From: Rubrivirga marina
GTDB lineage: Bacteria; Bacteroidota; Rhodothermia; Rhodothermales; Rubricoccaceae
Direction: 5' to 3'
DNA length: 64,000 nt
NCBI RefSeq assembly: GCF_002283365.1
Contig: NZ_MQWD01000001.1
Location: 1,683,154-1,747,153 of the forward strand
Part shown: positions 1 through 64,000 of the stretch, in pieces
Numbering within the stretch: the stretch's first letter is position 1
Layout: each line of letters opens with the position of its first letter
Made by a program: the position numbers and the translations under genes
The notes under the pieces: model-generated
Told to the model about the DNA's origin: nothing
Seen by the model: the letters and a program-made list of their open reading frames with translations, nothing else
The model's database searches: none

Positions 1-1174
1 CGGCCCAGAGCACGATGAAGTTGTCCTGCTTGACACCCCGGCTGTGCCGGCCCGACTTGACGAACTCGCCCTCGATGAGCCGGGCGAGGTGCTGGCTCTC
101 TTCCTGGTAGGCGCTCATCGCCAGCGACGCGAGGATGTCGTCCTCGCCGTGGAAGTCGGCGTAGAGGCTCGGGTCGCTCTCGAGCTCGATCACGGAGTTC
201 TCGCGCTCCATGACGTCGCGGGCGTTGCCCTGGCCGCGCGGGGCCAGGAAGAACGTCTCCGTCCCGCGCGCCGACGTCGAGCCGGCGGCGTTGGCGTGGA
301 CCGAGATGAACAGCTTGCCGCCCGACCGGTTGGCGATCCGCCCGCGGTCGCGGAGCTCGACGAACGTGTCGTCGTCGCGGGTGTAGACGACACGGACGCC
401 GAGCTCGCGCTCGATCATCGGGCCGAGGCGGGAGACGACGCCGAGCGCGATCTCCTTGTCGGAGGTCCCGTTGGCGCGCGCGCCGAAGTCGTGGGCGCTG
501 TGGCCGGCGTCGAGGACGATCGTGTCGAGTCGCCAGCGCTCGGCGCCGGTCGCGATCGGCAGCGACTCCCCGCCGGGGACCGGACCGACGCCCGTCTCGG
601 CCGGCGCCGGCGCGACGGGCTGGACCCGCTCCGGTTGGCGCGGGGCTGGCCGACGGGAGGTGGGCCGGTCGGAGACCGTCTGGCGGACGCCGGGGTTCTC
701 GACCGTCGTCGCGACCGGCCGGCTGGGGCGACCGCCGCCCCACGCCTGGCGCCGGGGGCGCGGCGTCGAGGAGAACGACACGAGGAGGTCGTCGCTGTCG
801 CGGTCCGGGTAGGCCCGGACGTGGACGCCGTCCTCGACTTCGAACCGGACCACGACGCGGTCCTCGTCGGACTCGACGCGGTACTCGCGGACGGGGCGGA
901 CGGCCCGCTCGCGCTCGACGGCCGGCGCGAGGTGCGCGCGGTACAGGACGAGTTCAAGCGCGTCGCCGTCCTGGTCCACGCTGTAGGCCCGGACGGGGCT
1001 CGTGGTGTGGACGCGGGCGACGAGGGCGTCTCCGTCGGGACTCCGGTCGAACGAGACGCGCTCGACGTCGAGGCGGGCGTCGGCGAACCGAGCGGTCGGC
1101 GAGGCCATCGTAGGCGCGGCCGACGCGGGCGCCGCCATCGCGAGCGCGAGGAAGAGGCTAGCGAAACGGTGCAT
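1..1174 (-). CDS. N-acetylmuramoyl-L-alanine amidase (Amidase_3), C-terminus off the window
   Basis: Secreted zinc amidase that cleaves the bond between N-acetylmuramic acid and the stem peptide. Reading from the ATG at 1174, the protein has a signal peptide (MHRFASLFLALAMAAPASA), a beta-rich region of about 110 residues resembling an AMIN-type domain, a Pro/Arg-rich linker, then the catalytic domain. Visible zinc motifs are LDAGHSAHDFGA, the Glu in TSDKEIAL and ISVHANA. The last catalytic Glu lies beyond base 1, so the gene is incomplete here. The first residues after the signal look like wall-targeting modules of AmiA/B/C-type enzymes. A Bacteroidota-type promoter lies about 165 nt upstream. 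It probably works with the L,D-transpeptidases and M15 peptidase at the other end of the window in wall turnover, but it is not linked to them. Confidence 0.9.
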   Translation of the reverse strand, partial: MHRFASLFLALAMAAPASAAPTMASPTARFADARLDVERVSFDRSPDGDALVARVHTTSPVRAYSVDQDGDALELVLYRAHLAPAVERERAVRPVREYRVESDEDRVVVRFEVEDGVHVRAYPDRDSDDLLVSFSSTPRPRRQAWGGGRPSRPVATTVENPGVRQTVSDRPTSRRPAPRQPERVQPVAPAPAETGVGPVPGGESLPIATGAERWRLDTIVLDAGHSAHDFGARANGTSDKEIALGVVSRLGPMIERELGVRVVYTRDDDTFVELRDRGRIANRSGGKLFISVHANAAGSTSARGTETFFLAPRGQGNARDVMERENSVIELESDPSLYADFHGEDDILASLAMSAYQEESQHLARLIEGEFVKSGRHSRGVKQDNFIVLWA

Positions 1175-1338
1175 GAGGCGGAGGGGCCGGGGGGAGAGCC
1201 CAACGACACGGGAAAACCGTGCCGCACAACGTCCCCCGCGGACGGCGTCGTCCCATCGGGGCGGGGCGCAAAACAGGCGGCCTATCCGGAACCGCCTCGT
1301 TCCCGCGTCGCCCTGCGATGGTGGGGGGACCGTGTCAC

Positions 1339-1374
1339 CGAAGGTATTCACTTGGGAGCCATTCCCTCAAGTGA
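1339..1374 (-). promoter_or_regulatory. Promoter of the amidase gene with overlapping inverted repeat
   Basis: On the minus strand TTG (1370-1368) is followed after 21 nt by TACCTTCG (1346-1339), close to the Bacteroidota consensus TTG-N17-23-TAnnTTTG. An inverted repeat TCACTTG-N13-CAAGTGA (1348-1374) covers the -33 element and the spacer, where a repressor could sit. The G+C content drops locally here. Confidence 0.55.
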
Positions 1375-1466
1375 TTTCTGAGCCGCCACCGGGTTACCGA
1401 ACGCCACGGCTCCGGGTCGTCTCGACCCGCCTCGGCGAACGCGTCACCGAGGCCGGCGGAGCGCGT

Positions 1467-2156
1467 TTACTGGCCGCCGATGAGTTCGCGGAGCCGCCCC
1501 TCGACGATGTCGTCGTGGTGATCGCGGCGGTCGGAGAGCTCCTGTCGGGCGGCATCCAGGCGCTGCGCGGCGACCGAAATCTCGCCCTCGCGGATTTCGT
1601 GGTGGAGGTCGAGGAGGTCCGAGAGGAGGTCGCGGAGCTGGCCGCGAAGGCGCGTCCGCTCGGGGCCGCTCGGGAGGGCGCGGATCCGGGCCGCGAGCGC
1701 GTCGGACTCGGTCTGCATCGCGGCGGCCTCCTGCATCCGGTCGTAGAGGTCCCCGTCGCGAGAGGCGACGTCGCGCATGTAGGCGGCCTCGACGATGGGT
1801 GAGACCTCCTCCTCCGGCATGGGGGCGGCCTCCGTCTCGGCCACGTCGCCCATGATGTAGACGCCACGGCCGGGCCGGCTGGACTCCGACATGGTGACGA
1901 GCCGCTCGTTCTCGAGGACGTAGGCCTCGCCGTCGATCTCGAGGACGGGGGCGAGGGGGCCGCTGTACTCGAGCGGGGCCATCGCGAAGCCGGTCAGGTC
2001 GAGTCCGTCGGGCACGGCGTCGGGCAGGAGCCGACCGTCGAGGTAGATCTGGCCGTCCCGGAGCTCAAACGTGTGGACGACCTCCTCGGTCTGCGCGGAG
2101 GGCGCAGCCGCGACGGCGAGGGCGAGCACGCACGCGGCGATCAGGCGTCGGATCAT
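1467..2156 (-). CDS. Secreted protein of unknown function, coiled-coil C-terminus
   Basis: 229 residues from the ATG at 2156. The N-terminus MIRRLIAACVLALAVAAAPSAQ is a clear signal peptide. The next 110 residues are mixed and acidic; the C-terminal 90 residues are rich in Arg, Glu, Leu and Asp and likely form a helical hairpin or coiled coil. The start overlaps the stop of the upstream gene (ATGA, 2153-2156), so the two are translationally coupled. It is the last gene of the sigma-factor operon. I do not recognise a family. A periplasmic partner of the membrane regulator is one possibility, but this is inference. Confidence 0.75.
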   Translation of the reverse strand: MIRRLIAACVLALAVAAAPSAQTEEVVHTFELRDGQIYLDGRLLPDAVPDGLDLTGFAMAPLEYSGPLAPVLEIDGEAYVLENERLVTMSESSRPGRGVYIMGDVAETEAAPMPEEEVSPIVEAAYMRDVASRDGDLYDRMQEAAAMQTESDALAARIRALPSGPERTRLRGQLRDLLSDLLDLHHEIREGEISVAAQRLDAARQELSDRRDHHDDIVEGRLRELIGGQ

Positions 2157-3640
2157 CGCTGGACCGAGGACGAATCGGTGCGGAGGCGGGCGCGGGCGGG
2201 CGCCGTGCGGATGGCCGGGGTGCCGGCGCGGACGGACTGGAGGCCCGGCGCGGACCCGGCCGATGGCGACGCGGGCTGGCCGAAGGCCTCGGCCGGCACG
2301 TCGTCCCAGGCGAGGTCGTCTTCGGAGCCCAGTTCTTGGAGCCGCAGCGAGAGCGCTCGGACATCCTGCGACATCTCCCACGACGGCGGGTCCGACGGCG
2401 CGGTCGAGGCGGCCGGACGCGAGGTGGCGGCGACGGGCTGCAAGGACGTGGCCGCGAGCGGCTGGGCCCCTCGTTGCGGCGCCGACTCGGCTGCGGTTGA
2501 TGGCCGTCCGGCCGAGACGGGTGGGGGCGCCGCGAGGCCCGCGATCGGGGAGACGACGGCGAGGGCGCCGCCACTCCCGGCCGGGGCGGTTGCGTCGAGG
2601 TCGGCCGCGGGCTCTTCAACTGGCGTGCTCCCTGACGCGTCCAGAGGCGAGACGGGCGCTTCCGTCGCCTCGGCCGTGGCGAGTGCCATCGGCGCCTCGC
2701 TCTCGGCGCCCCCGAGCGGGAGCAGGACGATCGCTGCGAGCGCGGCGACCAGAAGTCCGGCAGCGCCAGCCCAGATGCCGACGGGCGTGCGGCGGCGAGG
2801 TGGGCGGGCCGGAGCGCGGTCGACAGAGGGGGCAGGCCGATCGTTGCGGACCGGCGCGGCGCCGACGGTCGCGGCGGCGAGGCGGACGGCGTCGAGCGTG
2901 GCGGCCGCGGGGCGCGGGCGGGGGAGCCGGTCGAGCGCCCGGAGCGACTGGGCGAGCACGGCAGCCTCAACGGGCGCGACCGTGTCGGTCGGCTCAGCCT
3001 CGACCCCAGCCGCCTCGGCGGCGCGGGCGAGGACCGCGTCGACGGCCTCGGCCGACGGGCGGGGCTGGGGACGAGCGGCGAACGCCCGCTCGACGGCGGC
3101 GCGCGACTGGCGGAGCGCCTCGGCTTCGACCGACGCGATGGCAGGCGCGTCGAGGTAGAGGGACCGGACGGCGGCGAGCGCGGTGGAGGCCTCGGCGGCG
3201 CGCGCCTCGACGGCGGCGATCACCGACGCGTCGGGGCGCACGCTCCGCAGGCGATCGAGCGCCTGGAGCGACTGGTCGAGGACGGCGGCCTCGACGGGTG
3301 ACTCGGCGGAGAGCGCGACGGGCTCGGCACCGACCACCTCCGCGGCGCGGGCGAGGACGGCGGCGACGGCGTCGTCAGAGGGCCGCGGCTGCGGACGGGC
3401 GGCGAAGGCGCGGCCGAGCGCGGCGTCGGTCTGGGTGACGGCCGCGGCGACCACGGCGGCGCGCGCCTCGACGGCGGCGACGGCCTCGGGCGACGGCGGC
3501 CGCGCGGGCCACGTGTCGAGGAGGTCGCGGAGTTGGCGGAGGGCCTCCTGCTCCGGGTGCCCCGCGCCGCCGGGCGCCGCCGGGGCGCCGATGGGCTCCA
3601 CGCCGTATGCGTGGCGAAGCGGGGTGAGAGCGTCAGACAT
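2153..3640 (-). CDS. Membrane protein with six degenerate Ala-rich repeats; probable anti-sigma factor
   Basis: 495 residues from the ATG at 3640. The first half consists of about six copies of an element of the form RP-x-PS-x-EAV-x-AV-x-ARAAE. Two larger units starting RAFAARPQPRPS are near-duplicates of about 65 residues. After an Arg-rich stretch comes one transmembrane helix (GIWAGAAGLLVAALAAIVLL), then a long Ala/Ser/Pro-rich low-complexity region and a short charged tail. It sits 109 nt downstream of an ECF sigma gene in the same operon, the usual place for a membrane anti-sigma factor. The cytosolic N-terminus and single membrane span fit that role, but no classical zinc anti-sigma motif is visible. 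Confidence 0.7.
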   Translation of the reverse strand: MSDALTPLRHAYGVEPIGAPAAPGGAGHPEQEALRQLRDLLDTWPARPPSPEAVAAVEARAAVVAAAVTQTDAALGRAFAARPQPRPSDDAVAAVLARAAEVVGAEPVALSAESPVEAAVLDQSLQALDRLRSVRPDASVIAAVEARAAEASTALAAVRSLYLDAPAIASVEAEALRQSRAAVERAFAARPQPRPSAEAVDAVLARAAEAAGVEAEPTDTVAPVEAAVLAQSLRALDRLPRPRPAAATLDAVRLAAATVGAAPVRNDRPAPSVDRAPARPPRRRTPVGIWAGAAGLLVAALAAIVLLPLGGAESEAPMALATAEATEAPVSPLDASGSTPVEEPAADLDATAPAGSGGALAVVSPIAGLAAPPPVSAGRPSTAAESAPQRGAQPLAATSLQPVAATSRPAASTAPSDPPSWEMSQDVRALSLRLQELGSEDDLAWDDVPAEAFGQPASPSAGSAPGLQSVRAGTPAIRTAPARARLRTDSSSVQR

Positions 3641-3749
3641 CGGACAGTGGGCGGGCGTAGCGAACGGGACGGCTGGCGATCTCGTGTGTGAAGAGAAGAG
3701 CGACCGGGCGAGGACCGTGCCGGGGACGGCGGGCCCGAGGCGGAGGGCC

Positions 3750-4394
3750 TCAGGCGGCGGCCTCGTCCTTAGGCTTCGGGGCGCCCGGCACGTCGGCCGT
3801 GACGCCCTCGAACCACTCGGGGTCGAGGATCTTGCGGAGGTTGATGAGCGCGTAGCGCATGCGGCCGAGGGCCGTGTTGATCGAGACGCCGGTGAGCTCG
3901 GCGATCTCGCGGAACGTGAGCTCCGACTGGTGCCGCATGAGGACGACCTCGCGCTGCTCCGGGGGGAGCTCGTCGATGGCCGCCTCGACCTCTTCCCAGA
4001 GGTCGGCCCGGTTGAGGAGCGAGTCGGCCTCCGGGGCCTCATCCGGCAGTCGGTCCCAGAACGACGGCCCCTCGTCCTCATTGCCGAACTTGTCGACGTC
4101 GGTGAACTTCTTCTTGGCGCGGAGCCAGTCGAGCGCGGCGTTCCGCGCGATCCGCATGGTCCAGGCGAGCCACCGGCCCTGGCTCTCGTAGGAGCCGCGG
4201 CGGCGGTGCATGGCCTGGATGGCGCGGTACAACGTCTCCTGGAACAGGTCGTTGGCCACGTCGCGGTCCTTGACCATCCCGACGAGGTAGCCGAAGATCC
4301 GCTCCTGGTGCCGGGACAGGAGCTGCGAGAAGGCGCGCTGGTCGCCGTCGTCGAGGTAGGCCTGGACGAGCTCGGCGTCGGTGGGAGGAGGCAT
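3750..4394 (-). CDS. ECF-family RNA polymerase sigma factor (sigma-70 family)
   Basis: 214 residues. Region 2 runs from about residue 12 to 90 (LLSRHQERIFGYLVGMVKD, DLFQETLYRAI, RWLAWTMRIARNAALDWLR) and region 4 from about 135 to 190 (LPPEQREVVLMRH, LTFREIAELTGVSINTALG). The two are joined by an acidic linker, as in RpoE-type ECF factors. The C-terminal 20 residues are a short extension. The start lies 3 nt after the stop of the methyltransferase gene, so the two are co-transcribed. The membrane protein downstream is its likely regulator. The stimulus is not visible from sequence. Confidence 0.95.
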   Translation of the reverse strand: MPPPTDAELVQAYLDDGDQRAFSQLLSRHQERIFGYLVGMVKDRDVANDLFQETLYRAIQAMHRRRGSYESQGRWLAWTMRIARNAALDWLRAKKKFTDVDKFGNEDEGPSFWDRLPDEAPEADSLLNRADLWEEVEAAIDELPPEQREVVLMRHQSELTFREIAELTGVSINTALGRMRYALINLRKILDPEWFEGVTADVPGAPKPKDEAAA

Positions 4395-4397
4395 AGG

Positions 4398-5297
4398 TCA
4401 GGCGTCGCCGGCGGAGGTCGGGAGGGGGGGCGTCTCACGCGCGGCGGCCGTCGCGGCTCCCCTGAGATCGGAGTCGGCCGCCTCGGCCGGCGCGTCGGGC
4501 CGGTGGACGAGGAGGCCGTACTTGCCCGCGTAGAACGACGGCGGGGCGCCGGGCCCGGCCGTCAGCGCGTCCCACGCCGCGCGGACGTCGCGGCCGGGCT
4601 CGACGTCGTCGAGCACGACGAGCGCGCCGTCGGCGAGGTGCGGACGGAGCGTGGCCAGGTAGGCGAGCGCGGCCGCGGCCTCGTGGTGGCCGTCGACGAA
4701 CACGAGGTCGAACGGGCCCTCGGCCGCGGCCGTCGGCCCGAGCGTCTCGGCGAACGGCCCGACGACGACCTGGACGCGGCACGCGTCGTCGTCCCCCACG
4801 CCGTGGCCGAGGCGGGCGAGGTGGCCGGCGGCGAGGGCCGCCAGCTTGGGGGCGCCCTCCAGCGTCACGAGCCGGCCGTGCGGGGCGCCCTCGGCCTCGT
4901 TGAGCGCGAGCGCCGCCGCGAGGTGGGCCGCGCCGAGCCCGAGGTTCGTCCCGAGCTCCAGCACGCCCGTCGGCTTCATCCCGCGCACGAGCCCGAACAG
5001 GAACCGGCCCCACGCGGGGCCCGTCGCCGCGCGCCGGTAGACCTCGGCGACGGCGCGCTCGGGCGCGTTGCTCCCCGCCGAGCCGGCGCCGTAATCGACC
5101 ACCTCGACGGCGTCGGGCGAGCGGCGGAGCCGTCCGCGGAGCGCGTCGATGGCCGCCTCGGCGGGGCGTTCGGCCGGGCGGAGGCGGAGGGAGGCCGCCC
5201 GACGGAGCCCATCGCCGGCGGCCCCGGGCAGGGCCGGCTGGCCCAGTCGGAGCGCGGCGAGGCCGGCGCGGAGCGGGAGGACGGAGAGGTGGGGCAC
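4398..5297 (-). CDS. Class I SAM-dependent methyltransferase
   Basis: 299 residues if the GTG at 5297 is used; a GTG at 5339 would add 14. I prefer 5297 because a TAGCTTCG promoter element (5323-5316) lies between the two candidates. The Rossmann fold shows VLELGTNLGLGAAHLAAAL (motif I, SAM loop), VTLEGAPKLAALA, FDLVFVDGHHEAAAALAYL and LVVLDDVEPGRDVRAAWDAL. The layout matches O-methyltransferase-like enzymes that act on small molecules or polyprenyl/catechol substrates; the substrate is unknown. It is the first gene of the operon with the ECF sigma factor. Confidence 0.8.
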   Translation of the reverse strand: MPHLSVLPLRAGLAALRLGQPALPGAAGDGLRRAASLRLRPAERPAEAAIDALRGRLRRSPDAVEVVDYGAGSAGSNAPERAVAEVYRRAATGPAWGRFLFGLVRGMKPTGVLELGTNLGLGAAHLAAALALNEAEGAPHGRLVTLEGAPKLAALAAGHLARLGHGVGDDDACRVQVVVGPFAETLGPTAAAEGPFDLVFVDGHHEAAAALAYLATLRPHLADGALVVLDDVEPGRDVRAAWDALTAGPGAPPSFYAGKYGLLVHRPDAPAEAADSDLRGAATAAARETPPLPTSAGDA

Positions 5298-5315
5298 GGC
5301 GAGAATCGGAGCTCG

Positions 5316-5323
5316 CGAAGCTA
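5316..5323 (-). promoter_or_regulatory. -7 element of the methyltransferase/sigma operon
   Basis: TAGCTTCG on the minus strand, 18 nt before the GTG at 5297. A TTTTC tract lies at about the -33 distance. This supports 5297 as the translation start. Confidence 0.45.
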
Positions 5324-5520
5324 CGGGGCGACGCGGCACGGGGGAAAACCCGGTCTCGATTCCCTAATGGAACGGACCGCCCCGGGTCCGGTTACCCTCG
5401 CCGCACATCTCTTCCGGCCCCTCTCAGCGGCCGCCGCGGACTCGGGCGCCCTCACGCGCGCTCCCCCTCTGGTCCCTGGCGAATGCGACGGCCGCCACCG
5501 GCAGCCGAGGCCACCCTGAG

Positions 5521-5558
5521 GCCCGACCTCCCCAACCGGGGGTCGGGCCCCCTTTTTT
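5521..5558 (+). terminator. Orphan intrinsic terminator on the plus strand
   Basis: Perfect 8-bp stem GCCCGACC/GGTCGGGC (5521-5528, 5541-5548), then CC and six T residues (5553-5558). No convincing plus-strand gene precedes it. The flanking genes (methyltransferase and radA) are both on the minus strand, and this hairpin has no T-tract in their direction. Confidence 0.7.
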
Positions 5559-5605
5559 AGGGACGGGCCGTGGGGTCCTCTGCCACGACCTCGAGGCGGG
5601 CGGGG

Positions 5606-7027
5606 TCAGGCGACGAGGTCGATCGCTTCCGACAGCCGGCGGACCGGGAGGAGTTCCAGGCCGTCGGGCGCGCGGAGGCCCTTCGTGTTCGCCTTCGGGA
5701 GGAGGGCCCGCTCGAACCCGAGCTGCTTGATCTCGGCGAGCCGCGACTCGATCCGGCTCACGGCGCGGACCTCGCCGCCCAGCCCGAGTTCGCCCACGAT
5801 CGCCGTGCCCGAGTCGAGCGGGACGTCCTTCAGCGACGACGCGACGGCGAGCGCGACCGCGAGGTCCACGGCCGGCTCCTCCAGCCGCACGCCGCCGGCC
5901 ACGTTCAGGAACACGTCGGTCTGCGAGAACCGGAGCCCCTCGCGCTTCTCCAGGACGGCCAGCAGGAGCTGGAGCCGCTTCGAGTCGAACCCCGTCGCCG
6001 TCCGCTGCGGCGTGCCGTAGCTCGCCGGCGCCACGAGCGCCTGGACTTCCACGAGGAGCGGGCGCGTCCCCTCGAGGGCACAGACGACCGCCGAGCCCGA
6101 CGTGCCGAACTGGCGTTCGCTCAAAAAGAGCGCGCTCGGGTTGCCGACCTCCTGGAGCCCGTCCTCACGCATCTCGAACACGCCGAGCTCGTTGGCCGCG
6201 CCGAACCGGTTCTTGACGGCCCGGAGGATCCGGTAGGCGTGGTGCCGGTCGCCCTCGAACTGGAGGACCGTGTCGACCATGTGCTCCAGCACGCGCGGCC
6301 CCGCGATCGAGCCCTGCTTCGTGACGTGGCCGATGAGGAACGTCGTCATGGGCAGCGTCTTCGTGACGTCGAGCAGCGCCGCCGCCGACTCGCGGACCTG
6401 GGCGACGGAGCCGGGCGCGCTCGTCAGGTCGGGCCGGTAGACCGTCTGGATCGAGTCGACCACCATGAAGTCGGGTTGGAGGTCGTAGGCCGCGGCGAGG
6501 ATGGCCTCGACGTTGGTCTCGGGGAAGAGGAAGAAGCTGTCGGGGTCGACGCCCATCCGCCGCGCGCGGAGCTTGACCTGCTGGGCGCTCTCCTCGCCCG
6601 TCACGTAGAGGAGCGTCCCGGCGCCGTCCTCGGCGGAGAGCCCACGCCCGAGTTCCGTCATGAGCGTCGACTTGCCGATGCCGGGGTCGCCGGCCACGAG
6701 CGTGAGGCTGCCGACCATGGCCCCGCCGCCGAGGACCCGGTCGAACTCTTTGAGCCCGGTCGGGAGCCGGTGCCGCTGGGCGACCGTCACGTCGCGGAGC
6801 CGCTGGGGGCGGGCGTCGCCGTAGGCCCCGGCGAGGCGCGGCGCCGAGCCGGAGCCGCCGTCGCCCGAGAGCGACCGGCCGCCCTTCATCACGGGCGCCT
6901 TGACCGCCGTCGGCACGGCCTCCTCGACGAGCGTGTTCCACTCGCGGCACCCGCTGCACTGGCCGGCCCAGCGGATCGACTCGTGCCCGCACTCCTGGCA
7001 GACGTAGCGGGTTTTGGACTTGGCCAT
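5606..7027 (-). CDS. radA: DNA repair protein RadA (Sms)
   Basis: 473 residues, normal length. The N-terminal zinc finger shows CQECGH (from Cys10) and CSGC (to Cys27). The RecA-like ATPase has Walker A GDPGIGKST (113-121) and Walker B FMVVDSIQT. The RadA-specific KNRFG motif is followed by the Lon-like C-terminal domain (VAGGVRLEEPAVDLAVALAVAS). RadA drives branch migration during recombination. A TACGTTCC element (7057-7050) lies 23 nt upstream of the ATG, and a copy of the GC palindrome sits at about its -33 position. Confidence 0.97.
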   Translation of the reverse strand: MAKSKTRYVCQECGHESIRWAGQCSGCREWNTLVEEAVPTAVKAPVMKGGRSLSGDGGSGSAPRLAGAYGDARPQRLRDVTVAQRHRLPTGLKEFDRVLGGGAMVGSLTLVAGDPGIGKSTLMTELGRGLSAEDGAGTLLYVTGEESAQQVKLRARRMGVDPDSFFLFPETNVEAILAAAYDLQPDFMVVDSIQTVYRPDLTSAPGSVAQVRESAAALLDVTKTLPMTTFLIGHVTKQGSIAGPRVLEHMVDTVLQFEGDRHHAYRILRAVKNRFGAANELGVFEMREDGLQEVGNPSALFLSERQFGTSGSAVVCALEGTRPLLVEVQALVAPASYGTPQRTATGFDSKRLQLLLAVLEKREGLRFSQTDVFLNVAGGVRLEEPAVDLAVALAVASSLKDVPLDSGTAIVGELGLGGEVRAVSRIESRLAEIKQLGFERALLPKANTKGLRAPDGLELLPVRRLSEAIDLVA

Positions 7028-7049
7028 GGGGGCGGGGAGGGTGGGTCGT

Positions 7050-7057
7050 GGAACGTA
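7050..7057 (-). promoter_or_regulatory. -7 element of radA
   Basis: TACGTTCC on the minus strand, 23 nt before the radA ATG; it fits the TAnnTT pattern shared by other genes here. The palindrome at 7065-7084 overlaps the region where the -33 element should be. Confidence 0.35.
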
Positions 7058-7064
7058 GGGAGGG

Positions 7065-7084
7065 CCGCCTCGGTGCCGAGGCGG
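7065..7084. repeat. GC palindrome family, copy in radA/mlaE intergenic region
   Basis: CCGCCTCGG-TG-CCGAGGCGG, perfect arms. This is the only copy found between divergent genes, so it cannot be a terminator for either. Confidence 0.7.
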
Positions 7085-7098
7085 AGGGGCCGACCACG

Positions 7099-7210
7099 GT
7101 CATCCTGAGCGCAGCGAAGGATCTCGACGGACTCGATCGGGTCGGCGGTCGAAACGAGACGGCGGCAGACACGAGGTCCTCGGCTGCGCCGTCGCTCCGC
7201 TCCACTAGAC
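7099..7210. repeat. CATCCTGAGCG-type dispersed element, degenerate
   Basis: Starts GTCATCCTGAGCG and continues CAGCGAAGGATCTCG. A degraded inverted partner is visible at about 7173-7210. Related to the elements at 12302 and 46376. The 373-nt gap between radA and mlaE holds this, the palindrome at 7065, a possible TAGCTTGC promoter element for mlaE (7318-7325), and nothing else I can recognise. Confidence 0.55.
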
Positions 7211-7400
7211 CCGATCCTGTAGAACGGGGAGCACACGTGCGGCCGTCGGAGGGAGAGAGCCGCCGGCGGGTGGGATGGAGAAACGGTGGGCGGACGTCGG
7301 GCGTCCCGGGAGGCCCGTAGCTTGCCCGAGGCGGAGCCTCGCGAGGCCCGCCCCGGCCGGATCTGGAAGATCGCCCCGGCCGCTGCCACCCGTCCGTCAC

Positions 7401-8219
7401 ATGGAAGTCCCCCCGAGCGACGCCTCCCTCGCCGCGCGCGTCCGCGCCGGGTTCGCCCCGCTCTGGCGCGTCCCCGGCGGGCTGCTCCACGGGTTCGGCG
7501 CGTACTGCGTCCTCATCGCTGAGGCGTTCAACCTCCCGCGCGACCTCCGGCCGTCGCTCTACGCCCGCAACCTGGCGACCCAGATGGTCCAGGTCGGCAT
7601 CGACTCGATCCCCATCGTGTCGCTGGCGACGGCGTTCTCGGGCGGCGTCGTCGTGGTCCAGGCGATCTACCAGCTCGAGAACCCGCTCCTGCCGCTGTCG
7701 ATCGTCGGGACGTTCGCCGAGCAGTCGATCCTCCTCGAGCTGGGCACGCTCGTGACGGCGTTCGTGCTGTGCGGCCGCGTCGGCGCGAGGATCGCGGCGG
7801 AGCTGGGGACGATGCGCGTCAAGGAGCAGATCGACGCCCTGGAGGCGATGGGGCTCAATTCCCGGAGCTTCCTCGTCGTCCCGCGCGTGCTGGCGGGCGT
7901 GCTCATGTTCCCCGTGCTCTACGTCGTGGCCGCGACGGTCGGCATGGCGACGGGCGGCGCCGTGGCCGAGCTGTCGGGCGTGCTGACGATCCAGACCTTC
8001 TGGGAGGGCGCGCGCCTGTTCTTCCGCCCGTACGACGTGTTCTTCGGCCTCGTGAAGTCGCTCGTGTTCGGGTTCGTCATCACGAGCATCGCCTGCTACA
8101 CGGGCTACAACGCCGAGGGCGGGGCCGAGGGCGTGGGCAAGGCGACGACCCGGGCCGCCGTGCTCGGCTGCGTCTGGGTCCTCTTCTCCGATTACCTCTG
8201 CGCCGCGATCCTGTTGTGA
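7401..8219 (+). CDS. mlaE: MlaE-type lipid ABC transporter permease
   Basis: 272 residues from the ATG at 7401. The family motif ELGTMRVKEQIDALEAMG is in the central cytoplasmic loop. Hydrophobic spans are visible at SIPIVSLATAFSGGVVVVQ, LGTLVTAFVLCGRVGARI, VLAGVLMFPVLYVVAATVG, SLVFGFVITSIACYTGY and the C-terminal LGCVWVLFSDYLCAAILL. MlaE is the inner-membrane permease of the Mla/Ttg2 system, which moves phospholipids between the membranes of diderm bacteria. It heads an operon with the ATPase and the MCE protein. Confidence 0.93.
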   Translation: MEVPPSDASLAARVRAGFAPLWRVPGGLLHGFGAYCVLIAEAFNLPRDLRPSLYARNLATQMVQVGIDSIPIVSLATAFSGGVVVVQAIYQLENPLLPLSIVGTFAEQSILLELGTLVTAFVLCGRVGARIAAELGTMRVKEQIDALEAMGLNSRSFLVVPRVLAGVLMFPVLYVVAATVGMATGGAVAELSGVLTIQTFWEGARLFFRPYDVFFGLVKSLVFGFVITSIACYTGYNAEGGAEGVGKATTRAAVLGCVWVLFSDYLCAAILL

Positions 8220-8282
8220 GGTCGGAGCCCAGCCGTCCCACTCCGTCTCCGACCCCCGACCTCTGAACCCCGAGCTCTCCCC

Positions 8283-9038
8283 GTGATCCAGATCCGCGAC
8301 CTGTCCAAAAGCTTCGGCGGCAACGCCGTGCTGCGGAACGTCGACCTCGACGTGCCGGAGGGCGAGGTCACGTGCATCATCGGGCGGTCGGGATCAGGCA
8401 AAAGCGTGCTGATGCGCCACATCGTGGGGCTCCTGGAGCCGGACGCGGGCCGCGTGATCGTCGACGGCGCGCCGCTCGACGAGCTGACCTACTCGGAGCT
8501 CCGGCAGGTCCGGCGGAAGTTCGGCGTGCTGTTCCAGGGTGGCGCCCTGTTCGACTCGATGTCGGCCCGCGACAACGTCGAGTTCCCGCTCCGGACGTTC
8601 ACCGAGCTCTCGCCGAAGGAGATCCGCCAGCGGGCCGACGAGTGCCTCGAACTGGTCGAGCTCCCGGACGCCGGCCCGAAGAAGCCGGCCGAGCTCTCGG
8701 GCGGCCAGCAGAAGCGCGTGGCCCTCGCCCGCGCCATCGCCATCGAGCCCAAGTACATCCTCTACGACGAGCCGACCTCGGGCCTCGACCCCGAGACCTC
8801 GAACACGATCGACGAGCTCATCCACCGCCTCGGCACGACGATGGGCACGACGAGCGTCGTCGTGACGCACGACATGCACTCGGTCCTGTCCATCGCCGAC
8901 CGGATCGCGTTCGTCCACGAGGGGACCATCCCGTGGACCGGCACCGTCGACGACCTCCACCGGGCCGAGAGCGAGACGCTCCTGGCCTTCGTCCGGGCCA
9001 ACGAGTACAAGATCGGCGTCCCGTCCGAGACCGCGTAA
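8283..9038 (+). CDS. mlaF: MlaF-type ABC transporter ATP-binding protein
   Basis: 251 residues from a GTG start. Walker A GRSGSGKS, Q-loop LFQGGALFDSM, signature LSGGQQKR, Walker B YILYDEPTSGLD and the H-loop VVVTHD are all present. The LFQGGALFDSM form of the Q-loop is typical of the MlaF/Ttg2A branch. It lies 63 nt after mlaE and precedes the MCE gene, so it powers that permease. Confidence 0.95.
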   Translation: MIQIRDLSKSFGGNAVLRNVDLDVPEGEVTCIIGRSGSGKSVLMRHIVGLLEPDAGRVIVDGAPLDELTYSELRQVRRKFGVLFQGGALFDSMSARDNVEFPLRTFTELSPKEIRQRADECLELVELPDAGPKKPAELSGGQQKRVALARAIAIEPKYILYDEPTSGLDPETSNTIDELIHRLGTTMGTTSVVVTHDMHSVLSIADRIAFVHEGTIPWTGTVDDLHRAESETLLAFVRANEYKIGVPSETA

Positions 9039-9100
9039 CCAGCGAGTAGTCCGTGGAGCGTGGGGCCGTCCTGCGTTCTGCGCCCCCCGACCCACCCCCT

Positions 9101-10138
9101 ATGCTCACCAACGAGATCAAAGTCGGCCTGGCGGTCCTGCTGTCGGCCGTGGCCATCTTCTTCGGCGTCCGGTTCCTGTCCGGGCAGTCGCTCTTCGGGG
9201 GCGGCTACGAGGTCGTGGCCGTGTTCGACGACGCGCAGGGGCTGACGCCGGGGGCCATCGTGCGGCTCAACGGCGTCCGCGTGGGCGACGTGCAGGACGT
9301 GGAGCTGGGGCCGAACGCGCGCGAGGTGTTCGTGACGCTGTCCATCAACGGCGGCGTCGAGATCCCGCGCGGGTCGACGATCCAGACGGCCGGGCTGAGC
9401 GCGCTCGGCGAGGTCAACGTCGAGATCACGCCGCCGGCCGGGGCCGACGCGGGGCGCCCGCTCGTGGCCGGCGACACGCTCCGGGCCGTCTCGACGCCCG
9501 ACATCTTCGACCTCATCGCGGGCGAGTCGAACTCGCTCACGGCCCGGGCCGACACGGCGCTGATCGGGGCCGTCAACACGTTCACGACGCTCGACGAGAT
9601 CCTCCAGAACTCGGGCGGCGACATCGAGGCCGTCCTCTCACAGCTCCGGTTCCTGACGCAGGGCGCGACCCAGCTCATCATCGACGAGCGCGACCGGATC
9701 GACCGGACGATCGGCTCGCTGGAGCAGGCGGCGGCCAACGCGAGCGCCGTCTCGGACCGCGTCGGGCGCAACGTCGAGGACGTGTCGGTCGTTGTCGGCA
9801 ACGACCTCGTGGCGACGTCGGGGACCGTCCGGAGCCTCGCCGAGGCGAACTCGGATTCGGTCACGGCCGCGGTCAACAACCTGTCGTCGGCGCTCCGCCG
9901 GGCCGACGCCCAGCTCGTCGAGCTCCGCGTCTTGACCCAGAACCTCGCCTCGCTCTCGGCCGACCTCGACTCGACGCTCAACTCGCCCAACGGGACGCTC
10001 GGGCTCCTGCTCAACGACCCGTCGCTGTACTACAACGCGAACGCGGCGGCGGCGGCGCTCCAGCAGATCCTCCAGGACCTCCAGGCCGAGCCCGGCCGCT
10101 ACCTCGGCGAGCTCGACGGCGTCGTCCGGGTGTTTTAG
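9101..10138 (+). CDS. mlaD: MlaD-type MCE-domain protein
   Basis: 345 residues from the ATG at 9101; an in-frame GTG at 9053 is less likely because the membrane anchor starts just after 9101. There is one N-terminal helix (VGLAVLLSAVAIFFGVRFL), then the MCE domain (about residues 35-115: VVAVFDDAQGLTPGAIVRL, GVRVGDVQDVEL, IQTAGLSALGEVNVEI). A long helical region of over 200 residues follows, longer than in E. coli MlaD. MCE proteins form hexameric rings that carry lipid across the periplasm. No mlaB or mlaC gene follows. Confidence 0.9.
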   Translation: MLTNEIKVGLAVLLSAVAIFFGVRFLSGQSLFGGGYEVVAVFDDAQGLTPGAIVRLNGVRVGDVQDVELGPNAREVFVTLSINGGVEIPRGSTIQTAGLSALGEVNVEITPPAGADAGRPLVAGDTLRAVSTPDIFDLIAGESNSLTARADTALIGAVNTFTTLDEILQNSGGDIEAVLSQLRFLTQGATQLIIDERDRIDRTIGSLEQAAANASAVSDRVGRNVEDVSVVVGNDLVATSGTVRSLAEANSDSVTAAVNNLSSALRRADAQLVELRVLTQNLASLSADLDSTLNSPNGTLGLLLNDPSLYYNANAAAAALQQILQDLQAEPGRYLGELDGVVRVF

Positions 10139-10163
10139 GGCGGAGGGCCGCCTCCTGGCTCCG

Positions 10164-10185
10164 CCCGCCTCGGTGCCGAGGCGGG
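10164..10185. repeat. GC palindrome family, copy after mlaD
   Basis: CCCGCCTCGG-TG-CCGAGGCGGG with 10-bp arms, 26 nt after the mlaD stop. Position suits a terminator, although no T-tract follows. Confidence 0.7.
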
Positions 10186-10248
10186 GAAGGCGAGTGGGGA
10201 CGGCCGAGCGGCGGCGGTACCATTCGGGGCCACCCCCCGATCGTCCGC

Positions 10249-12282
10249 ATGTCCCTCCGTTCCCTCCTCGTCCTGCTGGTCGTCGTCGCCAGCGCCGCGT
10301 CTGCTCAAGAGCGTCCGCCGCTCGGGCTCATGGACGTGTTCGAGCTCGAGTACGCCTCGGACCCCCAGATCGCGCCCGACGGCGAGACCGTCGTCTACCG
10401 CCGGAACCGGCTCGACGTCCGGACCGACCGGGTCCGCGGCGACCTCTGGACCATCCACGCCGACGGCTCGGGCCACCAGCCGCTCGTGACGGGCGTCGAC
10501 GCGGCCTCGCCGCGGTGGGCGCCGGACGGCCTCCGCGTCGCCTACCTCGCGCGCGACGAGGGCGAGGACCGGCGGCACCTCATGATCCGCTACCTCGAGA
10601 CCGGCGCGACGGTCCCGGTGGCCCGCCTGCCGTCGGCGCCGGGCGGGATCGCGTGGTCGCCGGACGGGACGCAGATCGCGTTCACGCGCTTCGTCGAAGG
10701 CCAGGCGGAGCCGCTCGCGTCGCTGCCCGGCCCGCCCGAGGGCGCTGAGTGGGCCGCGGCGCCGCGCGTCATCGAGACGACGATCTACCGCCGCGACGGC
10801 GGCGGCTACGTCGAGCCCGGTCACCGCCAGCTGTTCGTGGTCTCGGCGGAGGGCGGCACGCCGCGCCAGCTCACGGTCGGCCCGCACGACGTCGACGGGA
10901 CGCCGGCCTGGACGCCCGACGGCCGCGCCCTCGTCGTCTCCAGCGACCGCCGCGAGGACGCCGACCTCGACCCCGGCGACTCCGAGCTCTACCGCGTCGA
11001 CGTGGCGACGGGCACGATGACGGTCTTGACCGACCGGCGTGGGGCGGACGCCTCCCCGGCCATCGGCCCCGACGGCACGATCGCCTACCTCGGCTCCGAC
11101 GACCGGCGCCTCGGCTACCAGCTCACGAACCTCTACGTCCGCGACGGCGAGGCCGCGGAGCGGGTCCTGCCCGCGCTCGACCGCGACCTCCAGGACCCGG
11201 CGTGGGCCGACGACGAGATCGTGGTCGCCTACGACGACCAGGGCACGACGCGGCTGGCCGTCGTGACCGACCGCGGCGAGCTCCGCCAACTGGCCGAGAA
11301 CCTCGGCGGGACGTCGATCGGTCGGCCCTACGGCGGCGGCTCGTTCTCCGTCGGCGGCGGGCGCGTGGCGTTCACGCTCACGGCGCCCGACCACCCGGCC
11401 GACGTGGCCGTGGTCGACATCGACGGCGGCGGGCTCCGCCGCCTCACCGACCTCAACGGCGACCTCTTCCAGCAGCGGACCCTCGGCGAGGTCGAGGAGA
11501 TCTGGGCCGAGTCGTCGGCCGACGGGCGGCGCGTCCACGGGTGGGTGGTCCGGCCGCCCGGCTTCGACCGGAACCGCCGGTACCCCCTCGTCCTGGAGAT
11601 CCACGGCGGGCCGTTCGCCAACTACGGCCCGCGGTTCTCGATGGAGGCCCAGCTCTACGCCGCCGCCGGCTACGTCGTCCTCTACACGAACCCGCGCGGC
11701 TCGACGAGCTACGGCGAGGCCTTCGGCAACCTCATCGACCGGGCCTACCCGGGCCAGGACTACGACGACCTCATGAGCTCGGTCGACGCCGCGCTCGACC
11801 TCGGCTACGTCGACCCCGACCGGCTCTACGTCACGGGCGGCTCGGGCGGCGGCGTCCTCACGGCGTGGATCGTGGGGCACACCGACCGCTTCGCCGCGGC
11901 CGTCGTCGCCAAGCCCGTCATCAACTGGACGAGCTGGCTGCTCACGGCCGACTCGTACGTCTTCGGCGCCAAGTACTGGTTCGACAGGCTCCCGTGGGAG
12001 GACCCGGACGCCTACTGGAAACGCTCGCCGCTCGCGCACGTCGGGAAGGTGACGACGCCGACGATGGTGCTGGTGGGTGAGGAGGACGTCCGGACGCCGG
12101 TCTCGGAGTCGGAGCAGTACTACCAGGCGCTCCGGCTGGAGGGCGTCCCGAGCGCGTTCGTCCGGGTGCCCGGCGCGTCGCATGGGATCGCGAGCCGGCC
12201 GAGCGGGCTCATGCGGAAGGTCGGCTACATCCTGGCGTGGTTCGAGCGCTACGGCGGCCCCGCGCTGGCCGCCGCCGAGTGA
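10249..12282 (+). CDS. Secreted S9 family serine peptidase (acylaminoacyl/dipeptidyl peptidase type)
   Basis: 677 residues. Signal peptide MSLRSLLVLLVVVASAASAQ. The N-terminal two thirds is a TolB/WD-like beta-propeller (repeated ISPDG-type elements such as IAPDGETVVYRR, WAPDGLRVAYLA, WSPDGTQIAFTR). The C-terminal alpha/beta-hydrolase domain carries GGSGGG with Ser532, then Asp613 (VGEEDVRTPV) and His645 (PGASHGIAS). The length and layout match prolyl-oligopeptidase-family enzymes that trim peptides in the periplasm or outside the cell. It stands alone, flanked by repeats on both sides. Confidence 0.93.
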   Translation: MSLRSLLVLLVVVASAASAQERPPLGLMDVFELEYASDPQIAPDGETVVYRRNRLDVRTDRVRGDLWTIHADGSGHQPLVTGVDAASPRWAPDGLRVAYLARDEGEDRRHLMIRYLETGATVPVARLPSAPGGIAWSPDGTQIAFTRFVEGQAEPLASLPGPPEGAEWAAAPRVIETTIYRRDGGGYVEPGHRQLFVVSAEGGTPRQLTVGPHDVDGTPAWTPDGRALVVSSDRREDADLDPGDSELYRVDVATGTMTVLTDRRGADASPAIGPDGTIAYLGSDDRRLGYQLTNLYVRDGEAAERVLPALDRDLQDPAWADDEIVVAYDDQGTTRLAVVTDRGELRQLAENLGGTSIGRPYGGGSFSVGGGRVAFTLTAPDHPADVAVVDIDGGGLRRLTDLNGDLFQQRTLGEVEEIWAESSADGRRVHGWVVRPPGFDRNRRYPLVLEIHGGPFANYGPRFSMEAQLYAAAGYVVLYTNPRGSTSYGEAFGNLIDRAYPGQDYDDLMSSVDAALDLGYVDPDRLYVTGGSGGGVLTAWIVGHTDRFAAAVVAKPVINWTSWLLTADSYVFGAKYWFDRLPWEDPDAYWKRSPLAHVGKVTTPTMVLVGEEDVRTPVSESEQYYQALRLEGVPSAFVRVPGASHGIASRPSGLMRKVGYILAWFERYGGPALAAAE

Positions 12283-12301
12283 TCGTCCGTCGTCCCCCCG
12301 T

Positions 12302-12437
12302 GTCATCCTGAGCGACCGGAGCGAGTCGAAGGATCTATGGTGCGACCCGGTCTCGCGCTGACGCCGAGAGCGCTGACTCACCGTGGTGCTCGCCAGAGAC
12401 CCTTCGACTCCGGGCTCCGCCCTCCGCTCAGGAGGAC
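12302..12437. repeat. CATCCTGAGCG-type dispersed element with inverted ends
   Basis: The left end GTCATCCTGAGCG..GAAGGATCT (12302-12336) is mirrored by an imperfect inverted right end (about 12397-12437: GACCCTTCGACTCC..CCGCTCAGGAGGAC). It fills most of the gap between the S9 peptidase and the next gene. No ORF inside. Confidence 0.6.
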
Positions 12438-12469
12438 ACGGGTGCGGGCTTCTGCCTTCCCCATCTGTC

Positions 12470-12928
12470 ATGCGTGCTCTCGCCCTCTCGTCGCTCCTCC
12501 TCCTCGCCGGCTGCGCCCGCCTCGGCGCCGAGGCCGACCGACCCGCGCCGAGGCCGAACGCCGAGGCCGAGCTCCGCGCCGCCGAGCGCGCTTGGCTCGA
12601 CGCCTACGACGACCACGACGTCGAGGCCATGCGCCGAATCGTCGGCGACGAGTTCGAGATCGTCTACCCGACCGGCGCCGTCGTCGACAAGGCCGGGACG
12701 ATCGCGTTTCTCTCGCCCGGCACGCCCGACGACCCGGCCACGAGCCAATACACCGAGGACACGACAGTCCGCCTCTACGGCGACGTGGCAGTCCTCCGGG
12801 GCGTGTACGTGAACGAGGGCCCGAACGGCGCGCGGCGCGCGCGGTACACCGACACCTGGCTCTGGCGCGACGGCCGCTGGCAGGTCGTCGCGTCCCACCT
12901 CACCCACCTCACCCGCCTTCCCGACTGA
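12470..12928 (+). CDS. NTF2-like/DUF4440 lipoprotein
   Basis: 152 residues from the ATG at 12470, chosen because it begins a lipoprotein signal (MRALALSSLLLLAGC). The mature part has the small alpha+beta NTF2-like fold: an N-terminal helix (AEAELRAAERAWLDAYDDHDVEAMRRIV), DEFEIVYPTGAVVDKAGTIAFL, and strands ending YTDTWLWRDGRWQVVASHLT. DUF4440 domains bind small ligands or act as isomerase-like folds; the function here is unknown. The TGA overlaps the ATG of the HD gene by one base. Confidence 0.8.
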   Translation: MRALALSSLLLLAGCARLGAEADRPAPRPNAEAELRAAERAWLDAYDDHDVEAMRRIVGDEFEIVYPTGAVVDKAGTIAFLSPGTPDDPATSQYTEDTTVRLYGDVAVLRGVYVNEGPNGARRARYTDTWLWRDGRWQVVASHLTHLTRLPD

Positions 12929-13482
12929 TGCCGACGTACGACGACGCGCTCGCCCTCTTCCACGAGTGGACCGAGACCGACAGCCTCCGCCGCCACGGCT
13001 ACGCCGTCGAGGTGGCCATGGCCGAGATGGCCCGCCGGCGCGGCGGCGACGTCGAGGCGTGGCGGATGGCCGGCCTCCTCCACGACCTCGACTACGAAAA
13101 ACACCCGTCGCTCGACGAGCACCCGACCGTGGGCGTCGCGGAGCTGGAGCGGCTCGGGTACCCCGAGGAGATCCGGACCGCGATCCTCGGCCATGCCCCG
13201 TACCTCGGCGTCCCGCGTGAGACCGACCTGGCGAAGGCCCTCTTCGCCGTCGACGAACTGGCGGGGTTCGTGACGGCCGTCGCCCACGTCCGCCCGACGG
13301 GGCTCGACGGGATGACGGTCAACTCCGTCAAGAAGAAGCTGAAGGACAAGCGGTTCGCGGCCGCCGTCTCCCGCGAGGACATCCAGCAGGGGGCCGAGGA
13401 ACTGGGCCTCGACTTGGGAGAGCTGATCCAAATCGTGATCGATGGGATGGCGAAGGAAGCTTCGCGGCTCGGTTTCGCGTAG
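12928..13482 (+). CDS. HD-domain hydrolase
   Basis: 184 residues. The metal-binding HD motif is in AGLLHDLDYEKHP, with His in SLRRHGYAVEVAM and EIRTAILGHAPY supplying further ligands. The C-terminal GLDGMTVNSVKKKLKDKRFAAAV is characteristic of a small uncharacterised bacterial HD family. A phosphohydrolase activity on nucleotides or similar compounds is inferred. It starts on the last base of the preceding stop codon (TGATG), so the two are coupled. Confidence 0.85.
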   Translation: MPTYDDALALFHEWTETDSLRRHGYAVEVAMAEMARRRGGDVEAWRMAGLLHDLDYEKHPSLDEHPTVGVAELERLGYPEEIRTAILGHAPYLGVPRETDLAKALFAVDELAGFVTAVAHVRPTGLDGMTVNSVKKKLKDKRFAAAVSREDIQQGAEELGLDLGELIQIVIDGMAKEASRLGFA

Positions 13483-13506
13483 GACCCCCGATCCCCCCGT
13501 CTCGCT

Positions 13507-15282
13507 GTGCCCGACGACCGCTCCTCCGGCCCCCGCCGCATCGTTCCCGTCCCCGGCCTCCTCGACATCGACTCCGTCGAGGACGCCAACTTCGCCGAGG
13601 CCCTCGGCGAGGACGACACCGCTTCCACCGCGGGCGACGGCGACGACCCGCTCAGCCCCCCCGACCCGCCGCCGCTGACCGACGCCGAGGAGAGTGAGGA
13701 GCCGGCGGGGCCGGCTCGCGCGTCGCGCGAGGCCCCCGACGACGTCGACTACGACTGGCTTGGCGACGACGCCCCGTCCGCCTCGGTCGACACGCCGACC
13801 GGCCCGGAGCTCGCCGACGCGCCGCCTCCGCCGCCGCTCCGGGCCGACGGCCCCCCCGTTGACCCGGCCGACGGCGAGCCCGAGGCGGGGGAGGAAGCGC
13901 CCGAGCCGGAGGCCGACGCCGCCGACGTGCCGAACGCCGAGCCGGAGCCCGAGCCTGCTCCGTCCGAGCCCGACACCGATCCCGAGACGCCGCGCGCGCC
14001 CGAGCCGGCTCCTCCCGCCGCGCCCGGCGAGCCACCGACGACGGAGCCGGGCGACGAGCCTGAGGGGCCGACGCCGCCGGAGGAGCCCAGCGACCCGGCC
14101 GCCGCGCTCCCCGTCCCCGTGGCGGACCGGCCGCCCGTGTCCGGCCGCGAGGTCGTCGAGTCGGCTCGCGAGGCGACACGCGGCCGGGGCCGCGAGCTCG
14201 TCCAACTCGTGGTGAAGCACGGGAAGGCGCACGTGCCCGAGCCGCCCGCGAAGGCGGTCGTCCCCGATGCCGGGCCGCCGCGGATGGTGGGCCGCGTGGG
14301 CCAGCTCATCCCGTTCCTTCAGGTGATCCCGTGGGTCCTGGCGGCGCTCTTCGCCGTCAGCTTCTGGTGGGACTTCGACGGGCAGGCCGTCGTGCTCTTC
14401 GGAGAGACGTTCGCGCTCGACGGGCTCCTCAAGGTCCTGACCGTGAGCGGCCTCATCGGGTTCGGGACGAACTGGCTGGCCATCACGATGCTGTTCCAGC
14501 CGCGCGAGAAGCGGGCCATCATCCCGCAGGGCCTCATCCCGGCTCAGCGCGAGCGCGTGATCTACCGGCTGAGCGAGGCCATCAGCCGCGAGCTCATCAA
14601 CGCCGACATCATCAAGCAGAAGATCAAGGACAGCGGGGTGATCGGGCGGTACCGCGATCTCGCGCTCGGCGTCGTCCGCGGCGTGGTGGAGGACCCCGGC
14701 TTCCGGGCCGACCTCAAGACGCTCGCGCAGGACTACGCGCAGGAGGTGCTGGGCTCCGAGCCCGTGCGGCGAGAGGTGGCCCGGCTGGCCGTCGAGAAGG
14801 TGGAGCAGCAGGCCGGCGGCGGCCTCGGCGGCGTCGCGCTCCGGCTCTACCGGACGTTCGCCGAGGACGACTTCCAGCGGCGGATCGACCGGGCGCTCGA
14901 CGAACTCCCCGGTGCCGTCTCGCCGCTCCTCGACCGGATCGACGCGGCGCTCGACGCCGTGCCCGCGAAGGTCGAGGCCCGGGCCGACGAGATCGAGGAG
15001 GCCGCGACCAGCGCCGTCCTCTCGTTCGTCGAGGGCTTCGACGTGCGGACGATGATCTCGGAGCGCGCGCGCCAGTTCGACGAGGGCCAGCTCGAGGGGC
15101 TCCTCAAGTCGACCTCGAACGAGCAGCTCAACTACATCAAGTACCTCGGAGCCATCCTCGGCGTGTTCGGCGGGTTCGTGATCTGGCAGCCGCTCGGGGC
15201 GCTCGTCCTGTTCGTGACGATCGGGCTCGCGCTGTGGGGGATCGACGAGGCGCTGGTCCGCGCGCGGCGGTCGCGCGAGTAG
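13507..15282 (+). CDS. DUF445 inner-membrane protein with long acidic N-terminal extension
   Basis: 591 residues from a GTG. Residues 1 to about 250 are low complexity, dominated by Pro, Glu, Asp and Ala. The DUF445 core follows: two hydrophobic spans (LIPFLQVIPWVLAALFAVSFW, LKVLTVSGLIGFGTNWLAIT), the signature FGTNWLAITMLFQPREKRAI, a helical domain and a C-terminal span pair (YLGAILGVFGGFVIWQPL, VLFVTIGLALWGI). The extension is much longer than in typical DUF445 proteins. The role is unknown. Confidence 0.8.
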   Translation: MPDDRSSGPRRIVPVPGLLDIDSVEDANFAEALGEDDTASTAGDGDDPLSPPDPPPLTDAEESEEPAGPARASREAPDDVDYDWLGDDAPSASVDTPTGPELADAPPPPPLRADGPPVDPADGEPEAGEEAPEPEADAADVPNAEPEPEPAPSEPDTDPETPRAPEPAPPAAPGEPPTTEPGDEPEGPTPPEEPSDPAAALPVPVADRPPVSGREVVESAREATRGRGRELVQLVVKHGKAHVPEPPAKAVVPDAGPPRMVGRVGQLIPFLQVIPWVLAALFAVSFWWDFDGQAVVLFGETFALDGLLKVLTVSGLIGFGTNWLAITMLFQPREKRAIIPQGLIPAQRERVIYRLSEAISRELINADIIKQKIKDSGVIGRYRDLALGVVRGVVEDPGFRADLKTLAQDYAQEVLGSEPVRREVARLAVEKVEQQAGGGLGGVALRLYRTFAEDDFQRRIDRALDELPGAVSPLLDRIDAALDAVPAKVEARADEIEEAATSAVLSFVEGFDVRTMISERARQFDEGQLEGLLKSTSNEQLNYIKYLGAILGVFGGFVIWQPLGALVLFVTIGLALWGIDEALVRARRSRE

Positions 15283-15285
15283 GTC

Positions 15286-15371
15286 CGCCTCGGGCCGGTC
15301 CCGAGGCGTCCTGGAGCTACACCGAGGCGGGATGGGCGGATCTCCCCTCCGTAGGGGATCCGCCCATCCCG
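15286..15371. repeat. GC palindrome copy plus a long hairpin after the DUF445 gene
   Basis: CGCCTCGGG/CCCGAGGCG (15286-15294, 15300-15308) starts 3 nt after the stop. It is followed by a second inverted repeat with 15-bp perfect arms CGGGATGGGCGGATC (15328-15342) and its complement (15357-15371), extendable inward. No T-tract follows. The two stems together look like a termination or RNA-end structure. Confidence 0.6.
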
Positions 15372-15411
15372 TGCTCCGGCGTATCGTGGGGCGGACTCTC
15401 CCCGTGCTCGC

Positions 15412-16863
15412 ATGCCCCGCCTCGTTCTCGCGCTCCTCGTCCTCCTCGCTGCGCCCGCCTTCGCGCAGGCCCCGATCACGATCGGTGGCTACTGCAGCTT
15501 CGAGGGGAACGAGATGGACGACACGGTCTACGGGTTCGACTCCGACGACGACGCCGAGGCGGCCGTCCGCGAGGTGACGCGATACACGGGCCTCCGGCCC
15601 AACTTCATCATCCGCGCGGCCAACGTGCCGAACGCGGCGGCCGTCATTGACGGCGACTCGGGCCAGCGGCTCATCCTCTACAACCAGGAGTTCATGCGGG
15701 CCGTCTCCGAGCGGACGGCCTCGGACTGGTCGCAGGTCTCGATCCTGGCCCACGAGCTCGGCCACCACCTCCAGGGCCACACGCTCCTGGCCGGCGGCTC
15801 GCGCCCGCCCATCGAACTCGAGGCCGACCAGTTCTCGGGCTTCGTCCTCCAGCGGATGGGGGCCACGCTCGAGGACGCCACGCGCGCCATGCGGGCGATC
15901 GCCAGCGAAGAGGGGTCCGACACGCACCCGCCGCGGAGCGCCCGGCTGGCGGCCATCACGAACGGCTACATCGACTCGGAGACGCTCTCGGGCGCGGCTC
16001 CGAGCGCGCCCCCGTCCGACGCGTCCGGCGAAACGCCGCGCCAGGCCGATCCGCCGCCGGTCCCGACGACCTCCTCCGACGTCCCAGGCGAGACCGACTA
16101 CGAGGGCCAGGTCCGCTACCAGCTCGACTCCGCGCACCGGGCGTTCGAGCGCCAGGGCTACACCCGGACCGTCGAGGCCCACGTCGCGCGGATCGACGCG
16201 AACGCGCGCGAGCGGTTCACGATCGACCTGGAGGCCGGCGTCGAGTACCAGCTCATGGCCTCGTGCGACAACGACTGCACCGACGTCGACCTCTTCCTCT
16301 ACGACCCGTCGGGCGAGCTCGTCGACAGCGACCAGCTCGCCGACGACATCCCGATGGTCTCGGTCATCCCGACCAAGACGGGCCAGTACGCGCTGGAGGG
16401 GCTGATGTACGAGTGCGAGACGTCGTTCTGCTACATCGGCATCGGCGCGTGGGCCCGGCGGGCCGGCGGGACCGACCGGTTCGGCAACGACGGCGGGAGC
16501 CAGTCGAACAGCTACGTCGAGCACGTCACGAACGGGCTGGGCGTCGCCCGCCAGCAGTACGGCTCGCGCGGGATGCGCCAGGCCGGGACGGACCAGGTCG
16601 GGACGGTCGGGGCGAATGAGACGCGCCGGTTCGAGTTCGAGGCCGGCGGTCCGGGTGAGGTCGTCGGCGTCTGTGACCAAGACTGCTCCGACGTCGACCT
16701 CCTGCTCTACGACGCAGACGGCGACCTCGTCGACAGCGACGAGCTCGAGGACGCGGTCCCGATCGTCGAGGTCCCGGGCCCCGGGCGCTACACGGCCGAG
16801 GTCGTGATGTACGAGTGCGCCACGGACATCTGCTACTACGGCGCGGCCTTCTTCCGCCAGTAG
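15412..16863 (+). CDS. Secreted M48-like zinc metalloprotease with two cysteine-containing C-terminal repeats
   Basis: 483 residues. Signal peptide MPRLVLALLVLLAAPAFAQ. The zinc site is HELGHH (HExxH) with the third ligand in IELEADQFSGF, as in M48-type gluzincins but in a short soluble catalytic domain (about residues 60-190). A Pro/Thr linker leads to two copies of a PPC-like beta domain of about 85 residues. Both share CDxDC(T/S)DVDL(F/L)LYD, (L)VDSD and MYECxT..CY(I/Y)G. The two invariant Cys pairs probably form disulfides in the periplasm or outside the cell. The fusion is unusual for M48. Confidence 0.82.
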   Translation: MPRLVLALLVLLAAPAFAQAPITIGGYCSFEGNEMDDTVYGFDSDDDAEAAVREVTRYTGLRPNFIIRAANVPNAAAVIDGDSGQRLILYNQEFMRAVSERTASDWSQVSILAHELGHHLQGHTLLAGGSRPPIELEADQFSGFVLQRMGATLEDATRAMRAIASEEGSDTHPPRSARLAAITNGYIDSETLSGAAPSAPPSDASGETPRQADPPPVPTTSSDVPGETDYEGQVRYQLDSAHRAFERQGYTRTVEAHVARIDANARERFTIDLEAGVEYQLMASCDNDCTDVDLFLYDPSGELVDSDQLADDIPMVSVIPTKTGQYALEGLMYECETSFCYIGIGAWARRAGGTDRFGNDGGSQSNSYVEHVTNGLGVARQQYGSRGMRQAGTDQVGTVGANETRRFEFEAGGPGEVVGVCDQDCSDVDLLLYDADGDLVDSDELEDAVPIVEVPGPGRYTAEVVMYECATDICYYGAAFFRQ

Positions 16864-16870
16864 CTCCCCT

Positions 16871-16906
16871 CGCCTCGGCGACCCCACCCGGGGAGAGGCC
16901 GAGGCG
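16871..16906. repeat. GC palindrome family, long-loop copy
   Basis: CGCCTCGG (16871-16878) pairs with CCGAGGCG (16899-16906). It lies 7 nt after the metalloprotease stop. Confidence 0.6.
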
Positions 16907-16961
16907 GCCCGGACCGGACGGCGCGCGTGCGCGTTGGAGCCGTCCACACGCCCCCGACGTC

Positions 16962-17501
16962 ATGCGCGCGTTCCCTCTCCTGTTCCTGATGGCGGCCGCC
17001 GCCGTCGCCCAGCCCGCCAGCCTCGACCGGCAGATCGCCATCCTCGACCGCGAGATCGCCCGCCTCAACGCGGAGCTGGCCACGATCCAGACCGACCTCT
17101 CGCACGTCCGGGCCGACGAGCGCGACCTCGACGCCGACCGCGAGGCGTTCCAGGACGCCATCCGCGACTTCGAGGCGGACCGGCGGCGCTACCAGATCGA
17201 GGCCGGCCGCGTCGAGGCCATGTACGAGGACCTCCTCCGCTACGGCGGCGACGCCCGGGCCCGTCGGGCTTACGACGACGCTCGGTACGCCCTCCTCGAC
17301 GAGGCCAAGCGCCTGGAGGGCGAGGCCCGGATGCTCGACGAGTGGAACGCCGACCTCAACGCGGGCTACCGCGACCACGCCGGCCGCGTCCGCGAGTCGG
17401 CCGGGTGGGGGCAGCAGCTCGCCGAGCGGCGGTCCGACCTCCGTTACGAGCGCGAGACCCTCGCGGCGCGCCGCGCCCGCTTGGCGGCGCGGGGCCGCTG
17501 A
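16962..17501 (+). CDS. Secreted coiled-coil protein
   Basis: 179 residues. Signal peptide MRAFPLLFLMAAAAVAQ. The remainder is almost wholly predicted helix, with heptad-like Leu/Ile/Ala spacing (LDRQIAILDREIARLNAEL) and many Asp, Glu and Arg. No enzyme motif. Probably a periplasmic structural or adaptor protein; no family recognised. It follows the metalloprotease on the same strand, with a palindrome between them. Confidence 0.7.
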   Translation: MRAFPLLFLMAAAAVAQPASLDRQIAILDREIARLNAELATIQTDLSHVRADERDLDADREAFQDAIRDFEADRRRYQIEAGRVEAMYEDLLRYGGDARARRAYDDARYALLDEAKRLEGEARMLDEWNADLNAGYRDHAGRVRESAGWGQQLAERRSDLRYERETLAARRARLAARGR

Positions 17502-17546
17502 TCCATCGGGCGGGGGCGACTCGCCGAGTCGCCCCCACGGTCCGGT

Positions 17547-18860
17547 TCATTCCGGCCGTGCCGGCAGCGGGACGAACTGGCCCTCGCGCTTGACCACGCG
17601 GCCGTCCTTCATCACGAAGGCCACGTCGAGCATCGCCGCGGCGCTCTGGAGCGGGTCGCCGGAGACGGCCACGAGGTCGGCCGTGCACCCGGCCGCGAGG
17701 CAGCCGAGGCGGCCCTCCTGGTCCAGCAGGTCGGCCGCGTTGACCGTCGCGAACCGGAGGGCGTCCATGAACGGCACGCCGACCTCTTCCATGTAGACGA
17801 ACTCACGGGCGTTCCGGCCGTGGCGGAAGACGCCGGCGTCGGTCCCGAACGCGATCGGCACGCCGGCCTCGTAGGCGCGGCGGAACGTGTCCTGGATCCG
17901 CGGCCCGACCTCGAGCGACTTCCGCGTGACGACCGGCGTGTAGTACCCCTCGATCCGCGCCGAGTCGGCGACGGACTTGCCGGCGGTGATGGTCGGGACG
18001 AGGTAGACGCCGGCCTCGCGCATCATCCGCATCGTCTCGTCGGACATGTAGGTGCCGTGCTCGATGGACGAGACGCCGGCGCGGACGGCCCGCTGCATCC
18101 CCTCGTCGCCGTGGGCGTGGGCCGCGACCGTGAGCCCACGTTCGCGCGCGGTCGCGACGATGGCCCGCATCTCGTCCTCTCCGAAGTGCGCGCCCGAGCC
18201 GTCGCCCTGGAGCGAGAGCACGCCGCCGGTGGCGGTGAACTTGATGAGGTCGGACCCGCGGCGGATCGCGATGCGGACGCCCTCCCGCGCCGACTCGGGT
18301 CCCGAGACCACGCCGCGCGTCTCGTCCGGGACGCCGACGATGTCCTCCCGGTACGAGTTGGTCGGGTCGGCGTGGCCGCCCGGGATCGAGAGGCTCTTGC
18401 CGGCGACGAACATCCGCGGGCCGTCGAGGTCCCCGTGGTTGATGGCATCGCGGAGCGCGTAGTCGGCCCCCTCGCTGCCGCCGACGTCGCGGACGGTCGT
18501 GAACCCGGCCATCAACGTGGAGCGGGCGTACTGCGTCGCCTGGAGGACGCGGTCGGCCGCCGTCAGCCGGAAGGCGTCGATGTAGCCGTCCTTCCGGCTC
18601 TCGCCCGTCAGGTGCGTGTGGCTGTCGATGAGGCCCGGCATGCACGTCGCGTCGCGGAGGTCGACCGCCTCGGTGCCTGGTTCGGTGTACCCGGCGACGA
18701 CCTCGCGCACGACGCCGTCCTCGATCACGACGGTCCGTTCAGACATCGGCTCCATCGAGGTCGCGGGGTCGAGGAGCGTGCCGCAGTGGACGACGGTCCG
18801 CTGGGCGAGGGCGGGGGCGCTGGCGGCGAGGGCGGCCAGCAGGACGAGGGCGAGGCGCAT
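17547..18860 (-). CDS. Secreted metal-dependent amidohydrolase (imidazolonepropionase/prolidase-like)
   Basis: 437 residues from the ATG at 18860, where a signal peptide starts (MRLALVLLAALAASAPALAQ). Metal-binding motifs in order: DSHTHL (HxH), LIKFTATGG with the candidate carboxylated Lys, VAAHAHG, SIEHGTYM and FGTDAGVFRHG. This is the layout of the secreted amidohydrolases that include Xaa-Pro and Xaa-Lys dipeptidases. The substrate is likely a dipeptide or cyclic amide, not resolvable here. A TAGACT promoter element lies 23 nt upstream. Confidence 0.9.
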   Translation of the reverse strand: MRLALVLLAALAASAPALAQRTVVHCGTLLDPATSMEPMSERTVVIEDGVVREVVAGYTEPGTEAVDLRDATCMPGLIDSHTHLTGESRKDGYIDAFRLTAADRVLQATQYARSTLMAGFTTVRDVGGSEGADYALRDAINHGDLDGPRMFVAGKSLSIPGGHADPTNSYREDIVGVPDETRGVVSGPESAREGVRIAIRRGSDLIKFTATGGVLSLQGDGSGAHFGEDEMRAIVATARERGLTVAAHAHGDEGMQRAVRAGVSSIEHGTYMSDETMRMMREAGVYLVPTITAGKSVADSARIEGYYTPVVTRKSLEVGPRIQDTFRRAYEAGVPIAFGTDAGVFRHGRNAREFVYMEEVGVPFMDALRFATVNAADLLDQEGRLGCLAAGCTADLVAVSGDPLQSAAAMLDVAFVMKDGRVVKREGQFVPLPARPE

Positions 18861-18883
18861 GGGCGGGGTGGGGGAGGGCCCGG

Positions 18884-18889
18884 AGTCTA
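18884..18889 (-). promoter_or_regulatory. TAGACT element upstream of the amidohydrolase
   Basis: GGTAGACTCCGG on the minus strand, 23 nt before the start. One of several TAGACT sites at this spacing in the window. Confidence 0.4.
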
Positions 18890-18908
18890 CCACTGACCCT
18901 CGCCCTCT

Positions 18909-18928
18909 CCGCCTCGGCACCGAGGTGG
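18909..18928. repeat. GC palindrome family, copy with one mismatch
   Basis: CCGCCTCGG-CA-CCGAGGTGG, between the amidohydrolase start and the end of the sensor kinase. It lies 29 nt after the kinase stop (minus strand). Confidence 0.6.
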
Positions 18929-18956
18929 GCCCAGTCAGGAGGCCTGCGTTCGTCGC

Positions 18957-21900
18957 TTACGCGCCCACCACTTCCGCAGGGGTGCGGTCGGCCACCGGCG
19001 CCTTGGCGCCGAGCGCCGTCTCGACGGTGCCCGGGATCGTGACGCGGAACGTGGTCCCGACGCCGACCTCGCTCTCGACGTCGATCTCGCCGCCCATCAG
19101 GTCCACGAGCCGGCGGGTGATCGCGAGCCCGAGCCCGTTCCCTTCGGCGGCTCGGCCGTACCCCGTCGAGGCCTGCTCGAAGTCGTCGAACAGCCGGGGG
19201 AGGAATGCCGGGTCGATTCCGCGCCCGGTGTCGCGGACGCTGACCTGCAGGTCCACCCCGACGCCGTCGACCGACACGGTGACGGCGCCCGTGCTGGTGA
19301 ACTTGATGGCGTTCCCGATCAGGTTCGTCAGGATCCGGACGAACGCGTCCGGGTCGAGCCGGGCCGCCACGGCGAGTCCTGACGGCACAACGGCCAGCGC
19401 GAGTCCCTTCCGCGCGGCGAGGGGCTCGAGCTCGTTAGCCACTTGCCGGGCGAGCGCCGCGGCGTCGGTCGAGACCGGGTGGAGGACCGTGCGCCCGGCA
19501 CGGAGCTGGGCGATCTCTAGGAGGGCGTTGACGGTAGAGAGGAGCCGGTGCCCCCCGCTCAGGACGTGGCGGGCCAGCGACCGGACCTTCGGGTCGTCGT
19601 TCTCCACGAGCATCTCCGAGAACCCGAGGATGGCCGTCAGCGGCGTCCGCAACTCGTGGCTCGTGTTGGCGAGCATGTCGTCCTTGAGCTTGTCGACCCG
19701 GCGGAGCTCGGCGTTGAGCCGGTCGAGTTCGTCCGCCCGGACGCGCTCGGCATCGGCCCGCCGGCGCTGGTGCCGGCTCGCGACGTGGGCCACGCCGCCG
19801 ATGATGCCGAGGACGCCGACCGCGTACAACAGCCGGGCCCAGGGCGTGAGGTACCAGGGTGCTGGGATCGTCAGCCCGATCGAAGCAGGGCCGGTTGGGA
19901 CCCCCTGTGCTGTCCGGCCCTCGACGCGGAACACGTACTCCCCGGGGGGCAGGTTCGTGTAATCGCGGTACCGCTCGCGGCTCCACCTGCTCCGGGCCAC
20001 GTCATGGCCGATGAGTTGGGTCCGATACTCCGTCTCCTCGGAGTTGTTGTAGGCCGCGGCGACAAACTGGAGCCGCAACGACCGGCCATACGGAACGGCG
20101 ACGGCGTCGGCCAGGGGGACGGGCTCGCCATTCGCGGTGACGGAGCGGACGAGGGTGGGGACGAGGGCTTCGTACCGATCGTGCGCGCTGGCTTCCAGGC
20201 GATACAGGTCTCCGCCTGCGGCCACCCAGATGGTCCCGCCGCTGTCGGCTTCGATTGCTGTGACGTCCGGAAGGTGTCGGAGTGGGGCCGGCGTCACGTC
20301 GGCCCATTCGTCTCCGTGTTGGACGAGCGCTCGGACCTGGTGGCGACCGGCGACCCACAGGCGGCCCACTGAGTCCGTCAGCATCGTGATCCCGTCTGAA
20401 ACGCTACCTACAACGGGCGCTACCAACTCGACGGCGGCGGTGTCTCGGACGACCTCGACGCCCCCATGGTTGGACGTGACGCGGTAGAGGTCGTCGCGGG
20501 TCACCAAGACCAGCGCGTCCCCTGTCATCGCCACGAAGCTGAGATCCTCTGGGACGCCCTGTACTGGGCCGTACATCCGGACGACGTCTGCGCCCGGCTC
20601 CACATACGCTAGTCCCCCTCCCCACTCGGCGACCCAGGCGCCGCCGCTCTCGTCTGCCAAGATGGAGCGTACCTCTCCCTCGGTCTCAGGAAGGTGGCGG
20701 ACCCGCTCCCAGCCTCTCCTGCCCTCGCGAAACACATCGACTCCCGAGGCGAGTCCTACGTAGACGTCGCGGCCCACCTGGGCCATCGTGTACGTGCGAG
20801 CGTCCGTGATTTGGCGAGCGTCGGTGCCGCGGACTTCGAAGAGCCCGTTCGTGCTGGCTACGAGCAGGCCAGAGGGTGTGGACAGAAGGCTCCACGATTG
20901 GCCGATATCCCGGCCATCGAACGCGATGGGCTCGAAGCGGGCGGGCGCTTGAGGCGAGTCCGGAGCGAGACGATAGAGTCCGCGGTCTGTAGCGACGTAG
21001 AGACGGCTACCGTGACGCTCCATGTCGAAGGTGACGCCGAAGAGGCCCGAGTCCTCGTCGAACACGGAAAAGGGGCTCGCCACGTCTGCGCGGACGATGC
21101 CTTCCGCCAGCGCGAGCCAGAGGCCGCCTTGGGAGTCGAGGGCGCAGCCGAGTACTAGGTCGTCCGCCGTCAGGCCGATCGATTCGGACAGGCGGTCTAC
21201 AAGTTGCCCGTCCGGCGCCACGACGAGAGCCCCGCCACCGAGGGTCGTGATCGCGAGCAAGTGCCCCGCCCCCTCGTTCGTACCCAGCGCGCACCCGTGG
21301 TAGGCCCGCGATCTGCGGAGCGTGGCGGAGGCAGCCGAGGGAACGAGAGATGGAGCCGCTGCGGCTGGGTCGAGACGGTAGAGATCGCTATCCGTTACCG
21401 CGAGGAGGGGGCCTCCAGGGCGGTCGTCAAGATCGAAAAGGGCGCGTATGGGAAGGTCTGCAAACGTGTCGCCATGTGGGCCGAGAGTGAGCTCGTCGCC
21501 CTGGAGACGCAGCAGGCCCGTCCCTTCGAGCCGCACGTAGATCTGGCCGGCGGCCTCGAATGCCTTGTGGAAGCGATGTCCTTCAGCCACTCGGACGGCA
21601 TGCACGGGCCGGCCGCTTCGAATTCGTATGAGCGAATCGAACGTTTGAAACACCACGCCGTCGGAGTCCACGACCGCTTCCCACACCGTCGCTCCCTCCA
21701 GCATGTCTGAGCCGACCGTTTCTCGATAGCTCAGTTGCCCGGTGGAGTCAGGAGCCAGGAGCCCTGCGGTGCCTTCTCCGCCAACGTATACGACCCCGTC
21801 TGGACCGACGGCCAGCGTCCTGGCTCGGGAGCCCGGGACCTCAATGAGGCGCCACGTTGCTCCATCGTATTCCAGGACTCCGTCCGAGTTGGCGACATAG

Positions 21901-22169
21901 ACGAGGCCCGATTGTGCCTGGGCCAGATCGTAGGACTGGCGGTGGCCCCCATGCTCGAGCGGACCAAATCGGTCTACAAAGACAGGCCGGCCTCGCTCCT
22001 CGCCTGGTAGCACCGCAGGGACCAGAGGGGGTGTCGCAGCCTCGATACCGCCGCCGTGACGTGGCGGGGTGGGGCGCTCTCGAGGCTGGACGCTGCCGGC
22101 TACAACAGCGGCCCCGACGGCAACGATGCCGGCGGCTAGTAGGACCCGCGATGGAGAACGAGACGCCAT
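18957..22169 (-). CDS. Propeller/Y_Y_Y sensor histidine kinase without receiver domain
   Basis: 1070 residues. An N-terminal helix anchors a large periplasmic region of about 700 residues built of two-component-regulator propeller repeats. It is followed by a Y_Y_Y domain (YGRSLRLQFVAAAYNNSEE to EYVFRVEGRTAQG) and one transmembrane helix (WARLLYAVGVLGIIGGVAHV). The HisKA H-box is NTSHELRTPLTAILGFSEML. The HATPase has N-box NLIGNAIKFT, G1 DTGRGID and G2 GNGLGLAITRRLVDLMGG. It ends after the ATPase: no receiver or AraC domain, unlike many hybrid sensors of this type in Bacteroidota. No response-regulator gene adjoins it. G+C is visibly lower in the propeller half than in neighbouring genes. Confidence 0.93.
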   Translation of the reverse strand: MASRSPSRVLLAAGIVAVGAAVVAGSVQPRERPTPPRHGGGIEAATPPLVPAVLPGEERGRPVFVDRFGPLEHGGHRQSYDLAQAQSGLVYVANSDGVLEYDGATWRLIEVPGSRARTLAVGPDGVVYVGGEGTAGLLAPDSTGQLSYRETVGSDMLEGATVWEAVVDSDGVVFQTFDSLIRIRSGRPVHAVRVAEGHRFHKAFEAAGQIYVRLEGTGLLRLQGDELTLGPHGDTFADLPIRALFDLDDRPGGPLLAVTDSDLYRLDPAAAAPSLVPSAASATLRRSRAYHGCALGTNEGAGHLLAITTLGGGALVVAPDGQLVDRLSESIGLTADDLVLGCALDSQGGLWLALAEGIVRADVASPFSVFDEDSGLFGVTFDMERHGSRLYVATDRGLYRLAPDSPQAPARFEPIAFDGRDIGQSWSLLSTPSGLLVASTNGLFEVRGTDARQITDARTYTMAQVGRDVYVGLASGVDVFREGRRGWERVRHLPETEGEVRSILADESGGAWVAEWGGGLAYVEPGADVVRMYGPVQGVPEDLSFVAMTGDALVLVTRDDLYRVTSNHGGVEVVRDTAAVELVAPVVGSVSDGITMLTDSVGRLWVAGRHQVRALVQHGDEWADVTPAPLRHLPDVTAIEADSGGTIWVAAGGDLYRLEASAHDRYEALVPTLVRSVTANGEPVPLADAVAVPYGRSLRLQFVAAAYNNSEETEYRTQLIGHDVARSRWSRERYRDYTNLPPGEYVFRVEGRTAQGVPTGPASIGLTIPAPWYLTPWARLLYAVGVLGIIGGVAHVASRHQRRRADAERVRADELDRLNAELRRVDKLKDDMLANTSHELRTPLTAILGFSEMLVENDDPKVRSLARHVLSGGHRLLSTVNALLEIAQLRAGRTVLHPVSTDAAALARQVANELEPLAARKGLALAVVPSGLAVAARLDPDAFVRILTNLIGNAIKFTSTGAVTVSVDGVGVDLQVSVRDTGRGIDPAFLPRLFDDFEQASTGYGRAAEGNGLGLAITRRLVDLMGGEIDVESEVGVGTTFRVTIPGTVETALGAKAPVADRTPAEVVGA

Positions 22170-22195
22170 GTATACGGTATCGGCGTAACGGTGGT

Positions 22196-22244
22196 AGTCT
22201 ATATTGCCGATCTTGGGATCTCTAGAGTTACGTGATGACGTGAT
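22196..22244. promoter_or_regulatory. Divergent regulatory region: TAGACT element and ACGTGAT direct repeat
   Basis: TAGACT (22201-22196, minus) lies 26 nt before the kinase ATG. Two direct copies of ACGTGAT (22230-22236, 22238-22244) have an 8-nt period and could bind a regulator serving the kinase and the small ORF on the other side. This is the most AT-rich intergenic stretch in the window. Confidence 0.4.
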
Positions 22245-22288
22245 ATCTGGAACCCCCGGGCACTTTCTCTCACTCTCCCTCTTGCACC

Positions 22289-22375
22289 ATGGACTTCCTC
22301 ATGGCCCTCTTTTCCTTCTTCACTGGCGGCGGTGGCGGCGGCTCGAACCGTCCCAATGGCGATATCCTCGACTAA
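22289..22375 (+). CDS. 28-residue ORF with hydrophobic N-terminus and poly-Gly stretch
   Basis: ATG at 22289 to TAA at 22375. The peptide starts MDFLMALFSFFTGGGGGGSN and ends RPNGDILD. It has a short hydrophobic segment, six glycines and a polar tail. It lies in a divergent intergenic region and is followed 21 nt later by a strong hairpin, so it occupies its own short transcription unit. Alternatively the transcript is a small RNA and the ORF is fortuitous. No homologue recognised. Confidence 0.45.
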   Translation: MDFLMALFSFFTGGGGGGSNRPNGDILD

Positions 22376-22396
22376 CGCCGAGTCGCCTAGAGTGAC

Positions 22397-22434
22397 AGGG
22401 CGCTGGGTCCTCCGGACGCAGCGCCCTCATTGTT
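22397..22434 (+). terminator. Hairpin terminator of the 28-residue ORF unit
   Basis: Arms AGGGCGCTG (22397-22405) and CAGCGCCCT (22419-22427), extended inward by GTCC/GGAC with a TCC loop, then CATTGTTG. Strong stem with a weak T-tract. Confidence 0.6.
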
Positions 22435-22463
22435 GAGAGGTCGGCGAGCTGCCCACGGAGGCG

Positions 22464-23534
22464 TCACGCCGCGCGCTCGGCGGGTTGGGGGAGGCGCGCC
22501 TTCCGCGGGAGCTTGGCCGGGATCGCCGCCGGCTTCACGGCGCGCGCGACGGGCACCGCCGTCTCCACGTCGTCGGGGCTCCAGTTGAGGAGGACCTCCA
22601 GCACGCCGTCCTTATCCTGGTGCTCCATCAGGAGCGCGCGGAGCTGGCTGGCGCCGCGGTGGCCTTTGAAGTAGCCGCCGTACATCCGCCGCATCTCGAG
22701 GACGCCCTTCCGCTCCCCGAGCCACGCGCACTTCAGCGTGAGGTGCTCGGCCACGACCGCGACGCGTTCCTCCCACGACGGCGGGTCCGGGACCTCGCCG
22801 TGCTCGAGCAAGGCCCGGGCGTCGCGGAAGATCCACGGGTTGCCGATCGCCCCGCGCCCGATCATCACGCCGTCACAGCCGGTCTCGTCGAACATGTCGC
22901 GGACGCGCTCGGGCGTAGTCGCGTCGCCGTTGCCGATGAACGGGATGTCGCGGAGGGCCGCCTTGATCTTGGGGAACCACTCCCAACGAGCGTCTCCGCG
23001 GTACATCTGCGCCCGCGTCCGCCCGTGGACCGCGAGGGCCGCGATGCCGACGCCCTCCAGCATCCGCGCGACCTCTTCGATGCGGATCGACTCGTCGTTC
23101 CAGCCGAGCCGCGTCTTGACCGTCACGGGCCGCGTCGCCTCCTGGACGACGGCGGCCGTGATGGCCTCCATCTTTTCGAGATTGCGGAGGATGCCGGCCC
23201 CGCCGTCTTTGCAGACGACCTTTTTGACGGGGCACCCGAAGTTGATGTCGATGAGGTCGGGCTCCTGGGCGTCGGCGATCCGGGCCGCCTCGCGGACCTG
23301 GTCGACCTCGCCGCCGAAGATCTGGATGCCGACCGGGCGCTCCTCCTCGTAGAACTCGAGCTTCTGGACGGATCCCTCGGCGCCGTACGTCAGCCCGCCG
23401 GACGAGATGAACTCGGTGTACAGCATGTCCGCCCCATACCGCTTGCAGATGATGCGGAAGGGGGGGTCCGAGACGTCCTCCATCGGGGCGAGGAGGAGCG
23501 GGCGGTCGCCGAGGTCGATCGTGCCGATGCGCAT
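22464..23534 (-). CDS. dusB: tRNA-dihydrouridine synthase (DusB type)
   Basis: 356 residues. FMN-dependent reduction of uridine in the tRNA D-loop. The N-terminal TIM barrel starts LLLAPMEDVSDPPFR; the catalytic Cys101 is in DINFGCPVKKVV; FMN-phosphate motifs are VHGRTR and IPFIGNGDATTPE with GVMIGRGAIGNPWIF. The C-terminal helical domain contains YGGYFKGHRGASQLR, typical of DusB. A TAGGTTGC element lies only 5 nt before the ATG, so the mRNA may be leaderless. Confidence 0.95.
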   Translation of the reverse strand: MRIGTIDLGDRPLLLAPMEDVSDPPFRIICKRYGADMLYTEFISSGGLTYGAEGSVQKLEFYEEERPVGIQIFGGEVDQVREAARIADAQEPDLIDINFGCPVKKVVCKDGGAGILRNLEKMEAITAAVVQEATRPVTVKTRLGWNDESIRIEEVARMLEGVGIAALAVHGRTRAQMYRGDARWEWFPKIKAALRDIPFIGNGDATTPERVRDMFDETGCDGVMIGRGAIGNPWIFRDARALLEHGEVPDPPSWEERVAVVAEHLTLKCAWLGERKGVLEMRRMYGGYFKGHRGASQLRALLMEHQDKDGVLEVLLNWSPDDVETAVPVARAVKPAAIPAKLPRKARLPQPAERAA

Positions 23535-23715
23535 GGGGGCAACCTACGGGGGCCGCTCCGTCGCGGTTTGTCAGGATTCGCGGGTTTCGGCACGATGGCT
23601 GCGGACCCGACTTCCTTCCCGTCCCCCGACTCCGCCCGCCTCGGTGCTTCTGCGGCACGCCGCGCAACACTCGCAATCCCGGGGCCGTAGTGCGCCCGAT
23701 TCCCTCCCGAACAAC

Positions 23716-23958
23716 ATGACGCTCGTCCTCGCTGCGACCCTCGCGGCCACCCTCGCGGGCCTCGCCAAGACGCTCTTGCTGGCCCTCATCGCGGTCCTCA
23801 ACGCGGTCCTGGCGCTGCTCGCTGCCCTGGCGACGTGGAAGACCTACCTCGCCCTCGGCACGAAGGTCCTCCTCATCGCCCTGTTCTGCGTCCCCGTCGT
23901 GGGCCTGCTGGTCTTCCTCGTGTGGGGCCAGCGTGTCGTCCGCGACAATCAGCGCTAG
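23716..23958 (+). CDS. Small two-helix membrane protein
   Basis: 80 residues with two hydrophobic spans (about 5-38 and 45-72) and a basic C-terminus (GQRVVRDNQR). The second span (TKVLLIALFCVPVVGLLVFLVWG) resembles the PLDc_N membrane domain, which also occurs in the next gene. Function unknown. Probably co-transcribed with the gene at 24001 (42 nt gap). Confidence 0.6.
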   Translation: MTLVLAATLAATLAGLAKTLLLALIAVLNAVLALLAALATWKTYLALGTKVLLIALFCVPVVGLLVFLVWGQRVVRDNQR

Positions 23959-24000
23959 GTCGGCGCCCCCTCGGCCCTCCTCGCTCTTCCCCCCGCCCCC

Positions 24001-24273
24001 ATGGCCCGTCTCCGATCCATCCCCGTCCTCGCTCTCGGCGCCCTCGTGCTGCTGCTCACCGGGTGCGGCAGCGGCGACAACGCCCTCAACCTCCTGTTCA
24101 GCGGCTACGGCGGCGTCTGCTGGCTGATCCACGCGGTCCTGATCGTGGTCGCCTTCGTCAAGATCGCCAACAGCCGCGCCGACACGGGCTCGAAGCTGCT
24201 CTGGGCCGCCATCGTGTTCTTCTTCCCCCTCGTCGGCCTGATCGCCTGGTGGATCTGGGGCCCGAAGGAGTAG
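24001..24273 (+). CDS. PLDc_N-domain lipoprotein/membrane protein
   Basis: 90 residues. A lipobox (LVLLLTGC) ends the signal. The remainder has two hydrophobic spans; the second (GSKLLWAAIVFFFPLVGLIAWWIWGP) is a good match to the phospholipase-D-nuclease N-terminal domain, a membrane module found alone in many small bacterial proteins. No catalytic residues. Followed by a hairpin terminator. Confidence 0.7.
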   Translation: MARLRSIPVLALGALVLLLTGCGSGDNALNLLFSGYGGVCWLIHAVLIVVAFVKIANSRADTGSKLLWAAIVFFFPLVGLIAWWIWGPKE

Positions 24274-24293
24274 CCCTGCAAGACTGCACGCAT

Positions 24294-24335
24294 GACCGCC
24301 GCGCTGGACTCGCTCCGGCGCGGCGGTCGTCGTTT
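24294..24335 (+). terminator. Terminator after the PLDc_N gene
   Basis: 11-bp perfect arms GACCGCCGCGC (24294-24304) and its complement (24318-24328), then GTCGTTTCG. Confidence 0.65.
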
Positions 24336-24363
24336 CGCCTCGGCGCCAGGGCGGGCCGAGGCG
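24336..24363. repeat. GC palindrome family, long-loop copy before dinB
   Basis: CGCCTCGG (24336-24343) pairs with CCGAGGCG (24356-24363), immediately after the previous terminator. Confidence 0.55.
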
Positions 24364-24419
24364 GGGTGACACGACGCGGGCGGGGGCGTGCCCGAGCCTG
24401 GGAGCGCTCCACCCGGGCG

Positions 24420-24425
24420 TAGACT
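24420..24425 (+). promoter_or_regulatory. TAGACT element upstream of dinB
   Basis: CGTAGACTGCGG, 17 nt before the GTG start of dinB. Confidence 0.4.
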
Positions 24426-24442
24426 GCGGCGCCCCCCGGCCC

Positions 24443-25561
24443 GTGCCCCGCAAGATCCTCCACGTCGACATGGACGCGTTCTACGCGTCGGTCGAGCAGC
24501 GCGACGACCCCGCGCTGCGCGGGCGGCCCGTGGCCGTCGGCGGGACCGGTGGACGGGGCGTGGTGGCCGCCGCCAGCTATGAGGCCCGGCCGTTCGGCGT
24601 CCGCAGCGCCATGCCGATGGCGCACGCGCGGCGGCTGTGCCCCGACCTCGTGATGGTCCGCCCCCGGTTCGACGCGTATAAGGCCGTGAGCGAGGAGGTC
24701 CGGGCCGTGTTCGCGCGCTACACCGACCTCGTCGAGCCGCTTTCACTCGACGAGGCCTACCTCGACGTGAGCGACCCCCTGGAGGGGCCCGCCTCGGGGA
24801 CGCTCATCGCCCAGGCCATCCGCGCCGAGATCCGCGAGACGACGGGGCTGCCGGCGAGCGCGGGCGTCTCGTTCGGGAAGTTCCTCGCCAAGACGGCCTC
24901 CGGGCTCGCCAAGCCCGACGGGCTCCGCGTGATCACGCCAGCGGACGCCCCGGCCGTGATCGCGGCGCTCGCCGTCGAGGACTTCCACGGCGTCGGCCCG
25001 GCGACGGCGCGGCGGCTCCGGGCGCTCGGCATCGAGACCGGCGCCGACCTCCGGGCGCGCTCCGAGGCCGAGCTCCGCGCGGCGCTCGGCAAGACGGGCG
25101 GCTGGCTGGCGCGCGTCGTCCGGTGCGAGGACGACCGGCCGGTCCGTCCCCATCGCGTGCGGAAGTCGGTCGGCGTCGAGCGGACGTTCCGGCGCGACGA
25201 GCGGGGGGCGGAGGCGCTCACGGCCCGCCTCGGTCCGGTCGCGGAGGAACTCGCGCGGCGGCTCGCGCGCCACGGACTGGCGGGCAAGACGGTCACGCTC
25301 AAGCTCAAGAGCGCGGCCTTCGAGATCACGCAGCGGAGCGCGACCCTCCTGGCGCCCGTCGCCACCGAGGCGGACCTCCTCGGCGTCGGCGTGGCGCTCC
25401 TCCACCGGCCCGCGCCGCCGGCCGTGCCGTGCCGTCTCATCGGCCTCACGGTCTCGGGGCTCGTGCCCGCCGAGGCCGGCCGCCAACTGGCGTTCCCGTT
25501 CGCCGTGCCGGACGTGGACGTCGGACCCTGGGCCGCAGACGCTCCGGACGTGGCGGCCTAG
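24443..25561 (+). CDS. dinB: DNA polymerase IV (Y-family)
   Basis: 372 residues from a GTG. Catalytic carboxylates are Asp9 (HVDMDAFYASVE) and Asp103/Glu104 (SLDEAYLD). The steric-gate region FYASVE, the finger motif YEARPFGVRSAMPM and the helix-hairpin-helix FHGVGPATARRLRALGI are all present. The little-finger domain follows (KSVGVERTF, LAGKTVTLKLKSAAFE). Low-fidelity translesion synthesis. The C-terminus LAFPF may contact the beta clamp (QLAFPF is close to the QLxLF consensus). Confidence 0.96.
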   Translation: MPRKILHVDMDAFYASVEQRDDPALRGRPVAVGGTGGRGVVAAASYEARPFGVRSAMPMAHARRLCPDLVMVRPRFDAYKAVSEEVRAVFARYTDLVEPLSLDEAYLDVSDPLEGPASGTLIAQAIRAEIRETTGLPASAGVSFGKFLAKTASGLAKPDGLRVITPADAPAVIAALAVEDFHGVGPATARRLRALGIETGADLRARSEAELRAALGKTGGWLARVVRCEDDRPVRPHRVRKSVGVERTFRRDERGAEALTARLGPVAEELARRLARHGLAGKTVTLKLKSAAFEITQRSATLLAPVATEADLLGVGVALLHRPAPPAVPCRLIGLTVSGLVPAEAGRQLAFPFAVPDVDVGPWAADAPDVAA

Positions 25562-25593
25562 CCGCCCTCGTCGCGCGGCCCGGGCCCCGTGTG

Positions 25594-25962
25594 CTACAGC
25601 GGGATGTCGGCGCTGCGGCCGTACATCACGACGAGGCAGAGCGCCAGCAGGGCGCCGGTCGGCAGGAGCATCGTCCACTCGCCCCGCTCGCCGTGGACGA
25701 TGGCCGCCGCGATCATGACGGAGCCGAGCCCGAGCGCGGCCCACGGCACGAGCGCGCCCCACCCGACGAGCGGGGCGACCACGAGGCCGAGCGCGCCGAG
25801 CACCTCGCTCAGCCCGATGGCCTTGATGGAGATCGGCCGGAACCCCTCGAGCGCGCCCATCCGGCCGAGCAGCGCCTCCTTCGGCTTGATCAGCTTGAAC
25901 GTCCCGAGGCCGACGAAGACGGCGGCGAGGACGGCTTGCAGGATCCAGAGGACGACGGTCAT
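25594..25962 (-). CDS. DoxX-like membrane protein
   Basis: 122 residues with four hydrophobic spans. The family motif starts FVGLGTFKLIKPKEALLGRM and continues with KAIGLSEVLGALGLVVAPL, as in DoxX/SURF4-like proteins. Function not established for this small type. Convergent with dinB. Confidence 0.85.
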   Translation of the reverse strand: MTVVLWILQAVLAAVFVGLGTFKLIKPKEALLGRMGALEGFRPISIKAIGLSEVLGALGLVVAPLVGWGALVPWAALGLGSVMIAAAIVHGERGEWTMLLPTGALLALCLVVMYGRSADIPL

Positions 25963-26066
25963 GAGGGCACGGGGGGCGACCGGACGTTAACGCCGGGCGT
26001 GGCCCGTCGCGAACCTTTCGGCTGGGCCCGCAGTAAGGCGCGTCCTCTCACTCGCCCCATCCCACC

Positions 26067-26330
26067 ATGATCGGAGGACTCATCTTTTGGCTCATCGTCG
26101 GTGCCGTCGCCGGTTTCCTGGCCGAGAAGATCATGAAAGCCGACATGGGCCTCGGCATGAACATCGTCGTCGGGATTGTCGGAGCGCTCATCGGCGGGCT
26201 GATCGTTGAGTACCTGACGCCGTTTGACGACGACGGGGGGCTGATCTGGAGCATCCTCGTAGCCACGCTCGGCGCTGTCGTCCTGCTCTGGATCGTAAAC
26301 AAGTTCAAGGAGAAGTCGGCTGCCCGGTAG
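26067..26330 (+). CDS. GlsB/YeaQ/YmgE family membrane protein
   Basis: 87 residues, three hydrophobic segments with the Gly-rich family pattern (LIVGAVAGFLAEKIMK, MNIVVGIVGALIGGLIV) and a third span (ILVATLGAVVLLWIVNKF). Members are small inner-membrane proteins often induced in general stress. Here the usual loop after the second span contains an acidic run (FDDDGG). Confidence 0.9.
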   Translation: MIGGLIFWLIVGAVAGFLAEKIMKADMGLGMNIVVGIVGALIGGLIVEYLTPFDDDGGLIWSILVATLGAVVLLWIVNKFKEKSAAR

Positions 26331-26405
26331 CCGTTCTCCCTTCCGCCTGCGGGCGGCCCGGCGCTGGTGTCTGGCCGCCCGCGCTCCGTATCCGCCTCGC
26401 CCCCC

Positions 26406-27086
26406 GTGCGCACGCTTCTCCTCTTCCCCCTCCTCGCGGCCCTCGCCCTCGCGGCCTGTGACGACGAGCCCGCCGACCCGGCAACGACGGTCGCGGTCCC
26501 CGAGGCCGACGTCGAGCGGTTCCGGGCCGAGGTGTTCCAGGAGACGCTCGGGCTCGACGCCGACCTCGCCCGCCTCGAGGCCGAGGCCGCCGCGGCCGAC
26601 TCCGTGGCGCAGGCCGCGTACGCGCCCGTCCTCGACCGGCTCCGGGCCGACCGCCGCCGGCTCCAGGTCCGCATCGACAGCCTCCGGCCGGTCCCGCCCG
26701 TCCAGTTCGACTCGGTCCGGACGTCCGTGCGCGCCCAGACCGAGCGCCTCGCCGAGGCTGTCCGCCGCGCTCGTTACGACGCCGCCCCGACCTACGACGC
26801 GCTCCGCGCCGCCGCCGTCCGCGGCCTCGGCGACCTCGACGCCCGGCTCGCCGCGCTCCGCGCCGCGGCCACGGCCGACACGACGGGCCGCCAACTCCGC
26901 GCCGTCGACTCGCTCGCGGCCGACCGGGAGCGCCTGAGCGCCCGCCTCGGCGCCTACCCCGACACCTCCGCGGCCCAGTTCCCGCCGTTCCGCCAGTCGA
27001 TCACCGACGGCGTCCTGGCCCTCGACCGCCGCGCCGACGCCCTCGCCGCGGACACCACTCGCGTCCGGCCCCAGCCGGAGAGCTGA
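26406..27086 (+). CDS. Helical lipoprotein of unknown function
   Basis: 226 residues from the GTG at 26406, where a lipoprotein signal begins (LLLFPLLAALALAAC). The mature protein is Ala/Arg/Asp/Leu rich with repeating helical segments (LDADLARLEAEAAAADS, LRADRRRLQVRIDSL, LGDLDARLAALRAAA). Likely a periplasmic coiled-coil. An upstream in-frame ATG at 26367 would hide the signal. No family recognised. Confidence 0.65.
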   Translation: MRTLLLFPLLAALALAACDDEPADPATTVAVPEADVERFRAEVFQETLGLDADLARLEAEAAAADSVAQAAYAPVLDRLRADRRRLQVRIDSLRPVPPVQFDSVRTSVRAQTERLAEAVRRARYDAAPTYDALRAAAVRGLGDLDARLAALRAAATADTTGRQLRAVDSLAADRERLSARLGAYPDTSAAQFPPFRQSITDGVLALDRRADALAADTTRVRPQPES

Positions 27087-27234
27087 GCCTCTGGGGCGGG
27101 GTCACGCCGCGAGCGGCTCTCGTTCCAGGGACCGCCGCGGTTCGTACGCCCGGGACGCAGACGTCGTGATCGAGACGGAGGGCGTTTCGGGCCGCGCCGG
27201 AGGGTCGAGAACGGGGAGGACCACGCGGACGACC

Positions 27235-27906
27235 TAGAGGTAATTGCAGAGGTCGGCTGAGGCCGATCAGCGCCCGCGCGAAGAGCCCGAGGCCCCGGTA
27301 GACCCCGACGAGCCGGTCACACCGGACGACGACCGCCGGTAGCTCAGGAGCCACGCGGACGTCCGGTCGACCCGCCACCGCTCCCGCTACGCCGTCCGGT
27401 CGGTCACAACGGGGCGGCCCCTCTTCGGGCGGTAGTGGGCCGGCCGGCGCTGGGCCGGGATGCACGCCCGGCTCCCGCGCTTGCGGAGGCGGCGCCGGGA
27501 CGCGCCGCTGTAGTAGGCCCGGTCGCACGTGGGCCGGCCGGGCCTCGTCCGGGGGCGCCCCCTCGGCCGGGCCACGCGGACGGTCGCCAGCGTCGGCTCT
27601 GCCAGCCGAACCTCAGCTACCTGCGCGCTCTCGACAAGGAGCCCGATCGGCATGCCGTCGCCGTCGGCCACGAGCATCAGCTTCGTCCCCTTCCCCTTCC
27701 GAGTCAGCCCGACGCAGGCGCCCCCTGGGCGGGGCGGACGCCCGCCCGGCCGGGACGAACGTGCCGTCCAGGGACGCCTGCACGCACGGCCATGCGTGGG
27801 CCCAGCGGAGCTTCGCGTCGGCGTTGAGCGAGGGGAGGGACGCCCGCGAGGCCTGCTCCCACGTCGAAGCGGCCGAGCCAGCGCCACGCCGTCGTGGGGG
27901 GCGCGG
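27235..27906 (-). pseudogene. Decayed IS5-family transposase
   Basis: Fragments in all three minus-strand frames align in order to an IS5-type DDE transposase. They are TAWRWLGRF; then SLDGTFVPAG (first catalytic Asp); then GLTRKGKGTKLMLVADGDGM through ESAQVAEVRLAEPTL, with CDRAYYSG (second Asp); then ERWRVDRTSAWL, where the expected catalytic Glu is Asp; and finally CDRLVGVYRGLGLFARALI. At least three frameshifts separate them, so the gene is dead. No intact terminal inverted repeats were found. The 148 nt between 27087 and the remnant contain nothing I recognise. The remnant lies directly downstream of ssrA, a common integration locus. Confidence 0.8.
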
Positions 27907-27909
27907 TCT

Positions 27910-27992
27910 CGGCATCTCCACATGAAAACAGATGAGTCCCCGCCCTGTCGAACACAGGGCGGGGACTCATCTGTTTTCATGTGGAGATGCCG
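27910..27992. repeat. 39-bp perfect palindrome at the 3' end of ssrA
   Basis: Left arm 27910-27948 and right arm 27954-27992 are exact complements around a 5-nt loop (CGAAC). The inner 24 bp (AAAACAGATGAG..CCCTGT and its complement) look like an intrinsic terminator with A/T tracts on both sides. The outer part duplicates, in inverted orientation, the last 11 nt of the tmRNA gene (GGCATCTCCA end). Confidence 0.9.
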
Positions 27993-28354
27993 GGAGTCGA
28001 ACCCGGGTCCGAAAGGCGCTACAGTCCAGGCGTCTACGCGCGTAGTCAGCGCTTTGAGGTCTTTGCTCCGCTGGCAGGGCCCGCTGACGGGCTTCCGGTG
28101 GAGCGCAGGCTGATTAGCTCTCGTCCGTCGGGCTCAGCCGGAGCCTTCGGGACCAGCTCACTCTAGTCGGTGCTCTGTACGTCGATAGTGAGCGTCCGGT
28201 GTACAGAACAGCTAGCGGCGTGTATTACGCGGCCAGCGAGTAGGAGTAGTCGTTCGCAGCTACAATTGCGTTCCGATGGGTGTCACGGGCGTATCGGACA
28301 CCACCCGGCGCGCGGCCTGCCGCACGAGCCTCTCGTCGAAACCGTGTCATCCCC
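27982..28354 (-). ncRNA. ssrA: tmRNA (ssrA), tag peptide ANDYSYSLAA
   Basis: 373 nt. The 5' end GGGGAUG (28354-28348) pairs with the 3' CAUCUCC, with the conserved G-U at pair 3, to make the alanine acceptor stem. Discriminator A is at 27982 and CCA is not encoded. 5' landmarks GACACGGUUUCGACG and the T-arm GGGUUCGACUCCC are present. The resume codon GCG starts the tag reading frame at 28257: A-N-D-Y-S-Y-S-L-A-A, stop UAA at 28227-28225. Together with the alanine carried by the tmRNA, this gives an 11-residue degradation tag. It rescues stalled ribosomes with SmpB. It is transcribed 65 nt downstream of a lipoprotein gene on the same strand. Confidence 0.97.
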
Positions 28355-28418
28355 AAAGAACAGCCGGCTCGCAGGGCGCGCCGGGCAGTCCACAACGTAC
28401 GCACACTCGACGGCGTGC

Positions 28419-28859
28419 CTACTCCGTCGCGTCTTCATCTCGGTCGCGCGGCGTCCCGAGGGGGACGAGGCCCCGTTCTGAGAGGGCCGTCGACAAGGGG
28501 CCGAGGACCGATCGGCGGAGGTCTCCGTCGAGGGCGTAGACCTTCGTTCGCCCGCCCAGCCAGGACCGCTTCTCGGCGCGGACGTAGACCCGGACGAACC
28601 CGCCGTCGAGCGGGACGAGGTCGAGCACCGCATCCGTCCGCGAGCCGAGGCCAGAGGCCACCTGCCTCGGTGCCGTCGTGACCACAGCGGGGTCGAGCGA
28701 CTCCGCCAGCGCCCAGCCGGCGTCCGAGGCGGCCTCCTGCAGAAGCGTCGTCACGTCACTCGGCTCTGCGCGCACCTCGTAGTCCCGATAGGGCGGGCTG
28801 AGGCGCGGGGCGCAGGCCGTGAGGGCCAGGACCGAGAGCAGGACGAGAACGCGGACCAT
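28419..28859 (-). CDS. Small lipoprotein of unknown function
   Basis: 146 residues. Lipobox in MVRVLVLLSVLALTAC. The mature part has a helix (VTTLLQEAASDAGWALAESL) and strands (VRVYVRAEKRSWLGGRTKVYAL), an alpha+beta fold seen in many small periplasmic domains. No family recognised. Its start lies 42 nt downstream of a strong terminator that ends the structured RNA, so the two could form an attenuated unit, or the gene has its own promoter in the 42 nt. Confidence 0.75.
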   Translation of the reverse strand: MVRVLVLLSVLALTACAPRLSPPYRDYEVRAEPSDVTTLLQEAASDAGWALAESLDPAVVTTAPRQVASGLGSRTDAVLDLVPLDGGFVRVYVRAEKRSWLGGRTKVYALDGDLRRSVLGPLSTALSERGLVPLGTPRDRDEDATE

Positions 28860-28900
28860 GACGAGCAGACTAGCACCACCGTTCTGCCAGCGCGAGGGAC

Positions 28901-28945
28901 AAAAAAAGCCGGGCGGACACGCTCACCCGTACGTGTCCGCCCGGC
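28901..28945 (-). terminator. Intrinsic terminator of the structured RNA
   Basis: GCCGGGCGGACACG and its exact complement around a 10-nt loop, followed on the minus strand by TTTTTTT. The clearest terminator in the window. Confidence 0.9.
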
Positions 28946-29212
28946 GTGCGCGGGCCGAAGCCGCGGTGCGCACTAGGTATCGCTCTGTCACGTCCCCGGC
29001 ATCGCGTGCCGCTTGGGACGTGCTGGATCTTCTGACAAGGGCCGTGCCAAGCGCCCGTCCGTTCGGAAAGCGTGGCCTCCGAGGTGCCCCGTGGACCCGG
29101 TTCGACCCCCACCCGGATTGGCCGTCCATCCCAGTGGACGAGGCTGTCGCCAATCCGGTACGCTCTCTGGTTGCGGGCCCCGCTCCGCTCGCAGAGGACT
29201 GCACTAGGTAAG
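28901..29212 (-). ncRNA. Candidate structured non-coding RNA of about 310 nt
   Basis: Minus-strand transcript ending in a perfect terminator: 14-bp stem (28908-28921 with 28932-28945), then seven U (28907-28901). Upstream are two nested hairpins of the same design. One pairs CCGGATTGGC (29158-29149) with GCCAATCCGG (29122-29113) around an inner CGTCCA/TGGACG stem. The other pairs CACGTCCC with GGGACGTG (29022 to 28991 region) around GGCA/TGCC. TACCTAGTGC occurs as a direct repeat near both ends (29211-29202 and 28979-28970). No ORF explains the conserved-looking pairing. I found no landmarks of RNase P RNA, SRP RNA, tRNA or a second tmRNA. The 5' end is approximate. Confidence 0.55.
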
Positions 29213-29282
29213 AGGATCAGGCGCTTAGGGACACGGGCGGAGGCACGGGCGCGTGAAGCCTCGGTCAGAACCCCGCATCGGG

Positions 29283-29313
29283 TTGAGAGAGTTGGCAGGC
29301 GGCCCTACCTTTG
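29283..29313 (+). promoter_or_regulatory. Bacteroidota-type promoter of the AURKAIP1-type ribosomal protein gene
   Basis: TTG (29283-29285), 20 nt, TACCTTTG (29306-29313): an exact match to TTG-N17-23-TAnnTTTG, 44 nt before the ATG. Confidence 0.75.
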
Positions 29314-29357
29314 CTCTCTACGGCCCGAACGACCTACTCACTCAACCTTAGGCCTCT

Positions 29358-29453
29358 ATGCCCTGCGGACGCAAGCGCAAGCGCCACAAGATCGCGACCC
29401 ACAAGCGGAAGAAGCGGCTTCGCAAGAACCGCCACAAGAAGAAGGGCCGCTAG
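29358..29453 (+). CDS. AURKAIP1/COX24-domain ribosomal protein (bS22/mS38-like), 31 residues
   Basis: ATG at 29358 to TAG at 29451-29453. The peptide begins MPCGRKRKRHKIATHKRKKR and ends LRKNRHKKKGR; over half the residues are Lys or Arg. This is the short AURKAIP1/COX24-type protein of Bacteroidota, related to the mitochondrial small-subunit protein mS38. Its size puts it below most gene-calling limits. It has the best promoter in the window, as expected for a ribosomal gene. Confidence 0.88.
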   Translation: MPCGRKRKRHKIATHKRKKRLRKNRHKKKGR

Positions 29454-29583
29454 GTCGGCCTCGGGTGGCCGATGGCCGCCTCTCTTCCCGGATCCCGTCG
29501 CGGTTTTCCGGTTCCAGGCCGCTCCCGGAATGGGGGCGGCCTGTTTCGGGTTCGACCGGAACGAGTCGGCGGGGTGAGGCCGT

Positions 29584-29591
29584 TATCTTTA
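29584..29591 (+). promoter_or_regulatory. Possible -7 element of the YtxH gene
   Basis: TATCTTTA, one mismatch to TAnnTTTG, 34 nt before the ATG at 29626. No TTG at the -33 distance. Confidence 0.3.
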
Positions 29592-29625
29592 CCCAGCCCA
29601 TCGCCCTGGTCCCCCCAGCCCTCTC

Positions 29626-29946
29626 ATGAGCCAGCGTAGCCGCGCCATCCGCGCCTCCATCTTCGGGTTCCTCGTCGGCGGCGCCGCCGGCGTGACCGTC
29701 GGCCTTTTGCTGGCGCCCGACGAGGGCCGCCAACTCCGCCGCCGTGCGGCCTACCTCCTCGACCGCTGGGCCGGCGACCTCGCCGCCGTGGTCGACCGGC
29801 TCGACGGGGCCGGCGTCCCGTCCGACGCCCGCGCCCGCGCCGACGCCCTCATCGCCGACGCGCGCCAGCAGGCCGAGTCGCTCCTCTCCGAGGCCGACGC
29901 CCTCATCAGCCAGGCCCGCCTCGGGCGGTCTGGCGACGGCGCCTGA
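29626..29946 (+). CDS. YtxH-domain protein
   Basis: 106 residues. The N-terminal membrane helix FGFLVGGAAGVTVGLLLAPDEGRQLRRRAA is the classic YtxH start (Gly-rich span followed by LLAPxxGxxLR). The rest is a charged coiled coil (ARADALIADARQQAESLLSEADALI). YtxH proteins are small stress-associated envelope proteins of unknown mechanism. Confidence 0.85.
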   Translation: MSQRSRAIRASIFGFLVGGAAGVTVGLLLAPDEGRQLRRRAAYLLDRWAGDLAAVVDRLDGAGVPSDARARADALIADARQQAESLLSEADALISQARLGRSGDGA

Positions 29947-30000
29947 CTCACCCCTCTCTGTCTTCGCGCGCCTCGCGCGACCTCTCCGCCACCGGCACAC

Positions 30001-30915
30001 GTGCGTTTTACGATTCTCCTCCCGAGCGCGGAGGGCAAGGAGCCCGGGGGCAACCCGCTGGCCCCCGACATGTTCGACTACCGCTCGTCGAACACGTTCA
30101 ACTACTTCAACCAGCTCAACCCCGAACGCCGCGCGCTTATTGACGCGCTCCAGGCCCAAATCAAGGGGGCCGACGAGGACGAGCTCCAGCAGCTCTTCGG
30201 CATCAAGGGGGACGCGCTCGAGGAGGCCGTCGAGGCCAACCTCCAGATCTACCGGAGCCCGCTCATGGCGGCTGTCGACCGGTACGGGCCGGGGGTGATG
30301 TACGCCTCGATGGACTTCGCCGGGCTCCCGACGGGCTCGCAGCGGCGCCTTCTCGAGAACGGCGTCATCTTCTCGGGTCTTTTCGGGCTCCTTCGGCCGG
30401 ACGACCTCATCCCGGACTACCGGCTCAAGATGGACGCCAAGGTCGAGGGCATCGGGAAGGCCTCGGCCTACTGGCGGGAGCCGCTCTCGGACGCGCTCAA
30501 CACGCTCGTCGCGGGCCACGCCGTCTGGAACTTGCTCTCCGGCGTCCATGAGACGGCCTGGGACGACGCCGAGACCTACGCCCGGATGATCCGGGTGAAG
30601 TTCTACAAGGAGGATGAGGACGGCGAGCGGGCGGCCGTGTCGCACGGGGTCAAGGAACTCCGCGGCGCGCTCGTCGCCCACATCGTCAACGAGACGGCCG
30701 ACTCGGTCGAGGCGCTGGACGACTGGGAGGCCCCCGACGGGTACGAGGTCGACCCCGACGCGTCGGAGATCAACGAGAACGGCGGGGGGACCGTCGTGAT
30801 GGTTACGAGCCCGGGGTGGGAGAAGCGCCGCGCAGCTCGCCGGAAGGCCCGCGCCGAGGCCGAGGCGGAGGCCGCTGCGGCCAAGAGAGCCCGTGAAGAG
30901 GACGACGACGATTAG
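30001..30915 (+). CDS. yaaA: YaaA family (UPF0246) peroxide-stress protein with acidic/basic tail
   Basis: 304 residues from a GTG. Family motifs in order: ILLPSAEGK, then RYGPGVMYASMDFAGLP, VIFSGLFGLLRPDDLIPDYRL, WREPLSDAL, VWNLLSGVH and VSHGVKELRGALVAHIVNE. In E. coli YaaA limits free iron during peroxide stress and binds DNA. The final 40 residues are a highly charged Arg/Ala/Glu/Asp tail absent from E. coli YaaA. Confidence 0.9.
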   Translation: MRFTILLPSAEGKEPGGNPLAPDMFDYRSSNTFNYFNQLNPERRALIDALQAQIKGADEDELQQLFGIKGDALEEAVEANLQIYRSPLMAAVDRYGPGVMYASMDFAGLPTGSQRRLLENGVIFSGLFGLLRPDDLIPDYRLKMDAKVEGIGKASAYWREPLSDALNTLVAGHAVWNLLSGVHETAWDDAETYARMIRVKFYKEDEDGERAAVSHGVKELRGALVAHIVNETADSVEALDDWEAPDGYEVDPDASEINENGGGTVVMVTSPGWEKRRAARRKARAEAEAEAAAAKRAREEDDDD

Positions 30916-30988
30916 GACGTGAGGCGTCGGGAATGGGAGAGTGTTCTCGCTCCCAGCCCCGTGCCCCATCCCCATTGCCTCTCCCACC

Positions 30989-31609
30989 ATGTCCGTCGTC
31001 ATCGGGATCGCTGGAGGCTCCGGCTCGGGCAAGACGACCGTCCAGCGGCGTGTGATGGAACGGTTCGGGACGCGTCGGATCGCGCTCCTCGACCACGACG
31101 CGTACTACCGGCCGCTCGACCACCTGCCGCCGGAGCAGCGTGCGCGGTTCAACTTCGACCACCCGGACGCGCTCGAGACCGCGCTCATGGTCGAGCACCT
31201 CGACCGGCTGCTGGCCGGTGAGACGATCGAGAAACCGACGTACTCATTCGAGACGCACAGCCGGCGCCAGGAGACGGAGACCATCCAGCCCCGGCCCGTC
31301 GTCCTCGTCGAGGGCATCCTCGTGCTCGCCGAGCCGGCGCTCCGCGAGCGGATGGACGTCAAGCTGTTCGTCGACGCCGCGGCCGACGTCCGGCTCATGC
31401 GGCGGATGGAGCGCGACCTCCACGAGCGCGGCCGGTCCGTCGAGTCCGTCCTCGAGCAGTACCGGCGGACGGTCCGACCGATGCACCTCGAGTTCGTCGA
31501 GCCCTCGAAGCGGCACGCCGACGTGATCATCCCGCGCGGCGGCCAGAACCAGGTCGCCATCGACATGGTCCTCGCGCGCGTCCAGTCGCTCATCGACCTC
31601 GACCGCTAG
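30989..31609 (+). CDS. udk: Uridine kinase
   Basis: 206 residues from the ATG at 30989; the ATG at 30941 would add 16 residues before the P-loop and is unlikely. Walker A GGSGSGKTT near the N-terminus, LLDHDAYYRPLDHL, FNFDHPDALE, KPTYSFETHSR and VLVEGILVL are all uridine kinase signatures. Phosphorylates uridine and cytidine in pyrimidine salvage. Confidence 0.95.
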   Translation: MSVVIGIAGGSGSGKTTVQRRVMERFGTRRIALLDHDAYYRPLDHLPPEQRARFNFDHPDALETALMVEHLDRLLAGETIEKPTYSFETHSRRQETETIQPRPVVLVEGILVLAEPALRERMDVKLFVDAAADVRLMRRMERDLHERGRSVESVLEQYRRTVRPMHLEFVEPSKRHADVIIPRGGQNQVAIDMVLARVQSLIDLDR

Positions 31610-31631
31610 CGGCACCAGCCGGGAGTCCCAC

Positions 31632-31650
31632 GGCCTCGGCACCGAGTTGG
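31632..31650. repeat. GC palindrome family, degenerate copy
   Basis: GGCCTCGG-CA-CCGAGTTGG between the convergent udk and coaX genes, in the position of a shared terminator. Confidence 0.4.
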
Positions 31651-31656
31651 GCGGGG

Positions 31657-32439
31657 TTAGCGGCGAGCCGCGAGCCGCCGGATGCCGTCGTGGACGAGGT
31701 AGGGCTCGACCCGGTCCACCTCGGGGAGCCGCTCGGCGAGCCACACGCCCCATCCACCGGTCGCGAGGACGAGCGCGTTGCCGCCGAGCGCGTCGCGGGT
31801 CCGGCGGAGGAGGCCGGCCACGCCGTCGAGCACGAGCGCGCCGAGTCCGGCCTGAATGGCCGAGACGGTCGAGTCCCCGATGGGCCTCGGCACGTCCGGC
31901 CATGGCACGTCGGGGAGCTGACGGGTGTCGCGGGCGAGCGAGCGACGGAGGAGGTCGGGGCCGGGCAGGATGGCGCCGCCGAGGTAGGCCGGCTCACTCG
32001 TGACGACCTCCGTCGTGATCGCCGACCCGGCGTCGAGCGCGATGACCGCCCGGCCCTCCGCGAGCGCGTGCGCGCCGACGGCCGCGGCCAACCGGTCGGT
32101 CCCGAGCGTCCGCGGCGTCGCGTAGGCGAGGCGGAAGGGGAGGGGAAGGTCCACCGACACGACGACGGGCGCCGTGCCCGTGAGCCGCTCGACGGCCTCC
32201 GCCAGAACAGGGGTCAGGTCCGGCACGACCGACGCGATCCCGCCCGCCTCGGCCCGTCCCGCGACGCTCCCGAGGCGGGCCGCCCAGACCTCGGCGGGCG
32301 CGTCGTCGGCCGGGAAACGCACGGTTTCGCCCCACGCGCCGTTCCACACGGCCGCCTTGACGGACGAGTTGCCGGCGTCGAGGGCGAGGAAGGCGGGGGG
32401 GGGCAATGGGAGCTGGGGACTGGCAGACACGGGATTCAC
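31657..32439 (-). CDS. coaX: Type III pantothenate kinase
   Basis: 260 residues from a GTG at 32439; the phosphate motif LALDAGNSSVKAAVW starts near residue 18, about 14 later than usual, so a start closer in is possible. Other CoaX motifs: GTDRLAAAVGAHAL, ALDAGSAITTEVV, GGAILPG and LATGG. First step of coenzyme A synthesis. Confidence 0.92.
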   Translation of the reverse strand: MNPVSASPQLPLPPPAFLALDAGNSSVKAAVWNGAWGETVRFPADDAPAEVWAARLGSVAGRAEAGGIASVVPDLTPVLAEAVERLTGTAPVVVSVDLPLPFRLAYATPRTLGTDRLAAAVGAHALAEGRAVIALDAGSAITTEVVTSEPAYLGGAILPGPDLLRRSLARDTRQLPDVPWPDVPRPIGDSTVSAIQAGLGALVLDGVAGLLRRTRDALGGNALVLATGGWGVWLAERLPEVDRVEPYLVHDGIRRLAARR

Positions 32440-32549
32440 TCGCGTCGTGCCACCTGGATGGAGCGCCGCCGCCGATCCGTCTCTGCCAGTCCCCCGTTGG
32501 CTTCGCTGGCCCGTCGGCTCCCCGTTCTCATGTCCGTGAGCGCAGCGAG

Positions 32550-33809
32550 CTACAGTCTCTCGATCCGGACCGCGTCGATCCGGTTCGGGGTCGCTTTCGT
32601 GACCGTGAAGCGGTAGTCCTCGTGGTCGAACGTCTCGTGCTCGGCCGGGACGGAGCCCAGCCGGGCGAGCACGAAGCCGGCCACCGTGTCGTAGTCGCCG
32701 TCCCCAAGGTCGATGCCGGCCTCGTCGGAGAGGTCGGCGATCTCGACCCGGCCGTGGACCACGACGGTCCGGTCGTCGATCCGGCGGATGGGCGCCGCGA
32801 CGGGGTCGTGCTCGTCGCGGATGTCGCCGAACAACTCCTCCAGGAGGTCTTCGAGCGTCACGATCCCGGCCGTCCCGCCGTACTCGTCGACGGCGACGGC
32901 GAGCGTCGTACCGCCCTGGAGGAAGTCGAACAGGAGGTCGCGCGCCGGCTTCGACTCGGGGACCACGCGGGCCGGGCGGAGGATCGAGCCCAGCGACTCC
33001 GGCGCGTGGAACAGGTCGTGCGCCAGGACCACGCCGACGATCTTGTCGACGTTCTCGCGGTAGACCGGCAGCCGGCTGAAGCCGGTCTCGATGAACGTCT
33101 TCCGGACCTCCTCGATGGAGGCGCCCTCCTCGACGCCTTTGATCTCGGTGCGGGGGATCATCGAGTCCTTGACGCGTAGGCTCCGGAGCTCGAACACGTT
33201 CGACAGGATCTCCGACTCCTCCTCGTCGAGGTCGAGCGTCCCCGTCTCGCGGCTCTCGCGGATGACGAGCTCGAAGTCACGCTGGAGGAACTGCTGCACC
33301 GTGTCGCCCTCGCCCCCGACGGCCTTGACGAGCAGCCCGCTGACCCACCCGGCGGCCTTGATGAGGACCCAGAAGAGCCGGTACGTCAGCTTGAGCGGCC
33401 CCGCTAGCACGAACAGCACGCGGACCGGCGGCTGGCGGAGCAGCGACTTCGGGAGGACCTCGCCGACCACGAGGACGACGAGCGCGGCGATCACAGTCTG
33501 TGTGATGAGGACCCAGGCGGTCGGGTCTGCGATCCCGAGCGTCCCGCCGAAGAACGCGGCGAGCGGCGGCTCCAGGGCCAGGCTCATGAGCGTCGAGTAG
33601 ACCACGAGCGCGACGTTGTTGCCCACGAGGGTCGTCGTGAGGAACGTGCCGGGGTCGGCCATGAACTCCTGCACCACGCCGCCGACCCACCCGGCCTGCC
33701 GCGCGCGGGCCTCGGTCTTGAGCCGGTTCGCCGTCACGAACGCGATCTCCGATCCGGAGAAGAACGCGCTCAGGGCGAGCATCAGCAGGATGAGGAGGAA
33801 GACCGTCAA
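32550..33809 (-). CDS. CNNM/CorC-HlyC family membrane protein (DUF21-CBS-CorC_HlyC)
   Basis: 419 residues from a TTG. The DUF21 membrane domain (about residues 1-170) starts LILLMLALSAFFSGSEIAF and includes VVGEVLPKSL. Then come two CBS domains (DSMIPRTEIKGVEEGASIEEV, GFSRLPVYRENVDKIVGVVLAHDL; VAVDEYGGTAGIVTLEDLLEELFGDI) and the C-terminal CorC/HlyC domain (DYDTVAGFVLARLGSVPAEHE). Likely Mg2+/Co2+ transport or efflux. A TAGACT element lies 27 nt upstream. Confidence 0.93.
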   Translation of the reverse strand: MTVFLLILLMLALSAFFSGSEIAFVTANRLKTEARARQAGWVGGVVQEFMADPGTFLTTTLVGNNVALVVYSTLMSLALEPPLAAFFGGTLGIADPTAWVLITQTVIAALVVLVVGEVLPKSLLRQPPVRVLFVLAGPLKLTYRLFWVLIKAAGWVSGLLVKAVGGEGDTVQQFLQRDFELVIRESRETGTLDLDEEESEILSNVFELRSLRVKDSMIPRTEIKGVEEGASIEEVRKTFIETGFSRLPVYRENVDKIVGVVLAHDLFHAPESLGSILRPARVVPESKPARDLLFDFLQGGTTLAVAVDEYGGTAGIVTLEDLLEELFGDIRDEHDPVAAPIRRIDDRTVVVHGRVEIADLSDEAGIDLGDGDYDTVAGFVLARLGSVPAEHETFDHEDYRFTVTKATPNRIDAVRIERL

Positions 33810-33836
33810 GGAGGCGACAGGGCGAGGAGCGGGCAG

Positions 33837-33842
33837 AGTCTA
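33837..33842 (-). promoter_or_regulatory. TAGACT element upstream of the CNNM gene
   Basis: CGTAGACTCTGC on the minus strand, 27 nt before the TTG start; same context as the M28 peptidase site. Confidence 0.4.
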
Positions 33843-33885
33843 CGTTTGGAGCGTCCGGCCGGCAGGGGCAGGCTGCGCCCTGACC

Positions 33886-34665
33886 TCAGCGGCCCTGGAA
33901 GTCGGGCGTCTCGCGGTTGAGGAACGCCATGACGCCCTCGGCGAAGTCCTCCGTCGCGGCGCACTGGGCGAAGAGGGCAGCCTCCTGCTGGAGCCCCTGG
34001 GGAAGCGGGAGGTCGGCCGCACGGAGGGCCTGGAGCGTCATCGCCACGGCGACCGGGGCCTTCGACGCGATCGTGAGGACGAACTCGCGGGCCGTCTCGA
34101 GGAGCTGGTCGGCCGGGACCACGCGGTTGACGAGGCCGACCTCGTAGGCCCGCTGTGCCGAGATCCGCGCGCCGGTCAGGAGCATCTCCGCCGCGACGCC
34201 GTGGCCGACGAGCCGCGGCAGCCGCTGCGTCCCGCCGAAGCCGGCGATGAGGCCGAGCTGGACCTCCGGCTGCCCGAACTGGGCCGCCTCGGCGGCCACG
34301 CGGAGGTGGCAGGCCATCGCCAGCTCGCACCCGCCGCCGAGCGCGAACCCGTTGACGGCCGCGACGACCGGCTTCGGCAGGCCCTCAATGGAGTTGAACA
34401 CGGCCTGCCCGCGGGCCGCGAACCGGTGGGCGTCGAGCGGTTCCATGCCCGCGAACTCCGAGATGTCGGCGCCGGCCGCGAACGCCTTCTCGCCCGCGCC
34501 GGTGATGACGACGCCGCGGACGTCGGGCTGGCGTGCGAGGCGGAGCGCCTTCGACAACTCGGCCACGAGCTGCTGGCTGAGGGCGTTGAGCGCGTCGGGC
34601 CGGTCGAGCGTGATCGTGAGGACGCCGTCGGCGTCGGTCTCGGCGCGGAGGGTCTGGAACTCCAT
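33886..34665 (-). CDS. Enoyl-CoA hydratase/isomerase
   Basis: 259 residues. Crotonase fold: GVVITGAGEKAFAAGADISEF forms the first oxyanion-hole region. Catalytic Glu positions are visible in FALGGGCELAMACHLRVA and FGQPEVQLGLIAGFGGTQRLPRL, so hydratase chemistry is expected. The C-terminal trimerisation helix ends EGVMAFLNRETPDFQGR. Hydrates 2-trans-enoyl-CoA in beta-oxidation; chain length unknown. Confidence 0.93.
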   Translation of the reverse strand: MEFQTLRAETDADGVLTITLDRPDALNALSQQLVAELSKALRLARQPDVRGVVITGAGEKAFAAGADISEFAGMEPLDAHRFAARGQAVFNSIEGLPKPVVAAVNGFALGGGCELAMACHLRVAAEAAQFGQPEVQLGLIAGFGGTQRLPRLVGHGVAAEMLLTGARISAQRAYEVGLVNRVVPADQLLETAREFVLTIASKAPVAVAMTLQALRAADLPLPQGLQQEAALFAQCAATEDFAEGVMAFLNRETPDFQGR

Positions 34666-34788
34666 GATGGGGGATGGGAACTAGGAAGTGGGAAAGGACG
34701 GGCTCGCTCGCCAGCTTCGGAGGTACACGTGAGGGTCTGCCCGTTCCCCGTTCCCCAATGGCCCAGTCCCCGCGAGCGGAGCGAGCCG

Positions 34789-35721
34789 CTACCCCTCGCG
34801 CTGGCGGCGGCGGGCGGCGGCCTCGGTCTCCTCGGCGTCGCCCAGGACGTCGTCGAGGTCGTCGAGGAGGCCGGCGTCGATCCGCTCCTCGATCTTGCCC
34901 ATCTCACCGGCCGACGACGCCTCGAAGGCCTCGAAGTCGAGCTCCGTGAGCGAGCCCATTCCGAGCGTCTCGTCGAGGACCTCCATCGAGTGCTGCGTCT
35001 CCTCGACCTCGCTCATGAGCGTGTCGAGCTGGAACGAGACTTCCTCCGGGTTCTGCATCGTGAGGCTCTGCTCGTAGACGTAGCGCGTGACGTCCTCGAT
35101 GGTCTCGAGCTGGGCCTCGATGATGGCGAGGTTCTCCCCGGCCTTCTTGAACCGGTCGAGCCGCTTCTCGAGGATCGTCAGCCGCCGCTGCTTGATGGCG
35201 CGGACGCGCGGTGGGTCGCCCTGCATCTCGTTCTGGAGCGCCGTGATGGCGCGGACGATGTCGTTCTCGCCGGTCCGCTTGGCGAACTGGACGTAGCGCT
35301 CCTTGAGCTGGAGGAGGTTGAGGTGGGCGTCGAGGAGCCCGTCGAGCTTCTTGAGGTGGGCGTCGAGGAGGCCCTGGCTGGAATACGGGAGCTTGGCGTA
35401 GTTGTCCTTGATCGCCTTCTCCATGTTCCGGAAACGGACGTACCGCTTCTGGTCGTCCTTCGCCAGCGTCCGGAACACCTCGCGGTCGCGGGGCTGCTTC
35501 CGCCGCTCGTCGACCTTCCGCGCGCGGACGGCCCGCTTGTAGCGCTCGTTGCGCGGGAGCGTGCCGAGGTACAGGAGCTCGGCGGCCGCCGCGAACACGA
35601 GGAGCACGTTGGCCGTGACGCCGCCCGTGAGGAGGGCGATCACGAGCGCGAGGATCAGGAAGCCCAGGTTCACCGGGCTCATGAAGGCCTCCTTCGTGAA
35701 GTTGATCGACTCGTCGGGCAT
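34789..35721 (-). CDS. Membrane-anchored coiled-coil protein of the PspA cluster
   Basis: 310 residues from the ATG at 35721. Two hydrophobic spans near the N-terminus (PVNLGFLILALVIALLTGG, ANVLLVFAAAAELLYLG) are followed by about 230 residues of charged helix with coiled-coil character, ending in an acidic and then basic tail. No recognised family. It is third in a minus-strand run after the PspA-like gene and the 167-residue partner, with gaps of only about 70 nt. It may be the membrane recruiter of that system (inference). Confidence 0.7.
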   Translation of the reverse strand: MPDESINFTKEAFMSPVNLGFLILALVIALLTGGVTANVLLVFAAAAELLYLGTLPRNERYKRAVRARKVDERRKQPRDREVFRTLAKDDQKRYVRFRNMEKAIKDNYAKLPYSSQGLLDAHLKKLDGLLDAHLNLLQLKERYVQFAKRTGENDIVRAITALQNEMQGDPPRVRAIKQRRLTILEKRLDRFKKAGENLAIIEAQLETIEDVTRYVYEQSLTMQNPEEVSFQLDTLMSEVEETQHSMEVLDETLGMGSLTELDFEAFEASSAGEMGKIEERIDAGLLDDLDDVLGDAEETEAAARRRQREG

Positions 35722-35790
35722 GGTGGGGGGCGGAGGGAAGGGTGACGCGTGGTGAACGTCGCTACGGGCGGTCACGCATCACGAACCACG

Positions 35791-36294
35791 CTACGAGTCA
35801 CGGCTTCGGCCGATGGTCTTGGCGCCCTGGTCGGGATCGGCGGAGGGCTCGTCCTCGGGCGGCGGCGGCCGGCCGATGGTCTTCGCGGAGCCCGGCGTCG
35901 TCGCCGAGGCGGGCGCACTCGGGTCGGCGGCGTTCTGGGCGGCCTCCTCGATCGACGGCGACCCGCCGCCCATCGCCGCCTTCATCTGGCGGACGAGCGC
36001 TTCGGCCTCGGCCTTCGCCAGGTCCTCGCGGTCGACCTCCTCGGCGTTGCCGGTCTGGGGCGCGTAGCCCTCCGTCGCCAGCTCGAAGCGGGCCTCGGCG
36101 TGGGCCGCGTCCCGGAGGAGCTTGTCGGTCATGGCGTCCGTCTCGCTCTCGAGCGCCTCGTTCCGCATGTTCCGGAGCGCCTCGGCGGACGACGCCATGC
36201 GCTGGGCGCCGCGGTGGGTCTGCTTGAGCTGGCGGAGCTGGCGGAGGTGCGCCTTCTCCTCGGCCTTGATCCGTTCGAATTCTTCCTTGTCCAT
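35791..36294 (-). CDS. Charged PspA-cluster protein with two AKTIGR motifs
   Basis: 167 residues from the ATG at 36294. The N-terminal helical half (MDKEEFERIKAEEKAHLRQL) and the middle are coiled-coil-like. The C-terminal half is Ser/Pro/Ala-rich and carries the same hexapeptide, AKTIGR, twice, about 20 residues apart, the second near the end. Such repeated short motifs in a disordered tail suggest docking or phosphorylation sites. No family recognised. Confidence 0.65.
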   Translation of the reverse strand: MDKEEFERIKAEEKAHLRQLRQLKQTHRGAQRMASSAEALRNMRNEALESETDAMTDKLLRDAAHAEARFELATEGYAPQTGNAEEVDREDLAKAEAEALVRQMKAAMGGGSPSIEEAAQNAADPSAPASATTPGSAKTIGRPPPPEDEPSADPDQGAKTIGRSRDS

Positions 36295-36367
36295 GAGGGG
36301 TGCGGGATGTGGGACGGAGGGATGGGACGCGAGAACATCCCGCATGGCTCCACCCCTCGCCCCTCGT

Positions 36368-37138
36368 CTATTCCGTTCGCGTCCGGTCGCGCTCGGCGGG
36401 GGCCTCCTCCGAGGCGGCGGGCTCGTCGGGGATCTGGAGCTGTGGGGCGGGCGCGGCCTCCCGGGCCGGCGGCTCCGACATCCCCATCTCGAGCTTGAAC
36501 TGCTTCACGAGCTCGGCCGCCTGGAGCTCCTGGGCGTCCTCCTCGATCTGCATGGCCTCCGTGTCGATCGAGTCGAGCGCCATCTCCATCCGCGCCTCGT
36601 TCTTGGCCGACTGCTCGTTGACGCGGCGGACCATCTCGTCGTGCGTCGAGTCGACGCCGGCGACCTCGAACTGCTCGAGCGTGTCGGCGATCTTGGCCTG
36701 CCACTTGGCCCGCTCGTGCGCGCGGAGGGCCTCCTTGGCCTCGCCGATCTTCTTCTCGCGCTCGCGCATGAAGGCCTTCTTGACCTGGAGCGCCTTGTCG
36801 TAGGCCTGCTCGGCGAACTGGAGCTGCTCGCCCGTCCGCGCCTGGGCCTCCTTGACGCCCTGGAGTTGGACGGCGTAGCGCTGGGCGATGTCGTCACGGC
36901 CGGCCTGGATGGCGGCCTTGATCTTCGACGTGAGCGAGGTCTGCTCGGTGGTGTACTTCCGGTGCTCCTTCTGAAGCAGCATCACGTTGGCCTTCACCGT
37001 CGCGATGTTCTCGTTCATCTTCGGGACCTGATCGTTCAACTCGCGCATGTTCTGCTCGAGGATCAGGCGGGGGTCCTCCATCGCGGAGATGGCCCCCCCA
37101 AAGAGAGACTTGATGAGACGGGAGAATCGCTTCCACAT
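36368..37138 (-). CDS. PspA/IM30 family membrane-maintenance protein
   Basis: 256 residues. The amphipathic N-terminus MWKRFSRLIKSLFGGAISAMEDP is followed by the long ESCRT-III-like helical hairpin (LILEQNMRELNDQVPKMNEN, ... YDKALQVKKAFMREREKKI). A Pro-rich C-terminal extension of about 30 residues is unusual. Family members form rods or rings that protect and remodel the inner membrane under stress. The two downstream genes are likely partners. A TAGTTTCC element lies 31 nt before the ATG (37177-37170). Confidence 0.85.
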   Translation of the reverse strand: MWKRFSRLIKSLFGGAISAMEDPRLILEQNMRELNDQVPKMNENIATVKANVMLLQKEHRKYTTEQTSLTSKIKAAIQAGRDDIAQRYAVQLQGVKEAQARTGEQLQFAEQAYDKALQVKKAFMREREKKIGEAKEALRAHERAKWQAKIADTLEQFEVAGVDSTHDEMVRRVNEQSAKNEARMEMALDSIDTEAMQIEEDAQELQAAELVKQFKLEMGMSEPPAREAAPAPQLQIPDEPAASEEAPAERDRTRTE

Positions 37139-37315
37139 GGGGCAGTCGGGTCGGGTGAGAGCGGACGCGGGAAACTACGGGGTGCGTCGCGGGCTCGTGT
37201 CGTACGGCGGTGCGGGAAAATGGTTGTCCGCTCGTTTCGCTCGCGGGACATGGGGAACGTGAGACGCGGAGGCTGGCAGAGGGTGCTCGTCGAGCGTTGG
37301 CGTCAGAGCAGCCAA

Positions 37316-38719
37316 TCAGCCCGTTCCCTCGTGCTCCTCTCCCGTGCCCCCACCCCATCCCGTCCCGTCGAAGCGGTCGAGGAGGAGCGGGCGCGGGGCC
37401 GGCGGGGCGGCGCCGATGGTGAACGCGGCCCGGACCGCCTCGGTGTCGGCGCGGTCGGGGTCGGAGGCGTAGATCTGGGCGATCGTTTCGCCGGCCTCGA
37501 CGGGCTCCCCAGGCTTTTTGTGGAGGACGAACCCGGCCTTCGGGTCCACGTCGTCCTCCTTCTTGGCCCGGCCGGCGCCGAGGTCGACGGCGGCGTAGCC
37601 GAGCGCGAGCGGGTCGATGTCGGTCACGAAGCCGGATTCGTCGGCGGTGACGGTCGCGACGGGCTCGCCCATGAGCGAGTCGGGGTCGTCGAGCGCGTCG
37701 ACGTCGCCGCCCTGGGCCTCGACGATCTCTTGGAGGACGCCGAACGACCAGCCGTCGCGGAGGGCGGCGGCGGCCAGACCGCGCCCGGCCTCGGGGGTCT
37801 CCGAGGCCCCGCCGAGGTGGAGCATCTCGCCCGCGAGCGCGAGCGTCACCTCGATCACGTCGTCGCACGGCCCGCCGGCCGGCGTCTCCTCCTTCAGGAT
37901 CCGGACGGCCTCGGCCGTCTCGGGCCCGTTCCCAATCGCCCGGCCCAGCGGGACGTCCATCTGAGTGAGCAGCGCCACCGTTGGCGTGCCGAAGCCGCGC
38001 CCGACGCGGACGAGCGTCTCGGCGAGCTGGCGGGCCCGCGTCTGGTCCTTCATGAACGCCCCCCGCCCGGCCTTCACGTCGAGCACGAGCGCGTCGATGC
38101 CCTCGGCCAGCTTTTTCGACAGGATGCTCGCGGCGATGAGCGGGATCGACTCGACGGTGCCGGTCACATCGCGGAGCGCGTAGAGGAGCTTGTCGGCCGG
38201 GGCGATCTCGCCCGTCTGCCCGATGAGCACGGCGCCGACCTCGCCGAGCACCTCGCGGTACCGCTCGATGCTGAGGCCGACGTCGAAGCCGGGGATCGCC
38301 TCCAGCTTGTCGAGCGTCCCGCCGGTGTGCCCGAGCCCGCGGCCCGAGATCATCGGGACGGGGACTTGGCAGGCCGCGACCATCGGCGCGAGGATCAGCG
38401 ACACCTTGTCGCCGACGCCGCCCGTCGAGTGCTTGTCGACCTTGACGCCGGGCACGTCGCTGAGGTCGAGGACGGTCCCGCTGTGGAGCATGGCCCGCGT
38501 GAGCGCGACCGTCTCGTCGTCGCTGAGCCCGCGGAGGAAGGCGGCCATGAGGAACGCCGCCATCTGGTAGTCGGGCACGTCGCCGGCGGTATAGGCGGCG
38601 ACGAGAGCTTCGATGTCGTCGGCGGCGAGCTCGCCGCCGTCGCGCTTTCGGGTGATCAGGCGGACGACGTTGAGGTCGGGCACGGGCAGAGGCGTTGCGG
38701 GCGGGTCCGAACGCGCCAC
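37316..38719 (-). CDS. deoA: Thymidine/pyrimidine-nucleoside phosphorylase
   Basis: 467 residues. The family signature KVDKHSTGGVGDKVSLILAP is present, with SGRGLGHTGGTLDKLEAIPG, the substrate-binding SKKLAEGIDALVLDVKAGRG and a C-terminal alpha/beta domain. The final 15 residues are a Gly/Glu-rich tail. Reversible phosphorolysis of thymidine, uridine or deoxyuridine in salvage. Whether it prefers thymidine is not decidable here. Confidence 0.93.
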   Translation of the reverse strand: MARSDPPATPLPVPDLNVVRLITRKRDGGELAADDIEALVAAYTAGDVPDYQMAAFLMAAFLRGLSDDETVALTRAMLHSGTVLDLSDVPGVKVDKHSTGGVGDKVSLILAPMVAACQVPVPMISGRGLGHTGGTLDKLEAIPGFDVGLSIERYREVLGEVGAVLIGQTGEIAPADKLLYALRDVTGTVESIPLIAASILSKKLAEGIDALVLDVKAGRGAFMKDQTRARQLAETLVRVGRGFGTPTVALLTQMDVPLGRAIGNGPETAEAVRILKEETPAGGPCDDVIEVTLALAGEMLHLGGASETPEAGRGLAAAALRDGWSFGVLQEIVEAQGGDVDALDDPDSLMGEPVATVTADESGFVTDIDPLALGYAAVDLGAGRAKKEDDVDPKAGFVLHKKPGEPVEAGETIAQIYASDPDRADTEAVRAAFTIGAAPPAPRPLLLDRFDGTGWGGGTGEEHEGTG

Positions 38720-38814
38720 GGGGTGAGGCGTTCGCGGGGTGTGGGGGAGGGCACAGGGTACGAGGCGTGCCCGTCCCGTTCACCCCGCGCAGCGTTCTCC
38801 CACCTCCTTTCGCC

Positions 38815-39849
38815 ATGCGCCAGGTCTGGATCCCCCGCACCGGAGCCCCCGACGTCCTCGAGGTCCGCGAGGCGCCCGATCCCACGCCTGGCCCCGGCGA
38901 GGTCCTCGTCGCCGTCGAGGCGGCCGGGGTCAACTTCGCCGACGTCCTCGCGCGGCAGGGGCTGTATCCAGACGCGCCCGACCTGCCGGCCGTCGTCGGC
39001 TACGAGGTGGCCGGCACGGTCGCCCGCCTCGGCGACGGCGTGAAGGGACTTGAGGAGGGCGACCCCGTGGTCGCTCTGACGCGGTTCGGGGGCTATTCGT
39101 CGCATGTCGTCGCGCCCGCGGCCGCGGTGTTCCAACGTCCGGTGGGGATGAGCGCGGAGGACGGCGCGGCCATCCCGGTCAACTACCTCACGGCGTACCA
39201 GATGATGGTCGTGATGGGGAGCGTCCGCCACGCGCGGGAGCTGGGCGGGCAGCGGATGCGGGTCCTCGTCCACGGCGCGTCGGGCGGCGTCGGGACGGCC
39301 TGCGGCGACCTCGGGACGATCTACGGCGTCGAGCTGTTCGGGACGGCCTCGCCGTCCAAGCACGGCTACGTCCGTGAGCGGGGCTACCACCACGCGATCG
39401 ACTACCGACACAGGGACTTCGTGGCGGAAGTGAGGGACCTGACCGACGGTGAGGGCGTCGACCTCGTGCTCGACCCGATCGGCGGGGCGCACTGGGGGCG
39501 GAGCCTCGACGCGCTCGCGCCGGCGGGCCGCCTCGTCGTCTACGGCGTGTCGTCGGTGGCGGGCGGTGGCCGGCTCGCGCTCGCGCGGATGGCCCTGAAG
39601 GTGCCGTGGGTCCGGACGAGCCCGTTCGCGCTCATGAACGCGAACCACGGCGTGCTCGGCGTCAACCTCGGTCACCTGTGGACCGCCCGCGACCGCGTCG
39701 CCGGCTGGGCCCGCTCCCTCCTCGCGTATGCCGAGGCCGGGAAGGTCCGCCCCCACGTCGACCGCGTGTTCTCGTTCGACGAGGCGGCGGAGGCGCACCG
39801 CTATCTCGAGGAGCGGAAGAACCGCGGGAAGGTCTTGCTCCGTCCGTAG
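38815..39849 (+). CDS. MDR-superfamily quinone oxidoreductase (VAT1-like)
   Basis: 344 residues from the ATG at 38815. N-terminal GroES-like domain with GVNFADVLARQGLY, then the Rossmann fold with VHGASGGVGTACGDLG (NADPH-binding). No zinc-ligand cysteines, as in zeta-crystallin and VAT-1 types. It ends FSFDEAAEAHRYLEERKNRGKVLL, the common family C-terminus. Substrate probably a quinone or enone. Confidence 0.92.
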   Translation: MRQVWIPRTGAPDVLEVREAPDPTPGPGEVLVAVEAAGVNFADVLARQGLYPDAPDLPAVVGYEVAGTVARLGDGVKGLEEGDPVVALTRFGGYSSHVVAPAAAVFQRPVGMSAEDGAAIPVNYLTAYQMMVVMGSVRHARELGGQRMRVLVHGASGGVGTACGDLGTIYGVELFGTASPSKHGYVRERGYHHAIDYRHRDFVAEVRDLTDGEGVDLVLDPIGGAHWGRSLDALAPAGRLVVYGVSSVAGGGRLALARMALKVPWVRTSPFALMNANHGVLGVNLGHLWTARDRVAGWARSLLAYAEAGKVRPHVDRVFSFDEAAEAHRYLEERKNRGKVLLRP

Positions 39850-39901
39850 GGCGGGATCGCAGGGGCGTCCCGGCGCACCGATCGCTCGCCGGGGCGCCCA
39901 C

Positions 39902-39940
39902 AAACAGATCGAGGCGGGCAGCCTGGGGCCGCCCGCCTCG
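39902..39940 (-). terminator. Terminator of rpmE, built from the GC palindrome
   Basis: 10-bp arms CGAGGCGGGC (39910-39919) and complement (39931-39940). On the minus strand they are followed by ATCTGTTTG. It is the repeat-family copy with the best T-rich tail. Confidence 0.65.
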
Positions 39941-39963
39941 GGGGGATCGGTGCGGAGGGGCGG

Positions 39964-40239
39964 TTAGCCCTCGGCGTTGGCCGCTTCGGCCTCGGCCTTC
40001 GCGTCTTCCTCCTGGCTCGCCGCGGCCTGCTTTGCGTTGGACTTGCCGTAGCGCCGCATGAACTTCTCAACGCGGCCGGCCGTGTCGACCATCGTCTTCT
40101 TGCCCGTATAGAACGGGTGGTTCGACGAGTCGACCTCGGATTTGTAGTCGCTTCCCATCGTCGAGCGCGTCGTGAACTCGGTGCCGTCCGCAAGCGTGAC
40201 GGTGACGAAGGGGTAGTCGGGGTGGATGTCGTTCTGCAT
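39964..40239 (-). CDS. rpmE2: 50S ribosomal protein bL31, cysteine-free (type B)
   Basis: 91 residues from the ATG at 40239. MQNDIHPDYPFVTVTLADG, RSTMGSDYKSEV and SSNHPFYTGKKTMVDTAGRVEKF are bL31 features. There are no zinc-binding cysteines, so this is the zinc-independent form. An Ala/Glu-rich tail of about 20 residues follows the conserved core. Confidence 0.93.
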   Translation of the reverse strand: MQNDIHPDYPFVTVTLADGTEFTTRSTMGSDYKSEVDSSNHPFYTGKKTMVDTAGRVEKFMRRYGKSNAKQAAASQEEDAKAEAEAANAEG

Positions 40240-40265
40240 CGGAATCGGGGCCTCTGGGCAGACAC

Positions 40266-40296
40266 GGAAGGTAGCGGAGCCCTCGGGGTGGCCCAA
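40266..40296 (-). promoter_or_regulatory. Promoter of the bL31 gene
   Basis: TTG (40296-40294), 20 nt, TACCTTCC (40273-40266), on the minus strand 26 nt before the start. Confidence 0.5.
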
Positions 40297-40335
40297 GGGG
40301 GCGGGCGCGTGTTCCTCCGGTCTTCGCGCGGGCGC

Positions 40336-40605
40336 CTAGGCGAGGAACCGGTTGAGGAGGTCGAGGGCGAGGGCGCCGACGAGCGCCCCGGCCGCGAAGT
40401 CGATCCAGCGCGGCCCCCGGCCCTCTCGGATCGCGATGCCGGTCACGACGAGGAGCGCCGCCAGCACGAGCTGGGCCGTCGGGAGGCCGGGCGACTCGGG
40501 CGAGGCGCCGAGGGCCCCGTAGCCCACGAGTGCGAGAACGCCGAGCGCGGCGAGGGCCGTGCCGCTGGTCGTGCGGGGGGGGGAGTCGTCGGTCATGGGG
40601 GGCAT
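40336..40605 (-). CDS. Small membrane protein
   Basis: 89 residues (or 86 from the ATG at 40596). Two hydrophobic spans (about 20-35 and 45-60) and a third weak one near the C-terminus (AAGALVGALALDLLNRFL). No family recognised. A TAGACG site lies 9 nt upstream and contains the stop codon of the M14 gene. Confidence 0.6.
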   Translation of the reverse strand: MPPMTDDSPPRTTSGTALAALGVLALVGYGALGASPESPGLPTAQLVLAALLVVTGIAIREGRGPRWIDFAAGALVGALALDLLNRFLA

Positions 40606-40617
40606 ACGCGCGAGCGT

Positions 40618-43092
40618 CTAAAACGCTTCCATCCCGAAGACGGCGTTCGCGAACAGGAGCTGGCCGTCGGCCCAGAAGCCGCGGAAGAGGGGAGAGTCGA
40701 GCAGGTACACCACCGACCCGCTGCCGATCTCCTCGACCCCGAACACGAGCGAGTCCTCCAGCCGGCCCTGGGCCTCGGCGCCGGCGAACCCGGCCGCCGG
40801 CGCGCCAGAGCGAACGACGCCCACGTTCCACCCGTCGCCGGGCTCGAAAAAGTCGGACGGGGCGACGCGGCGCTTGAGGACGTACGTCCAGTCGGGGTAG
40901 CCGAAGGCGAGCGGGTGCGAGTTGTCGAGGGCGACGCGGTAGACGGCGCCGGGCACGTCGCCGGAGGCGCTCTGGCGGTCGCGCTCGGCGTAGCGTCGGA
41001 GGCGGGCCTCGGCGGTCGAGTCGGCGTCGGGCGCGTCGCGCGTGTCGAGGCCGAACCCATCGAGGCCCGCGAGCGCCGTCGCCCCCCGTTCCATCGCGAC
41101 CAGCCGGCCGCCGGCCCGCACCCACTGGCGGAGCACGTCGGCGCGGTCGGTCGTCAGCCACGCCCCGTAGCCGCCGTCGGGCATCACGAGCACCTCGACG
41201 CCGTCGAGGTCGGACGCCGAGACCTCCTCGGCGGTGAGGAGCGTCGCGGGGTACGCGACGACGGCGTCGAGCCAGTGCCAGACCTCGCCGAGCGCCGTCG
41301 GCGAGACGGGGGAATCCGCGAGGACGGCCACCTTCGGGCGGCGGACGAAGCCGACCTGGTTGGATCCAAGGTCTGGGCCGGCCTCGGCGAACCCGCTGGC
41401 GAGCGCGGCCAGCGGCCGGCCGGTCTCCGCGGCGGCGCGTCGCACGACCTCGTCGAACCGGTCGCCGAGGCGGCTGTTGCCGGCCCGCGTGACTACGAGC
41501 GTCCCGCGCCCGAACGTCTGACCGTTCGCCTCGAACGGCTCCGGCACGACGCGGACGCCGACGCCCTCGCGGAGCAGCCGCGCCAGTAGCCGCGCGTCGC
41601 CCGGCGCGCTCCACCCGGCGACGTAGGCATACGGCCGTCCGGTCGGGAGGGCCGGCTCCGGGGGGGCTGGGCCGCCGGTCGCCACGGCGGCCTCGGCCGC
41701 GACGCCTTCGACGCCGTAGACGTAGGGCAGCGCCCACGCCGTCGCGTCGTACGTCACGGAGTCGGCGAGGGCCGGGTTCGGCTCGAACAGGACGGCCGCC
41801 AGCCGGCCAGCCGGCTGATCCGTCGAGACGACGAGCGCGCCGGATTCCACCGCGACCCGCTCCGCCTCGGTCGGCGCGCCGAGGCCTCCACCGTAGCGGA
41901 CGCCGCGGACGCTCTGGTCGCCGCGCGCCCAGCCGTAGGCGATGCCCTGGAGGTCGAGGAGGTCGGCGAGCGCGTCGAGGCGGGCGGGGTCGCCCTGCGC
42001 GACGTAGGTCGGGGCGCCTTCTGGCGCCGCTTCGAAGCCGGCCGCGAACTGGCGGCGGACCTCGGCGGCGTCGCGGGCGACCGTCCGCACGGTCTCGATC
42101 CCGGTCGCCACGTGGTGGTCGATCCGGTCCGCCAGCGTCAGCGTGTCGCCCTCGGCGGTTCGGATCGCGAGGCCGGCCCGGCCGCTGCCGCCCTGCTCGT
42201 ACGTCATCCCCACGGCCCCGTTGAACGAGGGCCATGTGTCGCCGTAGGCGGGGTAGAACAGGTCGAACACCTCGCGGGTGAAGTAGAGCCAGCCCTCGCG
42301 GTCGAACACCTCGGCGTTGGCCCGGCCGATCCGCGTCTGGAGCTCGCGCTGCCACGGCGTGATGCGCGGGTGGAACGGCTCGGCGGCCGGCGCGAAGTAG
42401 TACGGGCTCTCGACGCCCTGCTCGTGGAAGTCGACGTGGACGGCGGGCATCCACTGGCGGTAGAGCGCGAGGCGGGCGCGCGTCTCGGGCTGCGTGCCCC
42501 AGGCCCAGTCGCGGTTCAGGTCGAAGAGGTAGTGGTTGAACCGCCCGCCGGGCCACGGCTGCTCGTGCTCGCGGGCGTCGGGGTCGGCGTTCGGCTCGGC
42601 CCCGTACCGCTGGCGGTAGCCGTGTACGTAGCGCTCGCGGCCGTCGGGGTTCAGGCACGGGTCGAGGATCACGACGACGTCGCCGAGGAGCGCGCGCGAC
42701 TCGGGCTGTGTGAGGCGGTAGAGCGTCCGCAGGGCGGCCTCGGTGCTCACGGCCTCGTCGCCGTGGACGTTGTAGCTCAGCCAGACGACGGCTTTTTCGG
42801 GCACGCCCTCGCCGCGCGTGGCGCCGATCTGGCTCCGGCGCGTGGACTCCGCGGCTTCCGGGCTCTCGGCGACGACGGCCACGAGGAGCGGCCGGCCCTC
42901 GACCGTCTCGCCATACGGCGTCAGCGTGACGAGCGGGCTCGCCTCGGCGACGGCCTCGACGTAGTCCACCACGCGGTGGTGCGGCGTGAACCGCTCGCCG
43001 AGGGCGTAGCCGAGGAAGCCCTCCGGGGTGGGGACCTGCGCCGAGGCGGCGACGGCGAGGAGCGCGAGCAGGAAGGGGAGACGACGGGGCAT
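40618..43092 (-). CDS. Secreted M14 family zinc carboxypeptidase
   Basis: 824 residues from the ATG at 43092, which begins a signal peptide (MPRRLPFLLALLAVAASA). The N-terminal catalytic domain (about 30-340) has the zinc ligands in YNVHGDEAVSTEA and VDFHEQGVESPYY. The substrate-binding region has LDPCLNPDGRERYVH and FDLNRDWAWG. The remaining 450 residues form further alpha/beta domains, one of which (VLVMPDGGYGAWLTTDRADVL) looks like a glutamine-amidotransferase-like fold. Large M14 enzymes of this layout are common in Bacteroidota. A TAGCTTCG element lies 21 nt upstream of the ATG. Confidence 0.92.
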   Translation of the reverse strand: MPRRLPFLLALLAVAASAQVPTPEGFLGYALGERFTPHHRVVDYVEAVAEASPLVTLTPYGETVEGRPLLVAVVAESPEAAESTRRSQIGATRGEGVPEKAVVWLSYNVHGDEAVSTEAALRTLYRLTQPESRALLGDVVVILDPCLNPDGRERYVHGYRQRYGAEPNADPDAREHEQPWPGGRFNHYLFDLNRDWAWGTQPETRARLALYRQWMPAVHVDFHEQGVESPYYFAPAAEPFHPRITPWQRELQTRIGRANAEVFDREGWLYFTREVFDLFYPAYGDTWPSFNGAVGMTYEQGGSGRAGLAIRTAEGDTLTLADRIDHHVATGIETVRTVARDAAEVRRQFAAGFEAAPEGAPTYVAQGDPARLDALADLLDLQGIAYGWARGDQSVRGVRYGGGLGAPTEAERVAVESGALVVSTDQPAGRLAAVLFEPNPALADSVTYDATAWALPYVYGVEGVAAEAAVATGGPAPPEPALPTGRPYAYVAGWSAPGDARLLARLLREGVGVRVVPEPFEANGQTFGRGTLVVTRAGNSRLGDRFDEVVRRAAAETGRPLAALASGFAEAGPDLGSNQVGFVRRPKVAVLADSPVSPTALGEVWHWLDAVVAYPATLLTAEEVSASDLDGVEVLVMPDGGYGAWLTTDRADVLRQWVRAGGRLVAMERGATALAGLDGFGLDTRDAPDADSTAEARLRRYAERDRQSASGDVPGAVYRVALDNSHPLAFGYPDWTYVLKRRVAPSDFFEPGDGWNVGVVRSGAPAAGFAGAEAQGRLEDSLVFGVEEIGSGSVVYLLDSPLFRGFWADGQLLFANAVFGMEAF

Positions 43093-43113
43093 GGGCGGGG
43101 CGACGGGCGAGCT

Positions 43114-43121
43114 CGAAGCTA
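43114..43121 (-). promoter_or_regulatory. -7 element of the M14 peptidase gene
   Basis: TAGCTTCG on the minus strand, 21 nt before the ATG; identical to the element before the methyltransferase gene. Confidence 0.4.
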
Positions 43122-43251
43122 CCGGCGTCCGTGCCCTCTCTTCGCCCGCCTCGACGCCGAGGGAGAGGGAGTGGGACGTGAACTCAGGACAACCCCGGGG
43201 CAGGGGAGGGGCGTTGACGACATCCCCTCTTCCACCCCTCCCCTCCATTCC

Positions 43252-44160
43252 ATGTCGGACGCCCAGACGCCCAACCAGTACACGATGCAGGACCCGCGGA
43301 CGCAGTACCCGCGGCCGCCCTTCCCGCGTCAGCCCCAGGACGCGCCGGGGCTCACTACGAAGATGGACCCCGTGCCGGACCACGGCGAGGAGAGCTACCG
43401 CGGCTTCGGCCGGATGGAGGGCCGCCGGGCGCTCATCACCGGCGGCGACTCCGGGATTGGCCGCGCGGCGGCCATCGCCTACGCCCGCGAGGGCGCGGCC
43501 GTCGCCATCAACTACCTCGACGTGGAGAGCCCGGACGCCGAATCGCTGAAGGACCTCATCGAGGGAGAGGGCGGCACGCTCCACCTCCTCCCGGGCGACC
43601 TCACCGACGAGGCGTTCTGCACGACGCTCATCGACGACGCCCGCGAGGCGCTCGGCGGGCTCGACGTGCTCGTCATCAACGCCGGGAAACAGACGTCGCA
43701 GGAGTCGATCCGCGACATCACGACGGAGCAGTTCGACCAGACCTACAAGACCAACGTCTACGCCATGTTCTGGTTGGCCAAGGCGGCCGTCCCGCACCTC
43801 GAGCCCGGCTCGGCGATCATCACGACGACCTCGATCCAGGGCTACAAGCCATCGGCGAACCTCCTCGACTACGCCTCGACGAAGTACGCCATCATCGGCT
43901 TCACGAAGGCGCTCGCGAAACAGCTCGCCGAGGACGGCGTCCGCGTCAACGGCGTCGCACCGGGCCCGTTCTGGACGCCGCTCCAGCCCTCCGGCGGGCA
44001 GCCTCAAGACAAGATCGAGGAGTTCGGGAAGCAGGTCCCGCTCGGGCGTCCGGGCCAGCCGGCCGAGATCGCGTCGACCTACGTGTTCCTCGCCACGCAG
44101 GAGTCGGGCTACATCACCGGCGAGATCGTCGGCGTGACCGGCGGCGACCCGACGATGTAA
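43252..44160 (+). CDS. Short-chain dehydrogenase/reductase (YghA/YdaD-like)
   Basis: 302 residues. An N-terminal extension of about 50 residues rich in Pro and Gln precedes the Rossmann motif ALITGGDSGIGRAAAIAYAREGA. NAGK is the NNAG equivalent; Ser, Tyr and Lys of the active site are in TTTSIQGYK and YASTKYAIIGFTKALAKQLA. The extension is typical of the YghA/general-stress-protein-39 branch. NAD(P)-dependent, substrate unknown. Confidence 0.92.
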   Translation: MSDAQTPNQYTMQDPRTQYPRPPFPRQPQDAPGLTTKMDPVPDHGEESYRGFGRMEGRRALITGGDSGIGRAAAIAYAREGAAVAINYLDVESPDAESLKDLIEGEGGTLHLLPGDLTDEAFCTTLIDDAREALGGLDVLVINAGKQTSQESIRDITTEQFDQTYKTNVYAMFWLAKAAVPHLEPGSAIITTTSIQGYKPSANLLDYASTKYAIIGFTKALAKQLAEDGVRVNGVAPGPFWTPLQPSGGQPQDKIEEFGKQVPLGRPGQPAEIASTYVFLATQESGYITGEIVGVTGGDPTM

Positions 44161-44170
44161 CGGCGACTGG

Positions 44171-44194
44171 CCCCGCCTCGGCGCCGAGGCGGGG
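44171..44194. terminator. Bidirectional terminator, GC palindrome copy
   Basis: CCCCGCCTCGGC/GCCGAGGCGGGG, perfect 24-nt palindrome that ends next to the UbiB-like gene stop and 11 nt after the SDR stop. The genes converge here. Confidence 0.6.
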
Positions 44195-46288
44195 CTAGCT
44201 GCGCTTGAGGGCGAAGCCGGCCGCGAGCGCGAACAGCGGGGCCCACAGGAACCACGGGCCGCCGGTCGTGACCGCGATCACGCCGGACACGAGGCTCGCG
44301 CCCGAGAGGAGCGCCGTCCGGAGGCCCGCCAGCGGCGACGCGTCGGGGCTCCGGATCCGCGACTCCAGAAAGCGGATGCCCTCGGCCATCAGCGTCGGGC
44401 TCTTGACGATGAGGTCGACCAATTCCGGCGCGCCGCGGAGGCTCTCCTTCAGGAGCGCCGCCGGGTTGAACTGGTGCAGGAACAGCTTGTTGACGTGCTT
44501 CCGACTCACCTCGGCCACGTCGAACCCCGGCAGGAGCGTCTGGCCGACGCCCTCGAACGTCACGAGCGCCTTCGTCATGAGCACGAGCTCGACCGGGAAG
44601 TACATCCGGTACTGGCCCGCCAGCCCCACCGACTCCATGATGAGCTGGCCGACGTTGACCTCGCCGTACTTCTGCGCCCGGTAGAACCGGCGACACAGCT
44701 CCGCGACGGCCCGCTGGAAGCCGCGCGGGTCGGCCTTCTTGCCCGCCTGCGACACCGACGCGAGGTAGCGCGCGGCGTTCTCGGCGTCGCCGGTCACGAG
44801 CGAGAAGTAGTAGTAGAGGAGCGTCCGCCGGAGGTCGCCGTCGAAGTAGCCGACCATCCCGAGGTCGATGAACCCGACCTTCGGGTCGACGCGGCCCTCG
44901 GCGTCGGGCTCGGCGTCGAGCACGAACATGTTACCCGGGTGGAGGTCGGCGTGGAAGAAGCCGTCCTGGTAGAGCATCCGGATGATCGTGAGCGCGCCGA
45001 GGTCGACGAGCTTCTCGCGGGCCTCGAGCGGCAACGCGCGGCTGGCGGGCGTGTCCGGCCGGATGCCGCGGAACCGCTCCATCGTCAAGACGAGCCGGCT
45101 CGAGTACTCCCGGTAGATCGTCGGGAACCGGATGTCGGGCTGGTCGGCGAAGTTGATCGCCATCTGCTCCGCGTTGTCGGCCTCCCGCCGCAGGTCGACC
45201 TCCCGGAGCGTGTACTCGGCGAACTCGTCGAGGACCTTCTTCGGCTGGTAGCGGCTGAAGAACACCTGGAGGAACGACCCGAAAAAGCCGAGCAGCCGCG
45301 AGTCCCGCTTGAGGATGACGTAGATGTGCGGCTTGACGACCTTCAGGATGACGTCGTCGCCGTCGACCGTCGTCGCCGCGTGGATCTGGCCGATCGACGC
45401 GCTCCCGAGCGGCTTCGGGTCGATGTAGCTGAACATCTCGTCGACCGGCCGCCCGAGCCCCTTCGCCACACGGTCGAGGTACTCCGGGAACGGCATCACC
45501 GGGAGCCGATCCAGGAGGTTCTTCAACTCCTCCGTGATGAACGGCGGCAGGAGGTCCTCGCGGAGCGCCAGCACCTGCCCGAGCTTGATGTAGGTCGGCC
45601 CGAGGAGCTCGAGGCGGCGGCGGAGCTGTTTCTCGATCGGCAGCCCGCGGATGTCGCGGCGGACGAGCGGCTTGACGAAGAACGCCGCCAGCTTGATGAG
45701 GAACAGCGGGAAGCCCTTGACGAACGCAAACTGCTCCCGGTCGCGGGCCACGGCCACGGCGCTCCCATACACGAGGCCGGTCGCGTGGCGGAGCGTCGTG
45801 AAGTAGCGCCGGACGAGCGACGGCGGCTCGCCGACGTCCATGACCTCGAACCCGGCCTGCCGGGCGACCTCGGTGCCGGGGTCGAGGGCCGGCACGTCGT
45901 GCGTGCCGTGGCGGCGGCGGAGGCGGGCGAGGCGCCGGAGGTCGGCGGCGACGGCCTGCTCGCTCTCGGCTCGGTGCGCGCGCGGCGGCGGGTCCGTCGG
46001 GTCGGCGCGGACGGGGCCGGGCGCGGCCTCGGCGTGGAGCGCGGCGCTGGGCGACTCGCCCGCGGGGCCGGCCGGGCGGGCGTCGCCCTCCTCGGCCGTC
46101 TCGTGCTCCGCCTCCGTGATCGACGGCTCGTCGCGCTCCCGATACTCCGCGGGCGCGTCGTCGTCCGCCGGTGCCCCGTCGCCCTCGAAGGGCGCCGCGC
46201 CCGCGCCGACGGCGTCGTCGGGCGGGTGGACCGGCCCGGCCTCGGAGGCAGGGACCGGCTCGCTGCGGTCGCGGTCGGAGGGCGGCAT
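44195..46288 (-). CDS. UbiB/ABC1/AarF family kinase-like protein
   Basis: 697 residues from the ATG at 46288 (an ATG at 46303 is possible). Residues 1 to about 140 are acidic, Pro/Ala-rich low complexity. The atypical kinase domain then shows the KxGQ motif (PTYIKLGQVLALREDLL), AxxR-like region GSASIGQIHAATT, the ATP Lys in VILKVVKPH, FHADLHPGNMF (catalytic HxDxHxGN) and GFIDLGMVG. Two C-terminal hydrophobic spans anchor it. Family members support quinone synthesis or extraction. Confidence 0.9.
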   Translation of the reverse strand: MPPSDRDRSEPVPASEAGPVHPPDDAVGAGAAPFEGDGAPADDDAPAEYRERDEPSITEAEHETAEEGDARPAGPAGESPSAALHAEAAPGPVRADPTDPPPRAHRAESEQAVAADLRRLARLRRRHGTHDVPALDPGTEVARQAGFEVMDVGEPPSLVRRYFTTLRHATGLVYGSAVAVARDREQFAFVKGFPLFLIKLAAFFVKPLVRRDIRGLPIEKQLRRRLELLGPTYIKLGQVLALREDLLPPFITEELKNLLDRLPVMPFPEYLDRVAKGLGRPVDEMFSYIDPKPLGSASIGQIHAATTVDGDDVILKVVKPHIYVILKRDSRLLGFFGSFLQVFFSRYQPKKVLDEFAEYTLREVDLRREADNAEQMAINFADQPDIRFPTIYREYSSRLVLTMERFRGIRPDTPASRALPLEAREKLVDLGALTIIRMLYQDGFFHADLHPGNMFVLDAEPDAEGRVDPKVGFIDLGMVGYFDGDLRRTLLYYYFSLVTGDAENAARYLASVSQAGKKADPRGFQRAVAELCRRFYRAQKYGEVNVGQLIMESVGLAGQYRMYFPVELVLMTKALVTFEGVGQTLLPGFDVAEVSRKHVNKLFLHQFNPAALLKESLRGAPELVDLIVKSPTLMAEGIRFLESRIRSPDASPLAGLRTALLSGASLVSGVIAVTTGGPWFLWAPLFALAAGFALKRS

Positions 46289-46375
46289 GGCACATGGTAC
46301 CATCGGCCGCGCCGCGGGCTCCCTTGAGGGGGGCGGTAGGCGCGAGCGTCTAGGGATCGCTCGGCCCGTCTCACT

Positions 46376-46493
46376 GTCATCCTGAGCGGAGCGAAGGATC
46401 TCGCGTCCGCTGGCGGTCCGCTCGTCGTCAGCGGAACGCGTGAGTCCGACGAGATCCTTCCCTCCGCCGCTGCGCGCCTTCGCTCAGGACGAC
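46376..46493. repeat. CATCCTGAGCG-type dispersed element, intact ends
   Basis: The left end GTCATCCTGAGCG..GAAGGATCT (46376-46401) is mirrored by AGATCCTTC..CGCTCAGGACGAC (46452-46493). A second internal inverted pair (CGTCCGCTGG / CCAGCGGA-like) adds structure. No ORF. The 266-nt gap between the UbiB-like and HMG-CoA reductase genes holds this and a GC palindrome. Confidence 0.65.
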
Positions 46494-46513
46494 CGGGCGG
46501 GGACGCCGAGCCC

Positions 46514-46537
46514 GCCCGCCTCGGCGCCGAGGCGGGC
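46514..46537. repeat. GC palindrome family, 24-bp perfect copy
   Basis: GCCCGCCTCGGC/GCCGAGGCGGGC, 32 nt downstream of the HMG-CoA reductase stop (minus strand). Confidence 0.7.
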
Positions 46538-46569
46538 GGAGTCGGGGGCCAGCGGTTGGCGACGCCGAC

Positions 46570-48114
46570 CTAGCGGTTCCGGCCGAACTTCTCGTGGCTC
46601 GACACCCAGTCGTTGGCCGAGATCGCCGAGGCCAGGCTGATCTCACCGGCCAGCACGACGCCGGCGATGATCTCGGCCAGCTTCCGGACCTTGTCGCGGC
46701 CGTAGCACCCGAGCATCTCCAGGCACTCGCGCTGCGTGGCGAGGCCGGTCCCGCCGCCGTACGTCGCCACGATGAGGCTGGGGATCGTGATCGACAGCAT
46801 GAGGTCGTCGTCGTCCGTGTGCTCGGCGTAGAGGATGGCCGCCGACGACTCGGAGACGTTCGCGACGTCCTGGCCGGTCGCGATGAACATGGCCGTGATG
46901 CCGTTGGGCGAGTGGAGCCCGTTGTTGTTGGCGCCCGAGAGCACGCTCCCGACGCCGGCCGCGACGCCCCAGTGGTAGGCCAGCCCCTTCGGCTCGACGC
47001 GCATGACCTCGCGGAGCACGTCGCCCTTGATGAGGCACTCGGCCGTGACCCGCTTGCCGCGTGTCTTCATGATGTTGACCATCGAGGCCTTCTTGTCGGT
47101 CGCGAAGTTCGACTCGAGGAAGAACCGCCGGATGGTGTCGTTCCGCTCCAGGATCCAGGAGCACGCGGCGAAGGTGGCCCGCCCGACCATGTTCTGCCCG
47201 GCCGCGTCGCCCGTCGAGAAGTTGAAGCGGCAGAAGGCGAAGTGGTTCGAGAGGTACGTGTCGATGTACTGGAGCTTGCCGATCGACGTCGTGGACTCGG
47301 CCTGGGCCGCGATCTCGGCGAAGTTCTCGTCGAGCCAGCCGCGGAAGTCGCGGGCCGCGCGGGCGTCCTCGAAGATGAAGACGGGCGCCCGCTGCATCGC
47401 GTCATCGGAGACCGTGCACTTCACGCCGCCCGACAGGTTGAGCACCTTCATCCCGCGGTTGTAGCTCGCGACCAGCGTTCCCTCGGCCGTCGCGAGCGGC
47501 ACGAGGAACTCGCCCTGCGCGTGCTCCCCGTTCACCTTCAGCGGCCCGGCCACGCCGATCGGGACCTGGGCCACGCCGATGAAGCTCTCGACGTTGCCGG
47601 CCGCCACGTGCGGGTCGAACGAGTACGACTTGACGTGCTCGAACGCCTTGCCGGTGTACGCCTCCACGAACTCCTGGCGCTCGTGGATGGCGGCCTCGGC
47701 GTAGTCGTCCTGGGCGTCGCGCGGGACCGTCACGCGGTTCGGGCGGTCGGGCTGGACCGAGTCCTTGACCTTGAACGACAGGTCGCCCATCCCCTCGATG
47801 GCGAACCGGAGTCGGATCTCGTGGACGCCCTCCCCGGGCGTCACGCCGGGCACGTTCACGGTGACCACCTTCCGGAGCGGGAACGCGACCGGGTTCGACG
47901 ACGAGACCTCCGAGGCCGGCAGGGTCGTCCCGTCGTCGAGCGACAGCGAGAGCTGGTCGGCCGAGACCTCGCGCCCGTCGACGGACACGCTCTGGAGGCC
48001 GGTCAGCTTGGCGTCGGTGAGCCGGTTCTTGAGGCTGAAGGCGAGGCCCCCGTCCGTGGGCGTGAGGCTCCCGTTGGTGTAGAGCTGGCGGAGGACGAGC
48101 GAGGGGATCTTCAT
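46570..48114 (-). CDS. Hydroxymethylglutaryl-CoA reductase with extra N-terminal domain
   Basis: 514 residues. Residues 1 to about 135 form a beta-rich domain (LRQLYTNGSLTPTDGGLAFS, LKNRLTDAKLTGLQSVSV) that I do not recognise. The reductase domain follows: VESFIGVAQVPIGVAGPLKV, the catalytic Glu in LATAEGTLVASYNRG, the Asp in STGDAAGQNMV, ATYGGGTGLATQRECLEMLG and the C-terminal catalytic His in WVSSHEKFGRN. Mevalonate from HMG-CoA, implying a mevalonate route to isoprenoids or an acquired enzyme. No other mevalonate gene is in the window. Confidence 0.92.
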   Translation of the reverse strand: MKIPSLVLRQLYTNGSLTPTDGGLAFSLKNRLTDAKLTGLQSVSVDGREVSADQLSLSLDDGTTLPASEVSSSNPVAFPLRKVVTVNVPGVTPGEGVHEIRLRFAIEGMGDLSFKVKDSVQPDRPNRVTVPRDAQDDYAEAAIHERQEFVEAYTGKAFEHVKSYSFDPHVAAGNVESFIGVAQVPIGVAGPLKVNGEHAQGEFLVPLATAEGTLVASYNRGMKVLNLSGGVKCTVSDDAMQRAPVFIFEDARAARDFRGWLDENFAEIAAQAESTTSIGKLQYIDTYLSNHFAFCRFNFSTGDAAGQNMVGRATFAACSWILERNDTIRRFFLESNFATDKKASMVNIMKTRGKRVTAECLIKGDVLREVMRVEPKGLAYHWGVAAGVGSVLSGANNNGLHSPNGITAMFIATGQDVANVSESSAAILYAEHTDDDDLMLSITIPSLIVATYGGGTGLATQRECLEMLGCYGRDKVRKLAEIIAGVVLAGEISLASAISANDWVSSHEKFGRNR

Positions 48115-48254
48115 CGGGCGCGGGGAGGAGGGAGGGCCATGGTACTCCGAAAGCGCTCCCGGGTCTCAACGAGCGGGGAGGCGCGCTCCGCCCTGGCGCG
48201 AGGGGCCGCGCCGTGGCGGCCTCGCCTCCTGGCGGAGCGCGCGTCCGGGCCCGC

Positions 48255-48725
48255 TCACACCTCTCGCCACATCACGAAATGGGGCCCGATGCCCGGGATG
48301 TCGAACTCGGGCCCGACGGCCATCATCCCGAGGCGCTCGTAGAACGGGACGGCCACGAGGCGCGCGTTGCACCACAGGAACCGCCCGCCGCCCTCGCGGA
48401 CGACGGCGAAGCACTCCTCCAGCACGGCGCGCCCGAGCCCGGTCCCCCGCGCGGCGCCCGACGTCGCCATCCCGCGGAGGCGCCAACTCGCGCCGTCGGC
48501 GTAGGCCGCCTCGGGGATCTCGTCGCGGTTCGCGTCCGGCGGCGCCTCCGCGTAGACCGTCCCGACGCCGTCGGGCTCGGCGGCGCCGTCGCGGAAGGCG
48601 GCGACGTGGACGGCCACGGTCTCGTCCTGGTCGTACGTCGCCAGCCGGTCGGTCCAGGTCGGGCGGAGGGCCTCGGTCCGCAACGGGCGGACGACGGCGG
48701 CGGGGACGCGGCGGGCGGCGGGCAT
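48255..48725 (-). CDS. GNAT family N-acetyltransferase
   Basis: 156 residues from the ATG at 48725. Acetyl-CoA motif A starts WRLRGMATSGAARGTGLGRA (R/Q-x-x-G-x-G/A pattern); motif B is VPFYERLGMMAVG. Substrate unknown. A TAGCTTTT element lies 30 nt upstream (48763-48756). Confidence 0.9.
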   Translation of the reverse strand: MPAARRVPAAVVRPLRTEALRPTWTDRLATYDQDETVAVHVAAFRDGAAEPDGVGTVYAEAPPDANRDEIPEAAYADGASWRLRGMATSGAARGTGLGRAVLEECFAVVREGGGRFLWCNARLVAVPFYERLGMMAVGPEFDIPGIGPHFVMWREV

Positions 48726-48755
48726 TGGAGGGGCGGTCCAGTGGGGCGGGGCCCG

Positions 48756-48763
48756 AAAAGCTA
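48756..48763 (-). promoter_or_regulatory. -7 element of the GNAT gene
   Basis: TAGCTTTT on the minus strand, 30 nt before the ATG. Confidence 0.35.
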
Positions 48764-48804
48764 CCCGACGCCGACCCGCTCGCGCCGCCGGAGGTCTCAC
48801 GGGC

Positions 48805-49587
48805 ATGGACCTGTTCGACCCGCCCCCCGACTCGCCCGAGGCCGCCGCCGAACCGACAGGTCGACGCAGTCAGGCCGACCGCCTCCGCGTCAAGGCGCTC
48901 CGCATCCACGAGATCCTGTGCGAGGCCTACGGCTGCCCCGTCCCCTACTTCTCCGATAAGGGCCCGCTGAGCGAATTGGTCTCGGCCCTCCTCTCGCACC
49001 GGACCAAGAACGCCGACAGCGGCCGCGCCTACACCCAGCTCCGCGAGCGCTTCCCGACGTGGGAGGCCGTCCGCGACGCGCCGGCCGAGGAGGTGGAGGA
49101 GGCCATCGCGCCCTGCACGTGGCCCGAGCAGAAGGCGCCGCGCATCCAGGCCGTCCTCCGCGCGATCACCGAGGCGCCCGAGGTCGACGGCCTCGGCCTC
49201 GACGAGTTGGCGGACTGGCCGGCCGACGACGCCCGCCGCTGGCTCCAGGCGTTCAAGGGCGTCGGACCCAAGACGAGCGCGGCCGTGCTCCTCTTCAGCC
49301 GGCTCCGGGTCCCCGCGCTGCCCGTCGACAGCCACCACCACCGCGTGGCCCAGCGGCTCGGGCTGATTCCGATGTCGATGGCGGTCGGCCCCAGCCACGA
49401 CGCCCTCGCGGCCCTCGTCCCGGGCGACTGGGACGCGCAGCGGGTCTACGACCACCACGAGGCGCTCATGCTCCACGGGCAGAAGTGCTGCTACTACCGG
49501 CGCCCCGCCTGCTCCCGCTGCCCGGTCTACGACCTCTGCGTGTGGGAGGGGAAGGGGGCGCCTCCGCCCGACGCGGAGACGAGCTGA
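48805..49587 (+). CDS. Endonuclease III-like DNA glycosylase (HhH-GPD, 4Fe-4S)
   Basis: 260 residues. The helix-hairpin-helix LQAFKGVGPKTSAAVLLF carries the EndoIII-type Lys. The catalytic Asp is in ALPVDSHHHRVAQRLGL. The Fe-S loop at the C-terminus reads C-x6-C-x2-C-x5-C (CYYRRPACSRCPVYDLC). An N-terminal 30-residue polar extension is extra. Removes oxidised pyrimidines. The sequence is divergent enough that another base specificity is possible. Confidence 0.92.
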   Translation: MDLFDPPPDSPEAAAEPTGRRSQADRLRVKALRIHEILCEAYGCPVPYFSDKGPLSELVSALLSHRTKNADSGRAYTQLRERFPTWEAVRDAPAEEVEEAIAPCTWPEQKAPRIQAVLRAITEAPEVDGLGLDELADWPADDARRWLQAFKGVGPKTSAAVLLFSRLRVPALPVDSHHHRVAQRLGLIPMSMAVGPSHDALAALVPGDWDAQRVYDHHEALMLHGQKCCYYRRPACSRCPVYDLCVWEGKGAPPPDAETS

Positions 49588-49591
49588 GGTG

Positions 49592-49615
49592 CCCCGCCTC
49601 GGCACCGAGGCGGGG
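49592..49615. terminator. Convergent-gene GC palindrome
   Basis: CCCCGCCTCGG-CA-CCGAGGCGGGG, 4 nt after the glycosylase stop and 11 nt from the end of the vWA pseudogene on the other strand. Confidence 0.6.
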
Positions 49616-49626
49616 GGAGCCGGGAC

Positions 49627-50128
49627 CTACTCGACGTAGCCGAGCTTGCTCTGGCGCCGGTCGCGGCGCTGCGGGCGCTGGACCACGACCTCCGGCTCGC
49701 ACACGCCGGCGTCGTAGTCGCCGACCTCGCGGATCACCTCGTCCCGGCTCGCCTCGACGCGCCGGCCCTCGAGCTCGCTCGCGATGACGCGGACGATGAG
49801 GCCGTTGAGCGGGGTCACCTGGTAGCGGGCGGTCTTCGGCTCGGCGTTGGGGAGGCCGACGCCGCTGTCGTCGGTCAGGAAGAGGTGACGGGACTGGGTC
49901 AGCACGGCGGGGCGCGCGTGACGTACTCGGCCTCGTCGGCCACGCCGGAGGCGGCGACGGGGTAGAGGCGGAGGCCGCGCGCGCGGGCCTCGCGGACGGC
50001 GGCCAGCGTCCGGTCCACGCGGTCGTCGTGCGGCGGGGCATCGGCGACGAGGAAGGCGACGCGGGCGGCCGTCCGGTCCGCCAGTCGAGGTCGAGCGCGG
50101 CCTCGAGCGCCTCCCCCTTGCGATCGGT
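49627..50128 (-). pseudogene. Remnant of a von Willebrand factor A domain protein
   Basis: Three minus-strand fragments in different frames reconstruct the end of a vWA protein. They are GEALEAALDLDWR; then ARVAFLVADAPPHDDRVDRT to LRLYPVAASGVADEAEYVTR; then LTQSRHLFLTDDSGVGLPNAEPK to the TAG at 49627. Two frameshifts and loss of the N-terminal part make it non-functional. The last fragment alone reads as an intact 92-residue ORF but is not a real separate gene. Confidence 0.75.
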
Positions 50129-50156
50129 GAAGAAACGGCGGAGGGAGAACGTTATC

Positions 50157-50166
50157 TGTTGCAACA
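50157..50166. promoter_or_regulatory. TGTTGCAACA palindrome upstream of the SnoaL-like gene
   Basis: Perfect 10-bp palindrome in a short AT-rich stretch (GTTATCTGTTGCAACAAATA), 38 nt before the ATG at 50205. Could be an operator. Confidence 0.3.
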
Positions 50167-50204
50167 AATACCTATGCCTCAACCCACTCCCCCCCCCCAC
50201 CCCC

Positions 50205-50567
50205 ATGGCCACGCTCCGCGACAAGGTCGACGACCTCAACAACCGCATCCTCCAGGGCGACATCCTCGGCGCCTTCGAGGACTACTACCACGACGACGTC
50301 GTGATGACCGACGCCGGCCAAGAGCCGCGCGTCGGCAAGGACGTCAACCGGACCTACGAGGAGGCCTTCGTCAACGGCCTCACCGAGTTCCGCGGCGCCG
50401 AGGTCAAGGGCGTCGGCGTTGACGAGGAGGCCGGCAAGGCCCTCGTCGAGTGGCACTTCGACTTCACCCACGCCGACTATGGCGACCAGAAGTACGACCA
50501 GGTCGCCGTCCAGACCTGGGAGGACGGCCAGGTCGTCGACGAGAAGTTCTACAAGCTGATCGTCTGA
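50205..50567 (+). CDS. SnoaL-like/NTF2-fold protein
   Basis: 120 residues. N-terminal helix (LRDKVDDLNNRILQGDILGAF), YYHDDVVMTDAGQEPRVGKD and strands ending KYDQVAVQTWEDGQVVDEKF. This is the SnoaL/NTF2 fold, cytoplasmic (no signal). No catalytic residues can be assigned. The ATG at 50205 is preferred because the upstream sequence is an AT-rich control region and part of the vWA remnant. Confidence 0.85.
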   Translation: MATLRDKVDDLNNRILQGDILGAFEDYYHDDVVMTDAGQEPRVGKDVNRTYEEAFVNGLTEFRGAEVKGVGVDEEAGKALVEWHFDFTHADYGDQKYDQVAVQTWEDGQVVDEKFYKLIV

Positions 50568-50586
50568 GCCCCGCGCTCCGTACGAC

Positions 50587-50621
50587 ACGGCCCGCCTCGG
50601 TTCATCACCCGGGCGGGCCGT
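50587..50621. terminator. Terminator after the SnoaL-like gene
   Basis: 10-bp arms ACGGCCCGCC (50587-50596) and GGCGGGCCGT (50612-50621) around a loop containing CGG. 19 nt after the stop; a divergent relative of the palindrome family. Confidence 0.55.
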
Positions 50622-50666
50622 CCTATGTCGGCGCGGTCGCGGAATCGGCCCGGCCGTCCGCCGGGG

Positions 50667-51104
50667 CTAGTACGGCGGGTTGAGCGTCTCCGGGTCGGCC
50701 GGGGCGTTCGTGAGCTCCCAGTCCTCGAACCGGGCGAGGTCGTCGCGGATGGCCTTCATGATGTACGCGACGACGACGGCGTCGTCCAAGAAGCCCGTTC
50801 CGAGGATGAAGTCCGGGATCAGGTCGGCGGGGGTCACGAAGTAGAGCAGGCCGGCCGCGACGAACACGATGCTCTTCCACGGGAGGTGCCGGTACTCGCC
50901 CTTGGCGACCGCGCCGGCGAGGCGGACGAGGCGGGGGACGTCGGCGCGGAGCGAGCCGATCCGGCTACGGTCTTCCCGGAGCTGGGACTGCGCGCGGCGG
51001 ATGACGGCGCGGAGCCGGCTTGGGTGGTCGGCGAGCTCCTCGGCGTCCTCGCGGACGAGGCGGAGGCCGCGGCGGGCGGTGGAGCGGTCGGAAGAAGAGG
51101 CCAC
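50667..51104 (-). CDS. YkvA/DUF1232 family membrane protein
   Basis: 145 residues. Two hydrophobic spans: WKSIVFVAAGLLYFVTPADLIPDFI, which contains the family motif YFVTPADLIPDF, and FLDDAVVVAYIMKAI. The N-terminal 50 residues are helical and charged. Function unknown. Convergent with the SnoaL-like gene and divergent from the Asp-box gene. Confidence 0.87.
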   Translation of the reverse strand: MASSSDRSTARRGLRLVREDAEELADHPSRLRAVIRRAQSQLREDRSRIGSLRADVPRLVRLAGAVAKGEYRHLPWKSIVFVAAGLLYFVTPADLIPDFILGTGFLDDAVVVAYIMKAIRDDLARFEDWELTNAPADPETLNPPY

Positions 51105-51214
51105 GTCGGGTCGGGGGAGGCGTGGGCATGGTACGTCGCGGAGGCCCCACGGTTGCCAGCCGGCTCCGTCCGCCCCCCGCCGGCCGGGTACCTTCCAGCG
51201 ACTCCCCCAGACCG

Positions 51215-54193
51215 ATGCGCCGCGTTTCCGCTTTCGCCCTCCTCGCCCTGCTCGCGAGTTTCGCCGACGCCCAAAACGTCGATCCCGTCGTCCACCTCCC
51301 CAACGACGTCGCGCCGACGCCGGCGGCCGAGCGGCTGGAGGCGGCCGCTCAGCGCGAGCGGCTGGCCGAGGCGTCGCCCGTCGCCGAGGTCCCGTTCCGC
51401 TCCGTCGGCCCGACGGTCATGAGCGGGCGCGTGACCGCCGTCGAGGGGCGCCCCGGCGACCCGTCCACGTTCTACGTCGCCTACGCCTCGGGCGGGCTGT
51501 GGGTCACGGACAACGGCGGCGCCAGCTTCGTCCCGCTCTTCGACCACATGCCGACGATCACGATCGGCGACCTCGACGTGGACTGGCGCGACCCCGAGGG
51601 CGACGGACCGACGCTGTGGGTGGGCACCGGCGAGGCCAACTCGTCGCGGTCGTCGTACGCCGGGACGGGCGTCTACCTCAGCCGCGACGGCGGCGCGACC
51701 TGGGAGCACGTCGGGCTCGAAGAGACCCAGCACATCGGCCGCGTCGCGGTCCACCCCGACGACCCGCAGACGGTCTACGTCGCGGCCACTGGCCACCTCT
51801 ACTCGCCGAACCCGGAGCGCGGCGTCTACCGCACGACCGACGGCGGCGCGACGTGGGAGAGGACGCTCTTCGTGGACGACGACACGGGCGCCATCGACCT
51901 GATCCTCGACCCGACGAACTCGGATCGCGTCTACGCCGCGACGTGGACCCGAAGCCGCCGCGCGTGGGACTTCCGCGAGGGCGGCCCCGGCTCGGCCATC
52001 TGGGCGAGCGACGACGGCGGCGCGACCTGGGAACGCCTGAGCGTCGAGGGCTCCGGCTTCCCGACCGGCGCGACGGTCGGGCGGATCGGTCTCGACGCCC
52101 ACCCGAGCGGCGTGCTCTACGCCGTCGTCGACAACCAGGCGCGGCGGCCGGACGAGCCGGACGACGACGAGCCGGCCGTCACCCGTGACCGCCTCCGCAC
52201 GATCTCGCGGGCCGACTTCCTCGAGCTGGCCGAGGAGGACCTCAACGCGTTCCTCGACGCCAACAACGTCCCCTACAGCTACACCGCCGAGTCGATCCTC
52301 GAGGACGTCCGCGATGGCCGTCTCGACCCGGCCGACCTCATCGCGTTCCTGGAGGACGCCAACGCCCAGCTCTTCGACACGCCTGTGATCGGGGCCGAGG
52401 TCTACCGCTCCGACGACGGCGGCCGGAGCTGGACCCGGACGCACGAGGACACGCTCGACGACCTGTTCTACTCGTACGGCTACTACTTCGCCATCGTCCG
52501 CGTCGACCCGGCCGACGCCGACCGCGTCTACGTCCTGGGCGTCCCGCTCGTGGCGAGCGTCGACGGCGGCGCGACGTGGGAGCGCGCCGACGCCGAGCAC
52601 GTCCACGTCGACCACCACGACCTCTGGTTCGACCCCGAGCGGCCCGGGTTCGCGCTGTCTGGCAACGACGGCGGCCTCAACCTGACCTACGACGGCGGCG
52701 CGACGTGGACGAAGCTCAACCGTCCGGCCGTCGGCCAGTTCTACACCGTCCAGGTCGACGACGCCGAGCCGTACAACGTCTACGGCGGGCTCCAGGACAA
52801 CGGCGTGTGGGTCGGCCCGAGCACCTACGAGCCGTCGCCCGAGTGGCGGGCCGAGGGCGACTACCCGTACCGCCGGCTGTTCGGCGGCGACGGGATGCAG
52901 GTCCAGGTCGACGAGCGCGACGGGACGGTCTACACCGGCCTCCAGTTCGGCAACTACGTCCGCACGACGCGCGACGGCGGCCCCATCGAGCGGACCGTGC
53001 CGGAGCACGAGCTCGGCGAGCGGCCGTTCCGGTTCAACTGGCAGGCGCCGATCTGGCTCAGCCGCCATCTCCCGGATGTCCTCTACATGGGCTCGGACAA
53101 GGTCCACCGCTCGCTCGACCGCGGCGAGACGTGGGAGGCGCTCTCCGAGGATCTCACCGGCGGCGGCCGGCCCGGGGACGTGCCGTACGGGACGCTCACG
53201 AGCCTCCACGAGTCGCCGTTCGAGTTCGGCCTGCTGGCGGCCGGCACCGACGACGGCCACGTCTGGGTGACGGAGGACGGCGGCCGGACGTGGCGCGACC
53301 GCTCGGCCGGCCTGCCCGAGGATCTGTGGGTAAGCCGCGTCGAGCTCTCCGGCCACGAGACGCGCCGGCTCCTCGTCGCGCTCAACGGTTACCGCTGGGA
53401 CCACTTCGACAGCTACGTCTACCGCTCCGACGACCTCGGGCGGACGTGGGAGCGGATCGGCCTCGACCTGCCCGCCGAGCCGGTCAACGTGGCGAAGGAG
53501 GACCCGCACAACCCGGACGTCCTCTACGTCGGAACCGACGGCGGGCTCTACGTCTCGCTCGACGGCGGCCAGTCGTTCTCGGCCTTCCACGGCCAGCGCG
53601 CCCGCCTCGGCACCGAGGTGGAGGAGGCCGGGCCGTTCGACGAGGTCGAGGAAGGCTCGCGGTTGCCGTACGTGCCGGTCCACGACCTCGTGGTGCAGGC
53701 GCGCGAGCGCGACCTCGCCGTCGGCACGCACGGCCGGTCGCTGTGGATCGCTGACGTGGGCCTCGTGAGCCGGCTCACGGCCGACGTGATGGCGCGGACG
53801 CTCCACGTCTTCCCGCCCGACACGCTGGAGCATCAGTCCAACTGGGGCGAGCGTGGCTACACCTGGTCCGACCCGAGCGAGCCGTCCGTCGATGTCGGGT
53901 ACTGGACGACGGCGGCGGGCACGGCCCGCGTCCGCGTGCTCGACGCCGACGGCGGGGTCGTCCGCCAGTGGGACGACGCGGCGGAGCCCGGCCTCAACCT
54001 GATGGCCTACAACCTCGTCTCGGACGAGGCCCTCGAAGACGACGCCGAGGCGGGCGAAGACACAGGCGCCTTCTACCTCGTGCCGGGCACGTACACGGTC
54101 GAGGTGTCCGTCGGCGGCGCGACGGCAACGGCGCCGCTCGTCGTCGAGCCCGGCCCCGAGCTACGGAGCCGAGCGCGGAAGAAGATGCCGTAG
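51215..54193 (+). CDS. Secreted Asp-box (BNR/sortilin-like) beta-propeller protein
   Basis: 992 residues from the ATG at 51215. Signal peptide MRRVSAFALLALLASFADAQ. At least eight Asp-box repeats of the form S-x-D-x-G-x-(T/S)W are visible (LSRDGGATWEHV, RTTDGGATWERT, ASDDGGATWERL, RSDDGGRSWTRT, ASVDGGATWERA, LTYDGGATWTKL, RSLDRGETWEAL, VTEDGGRTWRDR, RSDDLGRTWERI). Together they make two stacked propellers as in VPS10/sortilin-like bacterial proteins. A helical insert (about residues 325-390) and a C-terminal beta domain follow. Such proteins are usually called glycosyl hydrolases, but no catalytic residues can be named. No T9SS tail is visible. Confidence 0.85.
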   Translation: MRRVSAFALLALLASFADAQNVDPVVHLPNDVAPTPAAERLEAAAQRERLAEASPVAEVPFRSVGPTVMSGRVTAVEGRPGDPSTFYVAYASGGLWVTDNGGASFVPLFDHMPTITIGDLDVDWRDPEGDGPTLWVGTGEANSSRSSYAGTGVYLSRDGGATWEHVGLEETQHIGRVAVHPDDPQTVYVAATGHLYSPNPERGVYRTTDGGATWERTLFVDDDTGAIDLILDPTNSDRVYAATWTRSRRAWDFREGGPGSAIWASDDGGATWERLSVEGSGFPTGATVGRIGLDAHPSGVLYAVVDNQARRPDEPDDDEPAVTRDRLRTISRADFLELAEEDLNAFLDANNVPYSYTAESILEDVRDGRLDPADLIAFLEDANAQLFDTPVIGAEVYRSDDGGRSWTRTHEDTLDDLFYSYGYYFAIVRVDPADADRVYVLGVPLVASVDGGATWERADAEHVHVDHHDLWFDPERPGFALSGNDGGLNLTYDGGATWTKLNRPAVGQFYTVQVDDAEPYNVYGGLQDNGVWVGPSTYEPSPEWRAEGDYPYRRLFGGDGMQVQVDERDGTVYTGLQFGNYVRTTRDGGPIERTVPEHELGERPFRFNWQAPIWLSRHLPDVLYMGSDKVHRSLDRGETWEALSEDLTGGGRPGDVPYGTLTSLHESPFEFGLLAAGTDDGHVWVTEDGGRTWRDRSAGLPEDLWVSRVELSGHETRRLLVALNGYRWDHFDSYVYRSDDLGRTWERIGLDLPAEPVNVAKEDPHNPDVLYVGTDGGLYVSLDGGQSFSAFHGQRARLGTEVEEAGPFDEVEEGSRLPYVPVHDLVVQARERDLAVGTHGRSLWIADVGLVSRLTADVMARTLHVFPPDTLEHQSNWGERGYTWSDPSEPSVDVGYWTTAAGTARVRVLDADGGVVRQWDDAAEPGLNLMAYNLVSDEALEDDAEAGEDTGAFYLVPGTYTVEVSVGGATATAPLVVEPGPELRSRARKKMP

Positions 54194-54386
54194 GCCGGTG
54201 GAGGGAGGGGGGCGCCGACGAGGTGCCCGACGTCGGCCGCCTCGGGCGCTGTGTCGGACGAGTCCGACACGGCGGCGGTCGACGATCCGACGGGGAGGGG
54301 AGGGGATGTCCGCTGGTGACGGGGCACTATGTCTAGGAGGTTGAGAGCCGGGCCCACGCCCTTCTCTCCCTCTCCACCTCCCACAC

Positions 54387-57209
54387 ATGACCCCTCGATA
54401 TTCCACCGCGTCCGTGCTCGGGCGGCTCCGCGGCCTCGTCTTCCTTTTTTCCCTTCTGTTCGCCGGCTCGGCGAGCGCGCAGGGCGGCGCCGTTCTCGGC
54501 GAGACGCTCCAGGACGTGCTCGCCGAAGTCGGTCCCCTCACCCCGGTCGAGATCGTCGTGACCTTCGACCAGCAGGGCCCCCTCTCCTTCGTCCAGCGGA
54601 CGGCGCTCTCAGCGCTCGGCGGCGGCGGCGTCTTCTTCGAGAGCCTTCCGATGGCGGGCATCGTCGCGCTCCCGGCCCAGATCGGTCAGATCGCCCAACT
54701 CCCCGGCGTCGCGTCGGTGTGGCTGAACGAGGAACTGACCTACTTCAACGAGGGCTCACGCCAGATCACCGGCGTCGACCGGCTCCGCACCGACCCCTCA
54801 TTCCGGACGAGCCAGGGCCTCCCGTACTCGGGGCAGGGCGTGACCGTCGTCGTCAACGACTCGGGCATCGACGCGACCCACGCCGACCTGCCGATGGGGT
54901 CGAAGGTCGTCGCCAACGTCCAGGGCGCCACGAACCTCAACGCGGTCTCGACGCTCCTCCCGATCACATACATCGAGGGGACGCCCAACACCGACACGAA
55001 CTCGGGCCACGGCACGCACTGTGCCGCGACCGTCGCCGGCCTCGGCGTGCGGAGCGCGGGCCAGCACGCGGGCGTCGCCCCGGGCGCCGACCTCGTCGGC
55101 TACGGCTCGGGCGCCGTCATCGCCATCCTCGACGGGCTCGGTGGCTTCGACTACGCGATCACCCACCAGTTCAGCTTCCAGAACCCGATCCGCGTCATCA
55201 CCAACTCGTGGGGCTCCGACGGCGAGTTCGCCCCGGAGAGCCCGATCGTCCAGGCGAGCTACCGGGCCTACCAGCGCGGGATCGTCACGCTGTTCGCGGC
55301 CTCGAACAGCGGCCCGGGCGAGGACACGCACAACATCTACGCGCAGGCCCCCTGGGTCCTGTCGATCGGCGCCGGCGACAAGATCGGCGGCCTCGCCAGC
55401 TTCTCGAGCCGCGGCAAGAAGGGCGAGGGCTACGACTTCCAGACCTTCGACGGCCAGACCTGGACCTACAAGAACGACATCACGGTCGTCGGCCCCGGCG
55501 TCGACATCATCTCGGCACGCGCCGCGACGAACCTCGGCGCCAACGGCGGCGACGCCGACGTCGACGCGATCCCGCCGGCCCAGCTCCCGTTCTACACGAT
55601 GATCTCGGGGACGTCGATGTCGACCCCGCACGTGGCCGGGATCGTGGCCCTGATGCTCGAGGCTGACCCGACGCTCGGGCCGCTCGACGTCAAGCGGATC
55701 CTCCAGGAGACCGCCACCAACATGCCCGGCCGGGAGGCCTGGGAGGTCGGCGGCGGCTACGTCAACGCCTACGCCGCCGTCGCGGCCGTCCTCGGGCGCG
55801 ACGTGAGCTCGGCCGGGTTCGTCAACAACCTCCGGACGTTCAACGCCAACGCCCTCACGACGCCGGGCTCGGCCTTCACCGTCGATCTCGACTTCTCGCC
55901 GGTCGGCGAGCGCGAGGTCCACGAGTTCCAGGTCGGGTCGGACGTGTCGCTCGTCAAGGCCCGCGCCATCGTGCCCTCGAACACGATCGCCGTCGTCCTC
56001 GAGTCGCCGACCGGCAAGCGGTACGGCTCGGGCATCACGCTCCCGCTCCTCGGCGAGATCGCCGGGACCTCAGGCCCGGGCGAGCCGGGGACGTGGAAGG
56101 TCTACATCTCCGGCATCGGCTCGGTCTCGGGCGTCGGGCTCGACCCGCTCGGCGTGACGAACGGGACAGCGCTCCCGGGCACGATCTCGGTCGACGTCGA
56201 GACGGTCCGGACGAGCGGGTTCTCCGGCCTCGGTGACATCGCCGGGCACCCCGCACAGGCGTTCATCCAGAACGGTGTCTCGCGGCGCGTCATCGATGGC
56301 CGTGCGAACGGGACGTTCGGGCCGAACGCCCCGCTCCTCCGCCAGGAGCTCGCGCAGTTCCTTGTCATGGGAGCCGGCGTCCGCCAGACGATCGGGTCGC
56401 CGGTCTTCACCGACGCCGTCGCGACCGGGCTCGCGCCGTACGCCCGGGCCGTCGCCGCCAGCGGCGCCGCGCTGAAGGACCGGCAGGGCTTCGCGCCCGG
56501 CCTCGTCCGTCTCCAGAACGGCCAGTTCAACGGGACCGGGACGGTCAACCGCGCCGACCTCGCGTACTCGCTCGTGGGGGCCCTGGGGCTCCACGGCGTG
56601 GCATCTGGCTACACCGGCGACGTGTTCGTCTCCTACGACGGCCAGCGGATCAAGCTCTCCGACTCGAACGCGATCCCGCAGAGCCTCAGGGGTTACGTCC
56701 AGCTCGCGCTCGACGCCGGGCTCCTCAACGCCCGGTTCGCGCTCACGCAGGGGCCGTTTGACCTCGAGCCCAAGCTCACGGCCAGCTTCTCGCCGGGCGA
56801 AACCGTCACGCGCGGAGCCTACGCCGTCGCCGCCGTCCGCCTGCTCGACGTCTACGGCCCGACCGACCCGGCCGCGCAGTCGACGAACGGTGGGACGCAA
56901 TCGTCGGGCTTCGGTCTCCCGGCCCTCGCCACGGCCGATGACGCCGGCGCCCTCGCCCTCGACGGCGCTGCGCCGAACCCGACCGCGGGCCGCGCCCGGA
57001 TTGCGTTCTCGCTCGCTGAGGCCGGCCTGGCCCGCCTCGCCGTCTACGACCTGCTCGGCCGTGAGGTCGCCGTCCTCGCCGACGGCCCGCTCGCCGAGGG
57101 CGCCCACGAGGTGAGCCTCGACGCGTCGGCCCTCGCGACTGGCTCCTACGTGTACCGGCTCACGGCCGGTGACCAGTCGCTCGTCCGCCAGCTGACGGTG
57201 GTGAGGTAA
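54387..57209 (+). CDS. Secreted S8 subtilase with SLH repeats and T9SS C-terminal sorting domain
   Basis: 940 residues. Signal peptide to about residue 32 (LFAGSASAQ). An inhibitor-like prodomain is followed by the subtilase domain with Asp158 (VVVNDSGID), His208 (SGHGTHCAATVAG) and Ser410 (SGTSMSTPHVAG). A beta domain resembling the proprotein-convertase P domain runs from about 490 to 610. Next come SLH-like repeats (616 to about 835; GRANGTFGPNAPLLRQELAQF). The last 85 residues (855-940, LDGAAPNPTAGRARIAFSLA, VYDLLGREVA, GSYVYRLTAG) are a type A T9SS sorting domain. Exported and then secreted or surface-anchored by T9SS. Confidence 0.94.
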   Translation: MTPRYSTASVLGRLRGLVFLFSLLFAGSASAQGGAVLGETLQDVLAEVGPLTPVEIVVTFDQQGPLSFVQRTALSALGGGGVFFESLPMAGIVALPAQIGQIAQLPGVASVWLNEELTYFNEGSRQITGVDRLRTDPSFRTSQGLPYSGQGVTVVVNDSGIDATHADLPMGSKVVANVQGATNLNAVSTLLPITYIEGTPNTDTNSGHGTHCAATVAGLGVRSAGQHAGVAPGADLVGYGSGAVIAILDGLGGFDYAITHQFSFQNPIRVITNSWGSDGEFAPESPIVQASYRAYQRGIVTLFAASNSGPGEDTHNIYAQAPWVLSIGAGDKIGGLASFSSRGKKGEGYDFQTFDGQTWTYKNDITVVGPGVDIISARAATNLGANGGDADVDAIPPAQLPFYTMISGTSMSTPHVAGIVALMLEADPTLGPLDVKRILQETATNMPGREAWEVGGGYVNAYAAVAAVLGRDVSSAGFVNNLRTFNANALTTPGSAFTVDLDFSPVGEREVHEFQVGSDVSLVKARAIVPSNTIAVVLESPTGKRYGSGITLPLLGEIAGTSGPGEPGTWKVYISGIGSVSGVGLDPLGVTNGTALPGTISVDVETVRTSGFSGLGDIAGHPAQAFIQNGVSRRVIDGRANGTFGPNAPLLRQELAQFLVMGAGVRQTIGSPVFTDAVATGLAPYARAVAASGAALKDRQGFAPGLVRLQNGQFNGTGTVNRADLAYSLVGALGLHGVASGYTGDVFVSYDGQRIKLSDSNAIPQSLRGYVQLALDAGLLNARFALTQGPFDLEPKLTASFSPGETVTRGAYAVAAVRLLDVYGPTDPAAQSTNGGTQSSGFGLPALATADDAGALALDGAAPNPTAGRARIAFSLAEAGLARLAVYDLLGREVAVLADGPLAEGAHEVSLDASALATGSYVYRLTAGDQSLVRQLTVVR

Positions 57210-57229
57210 CCCCCGGCGGACGACAGAGC

Positions 57230-57270
57230 GCGCGGGGCGTGGCCATCACGGTCGCGCCCCGCGCCGTTTT
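57230..57270 (+). terminator. Terminator of the subtilase gene
   Basis: 10-bp arms GCGCGGGGCG (57230-57239) and CGCCCCGCGC (57255-57264), then CGTTTTGGG. 20 nt after the stop. Confidence 0.7.
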
Positions 57271-57416
57271 GGGGGCCGGGTGCATTTGCCTTGGCGCCGA
57301 GGCGGACGGGGTGGGGCGATCCCCGGCATGGGGGGGGCGGGCTAACAGCCGCGCGCCGACCGGCGATACCCCGTGGGCTCGGGCCCGACGGGCCCCCCAC
57401 CACAGCACCGGGCTTC

Positions 57417-57566
57417 ATGTTCACTCTGTCCCTGGCCGTCGGCCTGGCCGCGCTCGCCGGATCTGTCGCCCTGTTCCGAGAGTCGAGGCGCGGGGAGGAC
57501 GCGGCGGACCTGCCGCCGAGCCACCCGTCGCTCCCGTCGCTCGCCGAGCCGAGGCGGACCGACTGA
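57417..57566 (+). CDS. Possible 49-residue single-span membrane protein
   Basis: ATG at 57417. One N-terminal span (MFTLSLAVGLAALAGSVALF), then a short polar, Pro-rich tail. Ends 5 nt from the convergent lipoprotein gene. No homologue recognised; coding status uncertain. Confidence 0.4.
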   Translation: MFTLSLAVGLAALAGSVALFRESRRGEDAADLPPSHPSLPSLAEPRRTD

Positions 57567-57571
57567 CCGGA

Positions 57572-58129
57572 TCAACGGCCGCGGGCTTTGTCGAAGGCCT
57601 CGGCCAATCGCTCGCCGGCCTCGCGGTCGAACTGCTCCAGCATCGGCTCGTCGTCGTTGCGGGAGCCGTCGAACGGCGACTCCCCGCCGTCCTCCATCTC
57701 GATCACGAGCCGGCCGTCCTCGTAGCGGACGTCGCGGACCTCGTCGAGCGGGACGCTCACGGCCATCGCGAGGCCCTGCGCCACGGCGCCCGTCACGGCT
57801 TGCGCGATGGTCCTTCCCAGGCCGCTCTCGTCTCCGGTCTCGTCGGCCATCTCCGACTGGATCCGCGCCCGGAGCTCCGGCGAGAGGCGCGTGTAGAGGA
57901 CGCTGTCGGTCACGCCGAGCTCGATCTCGCCGTCGCGCGTCGACACGGCGTCGATGGGCGTGCCCGGCAGGCGCGACGAGAGGTCGACGTCGTCGAGGTC
58001 GAAGTGGAGGTCGGACGTCTCGCGCTCGACCTCCTCGGCGACGTTCTCGTCGGGATCGGGTGATCCGCAGGCGGCGAGGGCCGACAGGCCGGCGACGCTG
58101 AGGAGGGCGGTGAGGAGGGAGCGGCGCAT
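57572..58129 (-). CDS. Lipoprotein of unknown function
   Basis: 185 residues from the ATG at 58129. Lipobox LSALAAC. The mature protein is acidic. One amphipathic helix (GLGRTIAQAVTGAVAQGLAMAV) lies between charged segments, and a helical C-terminus ends AEAFDKARGR. No family recognised. Follows the M28 peptidase gene by 38 nt on the same strand, so probably co-transcribed. Confidence 0.75.
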   Translation of the reverse strand: MRRSLLTALLSVAGLSALAACGSPDPDENVAEEVERETSDLHFDLDDVDLSSRLPGTPIDAVSTRDGEIELGVTDSVLYTRLSPELRARIQSEMADETGDESGLGRTIAQAVTGAVAQGLAMAVSVPLDEVRDVRYEDGRLVIEMEDGGESPFDGSRNDDEPMLEQFDREAGERLAEAFDKARGR

Positions 58130-58167
58130 GGCTCGGGGGGAGGGAGAAGACCCCGCTGGGACGCGGC

Positions 58168-59889
58168 CTACTGGCTCAGGGACTGGCGACGCGTCTCGGC
58201 GAACGCCTCGGAGGGCCGCCACTGAGGCGCGAGGTCGCTCGCGGCGAGGGCGTAGCCGAGACGGAAGGCGACCCGCGTCTGTTGCAGGATGCCGCCGAAC
58301 GACAGGTCGTCGGTGAGCTCGTCCGCCGGCTGGTGGTACCGGTCGGCGCGGTAGGCGTCGCGGACCTGCTGCCCGTAGTCGGCCGGGCGGTTCCGGTAGC
58401 GGTCGCCCGTGTTGACGAACACGGCCGGGACGCCGCCCCGCGCGAAGGCGAGCTGGTCGGACCGGAAGAAGAGGCCCTGGCTCGGCGCGGCGTCGCCGGA
58501 GACCGTCATCCCCTCGGCCGCCGCCGCCCGCTCCAGGAGCGCCCGCAGGTCGCTCCGCTCCGACCCGATGCCCACGATGTCGTCGGTCTCCCCGAAGAGG
58601 TTGCCGCTGTCGACGTTGACGTTGGCGACCATCTGGCCGAGCGGGACCGGCGGGTGCTCGGCGAAGTAGGCCGACCCGAGGAGCCCGGCCTCCTCGGCCG
58701 TGAACGTGACGAAGTAGACGGTCCGGTCGAGGGGGCCGCCGTTGGCCTCCCGCGCCTCGACGAACGCCTCGGCGATCTCGATCATCATGGCCACACCCGA
58801 GGCGTTGTCGATGGCCCCGTTGTAGATCCCGTCCTGCCCGGCCGCGACGAGGTCGTCGTTCGTCCCGAGGTGGTCGTGGTGGGCGCCGTAGACGATGGCC
58901 TCCGCGCTCCGCCCCGGCAGCTTCGCGACGACGTTCTGGCCGACGAGGCTCGCGGTCTGCTCGACCTCCATCGAGACGCTGGCGGTCACGGGCAACTCGA
59001 CGGGCGTGAAGCCCCGCGTGCCGGCCCGCTCCATCCACTCCTCCAGCGACGCGCCCGACATCTCGGCGAGCGCCGCGCCCGCGTCCCGGCTGATCCAGCC
59101 GCGGACCTCGAGCGCGCCCTCCGGCGGCTCGGCGCCGGACGGGTGCGCCCCGAACGCGTCGTCGGCCACGACGCCGAACGGGTAGCCGGCAGTCTCCTCG
59201 GTGTGGATGAGGAGGATGCCGCGGGCCCCGCGCCGGCGGGCCTCCTCGTACTTGTAGGTCCAGCGGCCGTTGTACGTCATCGTGTCGGCCTGGAAGAGGG
59301 TCGGCTCTTCGGCCGTCGCGGGCGGGTCGTTGACGAACGACACGACGACCTTGCCGGCCACGTCGGTGCCGGCGTAGTCGTCCCAGTCGTAGCCTTCGGC
59401 CGTGATGCCGTAGCCGACGAACACGAGGTCGGCGCCGTCGAGGGCGACCGACGACGCGTCGGCGTCGGTGCCCAGGGCGGCGTCCTCGACGAAGTCGAAC
59501 GAGGCCGGCTCGCCCGTGTCCGGCGTGAACGTCAGCGGCGAGGCGTCGGTCACGCGGACGCTCCGGAGCGGGACGTCCTGGGTGAACGACCCGTCGGGCA
59601 TCCCGCCCTCCAGGCCAACCCGCTGGAACTGCTCGACGATGTAGTCGACGGTGAGCTGCTCGCCGGGCGTCCCGGTCCCACGCCCGCCGAACTCGTCGGA
59701 CGCCAGCCGCGCGATGTGCTCGCGGAGGCCGACCGTGTCGATGGCGGCCAGGGCCGCCTCGGGCGCGTCGGGGGCGGAGGAGGCGTCGAAGGCGACGACC
59801 TCGGCGGGGGAGACGTCGCCGCCCTCTTCGCAGGCGGAGAGCACGACGGGGCCGGCGAGGAGCGGGAGGAGAACGAGGAGGCGGCGCAT
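58168..59889 (-). CDS. M28 family zinc aminopeptidase with PA domain, lipoprotein
   Basis: 573 residues. Lipobox VVLSAC near residue 20. An N-terminal lid and PA-type insert (about 150-300: ADLVFVGYGITAEGYDWDDY, GKVVVSFVNDPP). The catalytic region has His in YGAHHDHLG, the bridging Asp in GAIDNASGVAMMIEIAEA, Glu-Glu in FTAEEAGLLGS, Asp in NVNVDSGN and the final His in DRYHQPADE. Broad-specificity aminopeptidases of this type act in the periplasm or on the surface. Confidence 0.93.
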   Translation of the reverse strand: MRRLLVLLPLLAGPVVLSACEEGGDVSPAEVVAFDASSAPDAPEAALAAIDTVGLREHIARLASDEFGGRGTGTPGEQLTVDYIVEQFQRVGLEGGMPDGSFTQDVPLRSVRVTDASPLTFTPDTGEPASFDFVEDAALGTDADASSVALDGADLVFVGYGITAEGYDWDDYAGTDVAGKVVVSFVNDPPATAEEPTLFQADTMTYNGRWTYKYEEARRRGARGILLIHTEETAGYPFGVVADDAFGAHPSGAEPPEGALEVRGWISRDAGAALAEMSGASLEEWMERAGTRGFTPVELPVTASVSMEVEQTASLVGQNVVAKLPGRSAEAIVYGAHHDHLGTNDDLVAAGQDGIYNGAIDNASGVAMMIEIAEAFVEAREANGGPLDRTVYFVTFTAEEAGLLGSAYFAEHPPVPLGQMVANVNVDSGNLFGETDDIVGIGSERSDLRALLERAAAAEGMTVSGDAAPSQGLFFRSDQLAFARGGVPAVFVNTGDRYRNRPADYGQQVRDAYRADRYHQPADELTDDLSFGGILQQTRVAFRLGYALAASDLAPQWRPSEAFAETRRQSLSQ

Positions 59890-59912
59890 CGGGGTAGGGG
59901 CAGTCCGCCCAG

Positions 59913-59918
59913 AGTCTA
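59913..59918 (-). promoter_or_regulatory. TAGACT element upstream of the M28 gene
   Basis: CGTAGACTCTGG on the minus strand, 23 nt before the ATG. Confidence 0.4.
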
Positions 59919-59945
59919 CGCCGGCTCGCCATCGCTCGGCCGTGC

Positions 59946-59974
59946 CCGCCTCGGTCGTGTGCCCACCGAGGCGG
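59946..59974. repeat. GC palindrome family copy with 9-nt loop
   Basis: CCGCCTCGGT (59946-59955) pairs with ACCGAGGCGG (59965-59974), 17 nt after the stop of the acidic protein gene. Confidence 0.65.
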
Positions 59975-59991
59975 ACGGGGGAAGCCCCTGC

Positions 59992-60273
59992 TCAGTCGTC
60001 GCCGGGCGTGGTCGGGTCTTCGTCGACGGCCTCGTCGCCGTCCTCGACGCGGGGGCTCGACTTGAGGCTGTCGTCCATCTCGCGGCCGACGTAGGCGTTG
60101 CCGGCCTCGGCCACGCGGGCGCCCTCGTCGACCTCCTGGGCGGCCGGGGCCGCGTCGTCCTCCGGATCGATGGCGTCGTCGTCCTGGTCGGCTTCGGGCG
60201 GCTGGGGGCGGCTGGCCTGGCTGTCGGAGGCGGAGTAGCGGTGGCCGGAGGGTGTCGACTGGTCGGGGTGCAT
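59992..60273 (-). CDS. Small acidic, probably disordered protein
   Basis: 93 residues from the ATG at 60273. Very rich in Asp, Glu, Pro and Ser (EADQDDDAIDPEDDAAP, AVDEDPTTPGDD), with no hydrophobic core and no signal. No family recognised. It stands alone, with a palindrome just after the stop. Confidence 0.55.
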   Translation of the reverse strand: MHPDQSTPSGHRYSASDSQASRPQPPEADQDDDAIDPEDDAAPAAQEVDEGARVAEAGNAYVGREMDDSLKSSPRVEDGDEAVDEDPTTPGDD

Positions 60274-60389
60274 GGCGCGGAGGGGGAGAGGCCGGGTCGA
60301 ACCCGCCGCGCGCGCTGCGGTTGCGCGCCGCGTCGGAGACCGAGGCGCCCGGCGGTACGTTGGAGGTCTCCCCGAGCGTCCCCCCGACC

Positions 60390-61484
60390 ATGGCTCGACT
60401 GATTCTCTTCGCCCTGCTGGCGGCGTGCGCGGCCGTCGCGTCCGCGACGCCGCCGACGGCCCGCCTCGCCGACGCCCTCGACCGCTACCATGCCGTAGCC
60501 GAGGCGGGCGGATGGGGCGTGATCCCCGACGGCCCACTCGTCCGACCCGGCGAGGCCGACGTGGCGCAGGTGCCGGCCCTCCGCCAGCGGCTCCGCGCCG
60601 AGGGCGTGCTCGGCAGCGCCGGCGTTACAGGCGACGTGCTCGACGCCGACCTCGCCGCCGCGCTTCGTCGCACGCAAGCCCGCCTCGGGCTCGACGATGA
60701 TGGGATCATCGGTCCGAAGACGCGCGCCGCGCTCAACGTGCCGGCCGGCCATCGGGCTCGCCAGATCGAGCGGTCGCTGGCCGCTCTCGACACGCTGGCC
60801 CTCCCGACGTCCGGCCGGTGGGTTCTCGTCAACGTGCCCGAGTACCGCGTGCGGGGCTTCGAGAACGGCCGCGAGGCGATCGCGATGAAGGCCGTCGTCG
60901 GCGCCGACGCGGATGGCTGGCGGACGCCCCGTTTTTCCGACGAGATCGAGTACCTCGTCTTCCGCCCCTTCTGGAACGTCCCGACCTCGATCGCCGTCGC
61001 GGAGCTCGTCCCGCAGGGGCCGGAGCGGCTCGCGGCCGACGGGTTCGAGCTCGTCCGCAGGTTCTCGCCCGACGCGGAGGTCCACCCGATGACGGCCGAG
61101 AACCTCCAGCGCCTGGTCGACGGCCACCTCCTGATCCGGCAGGCCGCCGGGCCCTCGAACGCGCTCGGGCTCCTCAAGGTGATGCTGCCCAACGCCCAGA
61201 ACATCTACCTCCACGACACCCCGGCCAAGGCGCACTTCGCCCGCGACGAGCGCGCCCTGAGCCACGGCTGCGTCCGGCTGGAGCGCCCGGCGGCGATGGG
61301 CGCGTGGCTCCTCGAGCCGCAGGGCTGGGACGAGCCGGCCGTCGCGTCGGCGATGGCCGAGGGCGGCTACCGGCAGGTGGACCTCGACCGGCGCGTGCCC
61401 GTCGTGATCGCGTACCTCGCCGCCTGGGCCGGCGACGACGGCGCCGTCTGGTTCGCGTCCGACCCGTACGGCCGCCTCGGGTAG
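60390..61484 (+). CDS. Secreted L,D-transpeptidase (YcbB-like), copy 1
   Basis: 364 residues from the ATG at 60390. Signal peptide MARLILFALLAACAAVASA. A peptidoglycan-binding-like segment (LAAALRRTQARLGLDDDGIIGPKTRAALNV) precedes the YkuD catalytic domain. His is in NIYLHDTPAK; the signature HGC is in ALSHGCVRLERP with Cys294. Forms 3-3 cross-links or attaches proteins to peptidoglycan. The protein is shorter than E. coli YcbB/LdtD. Paralogue of the next gene. Confidence 0.93.
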   Translation: MARLILFALLAACAAVASATPPTARLADALDRYHAVAEAGGWGVIPDGPLVRPGEADVAQVPALRQRLRAEGVLGSAGVTGDVLDADLAAALRRTQARLGLDDDGIIGPKTRAALNVPAGHRARQIERSLAALDTLALPTSGRWVLVNVPEYRVRGFENGREAIAMKAVVGADADGWRTPRFSDEIEYLVFRPFWNVPTSIAVAELVPQGPERLAADGFELVRRFSPDAEVHPMTAENLQRLVDGHLLIRQAAGPSNALGLLKVMLPNAQNIYLHDTPAKAHFARDERALSHGCVRLERPAAMGAWLLEPQGWDEPAVASAMAEGGYRQVDLDRRVPVVIAYLAAWAGDDGAVWFASDPYGRLG

Positions 61485-61498
61485 CTCTGCCTCGGCCC

Positions 61499-61522
61499 CT
61501 CCGCCTCGGTGTCGAGGCGGAG
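61499..61522. repeat. GC palindrome family, copy between the two transpeptidase genes
   Basis: CTCCGCCTCG-GTGT-CGAGGCGGAG, 14 nt after the first transpeptidase stop. Confidence 0.65.
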
Positions 61523-61647
61523 GGGGGCAGAACGTCCGCGCCACCCGCACGGCGGGGTGGGGCGGTCCACCAGACCGGACGAACACCCGGCGAAGGGCCA
61601 AACAGGCAGGGGGCGGCATCCGTCCAAAGGGTAGACCACCCCCGACT

Positions 61648-62898
61648 ATGCTTCAGCCCTACGCCCTTCTCGCCTGTCTCCTCGCCCTCGTCGCCTGCGG
61701 CGACGCGTCCTCGACCGCGCCCGTTTCGGGCGTGGACGGGACGGCCCCGGATCCGAGCGCGTCCGTCTCCACGACCGACCGGTCCGACGCTCCCGTCCGC
61801 CCCGTCGTCGACTCCTCGGCGACGTCGCCGGCCATGTCGGCCGACTCGCTCGTCGCGGCCCGAGCGCGGCTGGAGGAGGCTCGAGCGCGCTACCGCCGGA
61901 TCGCCGACGGCGGCGGCTGGCCGACCATCCCGGAGGGCGACCTCGTCGAGCCCGGCGACTCGGCTGCCGCGCAGGTCGAGGCGCTCCGCCAGCGGCTCGC
62001 GGCGACCGGTTCCCTCGGCGACGCCGCCCAGGCGGGGGCGGTCTACGACGGGCCGCTCGTCGCGGCGCTCGCCCGGTTCCAGGCCCGCCACGGGCTCGTC
62101 GTCGACAGCCTCCTCGGGGGCAACACGCGCGAGGCCCTGAACGTGCCGGCCTCGGAGCGCGTCGCGCAGATCGAGACGACGCTCGACCGCTGGGACGACC
62201 TGCCGGACGTCCCGACCGGGCCCGACGCCCGCTACGTCATGGTCAACGTGCCCGAGTACACCGTGCGCGCGTTCGAGGGCGGTGAGGAGGCGCTCCAGAT
62301 GGAGGTCGTCGTCGGCGCCGGCTACGACGACCGGGCGACGCCGCTCTTCCACGACACGATGGAGCACGTCATCTTCCGGCCCTACTGGAACGTCCCGCCG
62401 TCGATCGCGACCGAGGAGCTGGTGCCGGACGGGCCCGCGGCGCTCCAAGAGAGGGACTTCGAGATCATCAGCCACTACGCGGTCGACGCGACGGTCTACG
62501 ACATGACGGCCGCGAACCTCCAGCGCGTGGCCAACGGCTCGCTCCGGATCCGCCAGGGGCCCGGCCCCGACAACGCGCTCGGGCTCGTGAAGTACATGTT
62601 CCCCAACGACTACGCGGTCTACCTCCACGACACGCCGGCCGACCAGCTCTTCGAGGAGGCCGACCGTGCGTTCAGCCACGGGTGCATCCGGCTCGAACGC
62701 CCGGCCGAGTTCGGCGCGTGGGTCCTCGGCCCGCAGGGCTGGGACGAGGCCCGGGTCCGCGAGAACATGACGACCGGCGATCGCCAGCGCGTCGAGCTCG
62801 AGGAGACCATCCCGGTCTACATCGTCTATCTCCCGGTCTGGGCCGACGCCGACGGCGAGGTCCACTTCTCGCAGGACGTCTACGACCTCCTCGGATAG
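61648..62898 (+). CDS. L,D-transpeptidase lipoprotein (YcbB-like), copy 2
   Basis: 416 residues. Lipobox LLALVAC, then a Ser/Thr/Asp-rich linker of about 55 residues that would let an anchored enzyme reach the wall. A peptidoglycan-binding-like segment (LVAALARFQARHGLVVDSLL) and the YkuD domain follow with VYLHDTPA and AFSHGCIRLERP (Cys346). Clearly paralogous to the previous gene along the full catalytic half (for example FRPFWNVPTSIA versus FRPYWNVPPSIA). Its stop is immediately followed by the M15 gene. Confidence 0.94.
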   Translation: MLQPYALLACLLALVACGDASSTAPVSGVDGTAPDPSASVSTTDRSDAPVRPVVDSSATSPAMSADSLVAARARLEEARARYRRIADGGGWPTIPEGDLVEPGDSAAAQVEALRQRLAATGSLGDAAQAGAVYDGPLVAALARFQARHGLVVDSLLGGNTREALNVPASERVAQIETTLDRWDDLPDVPTGPDARYVMVNVPEYTVRAFEGGEEALQMEVVVGAGYDDRATPLFHDTMEHVIFRPYWNVPPSIATEELVPDGPAALQERDFEIISHYAVDATVYDMTAANLQRVANGSLRIRQGPGPDNALGLVKYMFPNDYAVYLHDTPADQLFEEADRAFSHGCIRLERPAEFGAWVLGPQGWDEARVRENMTTGDRQRVELEETIPVYIVYLPVWADADGEVHFSQDVYDLLG

Positions 62899-63915
62899 AT
62901 GGCCCAGATCCCCGTCGTCCGAACGCGCCCATCGTTGACGCCGGCGCTCCTCGCCCTGCTCGCGATGGCGGTGGTGGCCCTCGGCGCGCTGTGGTTGGTC
63001 CAGCCGGAGCCGGAGCCCGATCTCCCGCCTGCCGAGCCCGCGCCTGAGGGCTTCCTCGACGGCGCCGCCGGATTCGCCGTGCAGGTCGACGACCTCGCCA
63101 TCCCCTATGACACGTTCGCTGTGACGGCGCTTCCAGGCGACACGCTCCGCCTCGAGGCCCTGTTCGTGGCGGACGCACAGGCCGGGGCCTCCGACGGGAC
63201 GCTCGCCGAGGCCGGACCGCGCACGTGGCGCTGGGCGGCGCCCGAGACGCCCGGCCTCGCCCGCATCGAGGTCACGAGCGCCGAGGACGAGACGATCTCT
63301 CTCCACGCGTTCACGCTCGTCCCCTTCGACCACGAGTCGGACGCCATCGGCGACTACCGGATCGGGGACTACGAGGACGAGCCGATGGACGGGAATCCGG
63401 CCTACGAGGAGCCGCCGGGCTTCGTCCGCGTCACCCGGGAGCTCGCCGACGTCGACGTCGCGCCGCACTTCGAGCTCGGCCAGTTCCTCGCCAAGCAGGA
63501 GTCGGACTGGCCGAAGTACCTCGTCCTGAGCCCAGAGCTCCTCTTGAAGCTGGAGCGCGTGCTCTACGCCGTCAACGAGGCGGGTGTCGAGGCCCACACG
63601 CTAACGGTCCTCTCGGGCTACCGGACGCCGGCCTACAACGCGGCCATCGGCAACGAGACGACCTACAGCCGCCACCTCTACGGCGACGCCGCCGACGTCT
63701 TCGTCGACGCCGACGGCGATGGCGTGATGGACGACGTGACAGGTGACGGCGCCGTGACCGAGGCCGACGCCGAGTGGCTGGCGGCCGTCGTCGAGGACCT
63801 GGCCGACCAGCCGTGGTACGCGCCGTTCGTCGGCGGGCTCGGGATCTACGGTCCGGCCCCGCACCGGGGCCCGTTCGTCCACGTCGACACGCGCGGCGAG
63901 CCCGTTCGCTGGTAG
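62899..63915 (+). CDS. M15-type D,D-carboxypeptidase (peptidase M15A/DUF882-like)
   Basis: 338 residues, starting directly after the stop of the transpeptidase gene (no gap). An N-terminal span (LTPALLALLAMAVVALGALWLV) and a beta domain precede the M15 domain: TVLSGYRTPAYNAA, the zinc ligands in SRHLYGDAADVFVD and the final His in GPFVHVDTRG. A short insert DADGDGVMDDVTGDG resembles a calcium-binding EF-hand loop. Cleaves the D-Ala end or cross-bridge, supplying or trimming substrates for the two transpeptidases. Confidence 0.9.
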   Translation: MAQIPVVRTRPSLTPALLALLAMAVVALGALWLVQPEPEPDLPPAEPAPEGFLDGAAGFAVQVDDLAIPYDTFAVTALPGDTLRLEALFVADAQAGASDGTLAEAGPRTWRWAAPETPGLARIEVTSAEDETISLHAFTLVPFDHESDAIGDYRIGDYEDEPMDGNPAYEEPPGFVRVTRELADVDVAPHFELGQFLAKQESDWPKYLVLSPELLLKLERVLYAVNEAGVEAHTLTVLSGYRTPAYNAAIGNETTYSRHLYGDAADVFVDADGDGVMDDVTGDGAVTEADAEWLAAVVEDLADQPWYAPFVGGLGIYGPAPHRGPFVHVDTRGEPVRW

Positions 63916-63931
63916 TCGCCCCCGGGTGCGT

Positions 63932-63951
63932 CCGCCTCGGGCCCGAGGCGG
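63932..63951. repeat. GC palindrome family, copy at the right end
   Basis: CCGCCTCGGG/CCCGAGGCGG, 16 nt after the M15 gene stop. Confidence 0.65.
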
Positions 63952-64000
63952 GCGGAGTCGCGATCTTGCCGTTCCTCCCTCCGGTCCCGATGTCCACTCC

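Follow-up and report, generated by a model that had tools for sequence, protein, structure and literature searches.

The window analysed here, that is, the whole stretch of 64,000 nucleotides of Rubrivirga marina DNA, contains at positions 28860-29357 a gap between divergent genes that start at 29358 and 28859. The sequence-only reading had placed there a structured RNA of 312 nt with its own terminator and no coding gene, and we too found no convincing gene inside the gap. The features that we recognise in it and on either side, some of them predicted, are the following:

27979-28354: ssrA (tmRNA), lying beyond the lipoprotein gene.
28419-28859, minus strand: lipoprotein gene, an open reading frame with the lipobox LTAC; it is the downstream neighbour of the RNA and lies outside it.
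28867-28872, minus strand: -10-like box TAGTCT, 7 nt upstream of the lipoprotein start codon (ATG), read from the sequence; a similar box is seen by eye in relatives.
28901-29023, minus strand: predicted small RNA of 123 nt, with a 5' end deduced from the sigma-54 spacing and a 3' end given by the T run.
28901-28945, minus strand: terminator hairpin and T run, with a covarying stem and the loop core GGGUGAG at 28928-28922.
28946-28973, minus strand: hairpin 2 (GTGCGC...GCGCAC), whose pairs are kept in 5/5 of the own-genus set.
28989-29022, minus strand: hairpin 1 (CACGTCCC...GGGACGTG), seen in the consensus fold of the own-genus set, where pairs show changes on both sides.
29035-29050, minus strand: predicted sigma-54 promoter TTGGCACGGCCCTTGT (-24/-12), a motif conserved in orthologues.
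29123-29140, minus strand: putative activator-binding dyad CGTCCACTGGGATGGACG (CGTC-N10-GACG), ~117 bp upstream of the predicted start.
29358-29453, plus strand: 31-codon small basic gene (MPCGRKRKRHKIATHKRKKRLRKNRHKKKGR).

The small basic gene, which we take to be AURKAIP1/COX24-like, is preceded on the plus strand by its putative promoter, TACCTTTG (29306-29313), which matches the -7 element TAnnTTTG of Bacteroidota. On the other side of the locus, a 42-bp inverted repeat, 98% perfect and with a 5-nt spacer, lies at 27907-27995. Its start lies within the 3' end of ssrA, whose last ~17 bases thus recur in inverted orientation past the gene; the repeat is probably the ssrA terminator or the trace of an integration site.

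The minus-strand terminator with seven T ending at 28901, already described from the sequence, is real: the hairpin GCCGGGCGGACACGTACGGGTGAGCGTGTCCGCCCGGC spans 28945-28908, its perfect arms are GCCGGGCGGACACG and CGTGTCCGCCCGGC, and the seven T occupy 28907-28901. Compensatory changes, for which the sequence-only reading had suggested comparing orthologues, are plentiful in this stem, where 11 of the 15 pairs have changed on both sides and 99% of cells are paired. Both-sided cells number 92 (shuffles, 25.3; slid structures, 3-10), and the covariation score reaches 0.498 as compared with 0.261 for shuffled alignments and no more than 0.164 when the structure is slid. The sequence of the stem varies freely; the loop core GGGUGA is near-fixed across families. 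Since termination needs a stem and no particular loop, we infer that this loop is probably functional.

Full-length MAFFT alignments across families are too poor in the body of the RNA for a full-length covariance model, and we therefore claim covariation strictly for the terminator, with the family-wise folds as supporting evidence. On average the RNA bodies are more stably folded than their shuffles (mean z -2.34, with 35/42 below -1), and hairpin 2 is weak as a covariation test because its pairs are mostly invariant. Folded as a single sequence, the whole 321 nt are only mildly stabler than shuffles (z -1.67); our evidence rests on comparison and not on single-sequence folding. The bodies share a motif, CCUCC, which is found in 39 of 44 (5.45 expected) and in at least two copies in 15 of 44 (0.28 expected). 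Within hairpin 1 it is unpaired at 0.89, versus 0.36 for the body, and in many families it sits in the loop of that hairpin. The five bodies that lack it are those of our own genus (four genomes, window member included) and of G004, a member of a sister genus in the same family as the window. If the two group together, the absence would be one derived loss.

Upstream of the RNA, the pattern TTGGCAC-N5-TTG[TCG] is present in the 13/13 orthologues first compared, with the -12 element 101-127 nt before the terminator loop. The strict sigma-54 pattern TGGCA[CT]N5TTG, counted within 170 nt upstream of the terminator loop, is present in 43 of 45 loci, at a near-fixed distance of 100-153 nt from that loop, where dinucleotide shuffling would lead one to expect 0.068; in four control positions it occurs 0 times. 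A slightly looser pattern recognises a promoter in 44 loci, with GGCA and TTG invariant in all of them. The sole full orthologue with the terminator loop and no recognisable sigma-54 promoter is L056 of genome G018 (terminator at 1501-1545, minus strand), possibly through a promoter switch. All 77 high-quality genomes that represent the order encode rpoN. In the genome of R. marina the sigma-54 activator domain of enhancer-binding proteins is matched strongly eight times, and at least six of these matches carry the sigma-54-contacting motif G[AS]FTGA. Placed 12 nt from the -12 base, the start of the RNA falls at ~29023, and this position is supported by the foot of hairpin 1, which the predicted start meets or adjoins in most orthologues. 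The extent of 312 nt proposed earlier is wrong, as its 5' 189 nt are predicted to be promoter and activator-binding DNA.

Further upstream, GT-N12-AC dyads occur in 21 of 43 regions, the copy in the window included, against 0.98 expected, and mostly at -95 to -119; none was found in the other 22. Dyad and sigma-54 promoter pattern together occur a single time in the R. marina genome, at the present locus, and order-wide 10 of the 13 matches are this locus in its own and other genomes. Of the two nested-hairpin modules that had been described as parts of the RNA, the second is a real RNA hairpin (hairpin 1, 28989-29022), but the first (about 29115-29160) is a DNA dyad that sits upstream of the promoter and whose inner arms are those of CGTCCACTGGGATGGACG. 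The outer stem of this first module, CCGGATTGGC/GCCAATCCGG, is missing in the three congeners; the inner GTCCA..TGGAC dyad is kept whole or in part in congeners, at about -106 to -118. The direct repeat TACCTAGTGC reported near both ends is present (29201-29210 and 28970-28979), but its two copies are not conserved together: in congeners the inner one is replaced by TACCCAGTGC and TACCAAAGTGC, and the repeat is therefore probably due to chance. As to the nature of the activator, Salinibacter-type loci carry TGTCCAATCGGCCGGACA (N10), and this Salinibacter-type version, TGTC-N10-GACA, equals the published QseF consensus, TGTCN10GACA (PMC8745638). This provides a lead to the class of activator and not an identification, and that a QseF homologue may bind the dyad at this locus is a guess.

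How widespread is this arrangement? BLAST against 40 related genomes found the region, most strongly in its 3' third. We then searched 114 genomes of the order with R1, a covariance model built on 46 nt of the terminator, and 64 of them gave matches at E<=0.01; the weaker matches, once fetched and inspected, were ordinary gene terminators, except for three true members. With the flanking sequence taken into account, the same unit is found in 47 genomes and, split over two contigs, in G007, which amounts to ~48 of 114 genomes and 9 of 15 families. The draft assembly of G007 is interrupted within the small RNA, past the promoter and ahead of the terminator, leaving one part at the end of contig C38 (L121) and the other at the start of C48 (L011). 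Outside the order, a phylum-wide search with the terminator model returned matches of at most 38.8 bits, none of them convincing; the three best are ordinary terminators by eye, without the GGGTGA loop or the promoter. Scanning 84,980 species genomes for the combined pattern of promoter and loop gave 17 matches, 11 of which have the terminator hairpin and all bear Rhodothermia, Salinibacter, Roseithermus or Bacteroidetes titles, Roseithermus sacchariphilus and Salinibacter altiplanensis among them. The other six have no proper stem, and their count fits the chance level. The RNA was not found in the viral contigs searched. Conservation across the order, together with the conserved sigma-54 promoter and the covariation of the terminator stem, makes an independent minus-strand RNA with its own terminator a well-supported reading of these sequences.

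No known family accounts for it. Rfam, at the gathering score and at permissive E-values (up to 5), returned only tmRNA and no match to the RNA, and the sub-threshold matches to sbcD (16.8 of 40 bits), Scr3202 (26.2 of 52) and CC3513 (22.5 of 40) were set aside as chance. The gap holds no match to models of RNase P, SRP, tRNA or tmRNA, in line with what had been read from the sequence, and RNase P was found elsewhere in the genome. The 6S model (RF00013) has no match in the gap or anywhere in the R. marina genome at E<=10. GlmY and GlmZ of Enterobacterales (RF00128/RF00083) gave no match, neither at the gathering score nor with E-values as high as 5. They are likewise intergenic sRNAs with a sigma-54 promoter and upstream activator dyads (QseF/GlrR), but the Rhodothermales RNA has other hairpins, loops and neighbours, and Hfq was not detected in the 20 genomes searched. 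Qrr, CrcZ and Pxr are sigma-54-dependent sRNAs of Vibrio, Pseudomonas and Myxococcus, and each is, as we propose for ours, one sRNA with an intrinsic terminator under sigma-54 and an enhancer-binding protein; however, they are unrelated to it by Rfam search, belong to other phyla and have different conserved motifs. Exposed C-rich anti-Shine-Dalgarno loops are found in CUCCUCCC-type RNAs of alphaproteobacteria and in the UCCC loops of Staphylococcus. Many Rhodothermales families likewise expose CCUCC in a hairpin loop, although the motif is shorter here, homology is not established and the motif is lost in our own genus. Our literature search found no paper joining Rhodothermales and sRNA. The kind, a sigma-54-driven sRNA, is thus known from Proteobacteria and others, and the Rhodothermales family appears to be new.

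We propose, with a probability of roughly 0.78, that the locus encodes a member, ~123 nt long here, of a family of trans-acting and Hfq-independent sRNAs controlled by sigma-54 and an enhancer-binding protein. RNA polymerase carrying RpoN would be activated by an NtrC-type enhancer-binding protein at the dyad ~117 bp upstream, so that the RNA would be made under a specific signal only. It would then pair in trans with mRNAs through its exposed loops and without Hfq, a protein that was not detected in 20/20 genomes searched (R. marina and relatives), control genomes being positive. The GGGUGA terminator loop may be the pairing site in all members, and the CCUCC loops, complementary to Shine-Dalgarno-like GGAGG, a pairing site in most families; our own genus, having lost CCUCC, would be left with the terminator loop and with lineage-specific loops. 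A search of eight genomes for possible targets of the terminator loop, marked by GCTCACCC ahead of an ATG, gave totals that exceeded the reversed control in some genomes and fell short of it in others. GGAGG precedes 2 of 29 roughly placed starts in the window, a small sample, against 1.9 expected, and this lack of enrichment of Shine-Dalgarno motifs makes an anti-Shine-Dalgarno role uncertain, at least here. In the window member, as in its four nearest relatives, the unpaired CCUCC loop that such a role would call for is absent. Anti-Shine-Dalgarno action is a possibility in other Rhodothermales families and is not claimed for our own.

An alternative of lower but appreciable probability is that the RNA mainly binds a protein through its invariant terminator loop, as a sponge or scaffold comparable to CsrB/RsmZ or 6S, rather than pairing with mRNAs. 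Indeed, no sequence but GGGUGA is shared by every member, and the stem that bears it varies freely; the repeated CCUCC loops of many members would also fit a repeated protein site, and the absence of a 6S match in the genome also speaks for this alternative. Yet there is no long bulged rod of the 6S type, neither the length of 100-155 nt nor the strongly changing body points to a protein scaffold, sigma-54 control would be unusual for 6S, and there is no candidate protein.

The sequence-only reading had hesitated between an independent RNA and a long attenuator leader of the lipoprotein gene, and of these the first is supported and the second is not. In the second case the RNA would be a cis-regulatory 5' UTR, with the terminator read through under some condition. 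Such an arrangement would suit the short distance of about 42 nt between the T run and the lipoprotein ATG, and a lipoprotein homologue does follow the RNA in about 25 loci, in our own family and several others. The downstream gene nevertheless varies between families: in the f13 genomes it is ssb, which starts some +220 to +365 from the loop, or a gene for a peptidyl-prolyl isomerase (+146), an alpha/beta-hydrolase gene precedes the RNA (names assigned by eye from the sequences), and promoter, RNA and terminator persist. Because the downstream gene changes while the promoter and the RNA stay, we do not regard the RNA as a lipoprotein leader. Moreover, to judge from the -10-like box just ahead of its ATG, the lipoprotein gene may have its own promoter and a leaderless message, and a non-exhaustive look revealed no alternative antiterminator pairing. 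Taken together, we judge a leader to be quite improbable. That the locus is an ordinary terminator next to intergenic DNA with chance hairpins fits the modest single-sequence fold and the abundance of strong terminators in these GC-rich genomes, but it is extremely unlikely given that promoter, spacing, dyads, loop and motifs are conserved and that the ordinary terminators found by R1 are devoid of this combination.

Returning to the sigma-54-controlled sRNA, one could speculate, at clearly less than even odds, that an order-wide Hfq-free sRNA puts the translation of many mRNAs under sigma-54 through its CCUCC and GGGUGA loops, the terminator doubling as active site and our own genus keeping the terminator loop alone. 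Regulatory RNAs of Rhodothermales appear almost unstudied, and this one is a deeply conserved and clearly bounded candidate for which a start, an end, a sigma factor and an activator site can be predicted. It offers a test case for base-pairing RNAs that work without Hfq, for the targets of sigma-54 in the order and for selection acting on the loop of a terminator, and it adds an RNA family that is missing from Rfam.
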